A stretch of DNA of 64,000 nt from Curtobacterium sp. MCSS17_007 (GTDB taxonomy: Bacteria > Actinomycetota > Actinomycetes > Actinomycetales > Microbacteriaceae). The stretch's first letter is position 1. The number at the start of each line of letters is the position of its first letter. The notes under the pieces are model-generated. The model did not search any database, had not been told where the DNA came from, and saw nothing but the letters and a program-made list of their open reading frames with translations. This document shows positions 1 through 64,000 of this stretch, piece after piece. A program made the position numbers and the translations under genes. The DNA lies in NCBI RefSeq assembly GCF_003234175.2, contig NZ_CP126257.1:434001-498000 (forward strand). Direction: 5' to 3'.

Positions 1-37
1 CGACTCCGGTCGCGCCTCGACCCTCGACCGGAACGGA

Positions 38-70
38 GCACCCCCGGAACGCAGCGGCTTCCGGGGGTGC
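38..70 (+). terminator. Intrinsic terminator of the gene upstream of the window
   Basis: Two perfect 12-nt arms (38-49 and 59-70, GCACCCCCGGAA and its complement) enclose a 9-nt loop. It probably ends a transcript that enters from the left edge. No long T run follows, as in the other hairpins of this window. Confidence 0.75.
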
Positions 71-105
71 TGCCTGTGTGTCCGGTGTCCGTCGCACGAC
101 CCGTC

Positions 106-134
106 TGGCCATGGTGGATGCCGCGGGTTACGCT
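106..134 (+). promoter_or_regulatory. Candidate promoter of tatA
   Basis: A TACGCT -10 box at 129-134 lies 17 nt downstream of a weak TGGCCA -35 at 106-111. Transcription from about 141 would give a leader of about 70 nt before tatA. TACGCT is the commonest -10 in this window, but the -35 match is poor. Confidence 0.35.
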
Positions 135-211
135 TGCAGGACGACGGACTTCCGCCGCTCGCGTCGACGGTGACACGCAGACGGCGACCTGTTCCAGAAC
201 AAGGAGACATG

Positions 212-502
212 ATGCTCGGAAACCTCGGTGGCATCCACCTGCTGATCATCCTCGGGATCATCATCCTGCTGTTCGGCGCGACGAAGCTCCCTGCGCTCGC
301 CAAGGGTCTCGGCCAGTCGATCAACATCTTCAAGAAGGAGATGGGCGACGACAAGAAGCAGACGAAGGACGGCACGGTGCAGGACTCCGCGCAGCCCGGG
401 TCGGCCCAGTACACCGCGCCGCAGGCCGACAGCGCCGCCCCTGTCGTGAACCCGGGCCCCTCGGTCCAGCCGAACGTGCACTCCACGGAGCCCCGCAACT
501 AG
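212..502 (+). CDS. tatA: Sec-independent protein translocase subunit TatA
   Basis: The product is a 96-residue single-span membrane protein that multimerises to form the pore of the twin-arginine translocase and exports folded proteins. One hydrophobic helix (about residues 7-25, including the stretch [18 protein letters not shown]) is followed by an amphipathic helix and the [13 protein letters not shown] segment. A polar Pro/Ser/Gln-rich tail completes the protein. This is the classic TatA/E plan and length. Two ATGs are adjacent (209 and 212); I choose 212 because AAGGAG at 201-206 is then 5 nt away instead of 2. It is monocistronic: hairpins lie before it (38-70) and after it (551-584). 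tatBC are not in the window. Secreted proteins encoded here, such as the acid phosphatase at 34582, could be clients, but that is inference. Confidence 0.95.
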
Positions 503-550
503 ACCTCCCGCACCGGGAACCAGACCAGGACCCAGCCCCGTCCTGTCGGC

Positions 551-584
551 GAAGCCCCCGCGACCCATCGGTCGCGGGGGCTTC
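551..584 (+). terminator. tatA terminator
   Basis: Perfect 14-nt arms (551-564 and 571-584, GAAGCCCCCGCGAC and its complement) enclose a 6-nt loop, 48 nt after the tatA stop and 39 nt before the next start codon. Confidence 0.85.
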
Positions 585-623
585 CGCGTTCCCCGCTGAC
601 CGCGGTCAGAGCACGATGGGTGC

Positions 624-2018
624 ATGACCACCGCACGCGGCACCGCGCCGCTCCGCGACGACCGCCGCGTGGTGCTCGTCGTGGCGATCCTGGCGTCGTT
701 CGTCGTCGGGCTCGACTCGAGCGTCGTGACCGTGGCGCTCCCGGCGGTCCGGCACGAACTCGGTGGCGGGTTGATCGTGCAGCAGTGGGTGGTCGACGCC
801 TACCTGGTGACGCTCGGTTCGCTCATCCTGGTCGCCGGGTCGCTGTCCGACGTGTTCGGCCGGGTCCGCATCGTCACGTGGGGCCTGGTGGTGTTCGGTC
901 TCGCCTCGGTCGCCTGCGCGGTCGCCCCGTCGGGTGCGGTGCTCATCGTCGCCCGCGCGCTGCAGGGTGTCGGCGGAGCCCTGGTCACCCCGAGTGCGCT
1001 CGCGCTCATCGTCGCCGCCTTCCGTGGGGCGGCGCAGGCGAAGGCGATCGGGACGTGGACGGCCTGGTCGAGCGCCGCGGTCATCGTCGGGCCGGTCGTC
1101 GGCGGGCTGGTCGTCGACGGCATCGGGTGGCGGTGGGTGTTCGTCCTGTCGGCGGTGCCGATCGCGGTGACGATCCCGCTCGTGGTGCGCATCACGGGTG
1201 ACGTGCGACCGGAGTCCGGGCATCGGATCGACGTGCTCGGTGCCGTGCTCGCCGTGGTCGGCGTCGGCGGGGTGGTCCTCGGGCTGATCGAGCAGGAGCG
1301 GCTCGGGTGGTCGTCGCCGCTCGTCGTCGCGGCACTCGTCGTCGGTGCCGTGGCGCTCGTGGCGTTCGTGCCGTGGGAGCGACGGGTCACCAGGACCGGT
1401 GGAGGGCCGCTCGTGCCGCTCGAGCTCTTCCGTGCGCGGAACTTCGCGGTGGGGAACCTCGCGACCCTCTCGATCTACGGTGCGCTCGGGATGGTCGGCT
1501 TCGTCGTGACGCTCTTCCTGCAGGAGGTCTGGTCGTTCCCCGCGTGGCTCGCCGGCATCGCCAGCCTGCCGCCGACGCTCCTGCTGCTCGCGCTGTCCAC
1601 CACGGTCGGTGGGCTCGCCGGGCGGTACGGCCCGCGCTGGTTCATGGCTGCCGGACCCGCGATCGCGGCGGTGGGGGCGCTCGTGATGCTCGGCGCCGGC
1701 GACGACCCGGCGGCGTACTGGTGGGCGGTGCTCCCCGGGTTGGTGCTCGTCGGCGTCGGGATCGCGACCATGGTGACACCGCTGACGAGCGCCGTGCTCG
1801 GGTCCGTGCCGGAGCGCGAGGCCGGTGTCGGCTCGGCGGTCAACAACGCCGTCGCCCGGGTCGCCGGTCTGGTCGTCGTGGCGCTCGCCGGGGTCGTGCT
1901 CGGTGGTGGCGTGAGCACGGCGGGTCTCCACCGGGCGATGGTCGTGATGGCGCTCCTCCTGTTCGCGGGCGCGGTGGTGAGTGCCGTCGGGATCCGGAAT
2001 ACCTCCCCCCGTTCGTAA
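624..2018 (+). CDS. MFS drug exporter, DHA2 (EmrB/QacA) type
   Basis: The product is a 464-residue polytopic membrane protein of the DHA2 drug:H+ antiporter group. The first helix carries the family signature LDSSVVTVALP at about residues 30-40. WVVDAYLVTLGSL and the loop motif GSLSDVFGRVR (about residues 73-83) follow. LQGVGGALVTPSAL is the motif-C region, with conserved glycines and proline that mark antiporters. Hydrophobicity suggests 13-14 spans, as expected for DHA2. It begins at ATG 624 without a good Shine-Dalgarno, 39 nt after the tatA terminator. No local regulator is visible. The stop codon abuts the HspR operator of the next gene. Substrate cannot be predicted. Confidence 0.9.
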   Translation: MTTARGTAPLRDDRRVVLVVAILASFVVGLDSSVVTVALPAVRHELGGGLIVQQWVVDAYLVTLGSLILVAGSLSDVFGRVRIVTWGLVVFGLASVACAVAPSGAVLIVARALQGVGGALVTPSALALIVAAFRGAAQAKAIGTWTAWSSAAVIVGPVVGGLVVDGIGWRWVFVLSAVPIAVTIPLVVRITGDVRPESGHRIDVLGAVLAVVGVGGVVLGLIEQERLGWSSPLVVAALVVGAVALVAFVPWERRVTRTGGGPLVPLELFRARNFAVGNLATLSIYGALGMVGFVVTLFLQEVWSFPAWLAGIASLPPTLLLLALSTTVGGLAGRYGPRWFMAAGPAIAAVGALVMLGAGDDPAAYWWAVLPGLVLVGVGIATMVTPLTSAVLGSVPEREAGVGSAVNNAVARVAGLVVVALAGVVLGGGVSTAGLHRAMVVMALLLFAGAVVSAVGIRNTSPRS

Positions 2019-2039
2019 GTTGAGTGGAGTAGACTCAAG
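2019..2039 (+). promoter_or_regulatory. HAIR element (HspR operator) of the clpB-like gene
   Basis: The site reads GTTGAGT-N7-ACTCAAG against the HspR-binding consensus CTTGAGT-N7-ACTCAAG, so 13 of 14 defined positions match. It starts one base after the upstream stop codon and ends 32 nt before the clpB-like ATG. A TAGACT -10-like hexamer (2030-2035) lies inside the element, so bound HspR would cover the promoter. In Streptomyces and Mycobacterium HspR represses dnaK, clpB and related heat-shock genes. By analogy this gene is heat-inducible. Confidence 0.9.
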
Positions 2040-2071
2040 TACGGGACCACCGCAACGAAAGGACGGACCGC

Positions 2072-4240
2072 ATGGCGAACCTCCAGGGCGCCCCTGACTC
2101 GCAGGAGCGGCAGAAGACCGCCCTCGAGCAGTACGGCGTCGACCTCACCGCGATCGCCCGGAGCGGCAAGCTCGACCCGGTCATCGGGCGTGACGCCGAG
2201 ATCCGGCGCGTCTCGCAGGTGCTGACCCGCCGCACCAAGAACAACCCCGTGCTCATCGGTGAGCCCGGCGTCGGCAAGACCGCCGTCGTCGAAGGGCTCG
2301 CCCAGCGCATCGTCGCCGGCGACGTCGCCGACTCCCTCAAGGACAAGCGGCTCGTGTCGCTCGACATCTCCGCCCTCATCGCCGGCGCGAAGTACCGCGG
2401 CGAGTTCGAGGAGCGGCTCAAGGCCGTGCTCAAGGAGATCAACGACTCCGACGGGCAGGTCATCACGTTCATCGACGAGCTGCACACACTGATGGGCGCC
2501 GGCGGCGGCGAGGGCTCGGTCGCGGCGTCGAACATGCTCAAGCCGATGCTGGCGCGTGGCGAGCTCCGGCTGATCGGCGCGACGACGCTCGACGAGTACC
2601 GCGAGTACATCGAGAAGGACGCCGCACTCGAGCGCCGCTTCCAGCAGGTCTGGGTGGGGGAGCCGAGCGTCGAGGACGCCGTGGCGATCCTCCGTGGGCT
2701 CAAGGAACGGTACGAGGCGCACCACAAGGTGACGATCAACGACTCTGCGCTCGTCGCCGCGGCGAGCCTGTCGAACCGGTACATCTCCGGCCGGCAGCTC
2801 CCGGACAAGGCGATCGACCTGATCGACGAGGCCGCCAGCCGCCTCCGCATGGAGATCGACTCGAGCCCCGTCGAGATCGACGAGCTGAAGCGCTCCGTGG
2901 ACCGGCTGCGCGTCGAGGAGTTCGCGCTCAAGCAGGAGAAGGACGACGCCTCGAAGGCCCGGCTCGAGACCCTGCGCGCCGAGCTCGCGGGGCGCCAGGA
3001 GCGGCTCGAGGAGCTCGAGCGCCGCTGGCAGGCCGAGCGCGCGAACCTCAACCGCATCGGTGAGCTCAAGCAGCAGCTCGACGATCTCAACATGCGCAGT
3101 CAGCGGGCGCAGCGCGAGGCCGACTACGAGACCGTCTCGCGGCTCGAGTACGGCGAGAAGCCCCGCATCGAGGCCGAGCTGGCCGCTGCCGAGCAGGCTG
3201 AGAGCGCCGAGCGCATGGTCAACGACAGCGTCACGGACGAGGACATCGCCGCCGTGATCGCGCAGTGGACGGGTATCCCGATGGGGCGCCTGCTGCAGGG
3301 CGAGACCGAGAAGCTCCTGCACCTGGAGTCCGAACTCGGCCGCCGCATCATCGGGCAGCGCAGCGCCGTCGGCACCGTGTCCGAGGCCGTCCGCCGCACC
3401 CGAGCGGGCATCTCGGACCCGGACCGACCGACCGGCTCGTTCTTGTTCCTCGGCCCCACCGGCGTCGGCAAGACCGAGTTGGCCAAGGCGCTCGCCGAGT
3501 TCCTCTTCGACGACGAGAAGGCCCTCGTCCGCATCGACATGAGCGAGTACGGCGAGAAGCACTCGGTCGCCCGGCTCATCGGCGCCCCGCCCGGGTACGT
3601 CGGGTACGAGGCCGGCGGACAGCTCACCGAGACCGTCCGCCGTCGGCCGTACTCGGTGGTGCTGCTCGACGAGATCGAGAAGGCGCACCCCGAGGTCTTC
3701 GACGTGCTGCTCCAGGTGCTCGACGACGGGCGCCTGACCGACGGGCAGGGCCGCACGGTCGACTTCCGGAACACCATCGTGATCCTGACGTCGAACCTCG
3801 GCTCGCAGTTCCTGACCGACCCGTCGCTCAGTGCCGACCAGCGCGAGGAGGCCGTGCGCGAGCTCGTGCAGCAGTCGTTCCGGCCCGAGTTCGTCAACCG
3901 CCTCGACGACATCGTCGTGTTCCAGGCCCTGACGCACGAGGACCTCGGGCAGATCGTGTCGCTGTACGTCGACCGGCTCGCCCGGCGCCTGTCCGACCGT
4001 CGGCTCGAGCTCGCGGTCACGCCGTCGGCCCGTGGGTGGCTCGCCGAGCGCGGGTACGACCCGGTGTACGGCGCACGCCCCTTGCGTCGCCTGATGCAGC
4101 GCCAGATCGACGACCAGCTCGCGCGAGCGATCCTGGCCGGCGACGTCCGCGACGGCGACACGGTCCGTGTCGACGTCTCCGACGACGGCGAGGCGCTCGT
4201 CGTCGAACCCTTCGAGCTCGCGGAGATCGTCGAGGAGTAG
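2072..4240 (+). CDS. clpB: ClpB-type AAA+ disaggregase lacking the N-terminal domain
   Basis: The product is a 722-residue Hsp100 ATPase that, with DnaK, should pull polypeptides out of aggregates. The order is: short N-terminal stub (1-35), NBD1 with Walker A GEPGVGKT at 63-70, Walker B IDE at 134-136 and pore-loop Y108, a coiled-coil middle domain (about 262-390), and NBD2 with GPTGVGKT at 461-468, LLDE at 531-534 and pore loop PPGYVGY. The long middle domain, and the absence of an IGF/LGF-type ClpP loop that I could see, argue for ClpB over ClpC/ClpA. Typical ClpB has about 850-870 residues; here the substrate-collecting N domain (about 145 residues) is missing. The 53 nt upstream contain the HAIR operator and no coding remnant. 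AAAGGA (2057-2062) supports ATG 2072. A strong hairpin follows at 4262. Confidence 0.93.
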
Positions 4241-4261
4241 TCCGCAGCAGCACGTGCCGCA

Positions 4262-4306
4262 CAGGAGGCCCGGTGCCGGTCCGACAGGCCGCCACCGGGC
4301 CTCCTG
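4262..4306 (+). terminator. clpB terminator (palindrome family A)
   Basis: Fourteen-nt perfect arms (4262-4275 and 4293-4306, CAGGAGGCCCGGTG and complement) enclose a 17-nt loop, 22 nt after the clpB stop. It shares the GGAGGCCCGGTG core with about ten other hairpins in the window. Confidence 0.85.
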
Positions 4307-4359
4307 CACGTGCATGGCCGCAACGTGGGTGAAACAGGCGGACGGACAGGGTCGAGAGC

Positions 4360-4482
4360 ATGGACGACCTGGCACTCGCTGCCCTGCCCCTGCCCATCGC
4401 CCCCGGCCCGAACACGCGGGTGTTCGTCGTCAGGATCGACGAGGCCAGGGGGACGGTCTCGTGGGACCCAGCGGTCGCATAG
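4360..4482 (+). CDS. Possible 40-residue small protein
   Basis: ATG 4360 opens a 40-codon frame ending in TAG at 4480-4482, just before the response regulator. Nearly all third positions are G or C, as in the real genes here. The product begins MDDLALAALPLPIAPGPN and has no recognised domain. There is no convincing Shine-Dalgarno, and random open frames of this size are common at this GC. It could instead be the 5' leader of the regulator mRNA. Confidence 0.3.
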   Translation: MDDLALAALPLPIAPGPNTRVFVVRIDEARGTVSWDPAVA

Positions 4483-4504
4483 GTACCGCATGTGGAATAC
4501 TGGC

Positions 4505-5158
4505 ATGCGTGTCCTGGTAGCAGACGACGAAGCAGCCCTGGCCGACCTCGTCGCCCGAGGGCTGACCCGGCAGGGCATGGCGGTCGACGTCACACACCGC
4601 GGCGACGAGGCGGACGAACTGCTCGCCGTCAACGACTACGACGTCGTCGTGCTCGACCGTGACCTCCCGGGCGTGCACGGTGACGAGGTGGCGCGCCGGC
4701 TGACCGCACGTTCCGCCGCCACGCGCATCCTCATGCTCACCGCAGCCACGGCCCTGAGCGACCGGGTCCACGGGCTCGAGCTCGGCGCCGACGACTACCT
4801 GGCGAAGCCGTTCGAGTTCCCGGAGCTGGTCGCGCGGGTCCGGGCGCTCGGGCGGCGGAGCACGGTCGCCGTCGCGCCCGTGCTCGAGCACGACGACCTG
4901 CTGCTCGACTCCAACCGTCGGATGGCCACCCGTGACGGGCGCCCCCTCGACCTCACGGCCAAGGAGTTCGGCGTGCTCGAGGTCCTGCTCCGCGCCGACG
5001 GTCGGATCGTCCCGGCCGAGGAGTTCCTCGAGAAGGTCTGGGACATGAACATCGACCCGTTCACGGCTGTCGTCCGGGTGACGATGTCGAAGCTCCGCAA
5101 GAAGCTCGGCGAGCCGGACCCGATCCGGACCGTGCCGGGGCAGGGCTACGCGCTGTGA
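4505..5158 (+). CDS. OmpR/PhoB-family response regulator
   Basis: The product is a 217-residue cytoplasmic transcription regulator. The receiver domain (about 1-115) has the acidic pocket D7-D8, phospho-acceptor D51 in VVLDRDLPG, the T/S switch residue in the LMLTAA motif and the conserved lysine in the DDYLAKPF motif. A winged-helix DNA-binding domain follows (about 125-217), with DLTAKEFGVLEVLL, the VRVTMSKLRKKL recognition helix and the GQGYAL ending. ATG 4505 matches the family N-terminus. An in-frame ATG at 4490 adds five residues and sits 4 nt after a possible -10 box (TAGGTA, 4480-4485), so a leaderless longer form is possible. The TGA overlaps the GTG of the kinase by 4 nt, so the two are translationally coupled. 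Likely targets are the lipoprotein and efflux genes that follow (inference from position). Confidence 0.95.
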   Translation: MRVLVADDEAALADLVARGLTRQGMAVDVTHRGDEADELLAVNDYDVVVLDRDLPGVHGDEVARRLTARSAATRILMLTAATALSDRVHGLELGADDYLAKPFEFPELVARVRALGRRSTVAVAPVLEHDDLLLDSNRRMATRDGRPLDLTAKEFGVLEVLLRADGRIVPAEEFLEKVWDMNIDPFTAVVRVTMSKLRKKLGEPDPIRTVPGQGYAL

Positions 5159-6294
5159 CGCGGTCCTGGTCGGTCCGGGCGCGGACGACCGTGACCTTCG
5201 CCACGGCGTCCATGGTCATCACCGCGGCGGTCCTCGTCCTGGTGACGAGCGGCTCCGTGGGGACGCTGTCCGCGGAGTACCACGACGCAGCCGTGGCGCT
5301 GCGACCCGACGAGTCCGCGGGCGCCGTCGCGGAGCCGCTCGCACCCACTGGCGACGGCGGAGCAGCGGTCGTCCGGCTCGCGACGCAGACACAGTGGCAG
5401 TGGGCCGCCGTCGGGGTCGCGGCGGCCGGGATGCTCGCCGGGTGCGTCGGGTGGTTCCTCAGCCGCCGGGTCCTCCGCCCGGTCGACCGGATCACCGCGA
5501 TCACCCGGAACATCTCCGCGTCGACGCTGCACGAGCGCATCGCCCTCGGCGGTCCGGACGACGAGCTGCGCCGCCTGGCCCGGACGATCGACGACCTGCT
5601 CGACCGGCTCGAGGCGGCATTCGAGAGCCAGCGGCGCTTCGTCGCCCAGGCGTCGCACGAGTTGCGGACGCCCCTCGCCGTCCAGCGGGCGGCGCTGCAG
5701 GTGGGCTTGCCCGACGACGCGGGGCCCGAGGACGTCGTCGCGGCGCGTCAGGAACTCCTCGAGCAGAACCGCCGGACCGAACGGCTCGTGGACAGCCTGC
5801 TCGTGCTCGCCGAGGCGGAGCGCGGCCTGGACGGCCGGACGGAGGCGGTCGACGTCGGGGCGTTCGCGCAGGAGGTCGTCGACGAGGCTGGTGCCACCGC
5901 GACGGACTTCGGGGTGGACCTCACCTGCCGGACGCACACCGTGCCTCCCGGTCGGGGCGCGGTGTCGGCGGAACCGATCCTGCTGCGGCAGCTCCTCCGG
6001 AACCTCGTCGCGAACGCGGTCGAGTACAACCGGCCGGGCGGCTGGGTCGAGGTGGTGGTGCACGGCGACCGCTTCTCGGTGCGCAACAGCGGCGAGATCG
6101 TCGAGCCGGCCACGGCGGAGCGGTTCGTCGAGCCGTTCTGCCGGGGCGGCCGACCGGGATCCGACCGGCACAGCGGGCTCGGGCTGTCGATCGTCGCCGC
6201 GATCACCCGGGCGCACGGCTGGGACCTCGACGTCCGCCCCCTGTCGGAGGGTGGGCTGGAGGTCGTCGTCGACACCGGTGTTCCGTCGGTGTGA
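5155..6294 (+). CDS. Sensor histidine kinase
   Basis: The product is a 379-residue membrane kinase and the partner of the regulator it overlaps (GTGA, 5155-5158). Two membrane spans (about 12-33 and 83-102) bracket a roughly 50-residue extracytoplasmic loop, too short for a separate sensor fold. HAMP linker follows (about 103-155). The dimerisation/phosphoacceptor helix carries H168 in ASHELRTPLA. ATP-binding elements are an N box (NLVANAVEYN, N287), a degenerate G1 region and a G2 box GLGLS (341-345). With so little outside the membrane it probably senses a membrane-perturbing compound or a partner lipoprotein. The lipoprotein 48 nt downstream is an obvious candidate, but this is inference. 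Confidence 0.93.
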   Translation: MTRSWSVRARTTVTFATASMVITAAVLVLVTSGSVGTLSAEYHDAAVALRPDESAGAVAEPLAPTGDGGAAVVRLATQTQWQWAAVGVAAAGMLAGCVGWFLSRRVLRPVDRITAITRNISASTLHERIALGGPDDELRRLARTIDDLLDRLEAAFESQRRFVAQASHELRTPLAVQRAALQVGLPDDAGPEDVVAARQELLEQNRRTERLVDSLLVLAEAERGLDGRTEAVDVGAFAQEVVDEAGATATDFGVDLTCRTHTVPPGRGAVSAEPILLRQLLRNLVANAVEYNRPGGWVEVVVHGDRFSVRNSGEIVEPATAERFVEPFCRGGRPGSDRHSGLGLSIVAAITRAHGWDLDVRPLSEGGLEVVVDTGVPSV

Positions 6295-6342
6295 CGTCCG
6301 GGCCGACGCCGGCGAAACAGCCCTGGCGCTGGAGTGGGCCGC

Positions 6343-6879
6343 ATGAACGACACCAGCGCAACCGTCCGTCCGCTCCACCGCACGCTCCTCGCCGCCGCCG
6401 CCCTGCTGGTCGTCGGCGGAACGCTGGCCGGGTGCTCCGCCAGCGGGGGCACCTCCGGTACCAGCGGCCCGACCGGGGGCGCGACCACCTCTGCGAAGGC
6501 CACCACGTCCGCGAAGGACCGGAGCCTCGCGATCGACGCCTGCCTGCGCGACAAGGGGTACGACGTGTCCGATGAGCGAGTGTCCGATTCGGGCAGCGGG
6601 TTCTCCATCCCCGAGGGTGCCGACCAGGACCGGTTCCTCGCAGACTCCGAGGAGTGCGCCGGTGACGCTCCGGGGAGTGCGGCGGCCGGAGCTGCCTCCG
6701 GCGCGCAGGTGCAGGACCTCGGCCCCGCGTTCGCGAAGTGCGTGCGGGAGGGCGGGTTCGACGACTTCCCGGACGACCCCGAGGCGCAGGCCGAGTACAC
6801 GCCGATCGACGCGCACGGGTACCAGGAGTGCGTCGAGGCGTGCATGGACGAGCACCGACCGACGCCGTCCGGACACTGA
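6343..6879 (+). CDS. Secreted lipoprotein, paralogue of the gene at 7081
   Basis: The product is a 178-residue putative lipoprotein. The signal peptide ends in lipobox L28-A-G-C31. After a Ser/Gly/Thr-rich linker the mature part has two units, each with spaced cysteines and the pattern C-(L/V)-R-(D/E)-(K/G)-G-(Y/F): residues around ACLRDKGYDVSD and KCVREGGFDDFPDDPE, plus the closing ECVEACMDEH. The second unit aligns with the protein encoded at 7081, so they are paralogues. GGAG at 6331-6334 is 8 nt from ATG 6343, which I prefer to the in-frame GTG at 6334. It is 48 nt after the kinase stop and shares its transcript; a terminator follows at 6931. Function is unknown. Location beside a two-component system and an exporter suggests an accessory sensor or substrate-binding role. 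Confidence 0.85.
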   Translation: MNDTSATVRPLHRTLLAAAALLVVGGTLAGCSASGGTSGTSGPTGGATTSAKATTSAKDRSLAIDACLRDKGYDVSDERVSDSGSGFSIPEGADQDRFLADSEECAGDAPGSAAAGAASGAQVQDLGPAFAKCVREGGFDDFPDDPEAQAEYTPIDAHGYQECVEACMDEHRPTPSGH

Positions 6880-6930
6880 GCCCGCTGCGGCCTGTCGCAA
6901 CGGGAAGCCCCGACCGGGCCTCCCGACCCG

Positions 6931-6961
6931 AACGCCCCCTCCGTCAGCCGGAGGGGGCGTT
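6931..6961 (+). terminator. Terminator between the sensor operon and the efflux operon
   Basis: Perfect 13-nt arms AACGCCCCCTCCG and complement (6931-6943, 6949-6961) enclose a 5-nt loop, 51 nt after the lipoprotein stop. It separates regulator-kinase-lipoprotein from lipoprotein-adaptor-ABC. Confidence 0.85.
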
Positions 6962-7080
6962 CGCCGTGCTCGCGCACGGCTCTGGCGGGCCCCTCGGCGC
7001 TGCTGTCGGGTGGTGCTGTTTCGTCAGTGCAACGCGGCCGGCACACCTCCGGAAACACCCCGTTGCCGAGCATGGTCGAC

Positions 7081-7581
7081 ATGAACACGACATCTCGATC
7101 CACACGGCTCCTCGCCGCGGCGCTCGTCGTCGCCGCACTCCCGTTCGGCCTCGCCGCCTGCTCGTCCCAGGACACGACATCGGACGCACCGACGACCGCA
7201 CAGGGCATCGGAGCGAAGTGGTCCGCCTGCATGCGTGCCGGCGGGTTCGAGGTCGCCGACGCCTCCGACGACGAGGTCCGTTCCGGAGTCGTCCGTTCCC
7301 CGGAGGGCGCCGATGCCGAGGCCTGGGAGGAACGCGCCGGCACCTGCTCGCAGCAGCTCGGCATCGAGGGCACCAGCGACCAGCAGGCCCAGCAGTGGGA
7401 ACGCGAGTACGCCGCGGTGGCGTCGTGCATCCGTGAGAACGGCTACGACGACTTCCCGGAGCAGCAGCCCGGGTCGATCAACACCGGTGACTACCCCCGC
7501 GCCACCGAACCGCGGTTCGACGAGGTGTTCCAGGAGTGCCTGCGCGAGCACGCACCGAGCACCCGGACGACCGGCCGGTGA
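7081..7581 (+). CDS. Secreted lipoprotein, first gene of the efflux operon
   Basis: The product is a 166-residue lipoprotein with signal peptide and lipobox L24-A-A-C27. The mature domain repeats the pattern of the neighbour at 6343: SACMRAGGFEVADASDDE, then SPEGADAEAWEERAGTCSQQLG, then ASCIRENGYDDFPEQQPG and ECLREH near the end. Four conserved cysteines could form disulfides. In-frame ATGs at 7027 and 7072 lie upstream, but ATG 7081 gives a compact signal sequence and fits the related protein. The adaptor follows after 35 nt, so it is co-transcribed with the exporter. I do not know a named family for it. A role in delivering substrate to, or sensing for, the MacAB-like pump is inferred from the operon. 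Confidence 0.85.
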   Translation: MNTTSRSTRLLAAALVVAALPFGLAACSSQDTTSDAPTTAQGIGAKWSACMRAGGFEVADASDDEVRSGVVRSPEGADAEAWEERAGTCSQQLGIEGTSDQQAQQWEREYAAVASCIRENGYDDFPEQQPGSINTGDYPRATEPRFDEVFQECLREHAPSTRTTGR

Positions 7582-7616
7582 GCGGGGCAGGACGGACCGG
7601 GCAGGAGGAGCACGAC

Positions 7617-8678
7617 ATGACCACCACGAAGTGGACGACCCGGCGGGCGGTCGTCGCGGGCGTCTGCCTCGTCGCCGTGCTCGGCGCGGGCAGGGCCACC
7701 TGGGCACTGCTCGACACGGGCCACGACACCGCGTCGGCCGAGACGACGCACGAGCGGAGGACGACGGCCCCGGTGACGAAGCAGACACTGACGGACCAGC
7801 AGGTGTTCGCCGGCACGCTCGGGTTCGGGCAACCGGTCGGCCTCCCCGGCGCCGCCACCGGCACCCTCACCTGGCTGCCGTCGCCCGGTCAGGTGATCCA
7901 CCGCGACGAGCCGCTCTACGCCGTCGACGAGCGCCAGGTCCGTTCGATGCACGGCGCGGTGCCGCTGTGGCGGTCGCTCGAGTACGGCCGTCGGGGAACC
8001 GACGTTGCTCAGCTGAACAGCAACCTCGCCGCGCTCGGGTACTCCGTCGGCGAGGACGACGTCTTCGGGCCGCGGACCCTCAGGGCCGTCCGGCAGTGGC
8101 AGCGGGACCGCGGGCGGACCGTGACCGGCGTGTTGACGGCGGACGACATCGCCTTCGTCGACGGCGACGTCCGCGTGGACTCCGTCGTCGGGCAACTCGG
8201 ACAGCCCGCTGCTGGCGCAGACGGCGACGTGCTCGAGGTGACGAGCACCGAGCGGGTCGTGACCAGCACGGTGCGGCAGCAGGACGCCGACCGGGTGGCG
8301 GTCGGCACGGAGGTCAGCGTGCGGGTGAACGGCGTGGGCGACCCGATCCACGGTGACGTCGTCGACGCATCGCCGGCGCCCGACGAGGGAGACGGACCTG
8401 CGCAGGTCCTGGTCACCATCGCGTTGGAGCAGGGCGACCGGGAGCTGCCGACTGCCGCATCGGCCCAGGTCACAGCGGCGGGCAGGACCGAGGAGGACGT
8501 CATGACGGTGCCGGTCGCGGCGCTCGTCGCCGGGGCGCGCGAGGACGAGTACGCCGTCGACGTGGTCCGTGGATCGACGACGAAGCGGGTACGGGTCGAC
8601 GTGGGCTTCGTCGCGGACGGGCGTGCCGCCGTCACGGGCGGCGTGCACGAGGGCGACCGGGTCGTGGTGCCCTCGTGA
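7617..8678 (+). CDS. Efflux adaptor (MacA/HlyD-like) with peptidoglycan-binding domain
   Basis: The product is a 353-residue membrane-anchored extracytoplasmic adaptor. It has an N-terminal signal anchor (about 10-32), a first beta/lipoyl-like stretch (GTLTWLPSPGQVIHRDEPLYAVD), and then a PG_binding_1 domain (about 118-165, LEYGRRGTDVAQLNSNL and FGPRTLRAVRQWQ). Beta-barrel-like strands follow, and the C-terminus ends in [12 protein letters not shown]. Gram-positive MacA-like adaptors often carry such a wall-binding insert. It presumably links the ABC permease to the wall and stimulates the pump. The start is ATG 7617 with GGAGGAG at 7604-7610. Its TGA overlaps the GTG of the ATPase (8675-8678). 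Confidence 0.9.
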   Translation: MTTTKWTTRRAVVAGVCLVAVLGAGRATWALLDTGHDTASAETTHERRTTAPVTKQTLTDQQVFAGTLGFGQPVGLPGAATGTLTWLPSPGQVIHRDEPLYAVDERQVRSMHGAVPLWRSLEYGRRGTDVAQLNSNLAALGYSVGEDDVFGPRTLRAVRQWQRDRGRTVTGVLTADDIAFVDGDVRVDSVVGQLGQPAAGADGDVLEVTSTERVVTSTVRQQDADRVAVGTEVSVRVNGVGDPIHGDVVDASPAPDEGDGPAQVLVTIALEQGDRELPTAASAQVTAAGRTEEDVMTVPVAALVAGAREDEYAVDVVRGSTTKRVRVDVGFVADGRAAVTGGVHEGDRVVVPS

Positions 8679-9481
8679 GCGCCGCCGACCGTGGAGTACC
8701 AGCCGACCCGGTGGTCGCGCTCCGCGACGTCGTGAAGACCCACGGCGACGTGCACGCGCTCCGCGGGGTCTCGCTCGACGTCCGTGCCGGCGAGCTCGTC
8801 GCGGTCGTCGGCCCCTCCGGGTCGGGCAAGTCGACGATGCTCAACATCGTCGGCACGCTCGACCGGCCGACCTCGGGAACCCTGACGATCGCCGGGAACC
8901 GCGTCGACGCGATGCGCGACGACGACCTGTCCGCGCAGCGGGCGGAGCACATCGGCTTCGTCTTCCAGCACTTCCACCTGCAGGCCGGGGCGACCGCCAC
9001 CGAGAACGTCGCCGACGGGTTGCTCTACACCGGGACCCCCCGACGGGAACGGCAGCGCCGTGCCGTGGCCGCCCTCGAGCGCGTCGGTCTCGGGCACCGG
9101 GTCGACCACCGCCCGCACGAGCTCTCCGGCGGGGAGAAGCAGCGCGTGGCCATCGCGCGGGCGATCGTCGGGGAGCCGACGATCCTGCTCGCCGACGAAC
9201 CGACCGGCGCGCTCGACACGGCATCGGGTGCGGCGGTGCTCGAGCTGCTGCGGGAACTCAACGCGGCCGGCACCACCGTGCTCGTCATCACGCACGACCT
9301 CGAGCTCGCAGCTGCGCTCCCGCGTCAGGTCCGGATGCGGGACGGCGCGGTGCAGGAGGACGCGCAGGGGGTCCCGACCGACGCCCGGGTGCTCGCCGAG
9401 ACGATCCGCGCCGACGGCACCGGGCTCGTCGGCGCGTACGGCTCGTCCGGCGGCACCGCAGACCGGGGATCGGGCCGGTGA
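8675..9481 (+). CDS. ABC transporter ATP-binding protein (MacB/LolD type)
   Basis: The product is a 268-residue cytoplasmic ATPase of the MacB/LolD/FtsE group. It has Walker A GPSGSGKS (46-53), Q-loop [12 protein letters not shown], signature [14 protein letters not shown], Walker [13 protein letters not shown] and the H-loop ITHD. The C-terminal 45 residues are a low-complexity tail beyond the usual end. GTG 8675 overlaps the adaptor stop. Its own TGA overlaps the permease GTG (9478-9481). Such 4-nt overlaps couple translation of pump subunits. Confidence 0.95.
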
Positions 9482-10665
9482 TCCGCCGGAACGCGGTCGG
9501 CGCCGCCGATCTGCTGCGGCTCGGCCTGTTCGGTCTGCGGACCCGTCCGACGCGGGTCGTGCTCTCCGCCCTCGGCATCGCGATCGGCATCGCCGCGATG
9601 ATCGCGGTCGTCGGCATCTCGTCGTCGAGCAAGGCGAAGCTCGACCAGGTGCTCGACGCCCTCGGCACGAACGTGCTCACCGCGACGAAGGCACAGGGGT
9701 TCGGGGAGACCCCGCCCCTGCCGGAGACCGCGGTCGCGTCCGCCCAGCGGCAGGACGACGTCCTCGCGGCGGCCGGGGTCGGCAAGGTGGAGCAGGGGTA
9801 CGTCTACCGGAACCCCTTCGTGTCACCGCTCGAGACGAAGGGGCTCGGCACGATGGCGGCGTGGGGCGACGTGCCCGCGGTCCTCGGTGGTCGTACGGCC
9901 TCCGGACGCTGGCTCGACACCCGACCGGACGCCGTCGACCAGGTGGTGCTCGGCTCCGAGGCTGCGGCGGCGCTCGGGATCGACCACGTGCGTCCCGACA
10001 GCCGTGTGTGGACGGGTGGGCGGTGGATCCAGGTCGTCGGGGTGCTCGAGCCGATGCAGCTCGCGCCCGACCTCGACTCCCAGGTCTTCGTCCCGCTCGG
10101 GACCGCGCGACGGCTCGGCTTCACCGGGAACCCGTCGGCCGTCTACACGCGCGTCGACCCCGAGCGGGTCGCCGAGGCGCGGGACGTCCTGGCTCGGGCG
10201 ATCCACCCGGACAAGCCGAGCACGGTCGGCGTCACGAACCCGTCGGACGCGCTCGCCGCCAAGAACGCGACCGATGACTCGTTCACCGGGCTCCTGGTCG
10301 GGATCGGCGGGGTCGCGCTGCTCGTCGGCGGGATCGGCGTTGCGAACACGATGGTCATCACCGTGCTCGAACGGCGTGCCGAGGTCGGGGTGCGTCGGGC
10401 GCTCGGGGCGAGGCGACGGAACATCCGCGACCAGTTCCTGGTCGAGTCGCTGCTCCTGTCGTTGCTCGGCGGTGTCGTCGGCGTCGTGGTCGGGATCGGG
10501 GTCACCACGGTGTTCGCGATCGTGAACGGCGCCCCGGTCGCGGTACCCCCGTGGGCGGTGGTCGGCGGGCTCGGGTCGACCGTGGTCATCGGCGGGGTGT
10601 CCGGCATCTACCCGGCGGCGCGTGCGGCCCGCATCCCACCGACGTCGGCGCTCGCCGCGGTGTGA
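9478..10665 (+). CDS. ABC transporter permease (MacB/FtsX family)
   Basis: The product is a 395-residue permease. It has an N-terminal span (about 23-45, RVVLSALGIAIGIAAMIAVVG), a long extracytoplasmic MacB_PCD domain (about 46-265) and three C-terminal spans in the FtsX domain with the conserved ERRAEVGVRRALGARRRNI segment. With the ATPase and adaptor it forms a tripartite-like exporter for peptides, lipopeptides or macrolide-like compounds; the exact substrate is unknown. A very strong terminator follows 17 nt after the stop, closing the operon 7081-10665. Confidence 0.94.
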   Translation: MIRRNAVGAADLLRLGLFGLRTRPTRVVLSALGIAIGIAAMIAVVGISSSSKAKLDQVLDALGTNVLTATKAQGFGETPPLPETAVASAQRQDDVLAAAGVGKVEQGYVYRNPFVSPLETKGLGTMAAWGDVPAVLGGRTASGRWLDTRPDAVDQVVLGSEAAAALGIDHVRPDSRVWTGGRWIQVVGVLEPMQLAPDLDSQVFVPLGTARRLGFTGNPSAVYTRVDPERVAEARDVLARAIHPDKPSTVGVTNPSDALAAKNATDDSFTGLLVGIGGVALLVGGIGVANTMVITVLERRAEVGVRRALGARRRNIRDQFLVESLLLSLLGGVVGVVVGIGVTTVFAIVNGAPVAVPPWAVVGGLGSTVVIGGVSGIYPAARAARIPPTSALAAV

Positions 10666-10682
10666 GCCGCAGGACGCACCGA

Positions 10683-10727
10683 CTGGAGGCCCGGTGCCGG
10701 TTCCTGGAACCGGCACCGGGCCTCCAG
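10683..10727 (+). terminator. Efflux-operon terminator (palindrome family A)
   Basis: This is an almost perfect palindrome with 22-nt arms (10683-10704 and 10706-10727) around a single base; in RNA the innermost pairs would open to form a loop. The core is GGAGGCCCGGTGCCGG. It ends the exporter operon 17 nt after the stop. Confidence 0.85.
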
Positions 10728-10743
10728 GCCTAGGGTCCAGGGC

Positions 10744-11298
10744 ATGCCTGAGCTGCCGATCCTGCGTCGCCTCACCGACTCCATCGAGCACGCCAGCGTG
10801 CTCGACAAGGCCGTCGACCTCGACACCCGTGCGGTGCGTGCCGTCGCCAAGCCGAAGGCGCTGCGGCAGCTGCTGCACGGTGTGCCCTTCGGACACCCGC
10901 TGCACCCGCTCATGGTGCAGGTGCCCCTCGGCGCGTGGATCTCGGCGTCCGTCCTCGACGCCATCGGCGGGAAGGGGAACGCACGTGCCGCGCAGACCCT
11001 CACCGGCGTCGGGATCGCATCGGCCGGGGGCGCGTCGCTCGCCGGGTACGTCGACTGGTCCGAGCTCTCCATCGAGCAGCGCCGGACCGGGTGGGTGCAC
11101 CAGGCCGTGAACTGGGTCGGCATCACGTTCTTCGGACTCTCCTGGTGGCAGCGCCGGAAGGGCAACCACGCTGCGGGCAAGGCCCTCGGCCTCGTCGGCC
11201 TGGGTGTCGTCAGTGTCGGCGGCTACCTGGGCGGGCACCTGTCGTACCGGCAGCGCGCCGGCATCGGTTCGAGCGACCGCGTGCCGTACGACGACTGA
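10744..11298 (+). CDS. DUF2231-family membrane protein
   Basis: The product is a 184-residue membrane protein. The conserved GHPLHPLMVQVPLGAW motif (about residues 51-66) marks DUF2231. About four hydrophobic segments follow, with a histidine (WVHQAVNW) that could ligate metal or haem. Members are thought to be integral membrane proteins, sometimes linked to redox chemistry; the function is not established. It stands alone between two terminators (10683-10727 and 11319-11354). Confidence 0.85.
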   Translation: MPELPILRRLTDSIEHASVLDKAVDLDTRAVRAVAKPKALRQLLHGVPFGHPLHPLMVQVPLGAWISASVLDAIGGKGNARAAQTLTGVGIASAGGASLAGYVDWSELSIEQRRTGWVHQAVNWVGITFFGLSWWQRRKGNHAAGKALGLVGLGVVSVGGYLGGHLSYRQRAGIGSSDRVPYDD

Positions 11299-11318
11299 CG
11301 GCCCGCTCGACCGCCCCG

Positions 11319-11354
11319 GGAACGCCCGATCTGCTCCGGCAGGTCGGGCGTTCC
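11319..11354 (+). terminator. Terminator after the DUF2231 gene
   Basis: Perfect 11-nt arms GGAACGCCCGA and complement (11319-11329, 11344-11354) enclose a 14-nt loop, 20 nt after the stop. It ends exactly where the fru operator region begins. Confidence 0.8.
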
Positions 11355-11436
11355 TTCGTTCGTGTTGGTTTCGGGAAGAAACGGTTGCGTTCGTGTGACT
11401 TTCGGACGTACAGTTCCTGGAACCAACGAGAACGAA
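11355..11436 (+). promoter_or_regulatory. Promoter and operator boxes of the fructose operon
   Basis: A -35 box TTGCGT (11385-11390) and a -10 box TACAGT (11409-11414) are 18 nt apart. Flanking them are inverted 16-nt boxes matching at 14 of 16 positions: TTCGTTCGTGTTGGTT at 11355-11370 and AACCAACGAGAACGAA at 11421-11436. CGTTCGTGT of the first box recurs directly at 11388-11396, 31 bp on (three helical turns), over the -35. Boxes on both sides of the promoter fit repression by the DeoR-type product of the first gene, possibly by looping; relief by fructose-1-phosphate is the usual scheme for such repressors. Confidence 0.7.
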
Positions 11437-11447
11437 GGAGTTCGGGC

Positions 11448-12236
11448 ATGTACGCAACCGAGCGGCAGGACGCCATCGCCGCCACGCTGCAGTCGGCCGG
11501 GCGGGTGTCCGTCGCCGACCTCGCCGAACACTTCGACGTGACGACGGAGACCGTCCGCCGCGACCTCGACGCACTCGAGACCGCCGGGGTCCTGCGCCGT
11601 GTGCACGGGGGAGCGGTGCCCGTCGGCCGCTCCAGCGTGGTCGAGCTCTCCGTCGCCGAGCGCGAGGGGCAGCACGGCACCGCGAAGACGGCGATCGCCC
11701 GCGCCGCGATGCGCCTGGTGCCGTCGACCTTCACCGGTTCGATCGCCCTCGACGCCGGCACCACCTGCGCGGCCGTCGCCGCCGAGCTGGCCCGCTGGGA
11801 GCCCGCGACCCCGGGCGCGACCCTGACCGTCGTCACGAACTCGGTACCGATCGCCGCCACCCTGCAGCACAGCGGGCACGTCGAACTGCACCTGCTCGGC
11901 GGCCGGGTGCGCGGGGTGACGAGCGCCGCGGTCGGCACGGCCACCGTCGAGCAGATCGGTGCGCTCCGCCCGGACATCGCCTTCGTCGGCACGAACGGAC
12001 TCTCCGCCGGGTTCGGCCTGAGCACGCCCGACGAGTACGAGGCCGCCGTGAAGGGCGCCTACGTGCTCGCGGCCCGTCGCAGCGTCGTCCTCGCGGACGC
12101 CGCCAAGCACGGCGTCGAGGCGCTCATGCGCTTCGCCCGCCTCGACGAGGTCGACACCCTCGTCACCGACCAGGAGCCCCCGGCGGACCTCGCCGGCGCG
12201 CTCGCCGACGCCGACGTGGAGGTCGTGGTCGCATGA
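11448..12236 (+). CDS. fruR: DeoR-family repressor of the fructose operon
   Basis: The product is a 262-residue cytoplasmic regulator. It has an N-terminal DeoR helix-turn-helix (about 5-57, VSVADLAEHFDVTTETVRRDL) followed by the GGAV hinge motif. The C-terminal sugar-phosphate-binding domain has LDAGTTCAAVA, TVVTNS, LLGGRVR and DIAFVGTNGL. DeoR proteins that head fru operons usually sense fructose-1-phosphate. ATG 11448 has GAAGGAG at 11434-11440. Its stop overlaps the fruK ATG by 4 nt. The symbol is given by operon position. Confidence 0.92.
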   Translation: MYATERQDAIAATLQSAGRVSVADLAEHFDVTTETVRRDLDALETAGVLRRVHGGAVPVGRSSVVELSVAEREGQHGTAKTAIARAAMRLVPSTFTGSIALDAGTTCAAVAAELARWEPATPGATLTVVTNSVPIAATLQHSGHVELHLLGGRVRGVTSAAVGTATVEQIGALRPDIAFVGTNGLSAGFGLSTPDEYEAAVKGAYVLAARRSVVLADAAKHGVEALMRFARLDEVDTLVTDQEPPADLAGALADADVEVVVA

Positions 12237-13234
12237 GCAGCACCCGCATCGTCACCGTGACGCCCAACCCGTCCCTCGACCGCACGATCGAGCTCGGCGG
12301 CGAACTGCAGCGCGGTGCCGTGCAGCGCGCCGTCCGCACCACGGCCGAGCCCGGCGGCAAGGGCGTCAACGTCTCCCGGGTCGTCGTCGCGAGCGGCGGG
12401 GACACCCTCGCCGTGCTGCCCGGCGACGAGCTCGACCCCGTGCTCCTCGGCCTGGCGACCCGGGGCATCCCGACCGCCGCGCTGCCGATCGGGGCCCCGC
12501 TGCGCTCGAACGTCACCGTCACCGAGCCGACCGGCACGACGACGAAGCTCAACGAGCCCGGCCCCTCGCTTGCCGGACGGATGGACGACCTTGCCGCGCT
12601 CGTCGCCGACGCTGCCGGCCCCACCCCGACCGGTCCCGCCGCCCGCTGGGTCGTCCTCGCCGGGTCCCTGCCGCCCGGCCTGCCCGACGACGCGCTCGCC
12701 GTGCTCGTCCGCGCGGTGCGTGCGCGGCACGGTGACACCGTCCGCATCGCGGTCGACTCGTCGGGCGTCCCCTTCACCGCGCTGCTGCAGTCCGGGGAGC
12801 GGATCGACCTGGTCAAGCCGAACGCCGAGGAGCTCGCCGAGGTCGTCGGCGGCGACCCCGAGGTCTACGAGCAGGACCTCGAGGCGGCCGTCGCCGCTGC
12901 CCACCGCCTGCGCGCCAAGCACGTCGACACCGTCCTGCTCACCCTGGGCAGTGCGGGCGCCGTGCTCGTCTGCGGCGAGGGCAGCCACGTCGCCGCAGCA
13001 CCCCGCATCGTCGCCCGCTCGACGGTCGGCGCGGGTGACTCGTCCCTCGCGGGCTACCTGCTCGCCGAGGTCGCCGGGGCCACGGCCGCCGAGCGTCTCG
13101 CCCAGGCCGTCGCCACGGGAGCCGCCGCGGCGGCCCTGCCCGGCAGCGACGTGCCCGCCCTCGACCACACCGACCCCGGCAGCGTGACCGTCCGGACCCG
13201 GCACACGACGCAGGTCCCGGCGCCGATCGCCTGA
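12233..13234 (+). CDS. fruK: 1-phosphofructokinase
   Basis: The product is a 333-residue PfkB-family kinase converting fructose-1-phosphate (the product of the PTS) to fructose-1,6-bisphosphate with ATP. The N-terminal TPNPSLDRTIEL and GGKGVNVSRV motifs bind sugar phosphate. The C-terminal GAGDSSLAGYL holds the catalytic aspartate and anion hole. It overlaps fruR by 4 nt and lies 82 nt before the EIIABC gene. At about 333 residues it is slightly longer than the usual 310 because of a Thr/Pro-rich C-terminal tail. Confidence 0.95.
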   Translation: MSSTRIVTVTPNPSLDRTIELGGELQRGAVQRAVRTTAEPGGKGVNVSRVVVASGGDTLAVLPGDELDPVLLGLATRGIPTAALPIGAPLRSNVTVTEPTGTTTKLNEPGPSLAGRMDDLAALVADAAGPTPTGPAARWVVLAGSLPPGLPDDALAVLVRAVRARHGDTVRIAVDSSGVPFTALLQSGERIDLVKPNAEELAEVVGGDPEVYEQDLEAAVAAAHRLRAKHVDTVLLTLGSAGAVLVCGEGSHVAAAPRIVARSTVGAGDSSLAGYLLAEVAGATAAERLAQAVATGAAAAALPGSDVPALDHTDPGSVTVRTRHTTQVPAPIA

Positions 13235-13316
13235 CCGATCCCGCAGCACCACCCCCGCCACCACTCCACGAACCAGCACTGCCCGCGCCACGGCGCCACT
13301 GCAAAGGAGCAACCCC

Positions 13317-15461
13317 ATGTCCGCAGACACGACGCAGCGCCTCATCAGCGCCGAGCTCGTCGGCCTCGACGAGGACCTCGGCGCGACGTCGTCCGACGTC
13401 ATCCGTGTGCTCGCCGACCGCGTCGCCGCGACCGGCCGCGCGGCCGACGGCGCCACCCTGGCCGAGGACGCCATCAAGCGCGAGGCGAGCGTCGGCACCG
13501 GTGTGCCCGGCGGCATCGCGATCCCGCACGCCCGGTCGGCCTCGGTGTCGAGCCCGACGCTGGCGTTCTCGCGCCTGGCGCGGAAGGTGCCGTTCGGCGC
13601 GCCGGACGGCGACGCCGACGTCGTCTTCATGATCGCCGTGCCCGAGGGGGCCGACAAGGACCACCTCACCGTCCTGTCGACCCTCGCCCGGGCGCTCATC
13701 CGCGAGGACTTCACCGCCGCACTCCGCGCCGCCGCGACCCCGCAGGAGGTCGTCGACCTGGTGCAGCGCGAGGTGGGCGGCGAGGTGGCCGCAGCCGGCG
13801 TCGGGGGCGCGAGCAGCGCCTCCGGGACGACGACGACCACGACGGCCACGACCGCCGCGATGGCAAGCGCGCCGGGCGCCGCTGCCGGAGCCGGCGCGAC
13901 CGGTGCCCGCAAGGTCATCGTCGGCGTCACCGCGTGCCCGACCGGCATCGCGCACACCTACATGGCCGCCGATGCCCTCGTCGCCGCCGCCGAGCGCGCC
14001 GGTGCCGAGATGCACGTCGAGACGCAGGGCTCCTCGCAGGTCGAGCCGCTCGACCCGGCGCTCATCGCCCGCGCCGACGCCGTCGTGTTCGCGGTCGACG
14101 TCGACGTCCGCGACCGCAACCGCTTCGCCGGCAAGCCGCTGGTGTCCGGACCGGTCAAGCGCGGTGTCGACGAGCCCGACGCGATGATCGCCGAGGCCAT
14201 CCGAGCAGCCGACGACCCGCACGCCGCGCGCGTGCAGGGCGGTGCCGCGATCGCGACCGAGTCGAACAAGGCCGACGAGCACTTCGGCCAGGCGCTCAAG
14301 CGCTGGCTGCTCACCGGTGTCTCCTACATGATCCCGTTCGTCGCGGGCGGCGGTCTCCTCATCGCCCTCGGCTTCCTGCTCTCCGGCTACGCGATCGCGC
14401 TGCCGCACGGCGACTCCGGCCAGAACAACGCCGTCTACACGCTGACGAACTACACGCTGCTCAACCTGCCGCCGGAGGGCCTCGACTACTACCTCGGCGC
14501 AGCGGCCTTCCAGATCGGCGGGGTGTCCCTCGGGTTCCTCGTCGCCGCGCTGGCCGGGTACATCGCCTACGCCATCGCCGACCGTCCGGGCATCGCGCCG
14601 GGCTTCGTCGCGGGGTCGATCGCCGTCTTCATGAACGCCGGCTTCCTCGGCGGGCTCGTCGGTGGTCTCATCGCCGGTGCCGCCGCGTACTGGATCGGTC
14701 GCATCCCGACCTGGCGCTGGCTCCGTGGCCTCATGCCGGTCGTGATCATCCCGCTCTTCGCGTCGATCATCGCCTCGGGCCTCATGCTCCTCGTGCTCGG
14801 CGGCCCGATCGCGTGGCTCATGACGCAGCTCACCAACTGGCTCAACTCGCTCAACGGCGCCTCGGCGATCCTGCTCGGTGTCATCCTCGGCCTGATGATG
14901 GCGTTCGACCTCGGTGGCCCGGTCAACAAGGTCGCCTACTCCTTCGCCGTCGCCGGGCTCGGTGCCGGCACCGCGACGAACGTCGTGCCGTTCGAGATCA
15001 TGGCCGCTGTGATGGCAGCCGGCATGGTCCCGCCGCTGGCCCTGGCCCTCGCCTCGACCGTGCTGTACCGCAAGGGCTTCACGAAGCCGGAGCGCGAGAA
15101 CGGCAAGGCCGCGTGGCTGCTCGGTGCGTCGTTCATCTCCGAGGGCGCGATCCCGTTCGCCGCGGCCGACCCGCTGCGCGTCATCCCCGCCTCGATGGTG
15201 GGCGCCGCGATCACGGGTGCGATCTCGATGGCGGCGGGCGTGACGTCGCGTGCCCCGCACGGCGGCATCTTCGTCTTCTTCGCCATCGGGGACATCCTGA
15301 TGTTCATCGTCGCGATCCTGGCGGGCACGGTCGTCTCCGCGCTGGTCCTGGTCGGCCTGAAGAAGTGGGTGCGCAAGTCGCCGGCGGCAGAGTCCGCCGC
15401 CGCCGAGCAGGCAGCGGTGGCCGGCGAGACGGTCGGCCAGCGCGCACCGGCCGCGGCGTAG
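13317..15461 (+). CDS. fruA: Fructose PTS permease, fused EIIA-EIIB-EIIC
   Basis: The product is a 714-residue protein that imports fructose and phosphorylates it at C1. EIIA (about 1-155) has phospho-histidine H71 in AIPHAR. A 40-residue Ala/Thr/Gly linker contains a run of six threonines (171-176). EIIB (about 198-295) has phospho-cysteine C207 in VTACPTGIAHTYMAA. The membrane EIIC (about 320-690) opens with LLTGVSYMIPFVAGGG and contains the EGAIPFAAADP loop. A tail rich in Ala and Glu follows. No HPr or enzyme I gene is adjacent, so the general PTS proteins are encoded elsewhere. A family-A palindrome lies 19 nt downstream. Confidence 0.96.
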   Translation: MSADTTQRLISAELVGLDEDLGATSSDVIRVLADRVAATGRAADGATLAEDAIKREASVGTGVPGGIAIPHARSASVSSPTLAFSRLARKVPFGAPDGDADVVFMIAVPEGADKDHLTVLSTLARALIREDFTAALRAAATPQEVVDLVQREVGGEVAAAGVGGASSASGTTTTTTATTAAMASAPGAAAGAGATGARKVIVGVTACPTGIAHTYMAADALVAAAERAGAEMHVETQGSSQVEPLDPALIARADAVVFAVDVDVRDRNRFAGKPLVSGPVKRGVDEPDAMIAEAIRAADDPHAARVQGGAAIATESNKADEHFGQALKRWLLTGVSYMIPFVAGGGLLIALGFLLSGYAIALPHGDSGQNNAVYTLTNYTLLNLPPEGLDYYLGAAAFQIGGVSLGFLVAALAGYIAYAIADRPGIAPGFVAGSIAVFMNAGFLGGLVGGLIAGAAAYWIGRIPTWRWLRGLMPVVIIPLFASIIASGLMLLVLGGPIAWLMTQLTNWLNSLNGASAILLGVILGLMMAFDLGGPVNKVAYSFAVAGLGAGTATNVVPFEIMAAVMAAGMVPPLALALASTVLYRKGFTKPERENGKAAWLLGASFISEGAIPFAAADPLRVIPASMVGAAITGAISMAAGVTSRAPHGGIFVFFAIGDILMFIVAILAGTVVSALVLVGLKKWVRKSPAAESAAAEQAAVAGETVGQRAPAAA

Positions 15462-15480
15462 CTGTCGGCACCACCTGACG

Positions 15481-15520
15481 GACGGGAGGCTCGTGGCGGA
15501 TCCGCCACGGGCCTCCCGTC
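15481..15520 (+). terminator. fru operon terminator (palindrome family A)
   Basis: Twenty-nt arms (15481-15500 and 15501-15520) are complementary except for one T/G wobble; GACGGGAGGC begins the left arm. Flanking ACG/CGT bases extend it a little. It ends the fructose operon. Confidence 0.85.
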
Positions 15521-15619
15521 CGTCGTCGTGCCGGGCGGTCCTGCGCTCCGTCGGGCCGTGCGACGCCCACGTCTCAGCGCGCACCGCGATCTGTCAGGAC
15601 GCTCAGGGACACTGGCGGC

Positions 15620-16393
15620 ATGACGACCGCCCTCACGCTGCCGCCGACCCCGCCCGCGATCACCACCGCAGCGGGGTCCCGACCCGAGGGCACCGAGGAC
15701 CTCGGCGGGCTGTCGGGCTTCGTGCTGCAGCTCATCGACGCCCTGGGGGAGTGGGGCGTCGCGCTCATGCTCTTCGTCGAGACGGTCTTCCCGCCGATCC
15801 CGTCCGAGGTCATCCTGCCGCTCGCGGGCTTCCTGGCCGGAGCGGGGCAGATGAACCTCGTGCTCGTGCTGCTGCTCGCGACGCTCGGCTCCTACCTCGG
15901 AGCCCTCGTGCTCTACTGGCTCGGTGCCGTGATCGGGTTCGAGCGGACCGTGAAGCTGCTGGGTCGGCTGCCGCTCGTCGACGAGGACGACTTCCGCAAG
16001 GCCGCCGACTGGTTCCACCGGCACGGCAAGAGCGCCGTGTTCTTCGGTCGCTTCGTGCCCATCGTGCGCAGCCTGATCTCGCTGCCCGCCGGAGCCGACC
16101 GCATGCACCTGGTGCCGTTCTCGGTCTTCACGATCATCGCCAGCGGCATCTGGAACAGCGCACTCGTCCTGCTCGGCGCGGCCTTCGGCACGCAGTACGA
16201 CAAGGTCGAGCAGTACACCGAGTGGATCGACCGGGTGCTCTACGTCGCGATCGCGGTCGTGGTCGTCACGTTCGTGGTCCGGCGCATCCGCCGGGTGCGC
16301 GCAGACCGGGCGGAGCAGCGGGCGGCGACGCAGGACGGCGCCAGGGCCGGAGCCGCCCGCGGACGCCGCCGTGCGACGCCCGCGAACGACTGA
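15620..16393 (+). CDS. DedA-family membrane protein
   Basis: The product is a 257-residue polytopic protein of the DedA/SNARE-associated family, whose members include undecaprenyl-phosphate and phospholipid flippases. Hallmarks are ETVFPPIPSEVILPLAGFLAG near the first span and the FGRFVPIVRSLISLPAG motif with essential arginines (F-x-R-F-x-P-x-x-R). A 35-residue hydrophilic N-terminus and a basic Arg/Ala-rich C-terminus lie outside the core. It is convergent with the small gene at 16398, only 4 nt away, with no separate terminator. Confidence 0.93.
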   Translation: MTTALTLPPTPPAITTAAGSRPEGTEDLGGLSGFVLQLIDALGEWGVALMLFVETVFPPIPSEVILPLAGFLAGAGQMNLVLVLLLATLGSYLGALVLYWLGAVIGFERTVKLLGRLPLVDEDDFRKAADWFHRHGKSAVFFGRFVPIVRSLISLPAGADRMHLVPFSVFTIIASGIWNSALVLLGAAFGTQYDKVEQYTEWIDRVLYVAIAVVVVTFVVRRIRRVRADRAEQRAATQDGARAGAARGRRRATPAND

Positions 16394-16397
16394 CGGG

Positions 16398-16601
16398 TCA
16401 CTTCTTCGTGAGGGCCGACTCCTTGTGCGCGGCCTTCTTGCCGGACTTCTCCGACTCGACGATCCAGTACGGGTCATCGTCCGTCGGCTTGAAGTCCTGA
16501 CCGTCGAACGTGAAGTCCTTCGTCTTCCGCTCGACGAGCTTGCCGGTGGTCGTGCCCTGCGAGGTGTTCCAGTGCACCTCGTCGCCCTTCGACAGCGCCA
16601 T
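16398..16601 (-). CDS. DUF2945 small protein
   Basis: The product is a 67-residue basic protein beginning MALSKGDEVHWNTSQG and containing GKLVERKTKDFTFDGQ, the pattern of DUF2945 (a small Tudor-like or hypervirulence-associated family found in bacteria and fungi). The molecular role is unknown. GGAGG (complement of 16607-16611) is placed well for ATG at 16601, excluding a longer 97-codon reading. It is divergent from the Ser/Thr kinase gene and convergent with dedA. Confidence 0.85.
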   Translation of the reverse strand: MALSKGDEVHWNTSQGTTTGKLVERKTKDFTFDGQDFKPTDDDPYWIVESEKSGKKAAHKESALTKK

Positions 16602-16800
16602 CCTGTCCTCCTTGCGTAGTCCGTGCGGTTGCGTGACCCCGGACGCTACCCCCGTGCTTCCGCGCAAACACGGGGATCTGTCCCCCATCACGATGTCGTA
16701 ACGCCCGAGCGGGAACGAAGTGGGACGCGTACCGTTGGTGGGGAGTCAACTCGTCGGCGTCTGCCGCGGTCCCGATGGCTCCCGACGATTGACGAGCACC

Positions 16801-17853
16801 ATGACCCTGGTCGACAGCGCACGAGCGGACACGGTCCTCGCGTCGCGCTACCGCCTCGTCAAGCTCATCGGCACCGGGGGCATGGGATCGGTCTACGAAG
16901 CCCGTGACGAGCACACCTACCGCGCCGTCGCGGTGAAGCTCTTCGCGACACCGGACTCGATGACGACGGCCGACCGGGTCCGCCAGGAGCGCGAGATCCG
17001 CCTGCTCAGCATGCTGTCGCACCCGGGCCTCGTGCCGCTCTACGACGCCGGTACCCACGAGTTCGAGGACGGCCCGCACCGCTTCATCGTGATGGAGCTC
17101 ATCGCCGACACGACCCTCCTCCGACGGCTCGCGGGCGGGGCACTCCACAACTACGAGGTCGCCGACCTCGGCGCGCAGCTCGCCGACGCCCTGGCGTACG
17201 TCCACTCACGCGGCATCGTGCACCGCGACGTCAAGCCGGCGAACATCCTCATCAACGACGAGGGTGCTTCCGGGTTCGCTCGCTCCGTCAAGCTGACCGA
17301 CTTCGGTGTCGCGCACTTCGTCGACGGCTCCCGCCTGACGAACGACGGCACGATCATCGGCACCGCGGCGTACCTGAGCCCGGAGCAGGTCGCCGGTGAG
17401 CCGATCGGCTTCGCGACCGACGTCTACTCGCTCGGCCTGGTGCTGCTCGAGTCCCTCACCGGCAAGCAGGAGTACTCGGGCACGCTCATCGAGGCGGCGC
17501 TCGCACGGCTCCGGAACGATCCCCGTGTCCCCGACGAAGTCGGTCCGGACTGGAAGGACCTGCTCACCAAGATGACGCACCGCGACCCCGCGAAGCGTCC
17601 GACGGCGGTGGCGGTGGCGAGTGCGCTCCGCGGCGGGTCGACGCAGATCACGGGTCCGGTGCCGCTCGGGCCGGAGCGCACGAAGCACAAGCGCGACCAC
17701 AAGCTGCACCGCGCTGCACACCGCCACGCCAAGCGCGGCACCTTCAGCGCGGTCCGACGCTGGCGCCGCCGGAACCTGCTGGTCGGGTCGTTCGCCACGT
17801 TCGGCGTGCTGGCGGCCTGCATGGCCGCGTACGTCGCGGGCACCCTGCACTGA
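16801..17853 (+). CDS. Membrane-anchored Ser/Thr protein kinase
   Basis: The product is a 350-residue Hanks-type kinase. The order is: glycine loop GTGGMGS (24-30), catalytic lysine K46, HRDVKPAN catalytic loop (D143), DFG (167-169) and the APE-like LSPEQ with RPTA in the C lobe. A very basic linker (HKRDHKLHRAAHRHAKRG) precedes a single C-terminal membrane span (about 322-345), and the protein ends just beyond it. So there is no PASTA or other sensor domain outside, unlike PknB. ATG 16801 is chosen because the alignable kinase begins at about residue 17. A TACCGT -10 at 16730-16735 would give a leader of about 60 nt. In-frame upstream starts are possible. Confidence 0.92.
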   Translation: MTLVDSARADTVLASRYRLVKLIGTGGMGSVYEARDEHTYRAVAVKLFATPDSMTTADRVRQEREIRLLSMLSHPGLVPLYDAGTHEFEDGPHRFIVMELIADTTLLRRLAGGALHNYEVADLGAQLADALAYVHSRGIVHRDVKPANILINDEGASGFARSVKLTDFGVAHFVDGSRLTNDGTIIGTAAYLSPEQVAGEPIGFATDVYSLGLVLLESLTGKQEYSGTLIEAALARLRNDPRVPDEVGPDWKDLLTKMTHRDPAKRPTAVAVASALRGGSTQITGPVPLGPERTKHKRDHKLHRAAHRHAKRGTFSAVRRWRRRNLLVGSFATFGVLAACMAAYVAGTLH

Positions 17854-17950
17854 CGACCGGTCGCACCGACCGCCGTCGACCGCCGGTCGCGCTGCGCGGT
17901 CACCGTGGGCGCGGGTCCGGACGGCCGTCGTCCCTGGCAGGATGGGGTGC

Positions 17951-18574
17951 ATGAGCGAGCAGCGCTGGATCAAGATCTGCGGCCTGTCGACGCCCGAGAC
18001 CGTGGACGCCGCCGTCGAGGCCGGTGCTGACGCGGTCGGGTTCGTCTTCGCGGCGGGCAGCCCCCGGACCGTGACCGCCGACCGGGCGAAGGAGCTCGTC
18101 GAGCGGCTGCCCGAGGGCATCGACGCGGTCGGGGTCTTCCGTGACCAGCCGATCGACGAGGTCGTCGGCATCGCGTCCGAGGTCGGGCTCACCACCCTGC
18201 AGCTGCACGGCCGCGAGTCGGTCAGCGACTTCGCCCGCGCCCGTGACGCCGGCTTCTTCACCATCCGCGCAGTGGCCGCCGACGACTACCTGCGCGAGAC
18301 CGCCGAGCAGCGCGCGGAGTTCGACCACGACCTGCTGCTGCTCGACGCCGCGGTGCCGGGCAGCGGGACACTGGTCGACCCGGCGACGCTCGCGGGCCGG
18401 GTCGACGAGGCCTGGATCCTCGCTGGCGGTCTGACCCCCGCCAACGTCGTCGCAGCGGTGCAGGCGCTCGACCCCGACGGCGTCGACGTGTCGAGCGGCG
18501 TCGAGTCGGAGCGCGGTGTCAAGGACGCCGCACGCATCCGCGCGTTCGTCGAGGCGGTCCGCAGCATCCCCTGA
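17951..18574 (+). CDS. trpF: Phosphoribosylanthranilate isomerase
   Basis: The product is a 207-residue TIM-barrel enzyme of tryptophan synthesis converting N-(5'-phosphoribosyl)-anthranilate to the deoxyribulose phosphate form. WIKICGL near the N-terminus carries the catalytic cysteine. DAVGFVFAAGSPR, LQLHGRE, the strand LLLDAAVPGSG, LAGGLTPANV and DVSSGVES (phosphate site) follow in order. It stands alone, away from other trp genes, as is common in actinobacteria. It starts at ATG 17951; an in-frame ATG three codons earlier is less likely. A perfect palindrome lies just after the stop. Confidence 0.95.
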   Translation: MSEQRWIKICGLSTPETVDAAVEAGADAVGFVFAAGSPRTVTADRAKELVERLPEGIDAVGVFRDQPIDEVVGIASEVGLTTLQLHGRESVSDFARARDAGFFTIRAVAADDYLRETAEQRAEFDHDLLLLDAAVPGSGTLVDPATLAGRVDEAWILAGGLTPANVVAAVQALDPDGVDVSSGVESERGVKDAARIRAFVEAVRSIP

Positions 18575-18585
18575 CGTGACCGCAT

Positions 18586-18633
18586 GACGGACGGGAGGCC
18601 CGGTGCCAGCTGGCACCGGGCCTCCCGTCCGTC
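18586..18633. terminator. Bidirectional terminator, perfect 48-bp palindrome (family A)
   Basis: The 48 bp are exactly self-complementary: 24-nt arms meeting at AGCT, with GACGGACGGGAGGC at each outer end. It lies 11 nt after trpF and 13 nt before the end of the convergent HAD gene, so it can end both transcripts. Confidence 0.85.
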
Positions 18634-18646
18634 GTCGTCGCGCGCG

Positions 18647-19405
18647 TCAGCGCAGGGTGGGGATCAGGTCCGTGAGGAACGCGTCGGTGTCCTCCCACCC
18701 CGCCACCGCGTGGCAGGGGACGCCGAGGGCCTTCACCGGGTAGTCGTTGCCCTCGGGGTCGAGGCGGTCGCCGACGAAGAGCATGTCGTCGAGCGGGATC
18801 CCCGTCAGCTCGGCGAGGCGACGCATGCCGTACGCCTTGTCGATGCCCTTGCTGGTGATGTCGACGCTGGTCGAGCCACCGGAACGGACCTCGAGGTCGG
18901 GAAGCTCCGCCTGGACGAGCCGACGCAGGTGGTCCTTCTTCTCACCGGTCGGGTCCCAGCGCTTCTTCACGTCGACCGGTGCGGACTGCCCGAGCGCCGA
19001 GAAGGTGATCTGCGAGCCACGGTCCTCGAGGATCTCGCCCCAGGTCTCGGACGCCCAGTAGCCGGCGGCCTTGGCCTGCGCCTCGACCGCGGCGAGGGCA
19101 CGGGCCTTCTCGTCGTCGGTGAGGTCCTCGGCGTACTGCAGGGCCCAGTCGGACCCGGACCAGCGGTAGTAGGCCGTGCCGCAGGTCGGGAGCAGGTGCA
19201 GGTCGTCGAGGACGAGCCCCTCGCGCTCGCGGAGCGGGCGCACGAGCTGCTGCTCGAACTGCTGGAAGTTCCCGCCCGAGATGACCGCGACGGGCACGGC
19301 GGCGAGCAGGGACGCGAACGTCTCGAGCATGCGCGGATCGAGCGGGGACTTCGACGGCGCGAGCGTGTCGTCGAGGTCGAAGGCGACGAGGCGGGGCGTG
19401 GGCAT
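18647..19405 (-). CDS. HAD-superfamily sugar-phosphatase-like hydrolase (class IIB)
   Basis: The product is a 252-residue cytoplasmic phosphatase with motif I AFDLDDTLAPS (nucleophile D10, acid D12), motif II VAVISGGNF, and motifs III/IV with K and DDMLFVGDRLDPEGND. The cap inserted between motifs II and III is of the phosphomannomutase/trehalose-phosphatase-like type. Annotated relatives are often called HAD-IIB or phosphomannomutase-like proteins; the substrate is uncertain. ATG 19405 fits the family start (MPTPRLVAFD). It is convergent with trpF, sharing the palindrome. Confidence 0.9.
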   Translation of the reverse strand: MPTPRLVAFDLDDTLAPSKSPLDPRMLETFASLLAAVPVAVISGGNFQQFEQQLVRPLREREGLVLDDLHLLPTCGTAYYRWSGSDWALQYAEDLTDDEKARALAAVEAQAKAAGYWASETWGEILEDRGSQITFSALGQSAPVDVKKRWDPTGEKKDHLRRLVQAELPDLEVRSGGSTSVDITSKGIDKAYGMRRLAELTGIPLDDMLFVGDRLDPEGNDYPVKALGVPCHAVAGWEDTDAFLTDLIPTLR

Positions 19406-19494
19406 GACACCGATTCTGTCAGGTGCCCGTCGAGGACCGCTGGTCGTGCGCCGTCGTACGGCGCACCCGGGTCCGGTCCGGGTGCGCGCCGTCG

Positions 19495-19962
19495 TCAGGA
19501 GCGGTGGGCGGCGGGGACGCGGTCGCGGGCGTACGTGATGTCGGTGTAGCCGTGCGGAGCCGGATTGCCGTCCTCGTCGAGGTTCACGAAGACGACCTCG
19601 TCGATGGTCAGGATGCTGCGGTGCGTGAAGAGGTTCCGGGCCTCGGCGCGCATCGTCAGCGACGTCCGGCCGAAGCGCGTCGCGACGAGGCCGATCTCGA
19701 CGATGTCGCCCTCGCGCGCGGACGACACGAAGACGATCTCGGACATGTACTTCGTGACGACCTTGCCGTTGCCGAGCTGGATGATCGCGTACACCGCCGC
19801 CTCTTCGTCGATCCAGCGGAGGAGGCTCCCGCCGAAGAGCGTGCCGTTCGCGTTGAGGTCCTCGGGACGGACCCACTTGCGCGTGTAGAAGTTCATCTCG
19901 GGCGCGGGGCCGCCGGGGTGCTGCGGGTCGTGCTGGTCTGGTCGGTGCTGCTGCTGGTCCAT
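19495..19962 (-). CDS. Acyl-CoA thioesterase (hotdog fold, YciA-like)
   Basis: The product is a 155-residue cytoplasmic hydrolase of acyl-CoA thioesters. Core motifs are TRKWVRPEDLNANGTLFGG, LLRWIDEEAA (catalytic acid on the hotdog helix), YMSEIVFVSSAREGD and a C-terminal THRSILTIDEVVFVN strand. A Gln/His/Pro-rich N-terminal 22 residues is not conserved; an alternative start at the MNFYTRKW methionine would remove it. TACCAT (complement of 19971-19976) sits 8 nt upstream of ATG 19962 with no Shine-Dalgarno, so the mRNA is probably leaderless. Confidence 0.9.
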   Translation of the reverse strand: MDQQQHRPDQHDPQHPGGPAPEMNFYTRKWVRPEDLNANGTLFGGSLLRWIDEEAAVYAIIQLGNGKVVTKYMSEIVFVSSAREGDIVEIGLVATRFGRTSLTMRAEARNLFTHRSILTIDEVVFVNLDEDGNPAPHGYTDITYARDRVPAAHRS

Positions 19963-19976
19963 GTCACTACATGGTA

Positions 19977-20010
19977 CGACGGCCGGGTCCCGTCGGGGAT
20001 CCGGCCGTCG
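19977..20010 (-). terminator. Nitroreductase gene terminator
   Basis: Perfect 10-nt arms CGACGGCCGG and complement (19977-19986 and 20001-20010) enclose a 14-nt loop, 19 nt beyond the stop of the gene at 20030. It overlaps the promoter region of the thioesterase gene. Confidence 0.6.
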
Positions 20011-20029
20011 GCCCTGCTGCACGTCGTCG

Positions 20030-20623
20030 CTACTCCTTGACGAGGACGACCTCGTCGAGGGGCAGACGGGTGCGCGGGGCGACCTCGCGCTCGGCGGCCT
20101 TCTCGTCGAGCTGCGACGGGTCCGCCACGGTGCCGATCGCCGTCACCGTGTAGGGGAGGAACCGCTCGGGCAGGTCGAACGCGGCGCGCAGGCCCGCGGC
20201 GTCGATGCCGGCCATCTGGTGCACGTGGAGGCCCTCGGCGTGCGCCTGCACCGTCAGCGCGGTGAGGGACTGGCCGAGGTCGTACTGGGCGAACGGGCGC
20301 TCCTCGCCGTCCTCGGTGGTGGTCTCGAGGATGCCGACGACCAGGGCGCTGGCGCGGAACGCCCAGGCCGCGTTGAACCCGAGCAGGTTGTCGTTGATCT
20401 TCGCGAAGGTGTCGGTGCCACGGCGGCCGGCGATGAAGCGGCGCGGCTGGTGGTTCATCGCGGACGCGGCCCAGCGGGCGGCCTCGAGCACGGCGTCGAG
20501 CTGTGCGTCGGTCATGGTCGCGGTGTCGTCGTAGGAGCGAGGGCTCCATCGCTCCTCGAGCAGCGGCACGAGCGGCTGGCTGGAGTCGGTCGAACGGGAG
20601 AGCGTGGCGGGCGTCGAGGTCAT
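20030..20623 (-). CDS. Nitroreductase-family flavoprotein
   Basis: The product is a 197-residue FMN-dependent oxidoreductase. RWSPRSYDDTATMTDAQLDAVLEAARWAASA is the usual N-terminal FMN-binding part (R-S-x-R). DLGQSLTALTVQAHAEGLHVHQMAGID is the dimer-interface helix, and FLPYTVTAIGTV is the closing core strand. Annotated members reduce nitro compounds, quinones or malonic semialdehyde; the substrate is not predictable. I use ATG 20623 (MTSTPATLS); a further in-frame ATG at 20686 lacks support. It is divergent from the AEC carrier gene. Confidence 0.9.
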   Translation of the reverse strand: MTSTPATLSRSTDSSQPLVPLLEERWSPRSYDDTATMTDAQLDAVLEAARWAASAMNHQPRRFIAGRRGTDTFAKINDNLLGFNAAWAFRASALVVGILETTTEDGEERPFAQYDLGQSLTALTVQAHAEGLHVHQMAGIDAAGLRAAFDLPERFLPYTVTAIGTVADPSQLDEKAAEREVAPRTRLPLDEVVLVKE

Positions 20624-20760
20624 GGTGGCTGCAACGGTAGTCGATGCGTACGCATTTCCCGGCTGAGTGACGTCACATGTGCGCACGGCTGTCGGTGCTC
20701 GGCTGCATGTGTCGCCGTCCGGGTCGCCGTCGGCCCCGTCGGGCTGCGAGGATGGTCCCG

Positions 20761-21684
20761 ATGGGTGGCGTGTTGACGGGGTTCGCGATCATCGGCGCGA
20801 TCATCGCCGCCGGGTACGTGGTCGGTCGCGTCCGCCTGCTCGGCCCGCACGCGCAGTTCGTGATGAGCCGCCTCGCGTTCTTCGTGCTCATGCCCTGCCT
20901 GCTCTTCCACACCATCGCCACGGCGCACATCGAGTCGCTGCTGTCCCCGATGCTGTGGGTGTCGCTCGTGAGTGCCGTCACGGTCGCACTCGTCGCCGTC
21001 GTGCTGTTCCGCCTGGTGCTCCGGCGATCGGTGGCGACGACCACGGTCGGAGCGCTGGCCTCCGGCTACGTCAACGCCAACAACATCGGCCTGCCGGTCG
21101 CGGTCTACGTCCTCGGGCAGGCCACCGCGGTGGTCCCGGTGATCCTGCTGCAGCTCGTCGTGCTGGCACCGCTCGCCCTGACCGTGCTCGACGCGGCGAC
21201 GGCGGGCGGGGGGAGCTGGCGCTCGCGGGCTGCCGGACCGTTCCGGAACCCGATCATCATCGCCTCGCTCGCCGGACTCGTCTGCTCCGCGCTCCGCATC
21301 GAACTGCCCGCGCCGGTGCTCGAACCGTTCTCGCTGGTCGGAGCAGCGGCGGTGCCCGTCGTGCTGCTGTCCTTCGGGATGAGCCTGCACGGCGCGACGC
21401 CGCTGCGTGATCGCGCGACCCGACCGGACGTGCTCGTCGCGACCGCGCTCAAGCTCTTCCTCATGCCCGTGGTCGCGTTCGTCGTCGCCCGGTTCGTGTT
21501 CGGGCTCGGCGACCAGGACGTGTTCGTGCTGACCACCCTCGGCGCCCTGCCGGCCGCGCAGAACGTCTTCAACTACGCGCAGCGGTACCGGGCAGCCGTC
21601 CCGGTGGCGCGGGACGTGGTGCTCCTCTCGACCATCGGCTCCGTGCCGGTCCTGGTCGTGGTCGCCGCGCTCCTGCACCCGTAG
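20761..21684 (+). CDS. AEC-family auxin-efflux-like carrier
   Basis: The product is a 307-residue membrane protein with about ten hydrophobic spans in two five-helix halves. SGYVNANNIGLPVAVYVLGQ in the middle of the first half is the discontinuous helix with the NANNIG signature. The second half has SFGMSLHG and TLGALPAAQNVFNYAQRY, the matching crossing element. AEC proteins export malate or other organic acids; the substrate here is unknown. ATG 20761 is 8 nt after GAGGA (20748-20752); longer in-frame starts would add a non-hydrophobic arginine-rich tail. Confidence 0.9.
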   Translation: MGGVLTGFAIIGAIIAAGYVVGRVRLLGPHAQFVMSRLAFFVLMPCLLFHTIATAHIESLLSPMLWVSLVSAVTVALVAVVLFRLVLRRSVATTTVGALASGYVNANNIGLPVAVYVLGQATAVVPVILLQLVVLAPLALTVLDAATAGGGSWRSRAAGPFRNPIIIASLAGLVCSALRIELPAPVLEPFSLVGAAAVPVVLLSFGMSLHGATPLRDRATRPDVLVATALKLFLMPVVAFVVARFVFGLGDQDVFVLTTLGALPAAQNVFNYAQRYRAAVPVARDVVLLSTIGSVPVLVVVAALLHP

Positions 21685-21705
21685 CGGGGCCGCGCGGTCG
21701 GGGCC

Positions 21706-22542
21706 CTAGAAGATCATCGGGCGGTCGTCGTCGAGCGAGGTCTCGAGGTCGAGGTCGACCGACACGGGGACGTGGTCGCTCGGGGCGTCGCCCTTCCGCT
21801 CGTCGCGGTGGATGGTCGCGCCGACCGTGACGTCCGCGAAGGCCTGCGAGCCGAGCACGAAGTCGATCCGCATGCCCTCGTTGCGGGGGAACCGCAGCTG
21901 CTTGTAGTCCCAGTACGTGTAGCCCTCGGGCACGAGCGGCCGGACGACGTCCTGCAGCCCGCGCTCCTCGAACTCACGGAAGGCGGCGCGCTCCGGCTCG
22001 CTGACGTGCGTGGAACCCTCGAACACCCGGACGTCCCAGACGTCCTGGTCGAGCGGCGCGACGTTCCAGTCGCCCATGAGCGCCAGCGGTGTGTCCGGCT
22101 CCGCGTCGAGCCACTCGCTGGTGCGGTCGGCCAGCTGGGCGAGCCAGTCGAGCTTGTACGTGTAGTGCGGGTCGCCGAGCTCGCGGCCGTTCGGCACGTA
22201 GAGGCTCCAGAGCCGGACGCCGTCGACGGTGACGCCGATCGCGCGGGCCTCGACCGGCAGGTCCGGGCCCTCCTGGCCCTTGAGGAACCCGGGCTGCCCG
22301 GGGAAGTCACGGGTGACGTCCTCCATCGGCAGCCGGCTTGCGAAGGCGACGCCGTTCCACTGGTTCAGGCCGTGCGCTTCGACCTGGTACCCGGCGGCCT
22401 CGAACGCCTCGACCGGGAACTGCTCGGGCTTGCACTTGATCTCCTGCATGCCGAGGACGTCGACGTCCTCGCGCACCAGCCAGTCGACGATCCGACCCAC
22501 TCGGGTGCGGACGGAGTTCACGTTCCAGGTCGCCACGCGCAT
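21706..22542 (-). CDS. xth: Exodeoxyribonuclease III / AP endonuclease
   Basis: The product is a 278-residue DNA-repair nuclease of the EEP fold that cleaves abasic sites and 3' ends. ATWNVNSVR holds the metal-side asparagine and QEIKC the metal-binding glutamate. YVPNGREL follows, then GDWNVAP (D and N of the active site), and SDHVPV ends with the catalytic D-H pair. ATG 22542 is preceded by TAGGTT (complement of 22550-22555) 7 nt away, so it is likely leaderless. It is convergent with the AEC gene, 21 nt apart. Confidence 0.95.
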   Translation of the reverse strand: MRVATWNVNSVRTRVGRIVDWLVREDVDVLGMQEIKCKPEQFPVEAFEAAGYQVEAHGLNQWNGVAFASRLPMEDVTRDFPGQPGFLKGQEGPDLPVEARAIGVTVDGVRLWSLYVPNGRELGDPHYTYKLDWLAQLADRTSEWLDAEPDTPLALMGDWNVAPLDQDVWDVRVFEGSTHVSEPERAAFREFEERGLQDVVRPLVPEGYTYWDYKQLRFPRNEGMRIDFVLGSQAFADVTVGATIHRDERKGDAPSDHVPVSVDLDLETSLDDDRPMIF

Positions 22543-22642
22543 GGGATCGAACCTACCGGTGACCGCTGGCATGCCGCTCGCTCGTCCGGACGACACCAGG
22601 CGTCGCGCGGGTCCGGCGAGCGGCCGCTCGGAGCCGCCCGGA

Positions 22643-24007
22643 CTAGAAGCGGACGCCCCGCGCCGCCATGAACGGCGCCGGATCGGTCGTGGCGCCGTTG
22701 ATGTGCACCTCGTAGTGCAGGTGGCACCCGGTCGAGTTGCCCGTCGAGCCGACCAGGGCGATGAGCTGCCCGGCGGAGACCCGCTGGCCCGGGGAGACCC
22801 GGAAGCCGCCGTTCACGATGTGGCCGTACGCGGTCGCGACGCCGCCACCGTGGTTGATCCGGACGTAGTTGCCGTACCCGCCGTACCAGCCGACGTACTC
22901 GACCGTGCCCGCCGACGCTGCGACGATCGCCGTCGAGCAGCCGCTCGTCAGGTCGAGTCCGTCGTGCTTCGTGACGCGACCGGTGATCGGGTGGACGCGG
23001 TAGCCGTACGGGCTGATCACGTAACCGCCACCCGGGCGGACCCAACCGGTGCCGGAGCCGGAACCGACCCCGCCGCCACCGCCACCGCCACCGGCAGCCG
23101 GAGCGGGCGCACCGCCCCCGCCGCCGCTGTTGGCAGCTGCGGCCGCAGCCTGGCGCTGGATCTCGCGCTGCCGTGCAGCCTCGGCCTCCTGCCGAGCCTT
23201 CTCCTCCGCTGCCTTGCGCACCTTCTCGCCCTCGGCGAACTCCGCCTCGGTCCGGACACGACCGGAGGTCAGCGTCGCGAGCTGGGCGTCGAGCCGGGCC
23301 TTGTTCTCCTGCTGCTCGTCGTACGCCGCCTGGACCTTGTCGGCGGCGGTCTGGGCCGCCTGCATCTTCTGCTCTGCCGCGGCGGCGAGCTCGTCGAGTG
23401 CCTTCGAGGCCCGGTCGGCCTGCGCCGTGAGCGAGCGGGCGACCGCCGCGTCGGTGCTCGCGGCAGCCTCGACCCGCTCGGCCTGCTCCGACAGCTTGCT
23501 CAGGGCCCCGAGGTCGTACAGCAGGTCGCGGGCGTCCTCGCCCTCGGACAGGACCGACGCCGTGACGTCGGCGCCGCCGTGACGCGCCATCTGTGCAGCG
23601 AACTGCCCCGCCTGCGACGCGCTGCGCTCGGCGATCTCGGCGTGCTCGTCGGCCTCGGCGCGGAGCTTCTGCTCGGTCTCCGCTGCGTCCTGCGCCTTGC
23701 CCTGCGCTGCGAAGAACTCGTCACCGAGGCGCTTCGCCTCGGCCTCGGCCGCCTGCACCTGGTCCGACAGCCCGGAGATGATGCCGCGGATCTGCGTGAT
23801 CTGCTCCTGCTTGGCGGACTCCTGGCCCCGGGCCGCCAGGACCTCGTCCCACGAGGGGTACTTCGCGGCGCTCGCGCTCGGCGCGTCGACGAGCACCGTC
23901 GCGAGCAGACCCGCGAGGGCCAGACCGGTGGCGAGGAGGCGCAGTCGGACGGTGGGACGCGGGACGCGGTGGCTTGTGGGACGAGTCACGGGGATGAGCC
24001 TATACAT
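22643..24007 (-). CDS. Secreted M23 peptidoglycan endopeptidase with coiled-coil domain
   Basis: The product is a 454-residue exported protein. After a signal peptide (cleavage near SASA-AKYP, about residue 48) come two long Ala/Glu/Gln-rich coiled coils (about 60-270), as in RipA/FtsE-FtsX-activated hydrolases. A glycine/proline linker (about 285-320) leads to the zinc LytM domain (about 325-454). That domain has GYRVHPITGRVTKHDGLDL (H-x-x-x-D), ATAYGHI and HLHYEVHING. It should cleave peptide cross-links during cell separation, regulated through the coiled coils. ATG 24007 has no Shine-Dalgarno; a GTG six codons in (VTRPTSH) could be the true start. Confidence 0.92.
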   Translation of the reverse strand: MYRLIPVTRPTSHRVPRPTVRLRLLATGLALAGLLATVLVDAPSASAAKYPSWDEVLAARGQESAKQEQITQIRGIISGLSDQVQAAEAEAKRLGDEFFAAQGKAQDAAETEQKLRAEADEHAEIAERSASQAGQFAAQMARHGGADVTASVLSEGEDARDLLYDLGALSKLSEQAERVEAAASTDAAVARSLTAQADRASKALDELAAAAEQKMQAAQTAADKVQAAYDEQQENKARLDAQLATLTSGRVRTEAEFAEGEKVRKAAEEKARQEAEAARQREIQRQAAAAAANSGGGGGAPAPAAGGGGGGGGVGSGSGTGWVRPGGGYVISPYGYRVHPITGRVTKHDGLDLTSGCSTAIVAASAGTVEYVGWYGGYGNYVRINHGGGVATAYGHIVNGGFRVSPGQRVSAGQLIALVGSTGNSTGCHLHYEVHINGATTDPAPFMAARGVRF

Positions 24008-24062
24008 CCGTTCAGGCGGTACGGCACGCCGCCGCGCCGACTGTGGACAACTCCCGCTCCGG

Positions 24063-25739
24063 TCAGAAGCCGCGGTCGCGGCGGATCCGGTCCGCGCTGT
24101 CCACGACGTCGCGCTGCAGGATCGCCGCGCCTGCCGTGCCCGCGTAGTCGTAGACGTCGAAGCCCGTGCAGTGCGTGATCGTCGCGGGGGCCCCGAGCGA
24201 GTCCTCGACCGCGGTGGTCCAGAGGTCGTTCGCGCCGATCACCACGAAGGTCGGCTCGGCGTCGCGGTAGGCGCCGAGGTCGACGAGCCACGGGTAGGTC
24301 TCGAAGGTGTCCCGGACCTGCAGGAGCTCGACGTCGTCGGACGCGTACGCCGCCAGGGGGCGGACGGTCCAGAACTGCCCGACGCCCGTGACCCGTCGTC
24401 CGTCCGCCCAGCGGTCCAGGCACGCGGCCGGCGCGTACCGGGCCGTGGCGACGGCACCGACCGTCCCCGGTGCCGTGACGACACCGGCGACCAGGACCAC
24501 CGCGGTCGCGACGGCCACGGCGAGCCGCACCCCGCGCCGCGGACGGTGCACCCGGGTCCGGCGGACGGCGGAGCGCACGAGTTCGGCGACGGCGACCAGC
24601 GCCAGGAGCGGCGCGGTCACGATCGGCTCGAGGTACCGCGGCGTCTGCGACCCGGCGACGACCACCCCGACGGACACGGCCACGACCGTCACGAGCGGCA
24701 GCACGGTCGCGACGAGCACGGTCCGCGCCGTCCGGACCCGCCACGCCCAGACGGTGCCGCCGACCGCGAGCGCCACGCCGGCGAAGAGCAGCAACAGCTC
24801 GGCGTCACCCCGGGCCGACCCGGCACGGTCGTCGGTCAGGGCGGCGAAGAAGGCGAGCGTCCGACCCGCCTGCTCGGGGTGGACGTACGTCGACGGGTCG
24901 AGCGACACGAACGGGGCGAGCGGGATCCGGAGCAGGTAGCCGGCAACGGAGCCCGCGACGAGGGCGCCCGACATCCACGCCGTCGGGCGCCACGGGACCC
25001 GACGGGCGAGGGTGAGCAGCACGAGGGTCACGACGACCGGCGCGGCCGACCAGGGCACGTACAACGGGTTCGACGCCGTGGTGCACGCAGCGACGAGACC
25101 GGTCACGACGAGGACGGTGGCCGAGGCGCGACCGGTCCGGACCGCCCGGAGCACCAGCACCGCTGTCCCGAGCATCGCGAGCAGCGCGCCGTAGTAGTAG
25201 GTCGTCGTCAGCAGCAGTGAGCCGAGCTCGAGCGAGGTCGCGGTCGCGGTGTACTCCGTCAGCACGATCGCGGTCACGAAGCCGAGCGCGGTGGCGGACA
25301 CCGTGATCCTGGCCGACCGGCGTGCGGCCGGCATCAGCTCGTTCGCCGCTGCCCGCACCAGCGCGTAGACGGCGAGCAGGACGAGCACGCCGTTCAGCGC
25401 GAGGGCCTGCTGCGGTGTCGCCGTGACGAGCGAGCAGAGCAGGTAGACGGGGAGCTCGGGGAAGAAGAACAGCGCCGGCGACATCGCCCACTCGAACGGC
25501 TGCCCGAGCCGGATCGACCGCTCGACGAGCGGCAGCAGCACCGAGTCGCCGTCGTACCAGAGCAGGGCGACCCGCTCGGTCGCCATGACGTGACCGAGGG
25601 CGATGACGGACAGGGCGAGCGCGACGGCGGCACCCAGTGCCTCCCGGCCGACCGCGCCCCACCGGCGGCGGACGGGACGACCCGTCCCCGCGAGGACGAC
25701 CGCGGAGCGGTCGCCCGGGCCGGGCGCGACAGGGGGCAT
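24063..25739 (-). CDS. Large polytopic membrane protein, GT-C-like glycosyltransferase candidate
   Basis: The product is a 558-residue protein with about ten or eleven hydrophobic segments, then a hydrophilic C-terminal domain of about 130 residues. An acidic pair (D63 and D65 in WYDGDSVLLP) follows the first span. This is the position of the catalytic D-x-D/D-E motif in GT-C transferases that use polyprenyl-phosphate sugars. The fold type is inferred only from that and from topology; I recognise no named family. Its neighbour encodes a cell-wall hydrolase, which is compatible with an envelope-glycan role. It is divergent from pyrE. Confidence 0.75.
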   Translation of the reverse strand: MPPVAPGPGDRSAVVLAGTGRPVRRRWGAVGREALGAAVALALSVIALGHVMATERVALLWYDGDSVLLPLVERSIRLGQPFEWAMSPALFFFPELPVYLLCSLVTATPQQALALNGVLVLLAVYALVRAAANELMPAARRSARITVSATALGFVTAIVLTEYTATATSLELGSLLLTTTYYYGALLAMLGTAVLVLRAVRTGRASATVLVVTGLVAACTTASNPLYVPWSAAPVVVTLVLLTLARRVPWRPTAWMSGALVAGSVAGYLLRIPLAPFVSLDPSTYVHPEQAGRTLAFFAALTDDRAGSARGDAELLLLFAGVALAVGGTVWAWRVRTARTVLVATVLPLVTVVAVSVGVVVAGSQTPRYLEPIVTAPLLALVAVAELVRSAVRRTRVHRPRRGVRLAVAVATAVVLVAGVVTAPGTVGAVATARYAPAACLDRWADGRRVTGVGQFWTVRPLAAYASDDVELLQVRDTFETYPWLVDLGAYRDAEPTFVVIGANDLWTTAVEDSLGAPATITHCTGFDVYDYAGTAGAAILQRDVVDSADRIRRDRGF

Positions 25740-25835
25740 GACCGGAGCGTACCGAGGGGGCCGTGACGTCGCCTGCGGGCGGCGGGCGGCGGCCGACGGG
25801 CGCGTTCCGGGGGCGAACGACTACCCTTGTGGGCT

Positions 25836-26387
25836 GTGACCGACACGCGCGACCAGCTGATCAAGCACATCTCCGACGATGCGGTGTTCCACGGCGACTT
25901 CACGCTGACCAGCGGCAAGCAGGCGTCGTACTACATCGACCTGCGCAAGGTGAGCCTCGACCACCGCGTCGCACCGCTGATCGGACAGGTCATGACCGAC
26001 CTGCTGCAGCAGGTGCCGGACGTCGACGCGGTGGGCGGCCTGACGATGGGTGCCGACCCGATCGCGAGCGCGGTGCTGCACCAGGCGGCCGCGCGTGGGC
26101 TGGCGTACGACGCGTTCGTCGTCCGCAAGGAGCCGAAGGACCACGGCCGCGGCCGTCAGGTCGAGGGTCCGGACGTCCGCGGCAAGCGCGTCGTCGTGCT
26201 CGAGGACACCTCGACCACGGGCGGCTCGCCGCTGCAGGCCGCCGAGGCGCTCGAGCGCGAGGGTGCGATCATCGCGGCCGTCGCCGTCGTCGTGGACCGC
26301 GACACCGGCGCCAAGGAGCGCATCGAGGCGGCCGGCTACCCCTACTTCGCCGCGATCGGACTGGCCGACCTGGGGCTGAGCGCGTGA
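25836..26387 (+). CDS. pyrE: Orotate phosphoribosyltransferase
   Basis: The product is a 183-residue enzyme joining orotate to PRPP to give orotidine-5'-phosphate in pyrimidine synthesis. DFTLTSGKQASYYIDLRK is the orotate-binding start, GGLTMGADPIA and VVRKEPKDHGRG (flexible catalytic loop) follow, and VVVLEDTSTTGGS is the PRPP signature. GTG 25836 lies 8 nt after a clear -10 box TACCCT (25822-25827), so the mRNA is leaderless. The stop overlaps the next GTG by 4 nt. Confidence 0.96.
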   Translation: MTDTRDQLIKHISDDAVFHGDFTLTSGKQASYYIDLRKVSLDHRVAPLIGQVMTDLLQQVPDVDAVGGLTMGADPIASAVLHQAAARGLAYDAFVVRKEPKDHGRGRQVEGPDVRGKRVVVLEDTSTTGGSPLQAAEALEREGAIIAAVAVVVDRDTGAKERIEAAGYPYFAAIGLADLGLSA

Positions 26388-28807
26388 CCGGGGAGCGTCC
26401 GGACGACGCGCGCGAGCCCGAGGGGACGGCCGGCCCGGCAGACGGGACGGACGGACCGGAGGCCCAGCGCGCGTCCGCCCCGGACGCTCCGTTCCGGGGA
26501 CTCCGGAGCGCCGCCGACATCTTCGGTGCCCCGCGTGCGGCCGACGAGTGGCCTTCGCGCCGTGAGCGGCGCGAAGCGGAGCGGGCGGCCCGTGAGACGG
26601 GTGCGCCCCTGCCCGAGCCGTTCGAGCCGGACAGCGCCGGTGCGGGTCCTACGGACGCGCCAGCGGCCGGCTCGTCGCCCGCGTTCCCGGCGCCGACCGC
26701 TCCGGACCCCGACGACGCCGGGGCCACGCAGGCCATCCGGATGGACGACGAGCTCCGCGAGCCGTCGGAGAACCCGCGGGCCGTGGTCGAGCACGAGCGC
26801 GAGACGCTGGGGGAGCGGATCCCGCCGGCCGCGCCGGTGCCGCCGACGAGCACGGTCTCGCACCCGTCCTCGATCTCGCTGCCCACCGCGATGCAGCACC
26901 GCGAGCAGCGTGCCGCCGAGAACCGTGCGGTCGACGACGAGCGCCGTCGGCTCGACCCGTTCGGACAGGGGCGCAGCGACGTCGACTGGCTCGGCCGCGC
27001 GACGGGCACCCCGGCGCCGGAGCCGACGCCCACGGGGCCGGTCGCGCAGCCGATCGGGGTGGGGAACGTCCTGCCGCCGACGCCCGCGGTGTCGACCGAC
27101 GAGCCGCCGAGCTTCACCGAGCTGCTGCGCTTGCAGGGCGCCGAGGACGCCACGAGGACGGGCGCGACGGAGCGGCCGTTCGACTGGGCGATCCGCGACG
27201 ACGAGACCGGCGAGGTCCCCACGACCCTGACCACCGACCGGTTCGACACCACCGCGCTCGGCGCGGGGTCGTGGTCCCTCGCCGACGAGGCCGACGACGA
27301 CGTCGTGACGGGCGAGGTCGACACCCCTGCCGGCGGCCTGCCGGCAGGGCTGCTCGCTGCGCCCGCACCGGTTCCGGCACCCGCCGCTGCTCCCGGGACC
27401 GCGCAGGACGCCCCGACGACGGCCCCGCCCGCCGCGACGGAGCAGGACGCGCCGACGGCGCAGGACGCCCCGAGGGAGCAGGACGCGCCGACGGCGCAGG
27501 ACGCCCCGACGACGGCCCTGCCCGCGGTGGCGCACGACGGCTCGGGGGTCGAGGACCCGACCGCCGGCCACGACGACGAGGACGCGCCGGGCACGGAGAC
27601 CTCCGCGCCCGGCGCCGCCGCAGCCACGCCCTGGTGGGCCGAGCCCGTCGCGACCGTACCCCCGACGGCGGCCCCGCCGCTGGTCGAGCCGGACCCGCAG
27701 ACCGACACCACCGCCTACCCGGCACACCTGCCGCCGTCGGTCGGGCAGGACCTCGGCGGTCTCGCCGCAGCACGCCGCGGACACGACGAGCGCGAGCAGC
27801 CCGGCGGACCCGGGGCGCAGGACGCGGACGACGCCCGCCCCGCCGAGCGCCTGCCCGCCGCCGCGCCGGAGGACCTCGACCAGTCCGAGTGGGACGGCCG
27901 CGAGACGAGCGACACCGGTGTCATCAAGGACCTGTTCGGCACGGCAGCCGTGGGGCAGCTCGGCGACAGCGGGTACGACCCGGACGACTCCGGTACCCGG
28001 ATGATGCCCGCGGTCGGCGCAACCGGCGCACCTGGCTCGACCGCCCCGACGGACTCGGCCGGCGCACCGGCACGTGCTGCCGCCGCACCCGGTCCGGACG
28101 GCGCCCGGGGCGTCGCCGGCGACGTCGCGGGCAAGGACTCCGAACGCGACAACTTCATCAACGAGGGCTTCGGACGGCTCGCAGGCGAGGGCAAGCGGGG
28201 GAAGCAGCTGCTCGTCGTCGGCGCCGTCGTGCTCATCGTCGTGCTGCTCCTGGCGGTCTTCGGCCTGACCCGCTGGATCCTCGGCGGCTCCATCAGCGAG
28301 GAGACCGCACCGGCCTCGAGTGCGAGCGCGACCTCGGCAGCGTCCGGCGACGCGTCGCCCTCCACGGCACCGTCGACCGAGGCGGCCGCCCCGGCGGCGC
28401 CGGCGCAGCCGCTGCAGTTCGCCACGACCCCGGCGGCTCCCGGGCAGCACGCGTGGACGGACCTGGCCGGCGGAGAGTGCCTCTCGCCGTTCGACGACGC
28501 GTGGGCCCAGACCTTCACGGTCGTCGCCTGCTCCGCACCGCACGCCGCGCAGCTCACGGCTCGCGTGCAGGTCGAGGCGGGGGCGTGGCCCGGGCCGGAC
28601 GACCTCCGGGCGCAGGCCGCCGAGGTGTGCCAGACCTCGCAAGCGATCGACACCGCAGCTGCCGCGTCCTACGGCGACGTGCAGGTGCAGGGGTCGTACG
28701 CACCCGACCAGGAGACCTGGGACCGCGGCAACACCTTCATCTCGTGCTTCGCCACACGATCCTCGGGTCAGCCCCTGACCGGCTCGCTCGCCCCGGACGG
28801 CGCCTGA
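26384..28807 (+). CDS. Septum-formation-family membrane protein with long disordered N-terminus
   Basis: The product is an 807-residue protein. About 600 residues of Pro/Ala/Asp/Glu-rich cytoplasmic sequence include a Gln-Asp-Ala-Pro tandem array (about residues 340-380). One membrane span follows (about 608-630, KQLLVVGAVVLIVVLLLAVFG), a Ser/Ala/Thr linker, and a small extracytoplasmic domain (about 685-795). That last domain has GECLSPFDDAW, FTVVACSAPHAAQ and a final ISCFATR, the cysteine pattern of the septum-formation (PF13845-like) domain. It overlaps pyrE by 4 nt, an uncommon pairing. The disordered half resembles scaffolds for FHA or division proteins; the role is inferred. Confidence 0.8.
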   Translation: MTGERPDDAREPEGTAGPADGTDGPEAQRASAPDAPFRGLRSAADIFGAPRAADEWPSRRERREAERAARETGAPLPEPFEPDSAGAGPTDAPAAGSSPAFPAPTAPDPDDAGATQAIRMDDELREPSENPRAVVEHERETLGERIPPAAPVPPTSTVSHPSSISLPTAMQHREQRAAENRAVDDERRRLDPFGQGRSDVDWLGRATGTPAPEPTPTGPVAQPIGVGNVLPPTPAVSTDEPPSFTELLRLQGAEDATRTGATERPFDWAIRDDETGEVPTTLTTDRFDTTALGAGSWSLADEADDDVVTGEVDTPAGGLPAGLLAAPAPVPAPAAAPGTAQDAPTTAPPAATEQDAPTAQDAPREQDAPTAQDAPTTALPAVAHDGSGVEDPTAGHDDEDAPGTETSAPGAAAATPWWAEPVATVPPTAAPPLVEPDPQTDTTAYPAHLPPSVGQDLGGLAAARRGHDEREQPGGPGAQDADDARPAERLPAAAPEDLDQSEWDGRETSDTGVIKDLFGTAAVGQLGDSGYDPDDSGTRMMPAVGATGAPGSTAPTDSAGAPARAAAAPGPDGARGVAGDVAGKDSERDNFINEGFGRLAGEGKRGKQLLVVGAVVLIVVLLLAVFGLTRWILGGSISEETAPASSASATSAASGDASPSTAPSTEAAAPAAPAQPLQFATTPAAPGQHAWTDLAGGECLSPFDDAWAQTFTVVACSAPHAAQLTARVQVEAGAWPGPDDLRAQAAEVCQTSQAIDTAAAASYGDVQVQGSYAPDQETWDRGNTFISCFATRSSGQPLTGSLAPDGA

Positions 28808-28809
28808 CA

Positions 28810-28842
28810 CCCGCCCCCACCGCGGTCCGCGGAAGGGGCGGG
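28810..28842. terminator. Convergent terminator
   Basis: Eight-nt arms CCCGCCCC and complement (28810-28817, 28835-28842) enclose an inner CCGCGG/CCGCGG pairing. It lies between the stop codons of the septum-formation-like gene and the convergent aldo/keto reductase. Confidence 0.65.
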
Positions 28843-28852
28843 GTGAGGCGGG

Positions 28853-29806
28853 TCAGGACGCGGCGGGGACCTTCGCGGACGCCTCGTCCAGGGTGCGGAG
28901 CTCCTCGGCGCTGAGCTCGAGGTCCGCGGACGCCAGGAGCGCCGGCAGCTGCTCGGTGTTCCGCGCGCTCGCGATCGGTGCGACCACGTCGGGCTGCGCC
29001 TGCAGCCAGGCCAGGGCGACCGAGGCGATGTCGACCCCGTGCCCCTGCGCGATCTCGTCGAGGGCACCGACGACCGCCAGCCCCTCGTCCGAGAAGTACC
29101 CGGACACCTGTCCCTCGCGGTCCTTGCCGGCGAAGTCGTCCTTCGTCCGGTACTTGCCGGTCAGGAACCCGGCGGCCAGCGCGAAGTACGGCACCACGCC
29201 GAGCCCCTCGGCTGCCGCGAGCGGGGCGATGTCCGACTCGTACGGCTCGCGGGTCACCAGGTTGTAGTGCGGCTGGATCGCGACCGGCAGCGCCAGGCCG
29301 TTCTCCTTCGCGATGCGGATCCATTCCTCGGCGCGCGAGCGGGAGTAGTTCGAGATCGCGGTGTACCGGACGAGCCCCTCCTGCACGAGCTGGTCGAACG
29401 CGCGGACGGTCTCCTCGAGCGGTGTGTCCTGGTCGTCGAAGTGCGCGTAGTACAGGTCGATCCGGTCGGTGCCGAGGCGCTCGAGGCTGGCGCGCGCGGC
29501 CGCGGCGACGGTGGACGCCGACAGGCCGCTGTACCGCGGGTGCTGCGAGACCTTCGTCGCGATCACGACGTCGTCGCGCTTCCCCGACGCGCGGAGCCAC
29601 GATCCGATGACCTGCTCGGACTCGCCGCCCTCGTTGCCCGGCGCCCATGCCGAGTACACGTCCGCGGTGTCGACGAAGTCGCCGCCGGCCGCCGTGTAGG
29701 CGTCGAGCACCCGGTGCGAGGTCTGCTCGTCGGCGGTCCAGCCGAAGACGTTGCCGCCGAGGGCGAGGGGGAACACGTGCAGGTCACTGGTTCCGATGCG
29801 GGGCAT
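28853..29806 (-). CDS. Aldo/keto reductase
   Basis: The product is a 317-residue NADPH-dependent oxidoreductase with a TIM barrel. The catalytic tetrad is visible: D in GGDFVDTADVY, Y in the same motif, K in VVIATKVSQ and H in DLYYAHFDD. RIDLYYAHFDDQDTPLEET and AISNYSRSRAEEW are typical of the AKR11/YajO-like group, and the C-terminal part has PIASARNTEQL for the cofactor phosphate. AAAGGA lies 8 nt upstream of ATG 29806. The substrate is not predictable. It is divergent from the HEAT-repeat gene. Confidence 0.93.
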   Translation of the reverse strand: MPRIGTSDLHVFPLALGGNVFGWTADEQTSHRVLDAYTAAGGDFVDTADVYSAWAPGNEGGESEQVIGSWLRASGKRDDVVIATKVSQHPRYSGLSASTVAAAARASLERLGTDRIDLYYAHFDDQDTPLEETVRAFDQLVQEGLVRYTAISNYSRSRAEEWIRIAKENGLALPVAIQPHYNLVTREPYESDIAPLAAAEGLGVVPYFALAAGFLTGKYRTKDDFAGKDREGQVSGYFSDEGLAVVGALDEIAQGHGVDIASVALAWLQAQPDVVAPIASARNTEQLPALLASADLELSAEELRTLDEASAKVPAAS

Positions 29807-29897
29807 GGCGATTCCTTTCGGTGCGGTACGGATCTCGTCCACGCTATGCCTCGGTTTCGTGCACGTGACCAGCGGGTACCCGGTGTTGCATGAGGGG

Positions 29898-30542
29898 ATG
29901 ACCACGCTCGCCGATGACGTCACCGACCCCCGCTCGTCCGTCCGACTCCGAGCGGTCATGGCCGCCGGCACCGAGGCGCGGGTCGAGGACCTCGAGGTCC
30001 TCGTCGAACGCTGCGCCGTCGAGCCGGACCTGCAGGTGCGCGAGGCGCTGACCTGGTCGCTCGTCCGACTGCCGGCGGAGACCGTCGTCCCGCGCCTGGT
30101 CGAGGAGCTGCACCGACCGGAGGCCCAGGCACGCTCGCAGGCGCTCCACACCCTGTCGAAGATCCGTGACGGGTCCGTGTACCCCGAGGTCGCCGAGCGG
30201 CTCGGCGACGACGACCCCGGCGTGCGTCGGACGGCCTGGCGTGCGGCCGTCCTGCTCGCTCCGGCGGACGAGACACCGGCCCTCGCACGGCGGCTCGCCC
30301 GCGAGCTCGGGCAGGGGGACCGGGAGACCCGGCTCGCACTGAGCCGCGCGCTCGCGACACTCGGCGAGGAGGTCGTCGTCCCCGTGCTCGAGGACGCCGC
30401 CGAGCGACGTGGCGAGGCGGTCCGCGAGCACGTCGCCGAGACCGAGCGGATCCTGCGCGACCCGGACGCCGGGTCCGCGCTCGCGCTCGAACGCGCCCGA
30501 CGCGAGATGGCGCTGGGCCGCGGCAAGCGCGCCTCCGGCTGA
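29898..30542 (+). CDS. HEAT-repeat protein
   Basis: The product is a 214-residue all-helical cytoplasmic protein with about four or five HEAT-like units (SVRLRAVMAAGTEARVEDLEVL, LQVREALTWSLVRLP, AQARSQALHTLSKI, GVRRTAWRAAVLLAP, ETRLALSRALATLGEE). These repeats are protein-interaction scaffolds; relatives sit beside MerR regulators or phycobilin lyases, but no partner is evident here. ATG 29898 follows GAGGGG without a gap, too close for a normal Shine-Dalgarno, so translation may be leaderless. A family-A palindrome follows the stop. Confidence 0.82.
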   Translation: MTTLADDVTDPRSSVRLRAVMAAGTEARVEDLEVLVERCAVEPDLQVREALTWSLVRLPAETVVPRLVEELHRPEAQARSQALHTLSKIRDGSVYPEVAERLGDDDPGVRRTAWRAAVLLAPADETPALARRLARELGQGDRETRLALSRALATLGEEVVVPVLEDAAERRGEAVREHVAETERILRDPDAGSALALERARREMALGRGKRASG

Positions 30543-30555
30543 CCACCTGACGGTC

Positions 30556-30589
30556 GGGAGGCCCGTGGCGGCGCCGCCACGGGCCTCCC
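30556..30589 (+). terminator. HEAT-repeat gene terminator (palindrome family A)
   Basis: A perfect 34-bp palindrome (17-nt arms 30556-30572 and 30573-30589, starting GGGAGGCCCGTGG) lies 13 nt after the stop codon. Confidence 0.8.
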
Positions 30590-30630
30590 GTCCGGCTCGC
30601 GATCGCCTCCGCTCGTCCTCGTCCGACGAT

Positions 30631-30687
30631 CGGTGGAGCAGGAACCGTCGGGTGCGGGCACGTGACCCGACGTCGTCTGCTCCACCG
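30631..30687. repeat. Dispersed palindrome, family B, copy 1
   Basis: CGGTGGAGCAG (30631-30641) is inverted at 30677-30687, with further partial pairing inward (CCGTCGGGT against ACCCGACG). The same TGGAGCAG...CTGCTCCA element occurs at 44754 and 46654. It lies in a 443-bp gene-free stretch (30543-30985) that also holds a family-A hairpin and the Mn riboswitch; I see no coding frame there. Confidence 0.75.
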
Positions 30688-30813
30688 ACGAACGAGGGAC
30701 GCTCGTCCGCGGTCCCCGGGGTTCCGGGGCGGGCTGCGGAAGACCGGGATTCGGGCCGACGAACAGGCGCGATCGGCTTGCACGTGCGGATCGGAGCACG
30801 GCAGCATGGTCGA

Positions 30814-30918
30814 CGAAGGGGAGTAGCTCCCAGCGCGTGCATCGACACACTGGCCATCACGACGATCGGCCCGGTGCACCACCTGCCGGCCCCACCCGGC
30901 GGGCGAGCGAGACCTTCG
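30814..30918 (+). ncRNA. yybP-ykoY-type Mn2+ riboswitch
   Basis: The RNA opens with CGAAGGGGAGUAGC and closes with GCGAGACCUUCGG, the two invariant segments of the yybP-ykoY aptamer. P1 pairs CGAAGG (30814-30819) with CCTTCG (30913-30918). A variable P2-P4 region lies between. The 3' strand of P1 overlaps CTTCGGC (30914-30920), which can instead pair with GCCGAAG (30932-30938). Thus Mn2+ binding, by fixing P1, would prevent the downstream hairpin, the usual ON-switch logic. The start codon of the cation exchanger is 67 nt beyond P1. In other bacteria this class controls Mn2+ exporters and related exchangers. Confidence 0.92.
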
Positions 30919-30985
30919 GCCGTTCTGCCGTGCCGAAGCGCTCCCCCCTGCGCGATCGGCGCGGCCCCGACCAAGGGACCACCCC

Positions 30986-32290
30986 GTGATCGACACCGCG
31001 CCCACGCGCGTCCTCGCCGGCGACGCGCACACCTCGACGATGGGCCGCAGCGCCTGGGGGCGCATCGCGATCTGCATCGTGATCGCCCTGCCCGCCGTCG
31101 TCTTCCGGATCGGCGGGTTCGCGCCGAACCCCGTCGTCGACCTGCTCGTCTTCGGCGGTGCGGTCGTCGCCGCCTCGTTCCTGCTCGCATGGGCCGCCGA
31201 GGCCGCGCAGAAGGACATCTCCGGCGCCCTCGCGATCGCGATCCTGGCGCTCATCGCCGTCCTGCCCGAGTACGCCGTCGACCTGTACTACGCGTTCCGG
31301 TCCGGGTACGACCCCTCGTACGAGCAGTTCGCCGCCGCGAACATGACCGGCTCGAACCGGCTGCTCCTCGGCTTCGGTTGGCCGCTCGTCGTGATCGTCT
31401 CACTGCTCGTCGCCCGCCGGTACGCCCGGGTCGGGGTCCTGCCGGCATCGGCGACGAAGGTGCTGCGGCTCGAGCAGTCCTCGCGGCTCGACATCGGGTT
31501 CCTGGCGCTCCTGGCGGTCGTCGCCTTCCTCATCCCGCTGATGGGGTCGATCCCGCTGTGGTTCGGGTTCGTGCTGCTCGCCGCCTTCGTGGCGTACCTG
31601 TGGCGTGCGTCGCAGGTGCCGGACGACGGCGACGACGAGGAGATGGTCGGCATGGCGGGGAACATCGCCTCGATGCCGCAGCGGGCGCGTCGGTGGACGA
31701 TCCTCGCGCTGTTCGTCGTGGCCGCCGCGGTCATCCTGTCGTCGGCGGAGTCGTTCGCCGAGGCGCTCGTCGCCTCCGGCAGCGCGCTCGGCATCGACAG
31801 CTACTTCCTCGTGCAGTGGCTCGCGCCGCTCGCCACCGAGGCGCCCGAGTTCATCGTCGCCGCGCTCTTCGCACTGCGGGGCATGGGCGGTGCGGCGATC
31901 GGCACGCTCATCGCCTCGAAGGTCAACCAGTGGTCGCTGCTCGTCGGGTCGCTGCCGATCGCACACGTGCTCGGCGGCGGGACCTCGGGCGGGCTGCCGC
32001 TCGACGGTCGGCAGGTCGAGGAGTTCGTGCTCACGGCGTCGCAGACCGTGCTGGGCGTGGCGATCATCATCGCGCTGCGCTTCCACCGGTGGTCGGCGAT
32101 CGCGCTCGTCGCGCTGTTCGCGGTGCAGTTCGTCGTGACGGACACGAGCGGACGGTGGGTGCTGAGCGGGGCGCACGTGGCCGCGGCGCTCGTGGTGCTG
32201 TGGATCAACCGGAAGGACATCGTGCCGACCCTGCGGGCACCGTTCCGGCGGGGCGGCGGGGCTGGCACTCCGCCCGCCCAGCGCGGCTAG
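30986..32290 (+). CDS. CaCA-superfamily sodium/calcium-type cation exchanger, probable Mn2+ exporter
   Basis: The product is a 434-residue membrane protein with about eleven spans. It has two inverted alpha-repeat segments typical of cation/Ca2+ exchangers: LAIAILALIAVLPEYAVDLYYA in the first half and WLAPLATEAPEFIVAALFALRG in the second, each with a P-E ion-binding pair. GTG 30986 follows AAGGGA (30973-30978) by 7 nt. The Mn2+ riboswitch upstream strongly suggests that it removes excess Mn2+ (or Ca2+ under Mn control); the cation choice is inferred from the riboswitch, not from the protein. Confidence 0.93.
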   Translation: MIDTAPTRVLAGDAHTSTMGRSAWGRIAICIVIALPAVVFRIGGFAPNPVVDLLVFGGAVVAASFLLAWAAEAAQKDISGALAIAILALIAVLPEYAVDLYYAFRSGYDPSYEQFAAANMTGSNRLLLGFGWPLVVIVSLLVARRYARVGVLPASATKVLRLEQSSRLDIGFLALLAVVAFLIPLMGSIPLWFGFVLLAAFVAYLWRASQVPDDGDDEEMVGMAGNIASMPQRARRWTILALFVVAAAVILSSAESFAEALVASGSALGIDSYFLVQWLAPLATEAPEFIVAALFALRGMGGAAIGTLIASKVNQWSLLVGSLPIAHVLGGGTSGGLPLDGRQVEEFVLTASQTVLGVAIIIALRFHRWSAIALVALFAVQFVVTDTSGRWVLSGAHVAAALVVLWINRKDIVPTLRAPFRRGGGAGTPPAQRG

Positions 32291-32633
32291 CTGCGGCTGC
32301 CGCGGCTGCCGCGGCTGCCGCGGCGGCCGGTTCTGATCGCGCGACCTGCCGCCGGCGGTCGGTTCTGATCGCAGGACATGCCGCCGGTGGCGGAAGTGAG
32401 CGGCATGTCGTGCGACGAGGACCCGGGTCTGGAGGCACGGGGCGGGTCGGCACCGGGCCTCCCGTCCGGTGGATGCGCGGGCGGCGCTGGGGGTTCCGGT
32501 CGCAGGACGTGCCGTCGGCGGTCGTTCTGGTCGCAGGACGTGCCGTCGGCGTCGGAGGTGAGCGGCAAGTCGTGCGACCCCGACCGGACGAGCGCGGGGG
32601 ACGGCGGGGGCGGTACCGGGGCTGGGCTCGGGG
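32291..32633. repeat. Intergenic repeat cluster, families C and A, and a 9-bp tandem repeat
   Basis: This 343-bp region between convergent genes holds no gene I can support. It starts with CTGCCGCGG three times in tandem (32297-32323). Family-C left arms (TCGCAGGAC-type) begin at 32337, 32369, 32500 and 32531; right arms are GCGGCATGTCGTGCGA at 32400-32415 (one mismatch to the copy at 32369) and a variant at 32562-32577. A decayed family-A copy spans about 32431-32466. The arms can form hairpins that may end both convergent transcripts. Confidence 0.75.
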
Positions 32634-33323
32634 TCAGTCGGCGTCGGGGGCGAGCCAGATCGACGAGGCCGCGGCGGCCGGGAGGTCGACGAGGGACTCC
32701 TCGCCGTCGGCGGAGCGGCGGGCCACGGCGATCACCCCGGCGTAGTCGCGGACCCGTTCCACACGGAGGTGCGTGCCGAGCCCGACACCGAGCTCGTCGA
32801 AGTAGCGCAGCAGTGCCGGGTCGTCGTCGGACACGCGGTCGACGACGCCGCACGCGCCGGGCTCGATCGTCCCGAGCAGGGTCCCCGGGGACGCGGGCAC
32901 CGTGCCGTCGGCCGCCGGGATCGGGTCGCCGTGGGGATCGTGCGTCGGGTGGCCCAGGTCGGCGTCGACCCGGTCGAGGAACGTCTCTGACACCGCGTGC
33001 TCGAGCGCCTCGGCCTCGGTGTGGACCTCGTCCCACGAGTACCCGAGGCGCTGCACCAGGAACGTCTCGATGAGCCGGTGTCGCCGGACCATCGCCACCG
33101 CCACCTGCTGCCCGAGCGGGGTGAGCACGACGCCGTAGTACGGGGTGTGCTCGATGAGACCGTCGCGGTCGAGCTTCCGGAGGTTGCCCGACACCGTCGA
33201 CGCCGAGACCCCGAGGGCCGATGCGATGTCCCGCGTCGCGAGCCCCTCGCCGCCGCGCTCGGTCGACTTCCACACGAGCTTCACGTAGTCCTCTGCCATC
33301 ACGGACAGGGAGGGCAGGCGCAT
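32634..33323 (-). CDS. mntR: DtxR-family metal-dependent regulator (MntR-like)
   Basis: The product is a 229-residue iron/manganese-dependent repressor. It has a winged helix (about 9-70: MAEDYVKLVWKSTERGGEGLATRDIASALGVSASTVSGNLRKLDRDGLIEH, quoted here only by its ends), a metal-binding and dimerisation domain (VAMVRRHRLIETFLVQRLGYSWDEVHTEAEALEHAVS, with the H/E/C-region ligands) and a C-terminal SH3-like FeoA domain. A DtxR protein next to a Mn-riboswitch-controlled exchanger points to Mn sensing, hence the tentative symbol. ATG 33323 is coupled to a duplicated mini-ORF upstream (33323-33385); the internal ATG at 33299 (MAEDYVK) is the conserved family start and could also be used. Confidence 0.9.
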   Translation of the reverse strand: MRLPSLSVMAEDYVKLVWKSTERGGEGLATRDIASALGVSASTVSGNLRKLDRDGLIEHTPYYGVVLTPLGQQVAVAMVRRHRLIETFLVQRLGYSWDEVHTEAEALEHAVSETFLDRVDADLGHPTHDPHGDPIPAADGTVPASPGTLLGTIEPGACGVVDRVSDDDPALLRYFDELGVGLGTHLRVERVRDYAGVIAVARRSADGEESLVDLPAAAASSIWLAPDAD

Positions 33324-33385
33324 CACAGCACCGCCGTAGTGCAGTGTCCACTCCGGGCCATCACGGACAGGGAGGGCAGGCGCAT
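33295..33385 (-). repeat. Partial duplication of the mntR start region
   Basis: A 29-bp segment occurs twice without mismatch, at 33295-33323 (inside mntR, codons 1-9 plus one base pair beyond) and at 33357-33385, offset by 62 bp. Because 62 is not a multiple of 3 the upstream copy is read in a different frame from mntR and runs into its own stop codon. Confidence 0.9.
33323..33385 (-). CDS. 20-residue leader peptide created by duplication of the mntR start
   Basis: ATG at 33385 opens 20 codons (MRLPSLSVMARSGHCTTAVL) whose TGA overlaps the mntR ATG as TGATG. The first ten residues equal those of MntR. A -10 box TACCAT (complement of 33392-33397) lies 6 nt before this ATG, so the promoter drives a leaderless mRNA that starts here rather than at mntR. 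MntR would then be made by termination-reinitiation. The coding status is inferred from promoter spacing and the overlap, not from conservation. Confidence 0.55.
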   Translation of the reverse strand: MRLPSLSVMARSGHCTTAVL

Positions 33386-33407
33386 GCGTCAATGGTACAA
33401 ACGGCGG

Positions 33408-34289
33408 GTGACCTCCACCGCATCCGTCCGGCGCAGCCGCTGGCCGGTGCCCCCGTCGCTCCTGCTCGGCCTGGCGCCGCTCGTCGCCTTCGCCGCCGTG
33501 AGTGCCTGGCGTTCGCGGCCGAGCGACGACTACGGCACCCTCGGGCAGACGGTCGAGAGCGTGGTCGGTGCGCTCGTGCTCCCCGAGGGCATCGCGGTGC
33601 TCGTGCTCTGCGCCTACGTCACCGCACTGGGCTGGTGGCCGATCGCGACCGTCGACCGCCGTCGGGCGACACTGCGCTGGACGCTCACGGCCCCGGCCCT
33701 CATCGCGCTCGTGTGCGCCGCCCGGCTGCCGCTCGTCGAGTGGGGAGCGCAGCCGCTCCGGTACTTCCTGCTGCTCGCGGTCGGGGTGCTCTTCGTGGGG
33801 GTGTTCGAGGAGCTGCTCACCCGCGGGGTGCTGCTCGTCGGGCTCCGGCGTCGGCTGCCCGAGCTCGGCGTGTGGATCGCGTCGTGCGTGCTGTTCGGGT
33901 TGCTGCACTTCCTCAACGTCCTGGCGGGAGCGGGCGTCGGGGCCACCGTCGTGCAGGTCGTCTTCGCGGCGTCGTTCGGGTCGACGCTGTACCTGACCCG
34001 GCGGCTCACCGGGAACCTGCTCGCCCCGGTGCTGCTGCACGCGTTCTGGGACTTCGGGTCGATCGCGGTGTCGGCGACCGTGCCGACCGGGGACCTGGCG
34101 CGGATGGTGCCGGCCGGGCTCATCGGGCTGTTCGCCTTCGCGGTGCTCGCCCTCGGGGTGGTCGCCGGCGGCGTGGTGGCGTGGCGGGACGACCGGGCCC
34201 ACCGCCTGCGGCGCCGGTGGCGGACGGTACCGCCCATGGTGGCGCTCGCGGTGCAGGTGGACGAGCCGCGCCTCCCGTCCCCCGTCTGA
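33408..34289 (+). CDS. CPBP-family intramembrane metalloprotease
   Basis: The product is a 293-residue polytopic protein related to CAAX prenyl proteases (Rce1/Abi). It has motif 1 VFEELLTRGVLL (E-E-x-x-x-R), motif 2 LFGLLHFLN (F-x-x-x-H) and motif 3 LLHAFWDFG (H-x-x-x-D-like). GTG 33408 lies 6 nt after TACAAA (33396-33401), a leaderless arrangement. An ATG at 33384 would add MRQWYKRR and overlap the divergent mini-ORF start. The promoter overlaps that of mntR on the other strand, so the two are likely regulated together. Confidence 0.88.
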   Translation: MTSTASVRRSRWPVPPSLLLGLAPLVAFAAVSAWRSRPSDDYGTLGQTVESVVGALVLPEGIAVLVLCAYVTALGWWPIATVDRRRATLRWTLTAPALIALVCAARLPLVEWGAQPLRYFLLLAVGVLFVGVFEELLTRGVLLVGLRRRLPELGVWIASCVLFGLLHFLNVLAGAGVGATVVQVVFAASFGSTLYLTRRLTGNLLAPVLLHAFWDFGSIAVSATVPTGDLARMVPAGLIGLFAFAVLALGVVAGGVVAWRDDRAHRLRRRWRTVPPMVALAVQVDEPRLPSPV

Positions 34290-34317
34290 CCCGGCAGCCG
34301 CCCGCGGGCCGGTGTCT

Positions 34318-34374
34318 TCCGCGAGGGCGACAGGCTGCCGCGAACAGTTGCGCGCGTTCTGTCGCTTTCGCGGA
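34318..34374 (+). terminator. Hairpin after the CPBP gene
   Basis: Sixteen-nt arms (34318-34333 and 34359-34374) pair completely if two G-U wobbles are allowed, with a 25-nt loop, 28 nt after the stop. It is the probable terminator. Confidence 0.55.
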
Positions 34375-34380
34375 CAACTC

Positions 34381-34440
34381 GCCCGCGCCCGCGCCCGCCG
34401 CCGCGCCCGCGCCCGCGCCCGCCGCCGCGCCCGCGCCCGC
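34381..34440. repeat. GC-only tandem repeat
   Basis: Sixty bases without A or T: a 24-bp unit of GCCCGC/GCCGCC blocks occurs twice (34381-34404, 34405-34428) and then half again. It lies in the leader region of the acid phosphatase gene. This is a simple-sequence tract prone to length change. Confidence 0.85.
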
Positions 34441-34581
34441 TGCGAATGCGCACAGCCAACGGCCCGGTTCACCCCCGTGTGGGGGATCGTTCGCGCACTG
34501 GCAACCACCCCTCCCTAGGTTCACCGTGTTTCCACACCGGTACTACAGGAAGGGGCGTCGCCCCCGGGCGACCACCACCAC

Positions 34582-36363
34582 ATGCGCAGATCCGCCCTCC
34601 GCGGAGTGACCGTCGCCACCGTCGCGACCGCACTCGTGATCGGGTCGCCGCTCGCCGCACAGGCCGCGACGTACCCGAGCGACTCCACGAAGCCCGACCT
34701 CGTGTCGCTGCTGAACGGCTACGACCAGTACTGGACGTCGACCGGGAAGAACGACCTGCACGGCACCGTCAACGATCCGACGACCCTGGCGAAGAACGAC
34801 CAGCTGACGTCGTGGATCAACCAGCACGCCACGAAGGCCCAGCAGTTCCGGGCGCTGCAGGACGCCGAGTACGACAACGCGTCCGGTACCGCCTACGACC
34901 AGTCCTTCACGGTGTCGCAGGGCCTCGGTGACGTGCTGGGCAAGCTGTTCGTGCAGGGGCGCAACGACGGTGACCTGCCGCTCGTGGACGCCCTCATCAA
35001 CTCGTCGAACGGCACGAGCGGCGCCTACGTCGGCACCGGTGCGGCGAAGGCGCACTACAGCTACCCGCGGCCCTACCTGCCGACCGACAGCGCGGCGACG
35101 CTGCCCGCCGGCGACGACACGGCCAGCTGCGACCCGGCGACGGTGAACGCGTCGTCGCTCGCCGGGACCCGCACCGGCAAGGCCTGGGCGGACGCGAAGG
35201 GCAACCTCACGATCACCCGCGTCCCGGCCACGACGGACACCACCCACGAGTTCTCGCCGAACGACGTCGTGCTCGACGCCGGCTACGGCCAGAAGGGCAT
35301 CTGCACCGGCGGATCGTACCCGTCCGGGCACACCACCACGGCGTACCAGGCGGGCATCACCCTCGCCACGCTCGTGCCGGAGCTCGCGCCGGAGATCCTC
35401 GCCCGCGCGTCCGAGGCCGGCAACGACCGCATCGTCCTCGGCGTCCACTACCCGCTCGACATCATGGGTGGCCGCATCGACGGCGAGGCCGCCCTGGCCG
35501 CCCGCTGGTCCGACACGCAGTACCGCACCGAGGTCCTCGAGCCGGCCCGCGCCGAGCTGACGAAGTACCTCGAGGCGAAGTGCGGCGGCACCCTCGCGGA
35601 CTGCATCGCGGCGGAGCAGCCCTACACCGACGACCCCTACGGCGGCCAGGCGATGCCCGGCGGCACGGCGCAGGTCGTCACCGACCGCGCCTCGGCCGTG
35701 CAGGTCTACCGCGAGCGCATGACCTACGGCTTCGCGAAGACCGGCACCGCCGGGCTCGCCCCGTCCGTCCCGACCGGTGCGTCGAACCTGCTCCTGTCGA
35801 CCTTCCCGACCCTGACCGACGCGCAGCGCACGCAGGTGCTCGCGCAGACCGAGATCGCCTCGGGCTACCCGCTCGACCAGTCCGGCACCGCGAACGGCTC
35901 GTGGGAGCGCCTCGACCTCGCGGCGGCCACGAGTGCGACCGTCGCCGTCGCCGCGGACGGCACCGCGAAGGTCCTCTCGACCGGTGGTCGGGCCCGCGTC
36001 GTCTCCGGCGTGCTGACCGCCCCCGACGGCACCTCCGTCCAGGCCGGTGGGACCATCGCCCTCGCCGGCACCGGACTGCCCGCCGGCGCCACGCTGCAGG
36101 TCGTGCTGCACTCCGACCCGGTCGTGGTCGGCACGCTCACGGTCGGTGCCGACGGCACCGCCACCGGCTCCGTGACCATCCCCGCGGGCACCGTCGTGGG
36201 TGCGCACACGCTCGACCTGGTCGACGCGTCGGGTGCCTCGGCGCTCGTGTCGCCGCTCGCGATCACCGTGACCGCAGCGCCCTCGACCGGTGGGTCCGGT
36301 ACCGGCACCGGCGGGACGGCCACCGTCCCCGCCGGCGTGCACCTGCCGGTCGTCAGCGGCTGA
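34582..36363 (+). CDS. Secreted class A acid phosphatase (PAP2 fold) with C-terminal beta domain
   Basis: The product is a 593-residue exported protein with a signal peptide (cleavage about AQA-ATYP, residue 29). The PAP2 signature is complete: K156-x6-R163-P164, P247-S-G-H250, and R283-x5-H289-x3-D293, in the spacing of bacterial non-specific acid phosphatases, though the serine before R283 is aspartate. Cysteines at 180-241 may form disulfides. Residues about 340-460 are an extra helical region. Residues 475-575 are an Ig-like or adhesion-type beta domain (TVSVP-type strands with GT repeats), then a short Gly/Thr tail with no LPxTG motif. It would release phosphate from organic esters outside the cell. 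Two tandem hairpins follow. Confidence 0.9.
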   Translation: MRRSALRGVTVATVATALVIGSPLAAQAATYPSDSTKPDLVSLLNGYDQYWTSTGKNDLHGTVNDPTTLAKNDQLTSWINQHATKAQQFRALQDAEYDNASGTAYDQSFTVSQGLGDVLGKLFVQGRNDGDLPLVDALINSSNGTSGAYVGTGAAKAHYSYPRPYLPTDSAATLPAGDDTASCDPATVNASSLAGTRTGKAWADAKGNLTITRVPATTDTTHEFSPNDVVLDAGYGQKGICTGGSYPSGHTTTAYQAGITLATLVPELAPEILARASEAGNDRIVLGVHYPLDIMGGRIDGEAALAARWSDTQYRTEVLEPARAELTKYLEAKCGGTLADCIAAEQPYTDDPYGGQAMPGGTAQVVTDRASAVQVYRERMTYGFAKTGTAGLAPSVPTGASNLLLSTFPTLTDAQRTQVLAQTEIASGYPLDQSGTANGSWERLDLAAATSATVAVAADGTAKVLSTGGRARVVSGVLTAPDGTSVQAGGTIALAGTGLPAGATLQVVLHSDPVVVGTLTVGADGTATGSVTIPAGTVVGAHTLDLVDASGASALVSPLAITVTAAPSTGGSGTGTGGTATVPAGVHLPVVSG

Positions 36364-36378
36364 TCCCGTCCCCTCGCC

Positions 36379-36472
36379 GGACGGGAGGCGTGTCACCGGC
36401 CCGCACCGCGCCTCCCGTCCCACACCCGTCGGACGGGAGGCGCGTCACCGGCCCACCCCGCGCCTCCCGTCC
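36379..36472 (+). terminator. Tandem pair of family-A terminator hairpins
   Basis: Hairpin one pairs 36379-36390 with 36409-36420; hairpin two pairs 36431-36444 with 36459-36472. Both use GGACGGGAGGCG and complement, and the loops share TCACCGGCCC, so the second looks like a duplicate of the first (about 52 bp offset). They end the phosphatase gene 15 nt after its stop and precede the transpeptidase gene. Confidence 0.8.
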
Positions 36473-36505
36473 GTCACCCGACCGCTCGCACCACCGGAGG
36501 CTCCC

Positions 36506-37378
36506 GTGCAGCACGCCAAGACCTGGACCACCGTCGGCATCGCCGCCGTCGTGGTCGCCGCCGCGATCGCCGTCCCCGTGCTGACCGGCGCGACCAGCGG
36601 CGACGCCGCGCCCGCTGCTGCGACCCGCAGCCCGTCGGCCACCGCGAGCACGGCGCCGGACGTGCCCGACGTCGACGCAGCGGCGCTCGCCGCGCTCCCG
36701 GAGGCGCGCTACTCGGCGGTCATCGACGGTCTGGTGCCCGTCGACCGGCCGGTGTCGTCCGCCGAGGTGTTCCACCTCCGGGCCGACGCACCGCTGTTCG
36801 GGACCGACCGGCAGCGCCCCGTCGCGCGCTTCGCCGCCACCGACTTCCTCGGGCAGCCGAGCACCGTCGTCGGGCTGCGCCACGAGGGCGGGTGGGAGCT
36901 CGTCCTCACCCCGGCCCGACAGGAGCTCCCGTCACGGGCCGACGGGCACGCCGCTGCCCAGACCGCCGCGTGGGTGCCGGCGGGGTCCCTGGTGCAGCAG
37001 CCGACGCCGACGTCGCACGTGGTCATCTCCACGGCCGACCAGACCGTGTCGATCGTGTCGTCGTCCGGACGGGTCGCCCAGCGCTTCGCAGCGGGGGTCG
37101 GCACGTCCGACACCCCGACGCCGACCGGGGTGACGGGGTACCTGGAGCAGCGGTACGTCGACCCCGCGCAGGGCACCGGCGACCACCCGATCCAGCTGAC
37201 GTCGCTGCACTCGAGCGCCGCGGACGAGCCGTACGGCGGGTCGGACGGCGGGCTCATCGGGCTGCACTGGAACGCGGCAGCCTCGGGCGCGGTGTCGCAC
37301 GGGTGCGTCCGGCTCTCCGCCGAGGGCGTCGCGGCGCTGGACGCCCTCCCGCTCGGGACGCTCGTCACGGTCGAGTAG
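36506..37378 (+). CDS. L,D-transpeptidase (YkuD family)
   Basis: The product is a 290-residue envelope enzyme. It has an N-terminal signal anchor (about 7-30, WTTVGIAAVVVAAAIAVPVL), an Ala/Thr/Ser linker, an intermediate domain of about 100 residues (SAVIDGLVPVDRPV, GGWELVLTPARQ) and a C-terminal YkuD domain (about 170-290). The latter has H-x14-17-S-H-G-C-V-R with catalytic C267 in SHGCVRL. It forms 3-3 cross-links in peptidoglycan or attaches wall proteins. GTG 36506 is 5 nt after GGAGG (36496-36500). Confidence 0.92.
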   Translation: MQHAKTWTTVGIAAVVVAAAIAVPVLTGATSGDAAPAAATRSPSATASTAPDVPDVDAAALAALPEARYSAVIDGLVPVDRPVSSAEVFHLRADAPLFGTDRQRPVARFAATDFLGQPSTVVGLRHEGGWELVLTPARQELPSRADGHAAAQTAAWVPAGSLVQQPTPTSHVVISTADQTVSIVSSSGRVAQRFAAGVGTSDTPTPTGVTGYLEQRYVDPAQGTGDHPIQLTSLHSSAADEPYGGSDGGLIGLHWNAAASGAVSHGCVRLSAEGVAALDALPLGTLVTVE

Positions 37379-37387
37379 CGCCGGACC

Positions 37388-37420
37388 CGGTGCCGGTGCC
37401 GGTGCCGGTGCGGGTGCGGT
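37388..37420. repeat. GGTGCC/GGTGCG hexamer tract
   Basis: Just after the transpeptidase stop, GGTGCC is repeated in tandem and passes into GGTGCG units. It is simple-sequence DNA in a 142-bp gap before the carotenoid genes; no terminator of the usual type is seen there. Confidence 0.7.
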
Positions 37421-37520
37421 GCTGCGGCCCGGTGTCGAGCTTGCGCCGCGGCCGCGGCCCCGTGCCGGTGCCCGTGCCCACCCCGGCCCGCGGTCGGGGC
37501 CGCCGGGTACGCTCGGGCCG

Positions 37521-38417
37521 GTGACCGACGGGACCGAACGGATGCCCCGCCTCGTGCCGTCCGGGGTCGCTGCGACCGTGCGCCGACTGGTGCACATCTC
37601 GCGGCCGGTGCTCTGGATCAACACGATCGGCTCGGGGCTCGTCGCCGTGTGGCTCACCGGCGCGCTGTTCGACCTGCGGGCGCTGCCGATCCTCGTCTGG
37701 CTGACCCTGCCGTTCAACCTGCTCATCTACGGCGTCAACGACGTCTTCGACCAGGACACCGACGCGACCAACCCCCGCAAGGGGTCCATCGAGGGCGCCA
37801 GGATCCGCCAGTCCGAGGTGCGGCTCATCGTCTGGGCCGTCGCCGTGGTCAACGTGCCGTTCCTCGTCGCGTTCCTGCTGACACTGCCGCCGCTCGCGAA
37901 CGCCGCGGTCCTGCTCTACGCCGCCGTCTTCGTCTGCTACTCCGCCCCGCCGCTGCGGTTCAAGGCGCGGCCGTACCTCGACTCGCTGAGCAACGCGGCG
38001 TACGCGCTGCCGCTGGTCATCGTGCCGTTCGCCCTCGAGGAGGAGCCCGTGTGGCCGGCTGCGGTCGGGCTCATGGCCTGGAGCGTCGCCAAGCACGCCT
38101 TCGACGCCGTGCAGGACATCGTCGAGGACCGGGACGCGGGCATCACGACCACGGCGGTCCGGCTCGGAGCCCGGGGGGCGGCGCTGTGGAGCGGCGCCTG
38201 GTGGACGGTGTCGACGGTGCTGTTCGCCGTGGTGAGCATCCCCGTCGCCGCCGTCAACCTCCTGATCGCCGGCGTCCTGGTGGTCAGCCTGCTGCGCGAC
38301 CCGACGCCGGAGACCGGGCACCGCCTGTACCGCCTGTCGGTCGCCTTCCCGTACATCGCGGGGTCCTTCGCCGGGGTGCTGCTCCTGGTCGCGATCGTCC
38401 TGGGAGGTCACGCGTGA
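37521..38417 (+). CDS. crtEb: UbiA-family prenyltransferase, lycopene elongase (CrtEb-like)
   Basis: The product is a 298-residue membrane enzyme with about eight spans. The first Asp-rich motif NDVFDQDTD is followed by NPRKGSIEGARI, and the second by DAVQDIVEDRDAGI. NPRKG-x-EGA and YSAPPLRFKARPYLDSL are features I associate with the lycopene elongase CrtEb of Corynebacterium, which adds C5 units to lycopene en route to C50 carotenoids. GTG 37521 lacks a strong Shine-Dalgarno. The stop overlaps the start of the next gene by 4 nt. crtE, crtB and the cyclase genes are not in this window, so the pathway must be completed elsewhere. Confidence 0.85.
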   Translation: MTDGTERMPRLVPSGVAATVRRLVHISRPVLWINTIGSGLVAVWLTGALFDLRALPILVWLTLPFNLLIYGVNDVFDQDTDATNPRKGSIEGARIRQSEVRLIVWAVAVVNVPFLVAFLLTLPPLANAAVLLYAAVFVCYSAPPLRFKARPYLDSLSNAAYALPLVIVPFALEEEPVWPAAVGLMAWSVAKHAFDAVQDIVEDRDAGITTTAVRLGARGAALWSGAWWTVSTVLFAVVSIPVAAVNLLIAGVLVVSLLRDPTPETGHRLYRLSVAFPYIAGSFAGVLLLVAIVLGGHA

Positions 38418-39835
38418 GCCGCATCGTCGTCGTCGGCGGAGGGATCGGTGGGCTCACCGCCGCTGCGCTGCTCGCCCACGCCGGGCACCGGGTGACCCTG
38501 CTCGAGGCCTCGGACCGGCTCGGCGGCAAGAGCCTCCGCATCCAGCTCGGGGCGGACCGCATCGACACCGGGCCGTCGCTCGTCACCTTCCCGGCGGTGT
38601 GGGACGAGCTGCTGCGGCGACTCGGCGACCGCGTCGGCGAGGACGGGCAGCTCGACCTGGTGCGCATGCCCGAGGTCGGGCGGTACTTCCACCAGGGCGA
38701 GGAAACCGCGCTGCCGGTCGCGCCCGACCACCCCTGGTACCCGGCGTGGCGTCGGTTCGCCGACCTGCACGCGCCGCTCGCCGACGACGTCACCGACCTC
38801 CTGCTCGCCGACCCCCTCGACCGCGCAGCGCTCCCCGCGGTGCGTCGGCTGCTGTCGGTCTACGGCTCGCGGCTCACCACGCGTGCGTACCTCGACGGCC
38901 TGCCGTGGCTACCGGACGGGCTGCGCGAGATCATCGCGATCCACACCCTCAACGCGGGGGTCTCGCCGGCGCGCACCCCGGCGCTCTACGCGAGCATGCC
39001 GGCGATCATGGCGGAGACCGGCGCGTGGGTGCCCCGAGGTGGCGTGTACGAGGTCGTGCTCGCGCTGCAGCGACTGGCCGAGGCGGCCGGCGTCGACGTC
39101 CGGACCGGCGAGGCCGTCACCCGCATCGCGCGCGGCGGGGTCACCACCGAGACGGCGCACCACCCCGCCGACCTCGTCGTCAGCGCCCTCGACGCCGACC
39201 GGCTCGCCGCGCTGACCGGACCGTCCCGGACCCCGACGCTGCCGCGACCGCGCGCACGGCCCCGCGCCCTGTCCTGCTCCGCCGTCGCGCTGTACGGCGT
39301 GCTGCGTGAGGAGCTGCCGGACGGTCTCGCGACGCACAGCGTGGTGCTGCCGACGAAGCCCGACGCGCTCCACCGGAGCCTCGAGGCGGGGGACGAGCCG
39401 GCGGACACGATGGTGTTCGTCAACCACTACCGCGCCGGGGAGCTCTCCCCGAACCCGCACGGCACCGTGGGCGTCCTGCTCACCGCACCGGCGGACGGCG
39501 GGCACTACACGATCGACCACCCCTTCGTGCGGCGCGAGGTCGACCGCGTCTCGGCAGCACTGGGCCTCGACGGTCCGATCACCGACCTGCTCGAGGACCA
39601 CGTGGTCCTCGACCCGGCGTACTACGGCACCGGCGGCGAGCCGCACGGGGCGCTCTACGGTGCCGCGCGTCCGCCGTGGCAGAGCGGGCCGTTCCACCGG
39701 CCCTCGTACAACGACCGCTGGCGGCCCTGGCTGTGGCGGGTGGGCGCGTCGGTGCACCCCGGTGGCGGGGTCCCGGCGGTCGTCGGCGGTGCGATGATCG
39801 CGACGACGCGGTTGCTCCGGTCGAACCCGGCCTGA
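38414..39835 (+). CDS. CrtI-family FAD-dependent carotenoid desaturase/oxidoreductase
   Basis: The product is a 473-residue flavoprotein. The N-terminal dinucleotide motif is VVVGGGIGGLTAAALLAHAGH and is followed by LLEASDRLGGKS and DTGPSLVTFP, as in phytoene desaturases. The C-terminal VGASVHPGGGVPAVVGGAM is the flavin/pyrophosphate-binding signature of the CrtI/CrtD group. Coupled to crtEb (GTGA overlap), it could be phytoene desaturase or, since it is shorter than usual CrtI, a carotenoid 3,4-desaturase (CrtD-like) acting on the elongated product. I cannot decide from sequence alone. Confidence 0.85.
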   Translation: MSRIVVVGGGIGGLTAAALLAHAGHRVTLLEASDRLGGKSLRIQLGADRIDTGPSLVTFPAVWDELLRRLGDRVGEDGQLDLVRMPEVGRYFHQGEETALPVAPDHPWYPAWRRFADLHAPLADDVTDLLLADPLDRAALPAVRRLLSVYGSRLTTRAYLDGLPWLPDGLREIIAIHTLNAGVSPARTPALYASMPAIMAETGAWVPRGGVYEVVLALQRLAEAAGVDVRTGEAVTRIARGGVTTETAHHPADLVVSALDADRLAALTGPSRTPTLPRPRARPRALSCSAVALYGVLREELPDGLATHSVVLPTKPDALHRSLEAGDEPADTMVFVNHYRAGELSPNPHGTVGVLLTAPADGGHYTIDHPFVRREVDRVSAALGLDGPITDLLEDHVVLDPAYYGTGGEPHGALYGAARPPWQSGPFHRPSYNDRWRPWLWRVGASVHPGGGVPAVVGGAMIATTRLLRSNPA

Positions 39836-39841
39836 GCGCGC

Positions 39842-39887
39842 GCTCGGGGCGGACCCGGCCCGAGCTCCGGTCGGACCCGCCCCGAGC
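39842..39887. terminator. Convergent terminator
   Basis: Perfect 11-nt arms GCTCGGGGCGG and complement (39842-39852, 39877-39887) enclose a 24-nt loop, between the stops of the desaturase and the convergent HAD-IIA gene. Confidence 0.7.
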
Positions 39888-39903
39888 CCAGCCGCGCCCG
39901 TCG

Positions 39904-40701
39904 CTAGAGCTCGACCTCGATCGGCTCGGCGCGGACGAGCTCGTGCACGCCCGCGATGACCTCGCTCGGACGGAACGGGTACCGGTCGATCTCGGCCTGG
40001 TCGCTGATGCCGGTCATCACGAGGACGGTGTGGAGCCCGGCCTCGATGCCGGCCTGCACGTCGGTGTCCATGCGGTCGCCGATCATGCCGGTGTTCTCGG
40101 AGTGCGCGCCGATGCGGTTCATCGCCGACCGGAACATCATCGGGTTCGGCTTGCCGACGACGTAGGGCTGCTTGCCCGTCGCCTTCTCGATCATCGCGGC
40201 GATCGCCCCGGTCGCGGGCAGGACCCCCTCGGCCGACGGACCGGTCGCGTCGGGGTTCGTGACGATGAACCGGGCACCGTCGCGGATCAGCCGGACCGCC
40301 TTCGTGATGGCCTCGAACGAGTAGTTCCGCGTCTCGCCGACGACGACGTAGTCGGGTGCGGTCTCCGTCATGATGAAGCCGGCCTCGTGCAGGGCCGTCG
40401 TCATGCCGGCCTCGCCGATGACGAACGCGGAGCCGCCGGGCATCTGCGACCGGCAGAAGTCCGCGGTCGCGAGCGCGCTCGTCCAGATGCGCTCCTCGGG
40501 GACCTCGAGGCCGGACCAGCGGAGCCGGGCGCTCAGGTCACGCGGCGTGAAGATCGAGTTGTTGGTCAGGACGAGGAACTCCGTGCCCTCGTCGAGCCAC
40601 TGCTGGATGAGCTCGGGAGCTCCCGGCAGCGCCTGGTTCTCGTGGACGAGCACGCCGTCCATGTCGGTCAGCCAGCACTCGACTTCGTCGCGGGTCGCCA
40701 T
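39904..40701 (-). CDS. HAD-IIA phosphatase (NagD-like)
   Basis: The product is a 265-residue cytoplasmic hydrolase. Motif I is WLTDMDGVLVHE (D13, D15), motif II FLVLTNNS, lysine VGKPNPMMF, and motif IV MIGDRMDTDVQAG. The C2A cap between motifs II and III is typical of NagD/PNPase-type enzymes acting on nucleotides or small phosphoesters. ATG 40701 has -10 TACGCT (complement of 40709-40714) 7 nt upstream, so it is leaderless. It is divergent from the TetR gene. Confidence 0.92.
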   Translation of the reverse strand: MATRDEVECWLTDMDGVLVHENQALPGAPELIQQWLDEGTEFLVLTNNSIFTPRDLSARLRWSGLEVPEERIWTSALATADFCRSQMPGGSAFVIGEAGMTTALHEAGFIMTETAPDYVVVGETRNYSFEAITKAVRLIRDGARFIVTNPDATGPSAEGVLPATGAIAAMIEKATGKQPYVVGKPNPMMFRSAMNRIGAHSENTGMIGDRMDTDVQAGIEAGLHTVLVMTGISDQAEIDRYPFRPSEVIAGVHELVRAEPIEVEL

Positions 40702-40739
40702 GGCCCACAGCGTACTGGGGTGCGCGTCCGGCGAACCGG

Positions 40740-40779
40740 GTGGCCGACCGGACACCGGATTGTGGCCGACCGGACACCG
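40740..40779. promoter_or_regulatory. Direct-repeat operator candidate of the TetR gene
   Basis: An 18-bp box, GTGGCCGACCGGACACCG, occurs twice without mismatch (40740-40757 and 40762-40779), spaced by 22 bp or about two helical turns. It ends 20 nt before the -10 box TACGAT (40800-40805) of the TetR gene, so it covers the -35 position. Autoregulation is inferred. Confidence 0.6.
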
Positions 40780-40839
40780 AACGCCGTTCGGCTTTGGGCT
40801 ACGATTTTCGGGACACGTACCGGATCAAGGAGGCCCCCC

Positions 40840-41574
40840 GTGCTCGTCGACCCCGGCTCCCCGCACGCCCAGCCGCGGACCACCGCCGACCCCACCCCGG
40901 ACACGCGGTCGCAGACCGGCGCCGAGTCGGCACCGACGCCCGCCACGGCGCCCCGCCGCCGGGGCCGCCCCAACGTGCTCAGTCGCGAGCAGGTGGTCGA
41001 CGCCGCGACGACCATCGCGAACGAGGAGGGCCTCGACCGCCTGTCCTTCCGCGCCCTCGGCGCCCGCCTCGGCGTCGCGCCGATGACCGTCCACCGCACG
41101 ATCGGCGGCCTCGACGACCTGCACGCCGAACTCGTCCGCCGCACGGTCGACGAGTTCACCGCGACCTTCGTCTGGCCGGACGACTGGCGGTCGATCGTCC
41201 GGGTGTTCGCCTGCACCTTCCGCGACCTCATGCGCACCCACCCCCTGGTGCTCGAGTCCCACAGCCAGCGCGCCCCGCTCGCCTCGACCGAGTCGGACGC
41301 CGTCGTGGCGAAGGTCGTCGGTGCCCTGCAGCAGGCCGGGCTGCCGCAGCGCGAGGCCATGTACGCGTTCTTCGTGGTCTACGACTTCGTCGTCGGGCAC
41401 GCGGGCGTGCAGGTCGGCCGCGGCGACTCCGAGGCCGGGCGCCCGGAGCGGCACCGCGTGGTCGGCGAGATCCTCGGCGAGCACTCGTACGACGACCGCT
41501 TCACCCTCGGTCTCGACATCATCACCGCCGGCATCGAGGCCCGCGTCCGCACGCACGGCACCGCGACGTCGTGA
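40840..41574 (+). CDS. TetR-family regulator
   Basis: The product is a 244-residue regulator. After a disordered 45-residue Pro/Thr-rich N-terminus and the basic RRRGRPNVLS, the helix-turn-helix (about 48-95) reads VVDAATTIANEEGLDRLSFRAL and LGVAPMTVHRTI. The effector domain has LVRRTVDEFTATFVWPDDWR and GHAGVQVGRGDSEAGRP. GTG 40840 is 6 nt from AAGGAGG (40827-40833), a strong site. It overlaps the DUF3592 gene by 4 nt, so it likely controls that gene as well as itself. Confidence 0.9.
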   Translation: MLVDPGSPHAQPRTTADPTPDTRSQTGAESAPTPATAPRRRGRPNVLSREQVVDAATTIANEEGLDRLSFRALGARLGVAPMTVHRTIGGLDDLHAELVRRTVDEFTATFVWPDDWRSIVRVFACTFRDLMRTHPLVLESHSQRAPLASTESDAVVAKVVGALQQAGLPQREAMYAFFVVYDFVVGHAGVQVGRGDSEAGRPERHRVVGEILGEHSYDDRFTLGLDIITAGIEARVRTHGTATS

Positions 41575-42437
41575 GCACGGTCGACCCGCAGCAGGCGCGC
41601 CGCGAACGCGAGGCCCGGTACCGCGGCTCGACCTCCGCACTGACGATGACCGTCGTCGGCGCGCTGCTCGTCGTCGCCGCGGGGGCCGTCGGTGGACTCG
41701 CGGTGTCGGAGTTCGTCCTGCGCTTCCGGATGATGATGGTCAACAGCGTGTTCTCGGACAGCCCCGACCCGGAGACGCACTGGTGGGCGGTCCCCGGTGC
41801 GGTCGTCGGCACCCTGGTGGCCGTCGGTGTGTACACGACGTGGAACCACCGCTGGTCCGGGCGCACCACCGACCTGGTCGGACTCGGGCCGCTGCCGCTC
41901 TGGTTCGTCGGCGCCACCGCGTGCACCTGGTGGGCCACGACCACGCAGTGGCCCGCCCCGGACCGCGTCGGCGTGGCCGTCGACCCGACGTTCGGGCACG
42001 ACGAGACGTGGGGGATCGGCACCTGGATCTGGTACACCTCCGTGTGGTGGCTGCCGGGGCTCCTCACCGTCGTGACCGCCCTCACGCTCGTGGCCGGCGG
42101 TGCGACGCGGGTCGGCCGCGGGAACCGTCGCGCCCGGCTCGCGGACGTCATGGCGAACGGCCGACGCACGACGGGCGAGGTCACCGCGGTCAGCGGCGGC
42201 ACCACCCCGGACGCCTCGCGCACCCTGCTGCGCTGGACGTGCTCCTTCGTGGACCTGCACGGTGTCCGGCGCTGGGTGGAGCGCACCGAGGGCTTCACCC
42301 ACGGCACCGCACCGGTGCTCGGCGGGACGGTCACCGTGCTCTACGACCCGGCCCGCCCCGACGACCGGAAGCGCATCTTCACGACCACCGGCAGGGGTGA
42401 CGAGCCGGAGGACTACCTGCGCCCCGGCACGACCTGA
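41571..42437 (+). CDS. DUF3592-family membrane protein
   Basis: The product is a 288-residue protein with about four spans in its first 190 residues (MTVVGALLVVAAGAVGGLAV, WAVPGAVVGTLVAVGVYTTW, LPLWFVGATACTWW, WWLPGLLTVVTALTLVAGG). A cytoplasmic or external beta domain (about 200-280) ends VLGGTVTVLYDPARPDDRKRIF, the DUF3592 hallmark. The function of the family is unknown. Co-transcription with TetR suggests a stress-inducible envelope protein. Confidence 0.82.
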   Translation: MSTVDPQQARREREARYRGSTSALTMTVVGALLVVAAGAVGGLAVSEFVLRFRMMMVNSVFSDSPDPETHWWAVPGAVVGTLVAVGVYTTWNHRWSGRTTDLVGLGPLPLWFVGATACTWWATTTQWPAPDRVGVAVDPTFGHDETWGIGTWIWYTSVWWLPGLLTVVTALTLVAGGATRVGRGNRRARLADVMANGRRTTGEVTAVSGGTTPDASRTLLRWTCSFVDLHGVRRWVERTEGFTHGTAPVLGGTVTVLYDPARPDDRKRIFTTTGRGDEPEDYLRPGTT

Positions 42438-42495
42438 GACCGGACGAAGTTTGGCACTTCTCCACGAAAACGGAGCGGTCCTAGGCTCGTCAGCC

Positions 42496-42807
42496 GTGTC
42501 AGAACAGAACGCTCAGCCCCCGCAGGACCAGTACCAGCCGTACGCAGCGGCACCGGCCGCCCCGCAGCGCACGAACACCCTCGCGATCATCGCGCTCGTG
42601 GCGGCGTTCGTCGCGCCGATCGTCGGGTTCGTCCTCGGCTTCGTCGCGATGTCCCAGACGAAGAAGCGTGGCGAGGGTGGGCGCGGTCTGGCGCTCGCCG
42701 CGGTCATCGTCGGCGGGGTCATCACGGTCTTCTACGCCGTGCTCTTCATCGCGCTCGTCGCGGTCGCGATGTCCGAGCCGTCGGTCACGTACCCGACGTC
42801 GTACTGA
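42496..42807 (+). CDS. DUF4190-type small membrane protein
   Basis: The product is a 103-residue protein: a Gln/Pro-rich N-terminus of 25 residues and two spans joined by the loop AMSQTKKRGEGGRGLALA, the DUF4190 pattern. Such proteins are of unknown function and often associate with secretion or division loci. GTG 42496 lies 8 nt after TAGGCT (42482-42487), so it is leaderless. A family-A hairpin (42840-42898) downstream may end its transcript. Confidence 0.85.
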   Translation: MSEQNAQPPQDQYQPYAAAPAAPQRTNTLAIIALVAAFVAPIVGFVLGFVAMSQTKKRGEGGRGLALAAVIVGGVITVFYAVLFIALVAVAMSEPSVTYPTSY

Positions 42808-42839
42808 CCCCACCCGGTCGTCGGCCGTCGGTGATCGCC

Positions 42840-42898
42840 GGACGGGAGGCACGGGGCACGCACCCTACGCTGGTCACGTGACCGAGCGCCTCCCGTCC
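42840..42898 (+). terminator. Family-A hairpin whose 3' arm is inside the next gene
   Basis: Arms GGACGGGAGGC (42840-42850) and complement (42888-42898) are 37 nt apart. The loop contains the -10 box TACGCT (42866-42871) and the start codon (42878) of the methyltransferase gene, and the right arm encodes its codons 4-7. It can form only in transcripts arriving from upstream. Confidence 0.6.
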
Positions 42899-43582
42899 GA
42901 CCCCGTGGTCCCGTCGACGGGCCCGGCCCGGCCCGGTGGCCCGGCCGCCGAGCTGCCGCCGACGCACGAGGCCACCACGAACGGCGTCGGACCCCACCCC
43001 GAGCCCTGGCCGGACGACCCGCGGCTCGACCCGGAGCTCCTCGCGGCGGGGGACACCCGCAACGTGGTCGACCGGTTCCGGTACTGGTCGATGGACGCGA
43101 TCGTGGCCGAGCTCGACACCCGCCGGCACGCCTTCGACGTGGCGATCGAGAACTGGCAGCACGACCTGAACATCGGGTCCATCGTCCGGAGCGCGAACGC
43201 GTTCCTCGCCGGCACCGTGCACATCATCGGTCGGCGCCGGTGGAACAAGCGCGGCGCGATGGTGACCGACCGCTACCAGCACGTGCGGTACCACCCGGAC
43301 GTCGCCGCGTTCCTCGCCGCGATGCGGGAGGAGGGCCGCCCGGTCGTCGCGATCGACAACACCCCCGGTGCCGAGCGCATCGAGACGGCGGCGATCCCGG
43401 AGCGCTGCGTGTTCCTGTTCGGGCAGGAGGGGCCCGGGCTCACCGACGAGGCCGTCACGGGCGCCGACGCCCACCTCGAGATCACGCAGTTCGGGTCGAC
43501 GCGGAGCATCAACGCCTCCGCCGCCGCCGCGATCGTCATGCACGCATGGGTCGTCCAGCACGCGGAGCTGCCCACCGACTGA
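42878..43582 (+). CDS. SpoU/TrmH-family RNA 2'-O-methyltransferase
   Basis: The product is a 234-residue SPOUT methyltransferase transferring methyl from SAM to a ribose 2'-OH in tRNA or rRNA. Motif 1 is LNIGSIVRSANAF, motif 2 FLFGQEGPGLTDEA, motif 3 FGSTRSINASAAAAIVMHAW, in the trefoil-knot order. An N-terminal 70-residue extension is Pro-rich. GTG 42878 is 6 nt after TACGCT, a leaderless start; longer in-frame readings begin inside the upstream gene. The RNA target is not predictable. Confidence 0.93.
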   Translation: MTERLPSDPVVPSTGPARPGGPAAELPPTHEATTNGVGPHPEPWPDDPRLDPELLAAGDTRNVVDRFRYWSMDAIVAELDTRRHAFDVAIENWQHDLNIGSIVRSANAFLAGTVHIIGRRRWNKRGAMVTDRYQHVRYHPDVAAFLAAMREEGRPVVAIDNTPGAERIETAAIPERCVFLFGQEGPGLTDEAVTGADAHLEITQFGSTRSINASAAAAIVMHAWVVQHAELPTD

Positions 43583-43604
43583 CCCGCGGGCGTCCGGCGG
43601 GGCG

Positions 43605-44624
43605 TCAGCGGGCGGCGGTCGTGCGGCGGGCGACGAGCCGCGGCTCGACCAGGGTCTCCTGCGCGGGTGCGGTCGGATCGGCGATGCGGGCCAGCAGGCG
43701 CTCGCCGGCGCCGCGGCCGATCTCCACGCTGCGGTCGTCGATGCTCGTCAGCCCGACGTACGCCGTCGCCGCGAGCGGGGTGTCGTCGTAGCCCATGACC
43801 GACACGTCCTCGGGGACGCGCAGGCCCCGGGCGGCCAGTCCGGACATCGCGCCGAGCGCCATGACGTCGTTCGCCGCGAACACCGCCGTGACGTCCGGGT
43901 GGGCGTCGAGCAGGTGCCCGACGGCCTCGGCGCCGGCCTCCTCGGTGGGCTCCACGGGCATGACGTGGGAGACGAGCGAGGCGGGTGACGGGGCGGAGGC
44001 GACCCGTGCCTCCAGGCCGGCGAGGCGTTCCGCAGAGGCGGCCGACCGACCGCCGACGAAGCCGATGCGCGTGTGGCCGAGGGCCAGCAGGTGCTCGGCC
44101 GCCATCCGGCCACCGGCGCGGTCGTCGTTCGCGACGGTGTCGGCACGGGGCAGCGCCGCGCGTCCGCCGGCGACCACGACGGGCATGCTCGCCGGGATCG
44201 CGAGGTCGGTGTCCGGCTCGCCGGCGATGACGATGCCCTCGACGCGCATGGACAGGAATCCCTCGACGGGGGAGACGTCGAGGCCGGTGTTGAGGAACCG
44301 GTCCGCGACGACGAGGCGGTGGCCCTGGTCCTGCAGCGCCTCGCGCAGGCCGGTGAGCAGGTCGACGAACCACTGGTTCCGGAAGTCGTCGAGCACGACG
44401 CCGATCGTGCGGCTCCGGGTGCCGGCGAGCGAGACGGCCGCGGTGGACGGGCGGTAGTCGAGTTCCTGGATGGCCTGCAGGACGGCCTCGCGGCGCTGCT
44501 CGCTGACCTTCGGCGACCGCTGGAGCACGAGCGAGACGAGGGACTTCGAGACGCCTGCGCGCGCGGCGACGTCGTAGATGGTCGCCGGTTTGCCGTCTGC
44601 GGTGGCGGACCTGCCGTCTCCCAT
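43605..44624 (-). CDS. LacI-family transcription regulator
   Basis: The product is a 339-residue repressor. The N-terminal helix-turn-helix TIYDVAARAGVSKSLVSLVLQ and the hinge DYRPSTAAVSLAG precede the periplasmic-binding-like domain. That domain has RSRTIGVVLDDFRNQWF, RVEGIVIAGE, ANDDRAGGRMAAEHLLALGHTRIGFVGG and VFAANDVMALGAM. It presumably senses a sugar; no sugar-metabolism gene is adjacent, so the regulon is elsewhere. GAGGGAG lies just upstream of ATG 44624, with a -10 TACGAT further out. Confidence 0.93.
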   Translation of the reverse strand: MGDGRSATADGKPATIYDVAARAGVSKSLVSLVLQRSPKVSEQRREAVLQAIQELDYRPSTAAVSLAGTRSRTIGVVLDDFRNQWFVDLLTGLREALQDQGHRLVVADRFLNTGLDVSPVEGFLSMRVEGIVIAGEPDTDLAIPASMPVVVAGGRAALPRADTVANDDRAGGRMAAEHLLALGHTRIGFVGGRSAASAERLAGLEARVASAPSPASLVSHVMPVEPTEEAGAEAVGHLLDAHPDVTAVFAANDVMALGAMSGLAARGLRVPEDVSVMGYDDTPLAATAYVGLTSIDDRSVEIGRGAGERLLARIADPTAPAQETLVEPRLVARRTTAAR

Positions 44625-44753
44625 GATCTCCCTCGACCGGTCGTGGTGTCCCTCGATCGTAGCGGGCGCGTCGCGCGTGGTTGTCAGGACATGGTGGGGT
44701 GGGGGCGGAGAGGCGGCGTGTGGTGCCGGGCGCTCGCGTTGCGCTTTCCGTCG

Positions 44754-44803
44754 ATGGAGCAGAAATCGAGTACGACGGCCTCACTCGACGTTTCCTGCTC
44801 CAT
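44754..44803. repeat. Dispersed palindrome, family B, copy 2
   Basis: ATGGAGCAG (44754-44762) is inverted at 44795-44803; inside it TCGAGT pairs with ACTCGA with two bulged bases. It is the same element as at 30631 and 46654. It lies in a 282-bp gap between the LacI gene and the DUF559 gene, in which I see nothing else. Confidence 0.75.
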
Positions 44804-44906
44804 GGAAGGCGGCACGAGTCCTGCACAGGGGAGCTCGAACGCGGTGTTGCGCACAGGATCGGGCCGCTGCTTCGCCGGACCAGCGCGACTCACGAATCCT
44901 CGGAGC

Positions 44907-45809
44907 ATGCGACCACGACCACTGCCGAAGAGCTTGTCCGCCCGGAGCTTCGACGTCCGCGCTGCAGACCGTCAAGCCGTGCACCGCGAGCGTCTCCGTC
45001 GGTCCGACCTGGTCCGACCCACGCGGTCGATCCGCTGGCACCGGGATCGTCTGCCGACCGGGATCGATCGCATCCGTGCCTTCCGGCCCGTGCTCGGTCC
45101 CAGGCAGTTCATCAGCCATGTCTCCGCGGCGGTGCTGTGGGGCCTCCCGCTGCCACGCGACCACCCTGGCGACGATCCGGTCCACGTGACGAGCGTCCGG
45201 CCGTCCGCGCAGATGCGGCGCGAGGGGGTCGTCGGGCACCGGACGACGGAGGACCGTGCCGTGGTCCTGACCCGATGGGGGATACGGACGAGTGCGCCGG
45301 CGACCACCTGGGTGGAGTGCGGGTCGCTGCTCGGTCTCGATGACCTCGTCGTCCTGGGCGATGCGATGCTCTCGAGCCGGGCGTGTGCGACGACGGTCGC
45401 CGCGCTCGCGTCCGCGCTCGCCCTCCGGGGGCGCTGCCCTGGCGCGCGGAACCTCCGGGTCGCGCTCGGACTGGTCCGGCGGGGGAGCGGATCGCCGCAG
45501 GAGACCCGGGCTCGCTTGGGCATCGTCCGTGCCGGGATCGCCGAGCCCGAGCTGCAGGTCGAGATCCGAGACGAACAGGGGCGGTTCGTCGGTCGTGCGG
45601 ACTTCGCGTACCGACGCGAGCGCGTCATCATCGAGTACGAGGGCGACCACCACCGGACCGACCCCGCTCAGTGGGAGTCCGACCTGCGGCGCTACCGTGC
45701 CTTCGCGCGACTCGGCTGGGTGGTGCTGCGATGGAGCCGGAGCGACGTGACGACCCAGCGGGCGGCAGCGCTCGAGGAGCTGGCAGGGTTGCTGCGACGC
45801 CGGGCGTAG
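44907..45809 (+). CDS. DUF559-domain protein (Vsr-like nuclease fold)
   Basis: The product is a 300-residue cytoplasmic protein. The N-terminal 180 residues resemble the AbiEi-like helical region common in actinobacterial DUF559 proteins (FISHVSAAVLWGLPLP, HRTTEDRAVVLTRWGIRTSAPATTWVEC, shown by its ends). The C-terminal 100 residues have GRADFAYRRERVIIEYEGDHHR, the PD-(D/E)xK-type core with D and E-Y-E, then RYRAFARLGWVVLRWSRSDV. Such genes are widespread and their role (repair, defence or TA) is unproven. ATG 44907 is chosen for alignment; earlier in-frame codons cross the family-B palindrome and are unlikely. Confidence 0.8.
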   Translation: MRPRPLPKSLSARSFDVRAADRQAVHRERLRRSDLVRPTRSIRWHRDRLPTGIDRIRAFRPVLGPRQFISHVSAAVLWGLPLPRDHPGDDPVHVTSVRPSAQMRREGVVGHRTTEDRAVVLTRWGIRTSAPATTWVECGSLLGLDDLVVLGDAMLSSRACATTVAALASALALRGRCPGARNLRVALGLVRRGSGSPQETRARLGIVRAGIAEPELQVEIRDEQGRFVGRADFAYRRERVIIEYEGDHHRTDPAQWESDLRRYRAFARLGWVVLRWSRSDVTTQRAAALEELAGLLRRRA

Positions 45810-45819
45810 CGTCCGCCGC

Positions 45820-46623
45820 ATGGCGACGCTGCTGCTGACGGGTGCTGCTGGCCGGATCGGGACCGCGCTGCGGCCGAGACTCCGTGCGGCCGGACACGAA
45901 CTGGTGCTGATCGACGAACGGGAACCCGCGGACCCCGTCGCTGCGGGCGAGCGGCTCGTCATCGGCTCCGTGGCCGACAGCCGTGCGCTCGACGACGCCC
46001 TGGACGGCGTGGACACGGTGGTGCACCTCGCGGGCATCCCGACTGAGGACGACTGGGACGCCCTGGTAGCGGCGAACCTGACCGGGACGAAGAACGTGCT
46101 GGAGCGTGCGGCCGCCGCCGGCGTGCTGCGCGTGCTGCAGGCGAGCTCGATCCACGCCGTCGGCCGTGTGACGGAACCGGAGCAGGCGCCGGGGAGCATC
46201 CCGGGGGATCTCCTGCCCCGCCCAGACACCTACTACGGCGTGACGAAGGCCGCGATGGAGCTGCTCGGGAGCCTGTTCGCCGACCGCTTCGGCATGTCGA
46301 TCGTGTCCGCTCGGATCGGGGCGTTCGGCGAGCGGCCGACGAGCCGTCGGGCACTGCTGATGTGGACGTCCGGCGACGACCTCGCACGCCTGGTCGAGGT
46401 GACGGTGGGGTTGCGCGAGCCCGGACACCACGTCGTCTGGGCGCTGTCGTGCAACCAGGGGAGCCCCGCCGACCTGGGTGCCGGGGAGGCCATCGGCTTC
46501 GTGCCGGTCGACGATGCCGCGACCGTACTCGACGAGGACGAACGATCGGCGCTGCCCGACGAGGACATGCGCTTCCTCGGGGGTGCGCTCGCCGACGCCC
46601 CGCTCGGCCAGCGGTCGGCCTGA
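45820..46623 (+). CDS. NAD-dependent epimerase/dehydrogenase (extended SDR, uronate-dehydrogenase-like)
   Basis: The product is a 267-residue Rossmann enzyme. It has the glycine motif LLTGAAGRIGTALRPRL, DVTV-type HLAGIP, NLTGTKNVLE, and the catalytic S(S)-Y-x-x-x-K in SSIHAVGR and YYGVTKAAME. ARIGAFGERPTSRRALLMW is like uronate dehydrogenases and sugar epimerases. ATG 45820 lies 7 nt after TAGCGT (45807-45812), which overlaps the stop of the previous gene, so it has its own leaderless promoter. Confidence 0.9.
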   Translation: MATLLLTGAAGRIGTALRPRLRAAGHELVLIDEREPADPVAAGERLVIGSVADSRALDDALDGVDTVVHLAGIPTEDDWDALVAANLTGTKNVLERAAAAGVLRVLQASSIHAVGRVTEPEQAPGSIPGDLLPRPDTYYGVTKAAMELLGSLFADRFGMSIVSARIGAFGERPTSRRALLMWTSGDDLARLVEVTVGLREPGHHVVWALSCNQGSPADLGAGEAIGFVPVDDAATVLDEDERSALPDEDMRFLGGALADAPLGQRSA

Positions 46624-46653
46624 CGCGCCTGCGCTCTCGTCCGGGGCGCATCG

Positions 46654-46706
46654 ATGGAGCAGAAGACGTCGGTTGCGTGCTCGCGACCCGACGTCTTCTG
46701 CTCCAT
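46654..46706. repeat. Dispersed palindrome, family B, copy 3
   Basis: This is the best copy: perfect 19-nt arms (46654-46672 and 46688-46706, ATGGAGCAGAAGACGTCGG and complement) with a 15-nt loop. It follows the SDR stop by 30 nt and could end that transcript. A GCCCAC hexamer tract follows at about 46721-46746, then the convergent YhgE gene. Confidence 0.8.
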
Positions 46707-46787
46707 GAACGCCTCGTGACGCCCACGCCCACGCCCACGCCCACGCCGCACGCCGCGCGCCCACGCCGGCGCCGAGCGTCGCGCGGG

Positions 46788-48857
46788 CTACCCGATCAGG
46801 CTCGGCCGCAGGTCGCGCAGCGTCCGCGAGCGGGTCTGCCGCGCGGTGACGACGGTCGACACGAGCAGCGCGCCGAGCAGCCAGCACGCGAGCACCCCCG
46901 CGTCCGACCACACCGCCCCGAACGAGCCGCCGTACATCGTCTGCCGCAGCGCGTCGACCGAGTACGTCATCGGCAGCGCGAAGTGCAGCGCGGCCAACGG
47001 CCCCGGCAGCGTCTGCCACGGGAAGGTCCCGCCGGCGGTGACGAGCTGCACGAGCATGAGCACCAGGCCGAGGAACTGCCCGACGGACCCGAGCAGCACG
47101 TTGAGCGCCATGATGATCGCCGCGAAGGTGGCCGACGCGAGGACCATGACACCGACCGTCGCTCCGGCGTGCACGACGTCGAGGTCGAGCGCGAACCGCA
47201 CGATCAGGAACAGCGCCGCCATCTGCACGACCCCGAGCAGCGCCGGCGTCAGCCAGCCGCCGAGCACCACCGACAGCGGCTTCCGCACCGCGGTGATGGC
47301 CCGCTTCGAGATCGGCTTGAGGATGAGGAACAGCGCGTACATGCCGATCCACGCCGCGAGCGAGATGAAGAACGGTGCGAGTCCGGCGCCGTAGTTCGAC
47401 GCCGCGGCCACGTTGTCGTCGCCGACCTTCACCGGGTCGGAGATGACCGACGCCTGGTCGTTCCGCTGTGCCGCCGTGGAGGCCGGGATCTTCGTGCGGC
47501 CCTGGTCGAGCTTCGCGGCGAGCTCCTTCGAGCCGTCCTCGAGCTGGTCCACCCCGGACGAGAGCTGCGCGGCACCCGACGCCGCCGACGCCGCACCGTC
47601 CGCGAGCGACGCCGCGCCGGACGACAGGGTGGGTGCGGCAGCAGCGAGCTTCGACGTGCCCGCGGCGACCTGCGACGAGCCCGACGCCAGCTGCGACGCA
47701 CCGCTCGACGCCGACGCGATGCCGTCGGCCAGCTGCGGGGACGCCGAGGCGAGCGCGGAGGTCCCGGCAGCGACCTGCGCGGAGCCGTCACGGAGCTGGT
47801 CGACGGCCGACTTCGTCGCCGCGTAGGTCTGCTTGGCCGAGGCGCCGGCACCGTTCACGTCGCCGACGGCCTTCGTGATGGCGTCCCGCTGCTCCTGCGT
47901 GAGCGTCGCGCCCTCGGGCAGGTTCGCGGTGATCTGGGCGAGCACCGTGGCGGCGTCGATCGGCTGGACCGCGTCGACGTCGTCGCTGTACGAGTCGACC
48001 TCGTCGGCGAGCGCGGCGTTCCCCGCCGCCACCTGCTGCGCGCCGTCGTTCAGCTGCGCGGTCTGGGCCGGCAGCGACGCGGTCTGCTGCTGTGCGGACT
48101 GCAGCCCCGACGCCAGGGTCGAGGCCCCGGACGCGACCTGCTGCGCGCCGCTGTCGAGCTGCGCGGTCTGCGACGGCAGCGCGGCGGTGCCGGACGCGAG
48201 CTGCGAGGCGCCGGCCGACAGTTCCGAGGTGCCGGAGGCGAGCGAGGACGCCCCGTCGGCTGCCTGGGTCGCCCCCGACGCGAGCTGCCCGGCACCGTCG
48301 ACGGCGTCGCCGAGGCTGTCCCGCACGTCGGCGAGCCCGACGAGCAGCGTCTTCGCGGCCTGCTTGCCGACCCGCTCGGCGACGGCCGTGCGCATGGTCT
48401 TGCCCGCCTGCTCCGCGATGGTGGAGGCCAGGTACGAGTTGGTGTCCGCCGTGGTCATCACGAGCTCGGCCCGCTTCGGGTCGTCCCCCTGCGCCGACAC
48501 CAGGGACTCGGAGAAGTCGTGCGGGATGGTCACGACGAAGTCGTACGTGCCGTTCCGCACGCCGGAGCGCGCGTCGGCCGCGGTCGTCTCGGTCCACTTG
48601 AAGTCGGCGCCGTCGATCGCCTCCTTCGTGACGTCCTTGCCGTAGTCGACCCGGTCGCCGTCGAGCGTCGCGCCGGCGTCCTGGTCGACGATCGCGGCCG
48701 GGATCTGGTCGAGCTTGGCGTAGGGGTCGCGGTTCGCCCAGAGGTACGCGCCACCGTAGAGCAGCGGCACCACCATGAGGGCGACGAACGCCAGCCGGGC
48801 GAGCGGCGTGGCGGTGAGGCGCGCCAGTTCGGCGCGGATGAGCGAGGGGATGGTCAC
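46788..48857 (-). CDS. YhgE/Pip-domain membrane protein
   Basis: The product is a 689-residue protein of the YhgE/Pip (phage-infection-protein-like) family, related to ABC-2 permeases. One N-terminal span (about 20-42, FVALMVVPLLYGGAYLWAN), then a 470-residue extracytoplasmic region. Residues about 190-470 are an Ala/Ser/Gly/Gln heptad-like repeat (QLASGA, SLASGTSEL, QQVASGA) that should form long helices. A cluster of five C-terminal spans ends the protein. Relatives act in type VII secretion (EsaA) or in export. Its start overlaps the upstream gene by 4 nt. The three-gene unit TetR-pseudoABC-YhgE is read from 50223 leftward. Confidence 0.9.
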   Translation of the reverse strand: MTIPSLIRAELARLTATPLARLAFVALMVVPLLYGGAYLWANRDPYAKLDQIPAAIVDQDAGATLDGDRVDYGKDVTKEAIDGADFKWTETTAADARSGVRNGTYDFVVTIPHDFSESLVSAQGDDPKRAELVMTTADTNSYLASTIAEQAGKTMRTAVAERVGKQAAKTLLVGLADVRDSLGDAVDGAGQLASGATQAADGASSLASGTSELSAGASQLASGTAALPSQTAQLDSGAQQVASGASTLASGLQSAQQQTASLPAQTAQLNDGAQQVAAGNAALADEVDSYSDDVDAVQPIDAATVLAQITANLPEGATLTQEQRDAITKAVGDVNGAGASAKQTYAATKSAVDQLRDGSAQVAAGTSALASASPQLADGIASASSGASQLASGSSQVAAGTSKLAAAAPTLSSGAASLADGAASAASGAAQLSSGVDQLEDGSKELAAKLDQGRTKIPASTAAQRNDQASVISDPVKVGDDNVAAASNYGAGLAPFFISLAAWIGMYALFLILKPISKRAITAVRKPLSVVLGGWLTPALLGVVQMAALFLIVRFALDLDVVHAGATVGVMVLASATFAAIIMALNVLLGSVGQFLGLVLMLVQLVTAGGTFPWQTLPGPLAALHFALPMTYSVDALRQTMYGGSFGAVWSDAGVLACWLLGALLVSTVVTARQTRSRTLRDLRPSLIG

Positions 48858-49561
48858 GCGGGTGCCTCCGTCGGGACGGTTGCGGGAGATTCGGGGTCGG
48901 ACGGGAGGACCTGGTCGCCTCGTCCGGTCCGGGTCGCGTCGTCGGGACCCTCGGTGTGGATGGTGTCGAGCAGCTGCTCGACGGTGGTCGCGGCCGCCTT
49001 CGAGGTCACGAGGACGACGGTCACGCCGCGGCGGGCGACGTCGCGCACCACCGCGAACCAGTCGGCCACGGCGCCCCCGTGTCGCTCGGGCGTGGTGAGC
49101 ACGATGCCCGTGACGCCGTCCCGCAGCAGCGCGAGTTCCACGAGCAGCCGCACCCGCACGTCGGTCGGGACCCGCTGCACGTGCGTGTCGGCGTAGTCCC
49201 GCATCCCGAGCTCGTCGAGCACGGTGTCGACGTGGTCGCGCGAGGGCCGCTGCCCGGCGAACGCGAGCTCCTCGCGCACGATCTTCCGGAGCGTCATGAC
49301 GGGGAACGGCTCGGCGACCCCGGGGGTGTCCACGAGCGCGAAGGTGCGGCGCACGGCGTCGGCGTCCTCGTGCCCGTCGAGCAGCACTCGTCCGGTCTCG
49401 GGCCGCATCCGTCCGCCGGCGACGAGGGACGCGAGCACCGGCGCCTGCTCGGTCTCGACGGCGACGACCCCGGGGTGACCGGGAGCGGCGACCGCGGAGA
49501 CGACGGGCAGCGCGGCGCCGGGCTCGTCGCCGATGCCGACGTGGTCGAGTTCGAGCGTCAT
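48854..49561 (-). CDS. Degenerate ABC-ATPase-like protein without P-loop
   Basis: The product is a 235-residue protein that keeps the layout of an ABC-2 ATPase but not the catalytic residues. VVSAVAAPGHPGVVAVETEQAPVLASLVAGG sits where strand 1 and Walker A would be (described by its ends), but there is no G-x-x-G-x-G-K-S/T. RMRPETGRVLLDG matches the region after it. The signature position reads VPTDVRVRLLVELALL in place of L-S-G-G-x. Walker B reads GIVLTTPERHG and the H-loop LVTSK. It cannot be expected to hydrolyse ATP. Translationally coupled to both neighbours (4-nt overlaps), it may be a structural subunit or regulator of the YhgE protein. The family assignment is my inference. Confidence 0.75.
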   Translation of the reverse strand: MTLELDHVGIGDEPGAALPVVSAVAAPGHPGVVAVETEQAPVLASLVAGGRMRPETGRVLLDGHEDADAVRRTFALVDTPGVAEPFPVMTLRKIVREELAFAGQRPSRDHVDTVLDELGMRDYADTHVQRVPTDVRVRLLVELALLRDGVTGIVLTTPERHGGAVADWFAVVRDVARRGVTVVLVTSKAAATTVEQLLDTIHTEGPDDATRTGRGDQVLPSDPESPATVPTEAPA

Positions 49562-50223
49562 GCGCGGGTCTCCTGCTCGGTCTGCGGGGTGGGTGCGGCG
49601 GGTTCGGACAGCAGCGCGGTGCGCCAGTCGATGCCGGCGGTGCCGAGGGCCGACAGCACCACCATGCGCCGTCCGGCCTCGTCGCTCGTCCCGGAACGGG
49701 TCGCCTCGTCGAGGACGGCGATGCACGCTGCCTCGACCAGGCGGGCGAGTGTGTCGGCGCCGACGTCGTCGCGCATGGAGCCCTCGTCGATGCCGAGCGC
49801 GCACGCGGTCCGGACCTGGGCCCGCAGCGGCGCGAAGACCTCGGCCACGGACTCGGCGAACGGGCTGCGCAGGGCGACCCGGGCCATCGAGCGCACGTGC
49901 GAGACCTCGGACCAGAGCGTCACCGCGATCGCCGCGAGCCGTGCGGCCGGGGGCAGGTCGGCGAGCTCGGACGACGACGGCATCGCGCCGGCGATGCGGG
50001 CGGCGCCGCCGGTCACGACCTCGCGCACCAGGTCGTCGCGGGAGGGGAAGTGTCCGTAGACCGCACGGCGGGACAGGCCTGCGGCGGACGCGATGGTCTC
50101 GAGCGAGGCGTCGGGGTCCTGCTGCAGGACGCTCCGGGCCGCCTCGATCAGGGCAGCGCGGTTCTCCGTCGCGTCCCGCCGGGGTGCGCGTCCGGGCTGG
50201 TCGGTGCTGGTCACGGTGCCCAT
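49558..50223 (-). CDS. TetR-family regulator of the YhgE operon
   Basis: The product is a 221-residue regulator. The helix-turn-helix (about 20-65) reads NRAALIEAARSVLQQDPDASLETIASAAGLSRRAVYGHFPSRDDL (ends given for location only). The C-terminal domain has WSEVSHVRSMARVALRSPFAESV and a last helix pair. ATG 50223 or the GTG three codons on (50214) may be used. A perfect palindrome with 6-nt arms at 50234-50249 lies just upstream and is its likely operator. Confidence 0.88.
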   Translation of the reverse strand: MGTVTSTDQPGRAPRRDATENRAALIEAARSVLQQDPDASLETIASAAGLSRRAVYGHFPSRDDLVREVVTGGAARIAGAMPSSSELADLPPAARLAAIAVTLWSEVSHVRSMARVALRSPFAESVAEVFAPLRAQVRTACALGIDEGSMRDDVGADTLARLVEAACIAVLDEATRSGTSDEAGRRMVVLSALGTAGIDWRTALLSEPAAPTPQTEQETRA

Positions 50224-50233
50224 CGTAATAACG

Positions 50234-50249
50234 TGCACACCCCTGTGCA
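50234..50249. promoter_or_regulatory. TetR operator candidate
   Basis: The palindrome TGCACA-CCCC-TGTGCA starts 11 nt upstream of the TetR ATG. AT-rich -10-like sequences (TTATTA on the complement) lie between it and the start. It also faces the divergent subtilase gene, 124 nt away. The spacing and symmetry suit a TetR dimer. Confidence 0.6.
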
Positions 50250-50373
50250 ACTTAATAGGTGCCGTACCCCCGGACGAGGGCCAGTCCCCCGAAGTGCGGA
50301 CTGTTCCACCTGTGAACGAACGCATAACTTCACAAGAATTCCCACCACGGACAGAGCCCGAGGAGTGCGCCCT

Positions 50374-53300
50374 GTGACACGTGCAACACCGAACCGTGCA
50401 GTACCCGAGCAACCACCCATCCCGGAACGCACCACGCGGTCACGCGTCGCGCGCATCCTGACCGCGGGCATCGCGGCCGTCGCCCTGTCGTGCGGCGGTC
50501 TCGCCGTGGGTGGGGCAGCGAACGCTGCACCGAGCGGCCTCTCCGCCGCCGACCTCAAGCTCGCGGCACCGCTCCGCGACGCCAAGCCCCAGAAGACGGT
50601 CGCCGCGTTCGTGCGCACGACCGGCCAGGGCGCACTCGAGGTCGACGCGAAGGCGAAGGGCGGCGACCTGACGAAGTCGAAGACCCCGTCGTCCGCCGCC
50701 AAGGAGCGCGTGCAGGCGATCACCTCGACCGTCGACGCCGTCCGCTCCGCCGTCAAGCGCTCCGACGCGAAGGCCACGGAGCTGTACTCGACCGAGTACA
50801 CCGTGCCCGGTGTCGCGGTCGTCGCCGACGTCGACGCGCTGCGCGACATCGCGAGCCGTTCGGACGTCGAGAGCATCATCCCGCTCACCCCGAAGAAGAT
50901 CGTCGACCCGACCCCGGGCGACGCGTCGAAGGCCCCGAGCGGCGTCGACCCCGACCTGGTGCAGCCGGGCGCGGACGGCGTCAGCCCCAAGAACGCGGCG
51001 AGCGACATCTACACGCGCTCGCTCGACGCGTGGCAGCAGACCGGGCGCACGGGCAAGGGTGTGAACGTCGCCGTCCTCGACACCGGCCTCGACTACACGC
51101 AGGCCGACTTCGGCGGTCCGGGCACCACCGCGGCCTACCAGCAGGCCCTGGCGAGCACGAGCGCGCCGGACCCCAGCTGGTTCGACGCGAAGAAGTACCT
51201 CGGTGGCTACGACTTCGCCGGCCCCACCTACAACGCGGACTCCTCGAGCGCGGGCTACGACCCGACCCCGAAGCCGGACGCGAACCCGATCGACGGCAAG
51301 GGCGGCGACCACGGCACGCACGTCGCCGGCACCGCCGCGGGCTACGGCCTGACCGCGGACAAGCAGACGTTCCGCGGCGACTACACGAAGCTCACCAACC
51401 AGTCCGTCCAGGACATGTGGATCGGCCCCGGCACCGCGCCCGAGGCCGGCCTCTACGCCCTCAAGGTGTTCGGTGACGGCGGCGGGTCGACCGACCTGAC
51501 CGGTGCCGCGCTCGACTGGGTCGGCCAGGCGCTGACCGAGGGCAAGGACATCAACGTCCTCAACCTGTCGCTCGGCTCCGACTACGGCGCACCGGACGAC
51601 CCCGACAACGCGAAGATCGACGCACTCACCGCCCGCGGTGTCCTGCCCGTCATCGCCTCGGGCAACGCCGACGACTTCACCGACATCGGTGGCTCGCCGG
51701 GCAACGCCGAAGGCGCCCTGACCGTCGCCGCGAGCGCCACCGGCCAGTCGCTGTTCGACGGCGTCAAGGCCACCGCGCCGTCCGACGTCGCGGGCACCTA
51801 CCGCGCCCAGTACTCGCAGAACTACCAGGGCACGCTGCCGGTCGAGGGCGACGTCGTCGTGCCGACCACGAACATCGACGGCTGCCAGGCGTTCAGTGCC
51901 GACGAGGCCGCCAAGGTGAAGGGCAAGGTCGTCTGGCTGAAGTGGACGGACGGGGCGCTCGAGTGCGGCTCCGGCGTGCGCTTCACCAACGTCCAGGCCG
52001 CCGGCGGTGTCGGCGTCCTGCTCGCCGGCACCGTGACGAGCTTCGACTCCGGCATCGGGGGGAACGCGACCATCCCGGGTGCCGAGCTGACCTCGGACAG
52101 TGTGACGAGCCTCCAGGCCGCCGCGCAGGCCGGGACGCTGCACGTGCAGTTCGCACAGGAGCTCAAGGGCTTCCAGCTGGCGACCGACCAGGCGAACGTG
52201 AACACGCTCGCGCCGTTCACCAGCCGTGGCGTGCACGGCTCGTTCGACGACATCGTCAAGCCGGACGTCGCCGGCCCCGGGGTCAACGTGATCTCCGCGG
52301 CCAACGGCACCGGTGACGGCCGCATGTCGATGAGCGGCACCTCGATGGCGACCCCGCACGTGGCCGGCATCGTCGCGCTGACCTTCCAGTCGCACCCGTC
52401 GTGGACGGCCCCGCAGGTGAAGGCCGCCGTGATGAACACCGCGACGCACGACGTGCGTCAGGGTGACCGGGACGCCACGCTGCTCCGCCAGGGCACCGGC
52501 CGCGTCGACGCGCTGCAGGCGGTCACCGCCGGCACCACGGTGCGCAGCATCGAGAACGACCAGCTCGTCACCGCCTCGTACGGTGTCGTCGAGGTCAGCG
52601 GCAAGACCAGCGAGTCGCGCACCCTGCAGATCCAGAACACCGACGGCCGCCCGCACACGTACGACGTGGCGTACCAGGCCCAGGTGGACCAGCCGGGCGT
52701 CGCGTTCTCGCTGAGCACGAAGCGGGTCACCGCTCCGGCGCACGGCACCGCGACCGTCAAGCTGACGTTCACGATCGCCGACCCGACGCAGCTGCGTCGC
52801 GTCATCGACCCCACGCAGGAGTCGGTGCAGTCCGGCTACCAGCGCGAGTTCGTCGCCGCCGAGTCGGGCGTCGTGTCCTTCACGCCGACCGACAAGCAGC
52901 TGAACCCGATGCGCCTCGGCGCGTACGTCGCGCCGAAGCCGGTCAGCGCCGTGCACGGCAAGGACATCGCGTTCTCGGGCTCGACCACGACCGCGGAGCT
53001 CGCGCTCACCGGCCGCTCGGTCGACCAGGGCGACGCGGTCACCGGGTACCACTCGGTCGTCGCACCGTTCGTGCTCGGCGGGACCGACCCGCAGGAGCCC
53101 CTGCCCGCCGGTTCGGCGCAGCAGTCCCTGCAGGCAGCCGACGTCCGGGCCTACGGCGCGAACTACGACACGGCCTCGGACACGCTCGCCTTCGGCGTCC
53201 AGACCGCCGGTGCCGACGCGAACCCCGGCGCAGTGACCAACGTCGAGGTCCTCATCGACACGAACCACGACGGTGAGCCGGACTACCTGGTCTACGACGC

Positions 53301-54033
53301 CAAGTCGGCCACGATCGACGCGACGCTCGCCACCACGGTGGACCTGGCGACGGGCGAGACGGTCGACACGCAGCCGCTCAACGGCGGCACCGCGGGGCAG
53401 GACGTCAACACGTTCGACAGCGCCGTCAAGGTGCTGACGGTGTCGGCGTCGACCATCGGTGCGACCGGTCCGTTCGACTACTCGGTCCTGACCGAGTCGG
53501 CGTACGCCCCGGCCCTCGCCACCAGCGGCTCGTACGTCGTGGACGAGACCGAATCGGCCACGTACGACCCGGCGAAGCCGGCGCTCGCCTTCGCGCAGGG
53601 CACCACCACCGGTGTGCTCTTCGCGGACGAGGGCTCGCTGCAGGTCACGCGGCAGCCTGACGCCACCAACCCCCGTGTCCTGCTGCTCTACCTCGGCAAC
53701 GCGGTGGGCGACCAGGCGGACGTGCTCCAGGCGGCCCAGACCGCGCCGACGCTCACCCTCCGCGAGGGCAGCGCCGTCACGATCTCGGGCACTCCGAAGG
53801 TCGGGAAGACCCTCAAGGCGAAGCCCGGCTCGTGGGACGGCAAGAAGGTGTCGTACTCGTACCAGTGGCTCCGTGACGGCGTCGCGGTGCAGGGTGCGAC
53901 CGACCAGCGCTACACGCTCGGGACGACGGACGCGGGGCACCGCTTCTCCGTCCGGGTGACGGCGAAGGCGACGGGCTACCAGGACGGGACGGCGACCTCC
54001 GCCGAGACCGCGAAGGTGGCACCCCGCCGCTAG
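50374..54033 (+). CDS. Large secreted subtilisin-like serine protease
   Basis: The product is a 1219-residue exported S8 protease. After a signal peptide (cleavage near ANA-APSG, about residue 50) comes an inhibitor-I9-like prodomain (about 60-190). The catalytic domain has D236 in VAVLDTGLDY, H313 in GGDHGTHVAG and S657 in MSGTSMATPHVAG. A PA domain (about 460-580) is inserted between H and S. A fibronectin/Ig-like region (about 700-1050) and a final SLH-unrelated beta domain of about 80 residues (PTLTLREGSAVTISG, SYQWLRDG, ATGYQDG) follow, with no sorting signal. GTG 50374 has GAGGAG 7 nt upstream. It probably degrades extracellular protein. Confidence 0.93.
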   Translation: MTRATPNRAVPEQPPIPERTTRSRVARILTAGIAAVALSCGGLAVGGAANAAPSGLSAADLKLAAPLRDAKPQKTVAAFVRTTGQGALEVDAKAKGGDLTKSKTPSSAAKERVQAITSTVDAVRSAVKRSDAKATELYSTEYTVPGVAVVADVDALRDIASRSDVESIIPLTPKKIVDPTPGDASKAPSGVDPDLVQPGADGVSPKNAASDIYTRSLDAWQQTGRTGKGVNVAVLDTGLDYTQADFGGPGTTAAYQQALASTSAPDPSWFDAKKYLGGYDFAGPTYNADSSSAGYDPTPKPDANPIDGKGGDHGTHVAGTAAGYGLTADKQTFRGDYTKLTNQSVQDMWIGPGTAPEAGLYALKVFGDGGGSTDLTGAALDWVGQALTEGKDINVLNLSLGSDYGAPDDPDNAKIDALTARGVLPVIASGNADDFTDIGGSPGNAEGALTVAASATGQSLFDGVKATAPSDVAGTYRAQYSQNYQGTLPVEGDVVVPTTNIDGCQAFSADEAAKVKGKVVWLKWTDGALECGSGVRFTNVQAAGGVGVLLAGTVTSFDSGIGGNATIPGAELTSDSVTSLQAAAQAGTLHVQFAQELKGFQLATDQANVNTLAPFTSRGVHGSFDDIVKPDVAGPGVNVISAANGTGDGRMSMSGTSMATPHVAGIVALTFQSHPSWTAPQVKAAVMNTATHDVRQGDRDATLLRQGTGRVDALQAVTAGTTVRSIENDQLVTASYGVVEVSGKTSESRTLQIQNTDGRPHTYDVAYQAQVDQPGVAFSLSTKRVTAPAHGTATVKLTFTIADPTQLRRVIDPTQESVQSGYQREFVAAESGVVSFTPTDKQLNPMRLGAYVAPKPVSAVHGKDIAFSGSTTTAELALTGRSVDQGDAVTGYHSVVAPFVLGGTDPQEPLPAGSAQQSLQAADVRAYGANYDTASDTLAFGVQTAGADANPGAVTNVEVLIDTNHDGEPDYLVYDAKSATIDATLATTVDLATGETVDTQPLNGGTAGQDVNTFDSAVKVLTVSASTIGATGPFDYSVLTESAYAPALATSGSYVVDETESATYDPAKPALAFAQGTTTGVLFADEGSLQVTRQPDATNPRVLLLYLGNAVGDQADVLQAAQTAPTLTLREGSAVTISGTPKVGKTLKAKPGSWDGKKVSYSYQWLRDGVAVQGATDQRYTLGTTDAGHRFSVRVTAKATGYQDGTATSAETAKVAPRR

Positions 54034-54043
54034 CAGCTCGCGC

Positions 54044-54080
54044 ACGAACGCCCCGCCACCGATCGTGGCGGGGCGTTCGT
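54044..54080 (+). terminator. Subtilase gene terminator
   Basis: Perfect 16-nt arms ACGAACGCCCCGCCAC and complement (54044-54059, 54065-54080) enclose a 5-nt loop, 10 nt after the stop. Confidence 0.88.
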
Positions 54081-54167
54081 CGTCCCTGGCCGTGGACAGT
54101 ACGGCGCCGAGTGCGGCAAAAGGACATGTAGTTAGGCGAACTAGGCAATCGGTGCAAGAGTTGTCGC

Positions 54168-54338
54168 ATGCGATCCCACACCTCCCTGATGCAGCTCCGG
54201 GCCAACCCGATGGAGTGGCGGCGCCGTGGGCTGACCCCGCCCGACGCACTCCAGGCCATGGTCGAGGAACGACTCGCGCAGCCGGGTCACGCCCAGCCGG
54301 TCGGCGACCCGTCGTACCAGGACTTCTTCCGCGCCTGA
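54168..54338 (+). CDS. Small protein of 56 residues
   Basis: ATG 54168 opens 56 codons (MRSHTSLMQLRANPMEWRRR at the start, DPSYQDFFRA at the end) closed by TGA 54336-54338. Third positions are GC-rich as in real genes, and a family-A hairpin follows 23 nt after the stop. The sequence is charged and Pro-rich at the end, without a signal peptide or membrane span. I recognise no family. No Shine-Dalgarno is obvious. Confidence 0.5.
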   Translation: MRSHTSLMQLRANPMEWRRRGLTPPDALQAMVEERLAQPGHAQPVGDPSYQDFFRA

Positions 54339-54361
54339 GCGCGGAACGTCACCGACAGACG

Positions 54362-54401
54362 GACGGGAGGCGCGGTGCCGGCTGGCACCGCGCCTCCCGT
54401 C
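54362..54401. terminator. Family-A hairpin (bidirectional terminator)
   Basis: Perfect 18-nt arms (54362-54379 and 54384-54401, GACGGGAGGCGCGGTGCC and complement) with a 4-nt loop, between the stops of the small protein and of the convergent antitoxin-like gene. Confidence 0.85.
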
Positions 54402-54417
54402 GCGTTCGTGGTCCGGG

Positions 54418-54591
54418 CTACTGCCCGATCTTGTCGTCGGCGGCCTGCTCGGCCTTGTCGACCTGGTCGCCGTGGCCACCGCCGGTCGCCTTGTCGGCCG
54501 CATCCGCGGCCTTGCCGAGCCCGGCGTCGGTCGCCTGCTCGCCCTTGTCGCTGTCCGCGAAGTCCTTGGCCTTGTCACCGAGGTCACTCAT
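54418..54591 (-). CDS. MT0933-like antitoxin-family small protein
   Basis: The product is a 57-residue acidic, Ala/Asp/Lys-rich helical protein: MSDLGDKAKDFADSDKGEQA, then ATGGGHGDQVDKAEQAADDK. It resembles Rv0909/MT0933-type antitoxins and stress-linked proteins of the same composition. No toxin gene is adjacent, so an orphan stress protein is equally possible. GGAG lies 7-10 nt before ATG 54591. It is divergent from purA. Confidence 0.7.
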   Translation of the reverse strand: MSDLGDKAKDFADSDKGEQATDAGLGKAADAADKATGGGHGDQVDKAEQAADDKIGQ

Positions 54592-54720
54592 GTGGTGCTC
54601 CCTTGCTCGTCGGATCTGACACCGACGACGGTGCGCCGACCGTGCCGGACGCGCTCCCAGGTCCGCCGTTCCGGTCGCTCTCGTCCACAGGGAGGTGGCG
54701 TGGAGGTGTCCACTCGATAG

Positions 54721-56079
<1,359 letters not shown>

Positions 56080-56081
56080 CG

Positions 56082-56639
56082 ATGCGGATCCTGTTCGTCT
56101 GCAGCGGCAACATCTGCCGCTCGCCCCTCGGCGCTCAGGTGCTCGAAGCCCGGCTCGGCCCGGACGCCCCGGCGTTCACGGTCGAGTCGGCCGGCACCAT
56201 CGCCGACGACGGCGCCCTGATGGACGGGACGGCTGCCGCGCAGTCGTCCCGCCTGGGCGGGGAGCCCTCGACCCACCGCTCTCGCTACCTGACCGAGCAG
56301 ATCGCCGCGTCGGCCGACCTCGTGCTCACCGCGGAACGCTCGCACCGTGCGGCCGTGGTGTCGCTCGCACCGCGGGCGGCCAAGCGGGCGTTCACGATCA
56401 AGCAGTTCGCGCGGGTGCTCGACGGGCTCGAGCCCGGTGACCTGGCTGGCATCGAGACCGCGCAGGACCTGGTCGACCGGGTCGCACGACTGCGGGGGAC
56501 CGTGCCGCCGCCCGCCGACCCGGCCGATGACGACGTGGACGACCCCTACCGCCGGTCCGAGGACACGCACGTCCGGGTCGCGGACGAGATCGCTGCGGCC
56601 CTCACGCCGATCGCGGACGCCCTGCGCGCACTGCGCTGA
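56082..56639 (+). CDS. Low-molecular-weight protein-tyrosine-phosphatase-like protein
   Basis: The product is a 185-residue cytoplasmic phosphatase. The P-loop VCSGNICRS holds nucleophile C8 and R13. The general acid aspartate is in DDPYRRS near residue 150 (D-P-Y/F). The spacing is longer than usual because of a Pro/Asp-rich insert. In the Gram-positive setting such enzymes dephosphorylate BY-kinases of polysaccharide export; a BY-kinase gene lies 3 kb downstream, so this may be its partner (inference). Two nt after purA, it shares its transcript. The 3' end carries a 29-bp tandem duplication. Confidence 0.92.
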   Translation: MRILFVCSGNICRSPLGAQVLEARLGPDAPAFTVESAGTIADDGALMDGTAAAQSSRLGGEPSTHRSRYLTEQIAASADLVLTAERSHRAAVVSLAPRAAKRAFTIKQFARVLDGLEPGDLAGIETAQDLVDRVARLRGTVPPPADPADDDVDDPYRRSEDTHVRVADEIAAALTPIADALRALR

Positions 56640-56671
56640 GCCCGGACGCCCTGCGCACACTGCGCTGAGCC
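56614..56671 (+). repeat. 29-bp tandem duplication at the phosphatase stop codon
   Basis: Units 56614-56642 and 56643-56671 differ at one base. Each includes CTGCGCTGAG, so the second copy repeats the last codons and the TGA beyond the real stop. A partial third copy (CGGACG) follows. Confidence 0.9.
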
Positions 56672-56744
56672 CGGACGACGACGCCGCGGCCACCTGACGG
56701 GTGGTCGCGGCGTCGTCTCGCGTCTGCCTGCAGTCGCTGGTGGT

Positions 56745-57743
56745 TCAGGCCTCCGGCAGGCGGTAGGTCCCGACGGTGATCGTGTGCGCGCCCTGACCGG
56801 CCAGCCGCCGCACGACGGCGTCGGTGCGGGCCCGGTTCGGCACGGCGTGCTTGCGTGCGAGGTCCGTGACGAGACCGCGCAGCTCGTTGTCGTTCGTCAC
56901 GACGGCGGTCGTCGCCGAACGCCCGGTCGGGGTCGTGCTCGTGCTGCGGTCCTCGGCGTTGACGTACGCGGCGGCATCGCCGGAGTAGAACACGCACGAG
57001 TCGACCCACTGCGGGCCGTTGCCGTCCTCGTCCGCCAGGAACCGCTGCAGGCGACGGGCCTGCTGCCGGACCTGCCGCGTCGGGGCGTTCCCGCCGGACT
57101 GCACACGGACCTGCCACCAGTGCTCGACGTCGTCGGCGGAGTCGAGCACGCGGCGGCTGCGCACCTGGATCGCGAAGGACCCGGTCAGCGACGACTCGTC
57201 GAGCAGGTTGCGGAACGCGTGGTGCACCGCGCTCGGCTTGCGGCCGTCGAAGACGATGCCGTTCCAGCGCTTGTTCTCGATGACCAGCACGTGCCCGGAC
57301 TCGAACACGAGCACGTGGTCGAGCTGGGCGGCGTAGCTGCGGTCACGGTCCCGCTCGCCCTGGGCCACCGGCACGAACACGACGTTGGTCAGCAGCGCGC
57401 CGTTGATGCCGGCAGCCTTGCAGACCTCGAGGATCGTGCGTTGCGAGGCCTCCTCCCACCGCATGCCCGTCCGGGCGAGGGCGCGACCGGCCTCGGCCTC
57501 GGCGAGGGCCTGCTGACGGGCGTCTTCAGCGCCTTCGAGCTGACGGCCGTGCTCGGCCTCGGCAGCTGCGGTCTGCTCGCGGTGTTCCCGCTCGAGGGTG
57601 CCGATGCGATGGTCGAGCCGGACCTCGGCGTCGGAGAGGGCGGCACGGCTGGAGGACTGGGTCCGCCGCAGGACGATCACCAGGACGACCACGGCGACCG
57701 CGAGCCCCCCGGCGACCAACCACGGCACGAGGTCGCTGGTCAT
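56745..57743 (-). CDS. NERD-domain protein
   Basis: The product is a 332-residue membrane-anchored protein. It has one N-terminal span (about 7-27), a coiled coil (about 35-90), and a NERD domain (about 95-215). The latter has AAQLDHVLVFESGHVLVIENKRWNG with the D and E-x-K of the PD-(D/E)xK nuclease fold. The C-terminal part is unassigned. NERD proteins are thought to act on DNA or in DNA repair; activity is not proven. It faces the purA-phosphatase unit from the other side. Confidence 0.85.
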   Translation of the reverse strand: MTSDLVPWLVAGGLAVAVVVLVIVLRRTQSSSRAALSDAEVRLDHRIGTLEREHREQTAAAEAEHGRQLEGAEDARQQALAEAEAGRALARTGMRWEEASQRTILEVCKAAGINGALLTNVVFVPVAQGERDRDRSYAAQLDHVLVFESGHVLVIENKRWNGIVFDGRKPSAVHHAFRNLLDESSLTGSFAIQVRSRRVLDSADDVEHWWQVRVQSGGNAPTRQVRQQARRLQRFLADEDGNGPQWVDSCVFYSGDAAAYVNAEDRSTSTTPTGRSATTAVVTNDNELRGLVTDLARKHAVPNRARTDAVVRRLAGQGAHTITVGTYRLPEA

Positions 57744-57881
57744 GGGTTCACCTCACCACGGCCGGGCGCGAGACCGTCGCCGCACCCCGGCGCGTCCCGA
57801 GTCTCGGCCATCGATGTGTCCCTGGACCCACTGGCGACGACGAGCGCGAGTGCGGCGCTCCGCGATCGGTACGGTGCCGTG

Positions 57882-58826
57882 GTGCACCAGGGAGAACGAC
57901 ACAGCGCTCAGCAGGTCACCGTCGGACTCGCGGTGGGGGTCGGTGCCGCCGTCGTCGGCCTGCTCCCGTGGATCGTGACCGGGATGCGCCTCCCGCTGCA
58001 GAACCTGTGGGCGACCCCGACCACGGACCCGTCGGACATGCCGATCGCGCTGCTGCCCTTCAGCCAGTACGCCGTGACGAGCATCGCGTCACTGCTGCTC
58101 GTCGGGGGAGTCGTCGCCGGCATCGTCGTCCGGGTGCTCCGGGCCCGAGCGGTGATCGGCCGCAGTGGATCGCTCGCCGCCCTCGGCGCGCTGATCGGGC
58201 TCCAGGTCCTGGCGGTCGTGGAGACCGCGGTCGTCACGGGTGCCGGCATGCGGATGGACGGGACCCCTGGCACCGGAGCGGACGTCAGCGCCGCGCAGCT
58301 GTACGTCGTCGCGCTCACCGTCGGGTCGCTCGTCTGCGTCGGGGCAGCAGCAGTGCTGGCCGCGGTCGTCGCCCGTGCCGCGCCCGCCGGCGCACTCGCG
58401 GCGCTCGCCGTCGGCGCCGTCGCCCTCGGCGGTTGGGCGGATGCGCTCGTCGTCCCGCCGGTCTCCTCCGCCGGTGACGCCGCGGGCGCGGTCCTCGCGG
58501 TCCTGCGCTGGCTGCCGGCCGTGGCGGTCGGAGCGGCGATCGCGTGGACCGGGCTCCGCACGATCGGTCAGTGCGTCGCCGCGGTGGTCGCGCTCGCGGT
58601 GCTCTGGTCGGGTGCGGCACTCGTCACGGCGGTGTCGTACGCGCTGGGATCGCGCGTGTACCTGCCGTACCCGCTGGAGATGGTGTCGGCCGGGGCGACG
58701 GTCTTCGTGATGGCGATGGGTCCGGCTGGCGCGACCCTGGTGCCGCTGCTCGTCGCCGCCGTCATCGGCGTCGTCGGCGCGGTGGCCCTACGCGTATCGA
58801 GGCGTGGCCGCCCGGCGATCACCTGA
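57882..58826 (+). CDS. Polytopic membrane protein of unknown function
   Basis: The product is a 314-residue protein with about nine hydrophobic segments in Ala/Val/Gly-rich sequence (GLAVGVGAAVVGLLPWIV, YAVTSIASLLLVGGVVAGIVV, and others). No family motif is recognised. GTG 57882 is 6 nt after TACGGT (57870-57875), a leaderless start, and I prefer it to the long open reading upstream, which crosses the NERD gene. The stop lies in a perfect palindrome with the stop of the convergent CPBP gene. Confidence 0.7.
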   Translation: MHQGERHSAQQVTVGLAVGVGAAVVGLLPWIVTGMRLPLQNLWATPTTDPSDMPIALLPFSQYAVTSIASLLLVGGVVAGIVVRVLRARAVIGRSGSLAALGALIGLQVLAVVETAVVTGAGMRMDGTPGTGADVSAAQLYVVALTVGSLVCVGAAAVLAAVVARAAPAGALAALAVGAVALGGWADALVVPPVSSAGDAAGAVLAVLRWLPAVAVGAAIAWTGLRTIGQCVAAVVALAVLWSGAALVTAVSYALGSRVYLPYPLEMVSAGATVFVMAMGPAGATLVPLLVAAVIGVVGAVALRVSRRGRPAIT

Positions 58827-58836
58827 CCCGGGTCAG
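58823..58836. other. Palindrome containing both convergent stop codons
   Basis: CTGACCCGGGTCAG is a perfect 14-bp palindrome. TGA of the membrane-protein gene (58824-58826) and TGA of the CPBP gene on the other strand (58833-58835) lie in its two arms. Confidence 0.7.
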
Positions 58837-59552
58837 CGCGGCCAGGTCGCGACGACCGCCACCGCGTTGAACAGCACGTGCGCCACGATCGCGCCCCCGA
58901 TGCGGTTCGTCATAGCGACCAGCGTGCCGGTCAGCAGCCCGAGCACGAACGTCGTCAGGAACACCTGCACGCCTCCGAGCGAGGTCGTCGCCGAGCCCAG
59001 GAACAGGTGCGACAGGGCGAACAGGAACGCGGTCACGAGCACCGCGAGCCAACGGGTTCGCGGCGTGAGCTCGGCGGCGAGCAGGCGCTGGAACAGGCCG
59101 CGGAAGAACAGCTCCTCGAGCACGGGGCTGACGAGCACGATGCCGACCGCCGAGACGAGCAGCAGCCCGACGTCCGGGGCGCCGAGCGACGGTGCGGGCT
59201 GCAGGCCGCTCGTCCCCGTGAACGACAGCGCCAGCACGGCGTCGAACACCCGGGTCAGGATGACGATCCCGAGCGCGAACACCAGGTCGCCGAGCTCGAT
59301 GCGGAACCGGCCGAACAGGTCACGACCCGTGCGGCGGACGACCCAGGTGATCCCGAACACGAGCGGCACCCACACCGCGACGTTGCCGACGAGCACCTGC
59401 AGCACCGGCCCGGGGACGGCTCCGCGCAGCGTCAGCGTGCTCACGATCCGAGCCAGCACCACCGCCACGACGAGGGCGATCAGCAGGGCGACGAGGTCGC
59501 GTTGCCGGGCGGTCGAGGGCTCGGTGGGGGCCGCTTCCGGCTCGGAGGTCAT
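58833..59552 (-). CDS. CPBP-family intramembrane metalloprotease
   Basis: The product is a 239-residue polytopic protein. Motif 1 is LEELFFRGLFQRL (E-E-x-x-x-R), motif 2 FLFALSHLFLG (F-x-x-x-H) and motif 3 IVAHVLFNAVAV (H-x-x-x-N/D), typical for CAAX-like/bacteriocin-immunity proteases. It is the second CPBP gene in the window (with 33408). ATG 59552 is 6 nt after TACGCT (complement of 59559-59564), a leaderless start. It is divergent from the polysaccharide cluster. Confidence 0.9.
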   Translation of the reverse strand: MTSEPEAAPTEPSTARQRDLVALLIALVVAVVLARIVSTLTLRGAVPGPVLQVLVGNVAVWVPLVFGITWVVRRTGRDLFGRFRIELGDLVFALGIVILTRVFDAVLALSFTGTSGLQPAPSLGAPDVGLLLVSAVGIVLVSPVLEELFFRGLFQRLLAAELTPRTRWLAVLVTAFLFALSHLFLGSATTSLGGVQVFLTTFVLGLLTGTLVAMTNRIGGAIVAHVLFNAVAVVATWPR

Positions 59553-59705
59553 GGGCCGAGCGTAGAGGAACCGGTGCGCGGATCGGGGAAACAGCCGAGC
59601 AGGACTCATCCGTGTGGCACTATTTGAATGCCGTCTGCTGGGACAACCCCTGCGGAACCTGTGTCGGGACCACAGGAACGGCCAGGATCGGGGAAGGCGG
59701 GCCGC

Positions 59706-61154
59706 GTGGAACTGCGCGACTACATCACAGTGCTGCGGAAGGGGTGGGTCCTCATCGTCGTGCTCGCCCTGGTCGGCGTCGCGGCGGCTGCAGGGTTCTC
59801 CCTGCTGAAGAAGCCGGTCTACTCCGCCTCGGCACAGGTGTTCGTCTCGACCGAGACGTCGGGCAGCGCGAGCGACCTGGCGCAGGGCAACACCTTCACG
59901 CAGCAGCGGGTGCTGACGTACTCGAACCTGGTGCAGACGCCGATCGTGCTCCTGCCGGTCATCTCGTCGCTCGGGCTCGACATGAACGCCGACCAGCTCG
60001 CGACGATGGTCTCGGCGACGGCACCGACGAGCACCACGCTCATCTCGATCACCGTGCAGGGCACGGACCCGGTGCAGGCCACCGAGATCGCCAACGCCAC
60101 CTCGCAGAGCCTGACGAACGTGGTGCAGGACATCGAGGCGACCGACGCGAACGGCACGAGCACCGTCAAGCTCACCCGCGTGAAGCAGGCCGACGTGCCG
60201 CTGAAGCCGGTCAGCCCCAACGTCCCCGTGAACATCGCCCTCGGCCTGCTCGTCGGTCTGGCGCTCGGCGTCGGCATCGCGGTCCTGCGCGAGACGCTCG
60301 ACAACCGCGTCCGGACCGAGCAGGACGTCGAGAAGATCAGTGAGAAGCCGGTCGTCGGCGGCATCGCCTTCGACAGCAAGGCCTCGGAGCGGCCGCTCAT
60401 CGTGCAGGCCGACCCGCGCAGCCCGCGCGCCGAGTCGTTCCGCACCCTCCGGACGAACCTGCAGTTCCTCGACCTCGGCACCGGCTCGCGCACCTTCGTG
60501 ATGACGTCGTCGATGCAGTCCGAGGGCAAGAGCACCACCGTCGCCAACCTGGCCATCGCGCTCGACAGCGCCGGATTCAAGGTCATCCTCATCGACGCCG
60601 ACCTCCGCCGCCCCCGTGTCGGCGAGTACATGGAGGTCGACAGCGCTGCCGGCCTGACCGACGTGCTCATCGGCCGCGCCACGCTCGAGGACGTCGCACA
60701 GCCCTGGGGCCGCGGCAACCTGGTGGTCCTGCCCGCCGGCCAGATCCCGCCGAACCCGTCGGAGCTCCTCGGTTCGAAGGCCATGCAGGACCTGATCACC
60801 GCACTCGAGCAGCAGTTCGACTACGTCCTGTTCGACGCCCCGCCGCTGCTGCCCGTCACCGACGCCGCGATCCTGTCGAAGAAGGCGTCCGGCGCCATCC
60901 TCGCCGTCGCGTCGGGCAAGACCCACAAGGGCCAGCTCGCCGCCGCCGTCGCGTCGCTCGAGAACGTCGGCGCCCCGATCGCCGGTTTCGTCATCACGAT
61001 GATGCCGGTCAAGGGCCCGGGCGCGTACGGCTACGGCCGCTACGGGTACGGCTACGGGTACGGCCTGGACGAGGCAGAGCCGACCCAGCCGACCACCAAG
61101 GCGCCGAAGAAGGCGCGGGGCAAGCTCGGCACGCTGCGCCGAGCCGACCGCTGA
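59706..61154 (+). CDS. Wzz/BY-kinase fusion, polysaccharide co-polymerase and tyrosine autokinase
   Basis: The product is a 482-residue protein. It has an N-terminal Wzz domain with two spans (about 15-37 and 177-197) around an extracytoplasmic loop, and a cytoplasmic BY-kinase domain. In the kinase, Walker A is SEGKST (K275), A' is VILIDADLRRP (D297, D299) and Walker B YVLFDAP (D377). A tyrosine cluster YGYGRYGYGYGYG at 441-452 is the autophosphorylation site that controls exopolysaccharide length and export. GTG 59706 follows GGAAGGCGGG; an in-frame ATG at 59628 would add 26 residues. It begins the polysaccharide operon. Confidence 0.92.
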   Translation: MELRDYITVLRKGWVLIVVLALVGVAAAAGFSLLKKPVYSASAQVFVSTETSGSASDLAQGNTFTQQRVLTYSNLVQTPIVLLPVISSLGLDMNADQLATMVSATAPTSTTLISITVQGTDPVQATEIANATSQSLTNVVQDIEATDANGTSTVKLTRVKQADVPLKPVSPNVPVNIALGLLVGLALGVGIAVLRETLDNRVRTEQDVEKISEKPVVGGIAFDSKASERPLIVQADPRSPRAESFRTLRTNLQFLDLGTGSRTFVMTSSMQSEGKSTTVANLAIALDSAGFKVILIDADLRRPRVGEYMEVDSAAGLTDVLIGRATLEDVAQPWGRGNLVVLPAGQIPPNPSELLGSKAMQDLITALEQQFDYVLFDAPPLLPVTDAAILSKKASGAILAVASGKTHKGQLAAAVASLENVGAPIAGFVITMMPVKGPGAYGYGRYGYGYGYGLDEAEPTQPTTKAPKKARGKLGTLRRADR

Positions 61155-61168
61155 GACCGGGGGACGAC

Positions 61169-62116
61169 ATGCGTGCAGGGCGGGGGGCCCGAGGCCTCGG
61201 CAACAACGTGAAACGGAACACCCTGGTCGGCGTCGCCGTCGTGGTGGTGCTCCTCGTCGCCGTCGACGTCGTGCTCGTCGCGATGGCGCTCGCCCGCACC
61301 GCGCCGGAAGCCGTCGGCACACCCCGTCCGGTCCCCACCTTCGGGGCGTCTCCCGAAGGGACGCCGCCGGCGACCGCAACCCCCTCGCCGAGCGCCACTG
61401 CACAGGGCGAGGCAGACGGGGAGAGCCGCCGCCTGCTGTCCGCAGTGAGCGGTCTGGAGGCGTGGCGCGCCTCCAGTGCGGCCTGTTCCGCCGCGCAGGT
61501 GGTGCTGGAACACACCGTCGACGGGGGAGCGACGTGGACGCCCGTCACCCTGGGTGACGACGTGCGGGCACTGTGGGGCATGCGCGCGACCACGGACGGA
61601 CTGTCGCTGCTCGAGGCCGTCGGGGACGCCTGCGAGCCGACGGAGCGCACGACCACCGATGACGGAGCGACGTGGAAGGCCGCTGCCGCCGGCGCGTCCG
61701 GTGCCGGCATCACGCCGGACGGCGTGCGCCTCGGCAGCACCACCGTCGCGAACCCGTGCCCGCAGCCGCTCGACGCGTTCCAGGGGAGCAGCACCGCCGT
61801 CGTCGTCTGTGACGGCCAGGTGGAGTGGCGGACCGGGACGGGGTCGTGGGTGGACGTGCCGCTCGGCGGTGTCCGCGGTGTCGCGGTCGACGGCAGCTCG
61901 TACACGCTCGCCCGCGTCGGGAGCCCGGAGTGCGAGGGCGTGCAGTTCGAGACCATGACGGCGATCGACGTGACGCCGGCGACGCCGACCACGCCGCTCG
62001 GGTGCAGCGACGTGCAGGCCGAGGGGCAGATCGCGATCGACCGCGCCGGCCAGGCCGTGTGGATGTGGGCGGGCGACGCGGTCGTGGTCTCCACGGACGG
62101 CGGCAAGACGTGGTGA
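61169..62116 (+). CDS. Membrane-anchored protein with BNR/sortilin-like repeats
   Basis: The product is a 315-residue protein with one N-terminal span (about 18-42), a Pro/Thr/Ser-rich linker, and an extracytoplasmic domain. The domain contains three Asp-box-like motifs (TVDGGATWTPV, TTDDGATWKAA, STDGGKTW at the extreme end), as in beta-propellers. The repeats are too few for a complete propeller, so part may be degenerate. It sits between the BY-kinase and the sugar transferase, so a role in polysaccharide binding or export is likely but unproven. GGGGGA precedes ATG 61169. Confidence 0.78.
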   Translation: MRAGRGARGLGNNVKRNTLVGVAVVVVLLVAVDVVLVAMALARTAPEAVGTPRPVPTFGASPEGTPPATATPSPSATAQGEADGESRRLLSAVSGLEAWRASSAACSAAQVVLEHTVDGGATWTPVTLGDDVRALWGMRATTDGLSLLEAVGDACEPTERTTTDDGATWKAAAAGASGAGITPDGVRLGSTTVANPCPQPLDAFQGSSTAVVVCDGQVEWRTGTGSWVDVPLGGVRGVAVDGSSYTLARVGSPECEGVQFETMTAIDVTPATPTTPLGCSDVQAEGQIAIDRAGQAVWMWAGDAVVVSTDGGKTW

Positions 62117-62129
62117 GCCGGAGGCCCTG

Positions 62130-63596
62130 GTGACCGTGCAGGGCGAGCGCGCCGCGACCACTCCGGCGAGCACGCTGGAGTGGAGCCGCCGGTACTCGCG
62201 CCGTGTGCTGCTCACCGACCTGCTCGCGTTGATCTGGGTCGTCTTCGGCGTGCAGATCGCCTGGCTCGGTTTCAGTTCCGACCTGGCGACCAACACCGCC
62301 GACCTGCGGTTGAGCTACTTCGCGATCTCCGTGGTCGTCATCGCCGTGTGGATGATCGGTCTGGCCGTGTACGACACCCGGGGCCCGCGCGTCATCGGTG
62401 TCGGCAGCACGGAGTACCGGCTGGTCGCGGACTCCAGCGTCCGCGTCTTCGGGCTCATCGCCATCGCGGCCTACCTGCTCCGGGTCGACCTGGCCCGCGG
62501 GTACGTCCTCATCGCGTTCCCGGTCGGGATCCTCGTCCTGCTGCTGTCCCGCTGGATGTGGCGCCAGTGGCTCGTCGCGGAGCGCAGGCACGGCGGGTAC
62601 TCCGCACGGGTGCTGCTCGTGGGTTCGACCGCGAGCGTGCTGCACATCGGCCGCGAGCTGGCACGGTCGCCGGAAGCCGGGTACCGGGTGGTCGGCGCGG
62701 CGGTGTCGGGCGGTACGAGGGGCGTGCTGCCCGGCTCGACCATCGAGAGCTACGGCGGCATCGACGACGTCGCGGACGCCCTGCGCACCACGGGGGCCGA
62801 CACGGTCGTCATCACCAGCTCGGACGACCTGCCGCCCGAGCGCGTTCGACAGCTGAGCTGGTCGCTCGAACCGGGTCGGCAGCACCTGGTCGTCGCGCCG
62901 AGCCTGACCGACATCGGTGGCCCGCGCATCCACACCAGACCGGTTCAGGGCCTGCCACTCATCCACGTTGAGACGCCGACCTACTCCGGTCGGAAGCTCT
63001 ACACGAAGCGCGCCTTCGACCTGGTCGGATCGGCGCTGCTGATCGTCGTGCTGTCGCCGCTGCTGATCCTGCTCGCGATCCTGGTGAAGGCCGGCTCGAC
63101 CGGGCCGGTCTTCTTCCGCCAGGAACGTGTGGGCCTGAACGGCTCGACCTTCCACATGATCAAGTTCCGCTCCATGGTCGTCGATGCTGAGGCCCGTCTG
63201 CAGGAGCTCAGCACACTCGACCGGGCCGAGGGCAACACCGTCCTGTTCAAGATGAAGGACGACCCCCGCGTCACCCGCATCGGCGCGTTCATGCGGCGGT
63301 ACAGCCTGGACGAGGTGCCGCAGCTGTTCAACGTGCTGCTCGGCACCATGTCCCTCGTTGGGCCGCGTCCGCCGCTCGCGCGCGAGGTCGAGCGGTACGA
63401 CCAGCATGTGCACCGTCGGTTCCTGGTGAAGCCGGGAATGACCGGACTATGGCAGGTGAGTGGGCGCTCCAATTTGTCGTGGGAGGACTCAGTTCGCTTG
63501 GATCTGTTCTATGTCGAAAATTGGTCCCTTGTGGCGGATCTCGTCATCTTGTGGAAGACGCTACGAGCTGTCGTAGGTGGTGGAGGAGCATATTGA
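62130..63596 (+). CDS. Undecaprenyl-phosphate sugar-1-phosphate transferase (WbaP/ExoY type)
   Basis: The product is a 488-residue initiating enzyme of polysaccharide synthesis. It has four N-terminal spans, a central Rossmann-like region (about 150-260, VLLVGSTASVLHIGRELA), another span (about 297-320, LVGSALLIVVLSPLLILL) and the C-terminal sugar transferase domain. The latter has KFRSMVVDAE, DPRVTRIGAFMRRYSLDEVPQLFNVL (ends given), SLVGPRPPL and KPGMTGLWQVSGRS. It transfers a hexose-1-phosphate from UDP-sugar to undecaprenyl phosphate. GTG 62130 has GGAGG 5 nt upstream. The last 160 bp (from about 63435) have clearly lower GC than the rest of the gene. Its TGA overlaps the TTG of the next gene. 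Confidence 0.93.
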   Translation: MTVQGERAATTPASTLEWSRRYSRRVLLTDLLALIWVVFGVQIAWLGFSSDLATNTADLRLSYFAISVVVIAVWMIGLAVYDTRGPRVIGVGSTEYRLVADSSVRVFGLIAIAAYLLRVDLARGYVLIAFPVGILVLLLSRWMWRQWLVAERRHGGYSARVLLVGSTASVLHIGRELARSPEAGYRVVGAAVSGGTRGVLPGSTIESYGGIDDVADALRTTGADTVVITSSDDLPPERVRQLSWSLEPGRQHLVVAPSLTDIGGPRIHTRPVQGLPLIHVETPTYSGRKLYTKRAFDLVGSALLIVVLSPLLILLAILVKAGSTGPVFFRQERVGLNGSTFHMIKFRSMVVDAEARLQELSTLDRAEGNTVLFKMKDDPRVTRIGAFMRRYSLDEVPQLFNVLLGTMSLVGPRPPLAREVERYDQHVHRRFLVKPGMTGLWQVSGRSNLSWEDSVRLDLFYVENWSLVADLVILWKTLRAVVGGGGAY

Positions 63597-64000
63597 ACAG
63601 GTCGGTTATCACCCTCGCTCATGATTACATAACGCAACGCGGTGGAGCGGAGCGTGTTGTGCTCGCACTCCATCGGGCAATGCCGGAATCACCCATCGTC
63701 ACAGCCCTGTTCAACATAAACGGGACATTCCCTGATTTCGCCGGCGCGGATGTGCGGAGCTCCTTCCTCAACCGGCTACCAATCTTTCGGAAGAACCCTC
63801 AGGCCGCCCTTGTCGCATTGCCGTTCGCATGGATGCTTCGGCGCGAAGTCCGCTCAGAAGGAGTGTTGATCAGTTCCTCGGGGTGGGCCCATGGGATCCG
63901 AGTGGCGCGAGGGACCAAGAAGGTCGTTTACTGTCACAATCCCCCGCGATGGCTGTATCAGACCGAGGACTATCTGTTGGGCAGAAAGCTGCCGATCCGC
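63593..64000 (+). CDS. GT4-family glycosyltransferase, truncated by the window edge
   Basis: TTG 63593 overlaps the previous stop (TTGA). The 136 residues seen start MNRSVITLAHDYITQRGGAE, contain VVLALHRAMPESPIVTALFN and ILFSSSG-like LISSSGWAHGIRV, and reach KKVVYCHNPPRWLYQ. That is the nucleotide-sugar glycosyltransferase family 4 plan (GG-A-E-R-V near the start, C-H-N-P-P-R). Codon usage includes ATA, TTT, TTG and AAT, and GC is about 55%, unlike the 70% of other genes here. It adds a sugar to the lipid-linked polysaccharide. The 3' end is outside the window. Confidence 0.9.
   Translation, partial: MNRSVITLAHDYITQRGGAERVVLALHRAMPESPIVTALFNINGTFPDFAGADVRSSFLNRLPIFRKNPQAALVALPFAWMLRREVRSEGVLISSSGWAHGIRVARGTKKVVYCHNPPRWLYQTEDYLLGRKLPIR

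Follow-up and report, generated by a model that had tools for sequence, protein, structure and literature searches.

How does a cell translate a metalloregulator when a second copy of the gene's own start is placed between promoter and gene? This question is raised by the mntR locus in the window, i.e., the whole analysed stretch of 64,000 nucleotides from Curtobacterium sp. MCSS17_007. The gene (32634–33323, minus strand, ATG at 33323) encodes a DtxR-family metalloregulator of 229 amino acids, as assigned by Pfam, solved relatives and codon variation. Its product exceeds the cut-offs of the Pfam models Fe_dep_repress, Fe_dep_repr_C and FeoA and features the hallmark domains of DtxR/MntR proteins (HTH, metal-binding dimerisation, FeoA). 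The nearest solved chain is 5zr4, a "Metal-dependent transcriptional regulator" (232.7 bits), with IdeR being much less close (75.4 bits). The NCBIfam MntR models remained under their curated cut-offs (NF047407, 173.5 vs. 350; NF008273, 89 vs. 153; NF003025, 59 vs. 138), and the gene is therefore referred to as mntR-type with manganese specificity unproven. A sodium/calcium exchanger-family gene (PF01699, 30986–32290) converges on mntR and might serve as the regulator's cation partner. The region between both genes (32314–32585) carries imperfect repeats around GTTCTGRTCGCAGGACRTGCC, with four 48-nt copies at 65–100% and one 62-nt pair at 84%, possibly representing an intergenic repeat element.

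The duplicated start and the leader reading frame

An initial annotation of the window had described a perfect 29-bp repeat with an offset of 62 bp, placing a second mntR start upstream and out of frame. This was borne out by exact-repeat comparison. The downstream, genuine copy of the start (33295–33323, minus strand) and the upstream copy (33357–33385, minus strand) are identical at 29/29 positions with a start-to-start offset of 62, and since 62 = 3 × 20 + 2, the upstream frame does not coincide with that of mntR. Among 20 random windows drawn from an order-1 Markov model with equal composition, the longest exact close repeat (offset ≤300) comprised 18 nt and none reached at least 20 nt; the real window features two longer ones (37 nt at 34380 and 35 nt at 27439), with the 29-mer being third. 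The 29-bp repeat is thus well above random expectation. Between the copies lies a stretch of 33 bp (33324–33356, minus strand; compared with two further leader-bearing genomes, see below), for which a simple duplication of the start does not account.

The upstream copy opens a leader ORF (33323–33385, minus strand), recognised from sequence, translation and homologous leaders in two other genomes. It consists of the ATG at 33385–33383, 20 sense codons in total (MRLPSLSVMARSGHCTTAVL) and a TGA at 33325–33323, which has one base in common with the mntR ATG (33323–33321). The 20-codon frame ending in TGATG over the real start, as claimed initially, was accordingly found again, and so was the -10 element TACCAT (33397–33392, minus strand), followed by the 6 nt TGACGC up to the leader ATG. 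This element conforms to a conserved TANNNT and is presumed to be the leaderless mntR promoter in relatives. The creation of the leader ORF by duplication of the start is supported.

Leaders among related genomes and their history

In total, 66 Curtobacterium genomes were searched, and the mntR start was readable in 61 of them. The remaining five genomes offered matches of 35–37% identity only (G002, G042, G043), partial matches in a genome of 73% completeness (G065), or no match due to a contig ending before the gene (G022). The named loci, 80 of 561, put the window within Curtobacterium; the rows outside Curtobacterium were viewed by eye and underpin no claim. A single mntR start, with one ATG 6–7 nt after the -10 element, was found in 58/61 loci. 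Leaders occur in the other three, namely in the window (G000), in Curtobacterium sp. ER1/6 (G006) and in G048. G006 carries two identical tandem 62-bp units before mntR and consequently three starts in series, with each leader comprising 20 codons and a TGATG onto the next start. The leader of G048 (MRLPSLSTMARSSHSTTAA) is a diverged homologue of 19 codons with 59 bp from start to start and the TGATG kept. Its two start copies differ at 4/29 positions, all of them synonymous third codon positions. The mntR frame runs into TAG TAG within the insert of G048 while the leader frame is open, which excludes for this genome an MntR with an N-terminal extension across the leader. In all four leader units the TGA overlaps the next ATG, and the unit lengths of 62, 62, 62 and 59 differ by a multiple of three.

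As a two-unit and a diverged version exist in two other assemblies, an assembly artefact in a single genome is ruled out. The arrangement had been called unusual and a comparison with related strains had been proposed. This comparison confirmed that the leader is rare, with three of 61 loci, while the two-unit G006 and the old, diverged leader of G048 demonstrate that it is not unique to the window. The leader is a real feature, and it is older and more dynamic than could be seen from the window.

What is retained in these leaders is not clearly the peptide. Its second half contains very rare codons (AGT, 2/115 Ser; GGA, 8/180 Gly; ACT, 1/137 Thr; reference of five window genes chosen by the authors), the codons of the leader frame are less gene-like than those of the mntR frame in all three genomes, and the residues of the second half differ between G000 and G048. 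According to these features the peptide is not clearly selected, and if anything is, it is the linkage. A run of codons for a single amino acid, as expected of an amino-acid-responsive attenuator leader, does not occur in any of the three leader peptides. No RNA structure common to G000, G006 and G048 was found, and the hairpins at the junction differ. For the 28-nt ends, shuffled sequences folded as well in 177/1000 (G000), 20/1000 (G006) and 547/1000 (G048) cases, with the end hairpin of G006 standing out singly, and among seven folded stretches only one of 121 nt from G048 stands out (4/200 shuffles). A search of 32900–34000 against Rfam up to E 1 yielded no match.

The stretch between the copies differs at 3/33 positions between G000 and G006, and at 5/30 positions plus a 3-nt gap between G000 and G048. 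Due to this likeness in all three genomes, it most simply arose once. A single clade of the three bearers was rejected, as they are ungrouped both in the mntR tree (61 rows) and in a tree of rpoB and gyrB (28 of the 66 genus genomes chosen, 27 left after G010 was dropped for a broken gyrB match). This scatter implies repeated loss, transfer, or both. Under purely vertical inheritance, 12 losses would have to be assumed when the mntR tree is rooted at G024. In the rpoB and gyrB tree, G000 is sister to the single-start G039 (98/96), to which its rpoB and gyrB are nearer (98.3 and 97.3%, compared with 96.9 and 94.2% for G006), while its mntR is nearer to that of G006 (34/135 fourfold sites differing, compared with 47/136 for G039). 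Because of this discrepancy between gene histories, transfer was probably also involved. The split between G000 and G048 is deep, with 44/121 fourfold sites of mntR differing.

With regard to the origin of the 33-bp stretch, its 26-base core was found with up to three mismatches only in the mntR leaders of G000 (once) and G006 (twice) among the 66 genus genomes, by a pattern that is blind to a divergence such as that of G048 (five mismatches). A looser pattern fitting all three leaders matched 2/398 genomes of the family, again G000 and G006, in a set comprising 10 genomes of the genus and drawn without G048; the reversed control pattern matched in three genomes. As a possible source, the leftover of a partially duplicated mntR was considered. 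Similarity to mntR codons of about 58–66 was equalled by 6/300 shuffles for G048 (the best of 12 tests), 23/300 for G000 and 101/300 for G006, and a joint test gave 8/500 shuffles as the best of six, with the top match of G006 lying elsewhere (codon 188). In addition, the mntR frame of the stretch has more gene-like codons, yet two stops in G048. The hint at such an origin does not hold up once the number of tests is taken into account.

Promoter use and translation of MntR

A TANNNT element lies 6–7 nt upstream of the first ATG in 61/61 readable loci, and its spacing to the leader ATG in G006 and G048 equals that of the window. On account of this conserved spacing, mntR was probably leaderless ancestrally in Curtobacterium. 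Since the 58 single-start relatives have the mntR start at this place, the initial claim that the native promoter now stands before the leader start holds. No TANNNT occurs in the 60 nt upstream of the real mntR ATG in any of the three leader-bearing loci. A substitute leaderless start is therefore not seen, and the idea of a new promoter within the insert was rejected for the same reason.

The divergent neighbour is a CPBP/Rce1-like gene (33408–34289, plus strand; PF02517, 59.7 bits). Judged by conservation, its start is likely the GTG at 33408, located 6 nt behind a candidate -10 element TACAAA (33396–33401, plus strand; sequence and conservation), and the gene is possibly leaderless; an ATG at 33384 is not favoured. 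TACA[AG]N, a motif selected after the sequences were seen, followed after 5–7 nt by the start codon of an ORF of at least 200 amino acids, was found in 55/61 loci and is missing in G004, G049, G050, G027, G028 and G024. The overlap of both promoters noted at the outset is consistent with this candidate, and as the -10 elements have 2 bp in common, the promoters probably compete. In two relatives, G063 (locus L017) and G038 (locus L021), the start of the divergent CPBP gene also occurs in repeated form, in frame and with a period of 15 bp (VEQQD, then VE), and duplications of the start region thus affect both genes of the promoter. A dense CCCGCG repeat, including the 37-nt exact repeat with an offset of 24, lies right after the CPBP gene (34380–34440).

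Upstream of the real mntR start, an SD-like GGCGGTG (33329–33335, minus strand) is located 5 nt before the ATG. The predicted duplex with the anti-SD amounts to -8.7 kcal/mol in G000, -9.0 in G006 and -5.0 in G048, whereas the 58 single-start relatives average -1.8 kcal/mol and reach -6.5 at best, with 6/58 at -5.0 or lower and 0/58 at -8.7. With moderate confidence, this arrangement is most simply read as a leaderless mRNA beginning at the leader ATG, from which MntR would be made by termination and reinitiation, helped by the SD-like GGCGG, a feature absent from most single-start relatives. Leaderless transcription in the genus, translation of the leader and reinitiation are all proposed from sequence comparison. 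Against this reading stand the rare codons, the less gene-like codon usage and the changing residues of the leader, the G048 pairing within the range of single-start relatives, the differing RNA folds and the occurrence in 3/61 loci only. RNA polymerase would start on or beside the A of the first ATG, as at the presumed ancestral leaderless mntR. By the placement of the 29-bp start copy and the 33 bp between promoter and gene, the mRNA would now open with the 20-codon leader ORF, the TGA of which overlaps the real mntR ATG. Ribosomes would load at the leaderless leader start, finish the leader at TGATG and start anew on mntR with the aid of the GGCGG just upstream. Consequently, MntR output would be tied to leader translation, with its level set by the efficiency of reinitiation. 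The leader may lower this output relative to a direct leaderless start; conversely, it could raise it, as is possible for short coupled ORFs that contain an RBS. The cell would thus probably have to translate one or two short throw-away peptides before MntR.

The presence of GGCGGTG likewise makes independent initiation possible. The insert would then only provide a formerly leaderless mRNA with a leader, the 30S subunit would bind GGCGGTG and start MntR on its own, and translation of the leader would be incidental. The strong pairing in G000 and G006 speaks for this explanation, which is nevertheless considered unlikely. In G048 the pairing is as weak as -5.0 kcal/mol, and TGATG is kept although it would not be needed; the latter is a weak argument, since TGATG arises automatically wherever G-TG abuts ATG in the leader frame. 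It is very improbable that the real start lies elsewhere, i.e., at the ATG of mntR codon 9 (33299) or at the GTG just before the ATG. Both codons do exist in the window, and codon 9 is Met in 58/58 single-start loci, with Ala as the next residue in 57. Still, codons 2–8 evolve as coding sequence, with 129 minority letters at the third, 35 at the first and 22 at the second position among the 58 relatives, and the mntR ATG keeps the conserved leaderless distance in the 58 single-start loci.

A neutral or mildly harmful relic of slippage, often gained and lost and of no regulatory role, would agree with the scatter of the bearers in the trees, with the single-start relatives close to each of them, with the 12 losses required under vertical inheritance and with the non-conserved second half of the peptide. 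Such a relic would hardly be expected to persist as a homologous leader with frame and TGATG intact across the deep split between G000 and G048, with the stretch between the copies differing as little as described above, and this explanation is regarded as improbable.

A unit running from ATG to TGATG allows tandem repetition, as seen in G006, with the chain of reading frames left intact. In principle, direct repeats readily permit clean deletion, and those of the start would allow a return to one start in this way. More speculatively, and with considerable doubt, the unit might be a self-copying start-to-stop cassette reaching from the ATG of the gene itself to TGATG on the next start, with units being added or removed by slippage and each of them contributing one obligatory reinitiation step. 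The copy number, zero, one or two in known genomes, would then serve as a translational dial on a metal regulator that is both heritable and reversible.

Comparison with known systems

The mntR leader fits a known kind of element, the leaderless coupled small ORF. In mycobacteria, leaderless genes were described with a normally spaced -10 element and without SD, and leaderless small ORFs were described as coupled to the next gene (PMC4633059). The Curtobacterium leader shares with these a short ORF right behind the -10 element with a stop overlapping the next start, and a linkage and position that are kept more than the peptide. The overlap described there is an RTGA tetramer, whereas it is TGATG at mntR. 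Unlike the small ORFs presented in that report, the Curtobacterium leader copies the start of its own downstream gene, is patchy among close species and is doubled in one genome (PMC4633059). Coupling of overlapping gene pairs was reported for 9/9 pairs of H. volcanii and for all but one of five pairs of E. coli (PMC6728339). The TGATG overlap occurs there as well, as does an intragenic SD-like motif ahead of the second start, although those pairs are annotated genes, while the first ORF at mntR is a leader of 19–20 codons (PMC6728339). For reinitiation in E. coli, SD was described as enhancing and not required (PMC2268962). A short coupled ORF can moreover raise expression, as reported for a synthetic uORF in E. 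coli (PMC13255528). Like the present leader, this is a short nonsense reading frame whose stop lies beside an internal RBS; being synthetic and placed in E. coli, it serves as a warning that the effect at mntR may be up, not down.

The changing copy number has a counterpart in promoter repeats of M. tuberculosis, where a leaderless gene was reported to have a short tandem repeat beside it (unit of 58 bp at lpdA), likewise with polyphyletic copy number (PMC12817950). There, the promoter is repeated and transcription changes, whereas the unit repeated in Curtobacterium is a start-to-stop frame located downstream of the promoter; copy number was also reported to vary within populations of M. tuberculosis, while in Curtobacterium variation was seen only between species (PMC12817950). 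No paper on Curtobacterium mntR was found in the open-access literature. The papers obtained on mntR, manganese and leaderless starts do not deal with this arrangement as judged by title or the beginning of the abstract, and no tandemly repeated leader ORF was noticed among the matches listed in the open-access literature, which is no proof of absence.

The mntR orthologues, which share a conserved and apparently leaderless promoter, form a natural series with zero, one or two tandem leaders. By this means, the behaviour of a leaderless mRNA upon duplication of its start, the efficiency of reinitiation at TGATG in an actinobacterium and the tuning of translation by tandem repeats, as reported for promoters, become testable. 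Compared with the known leaderless coupled small ORFs, the unusual traits are a leader derived from the gene itself and a copy number of zero, one or two chained units. On the whole, the arrangement appears to be an infrequent and changeable form of the known translational linkage between neighbouring reading frames.
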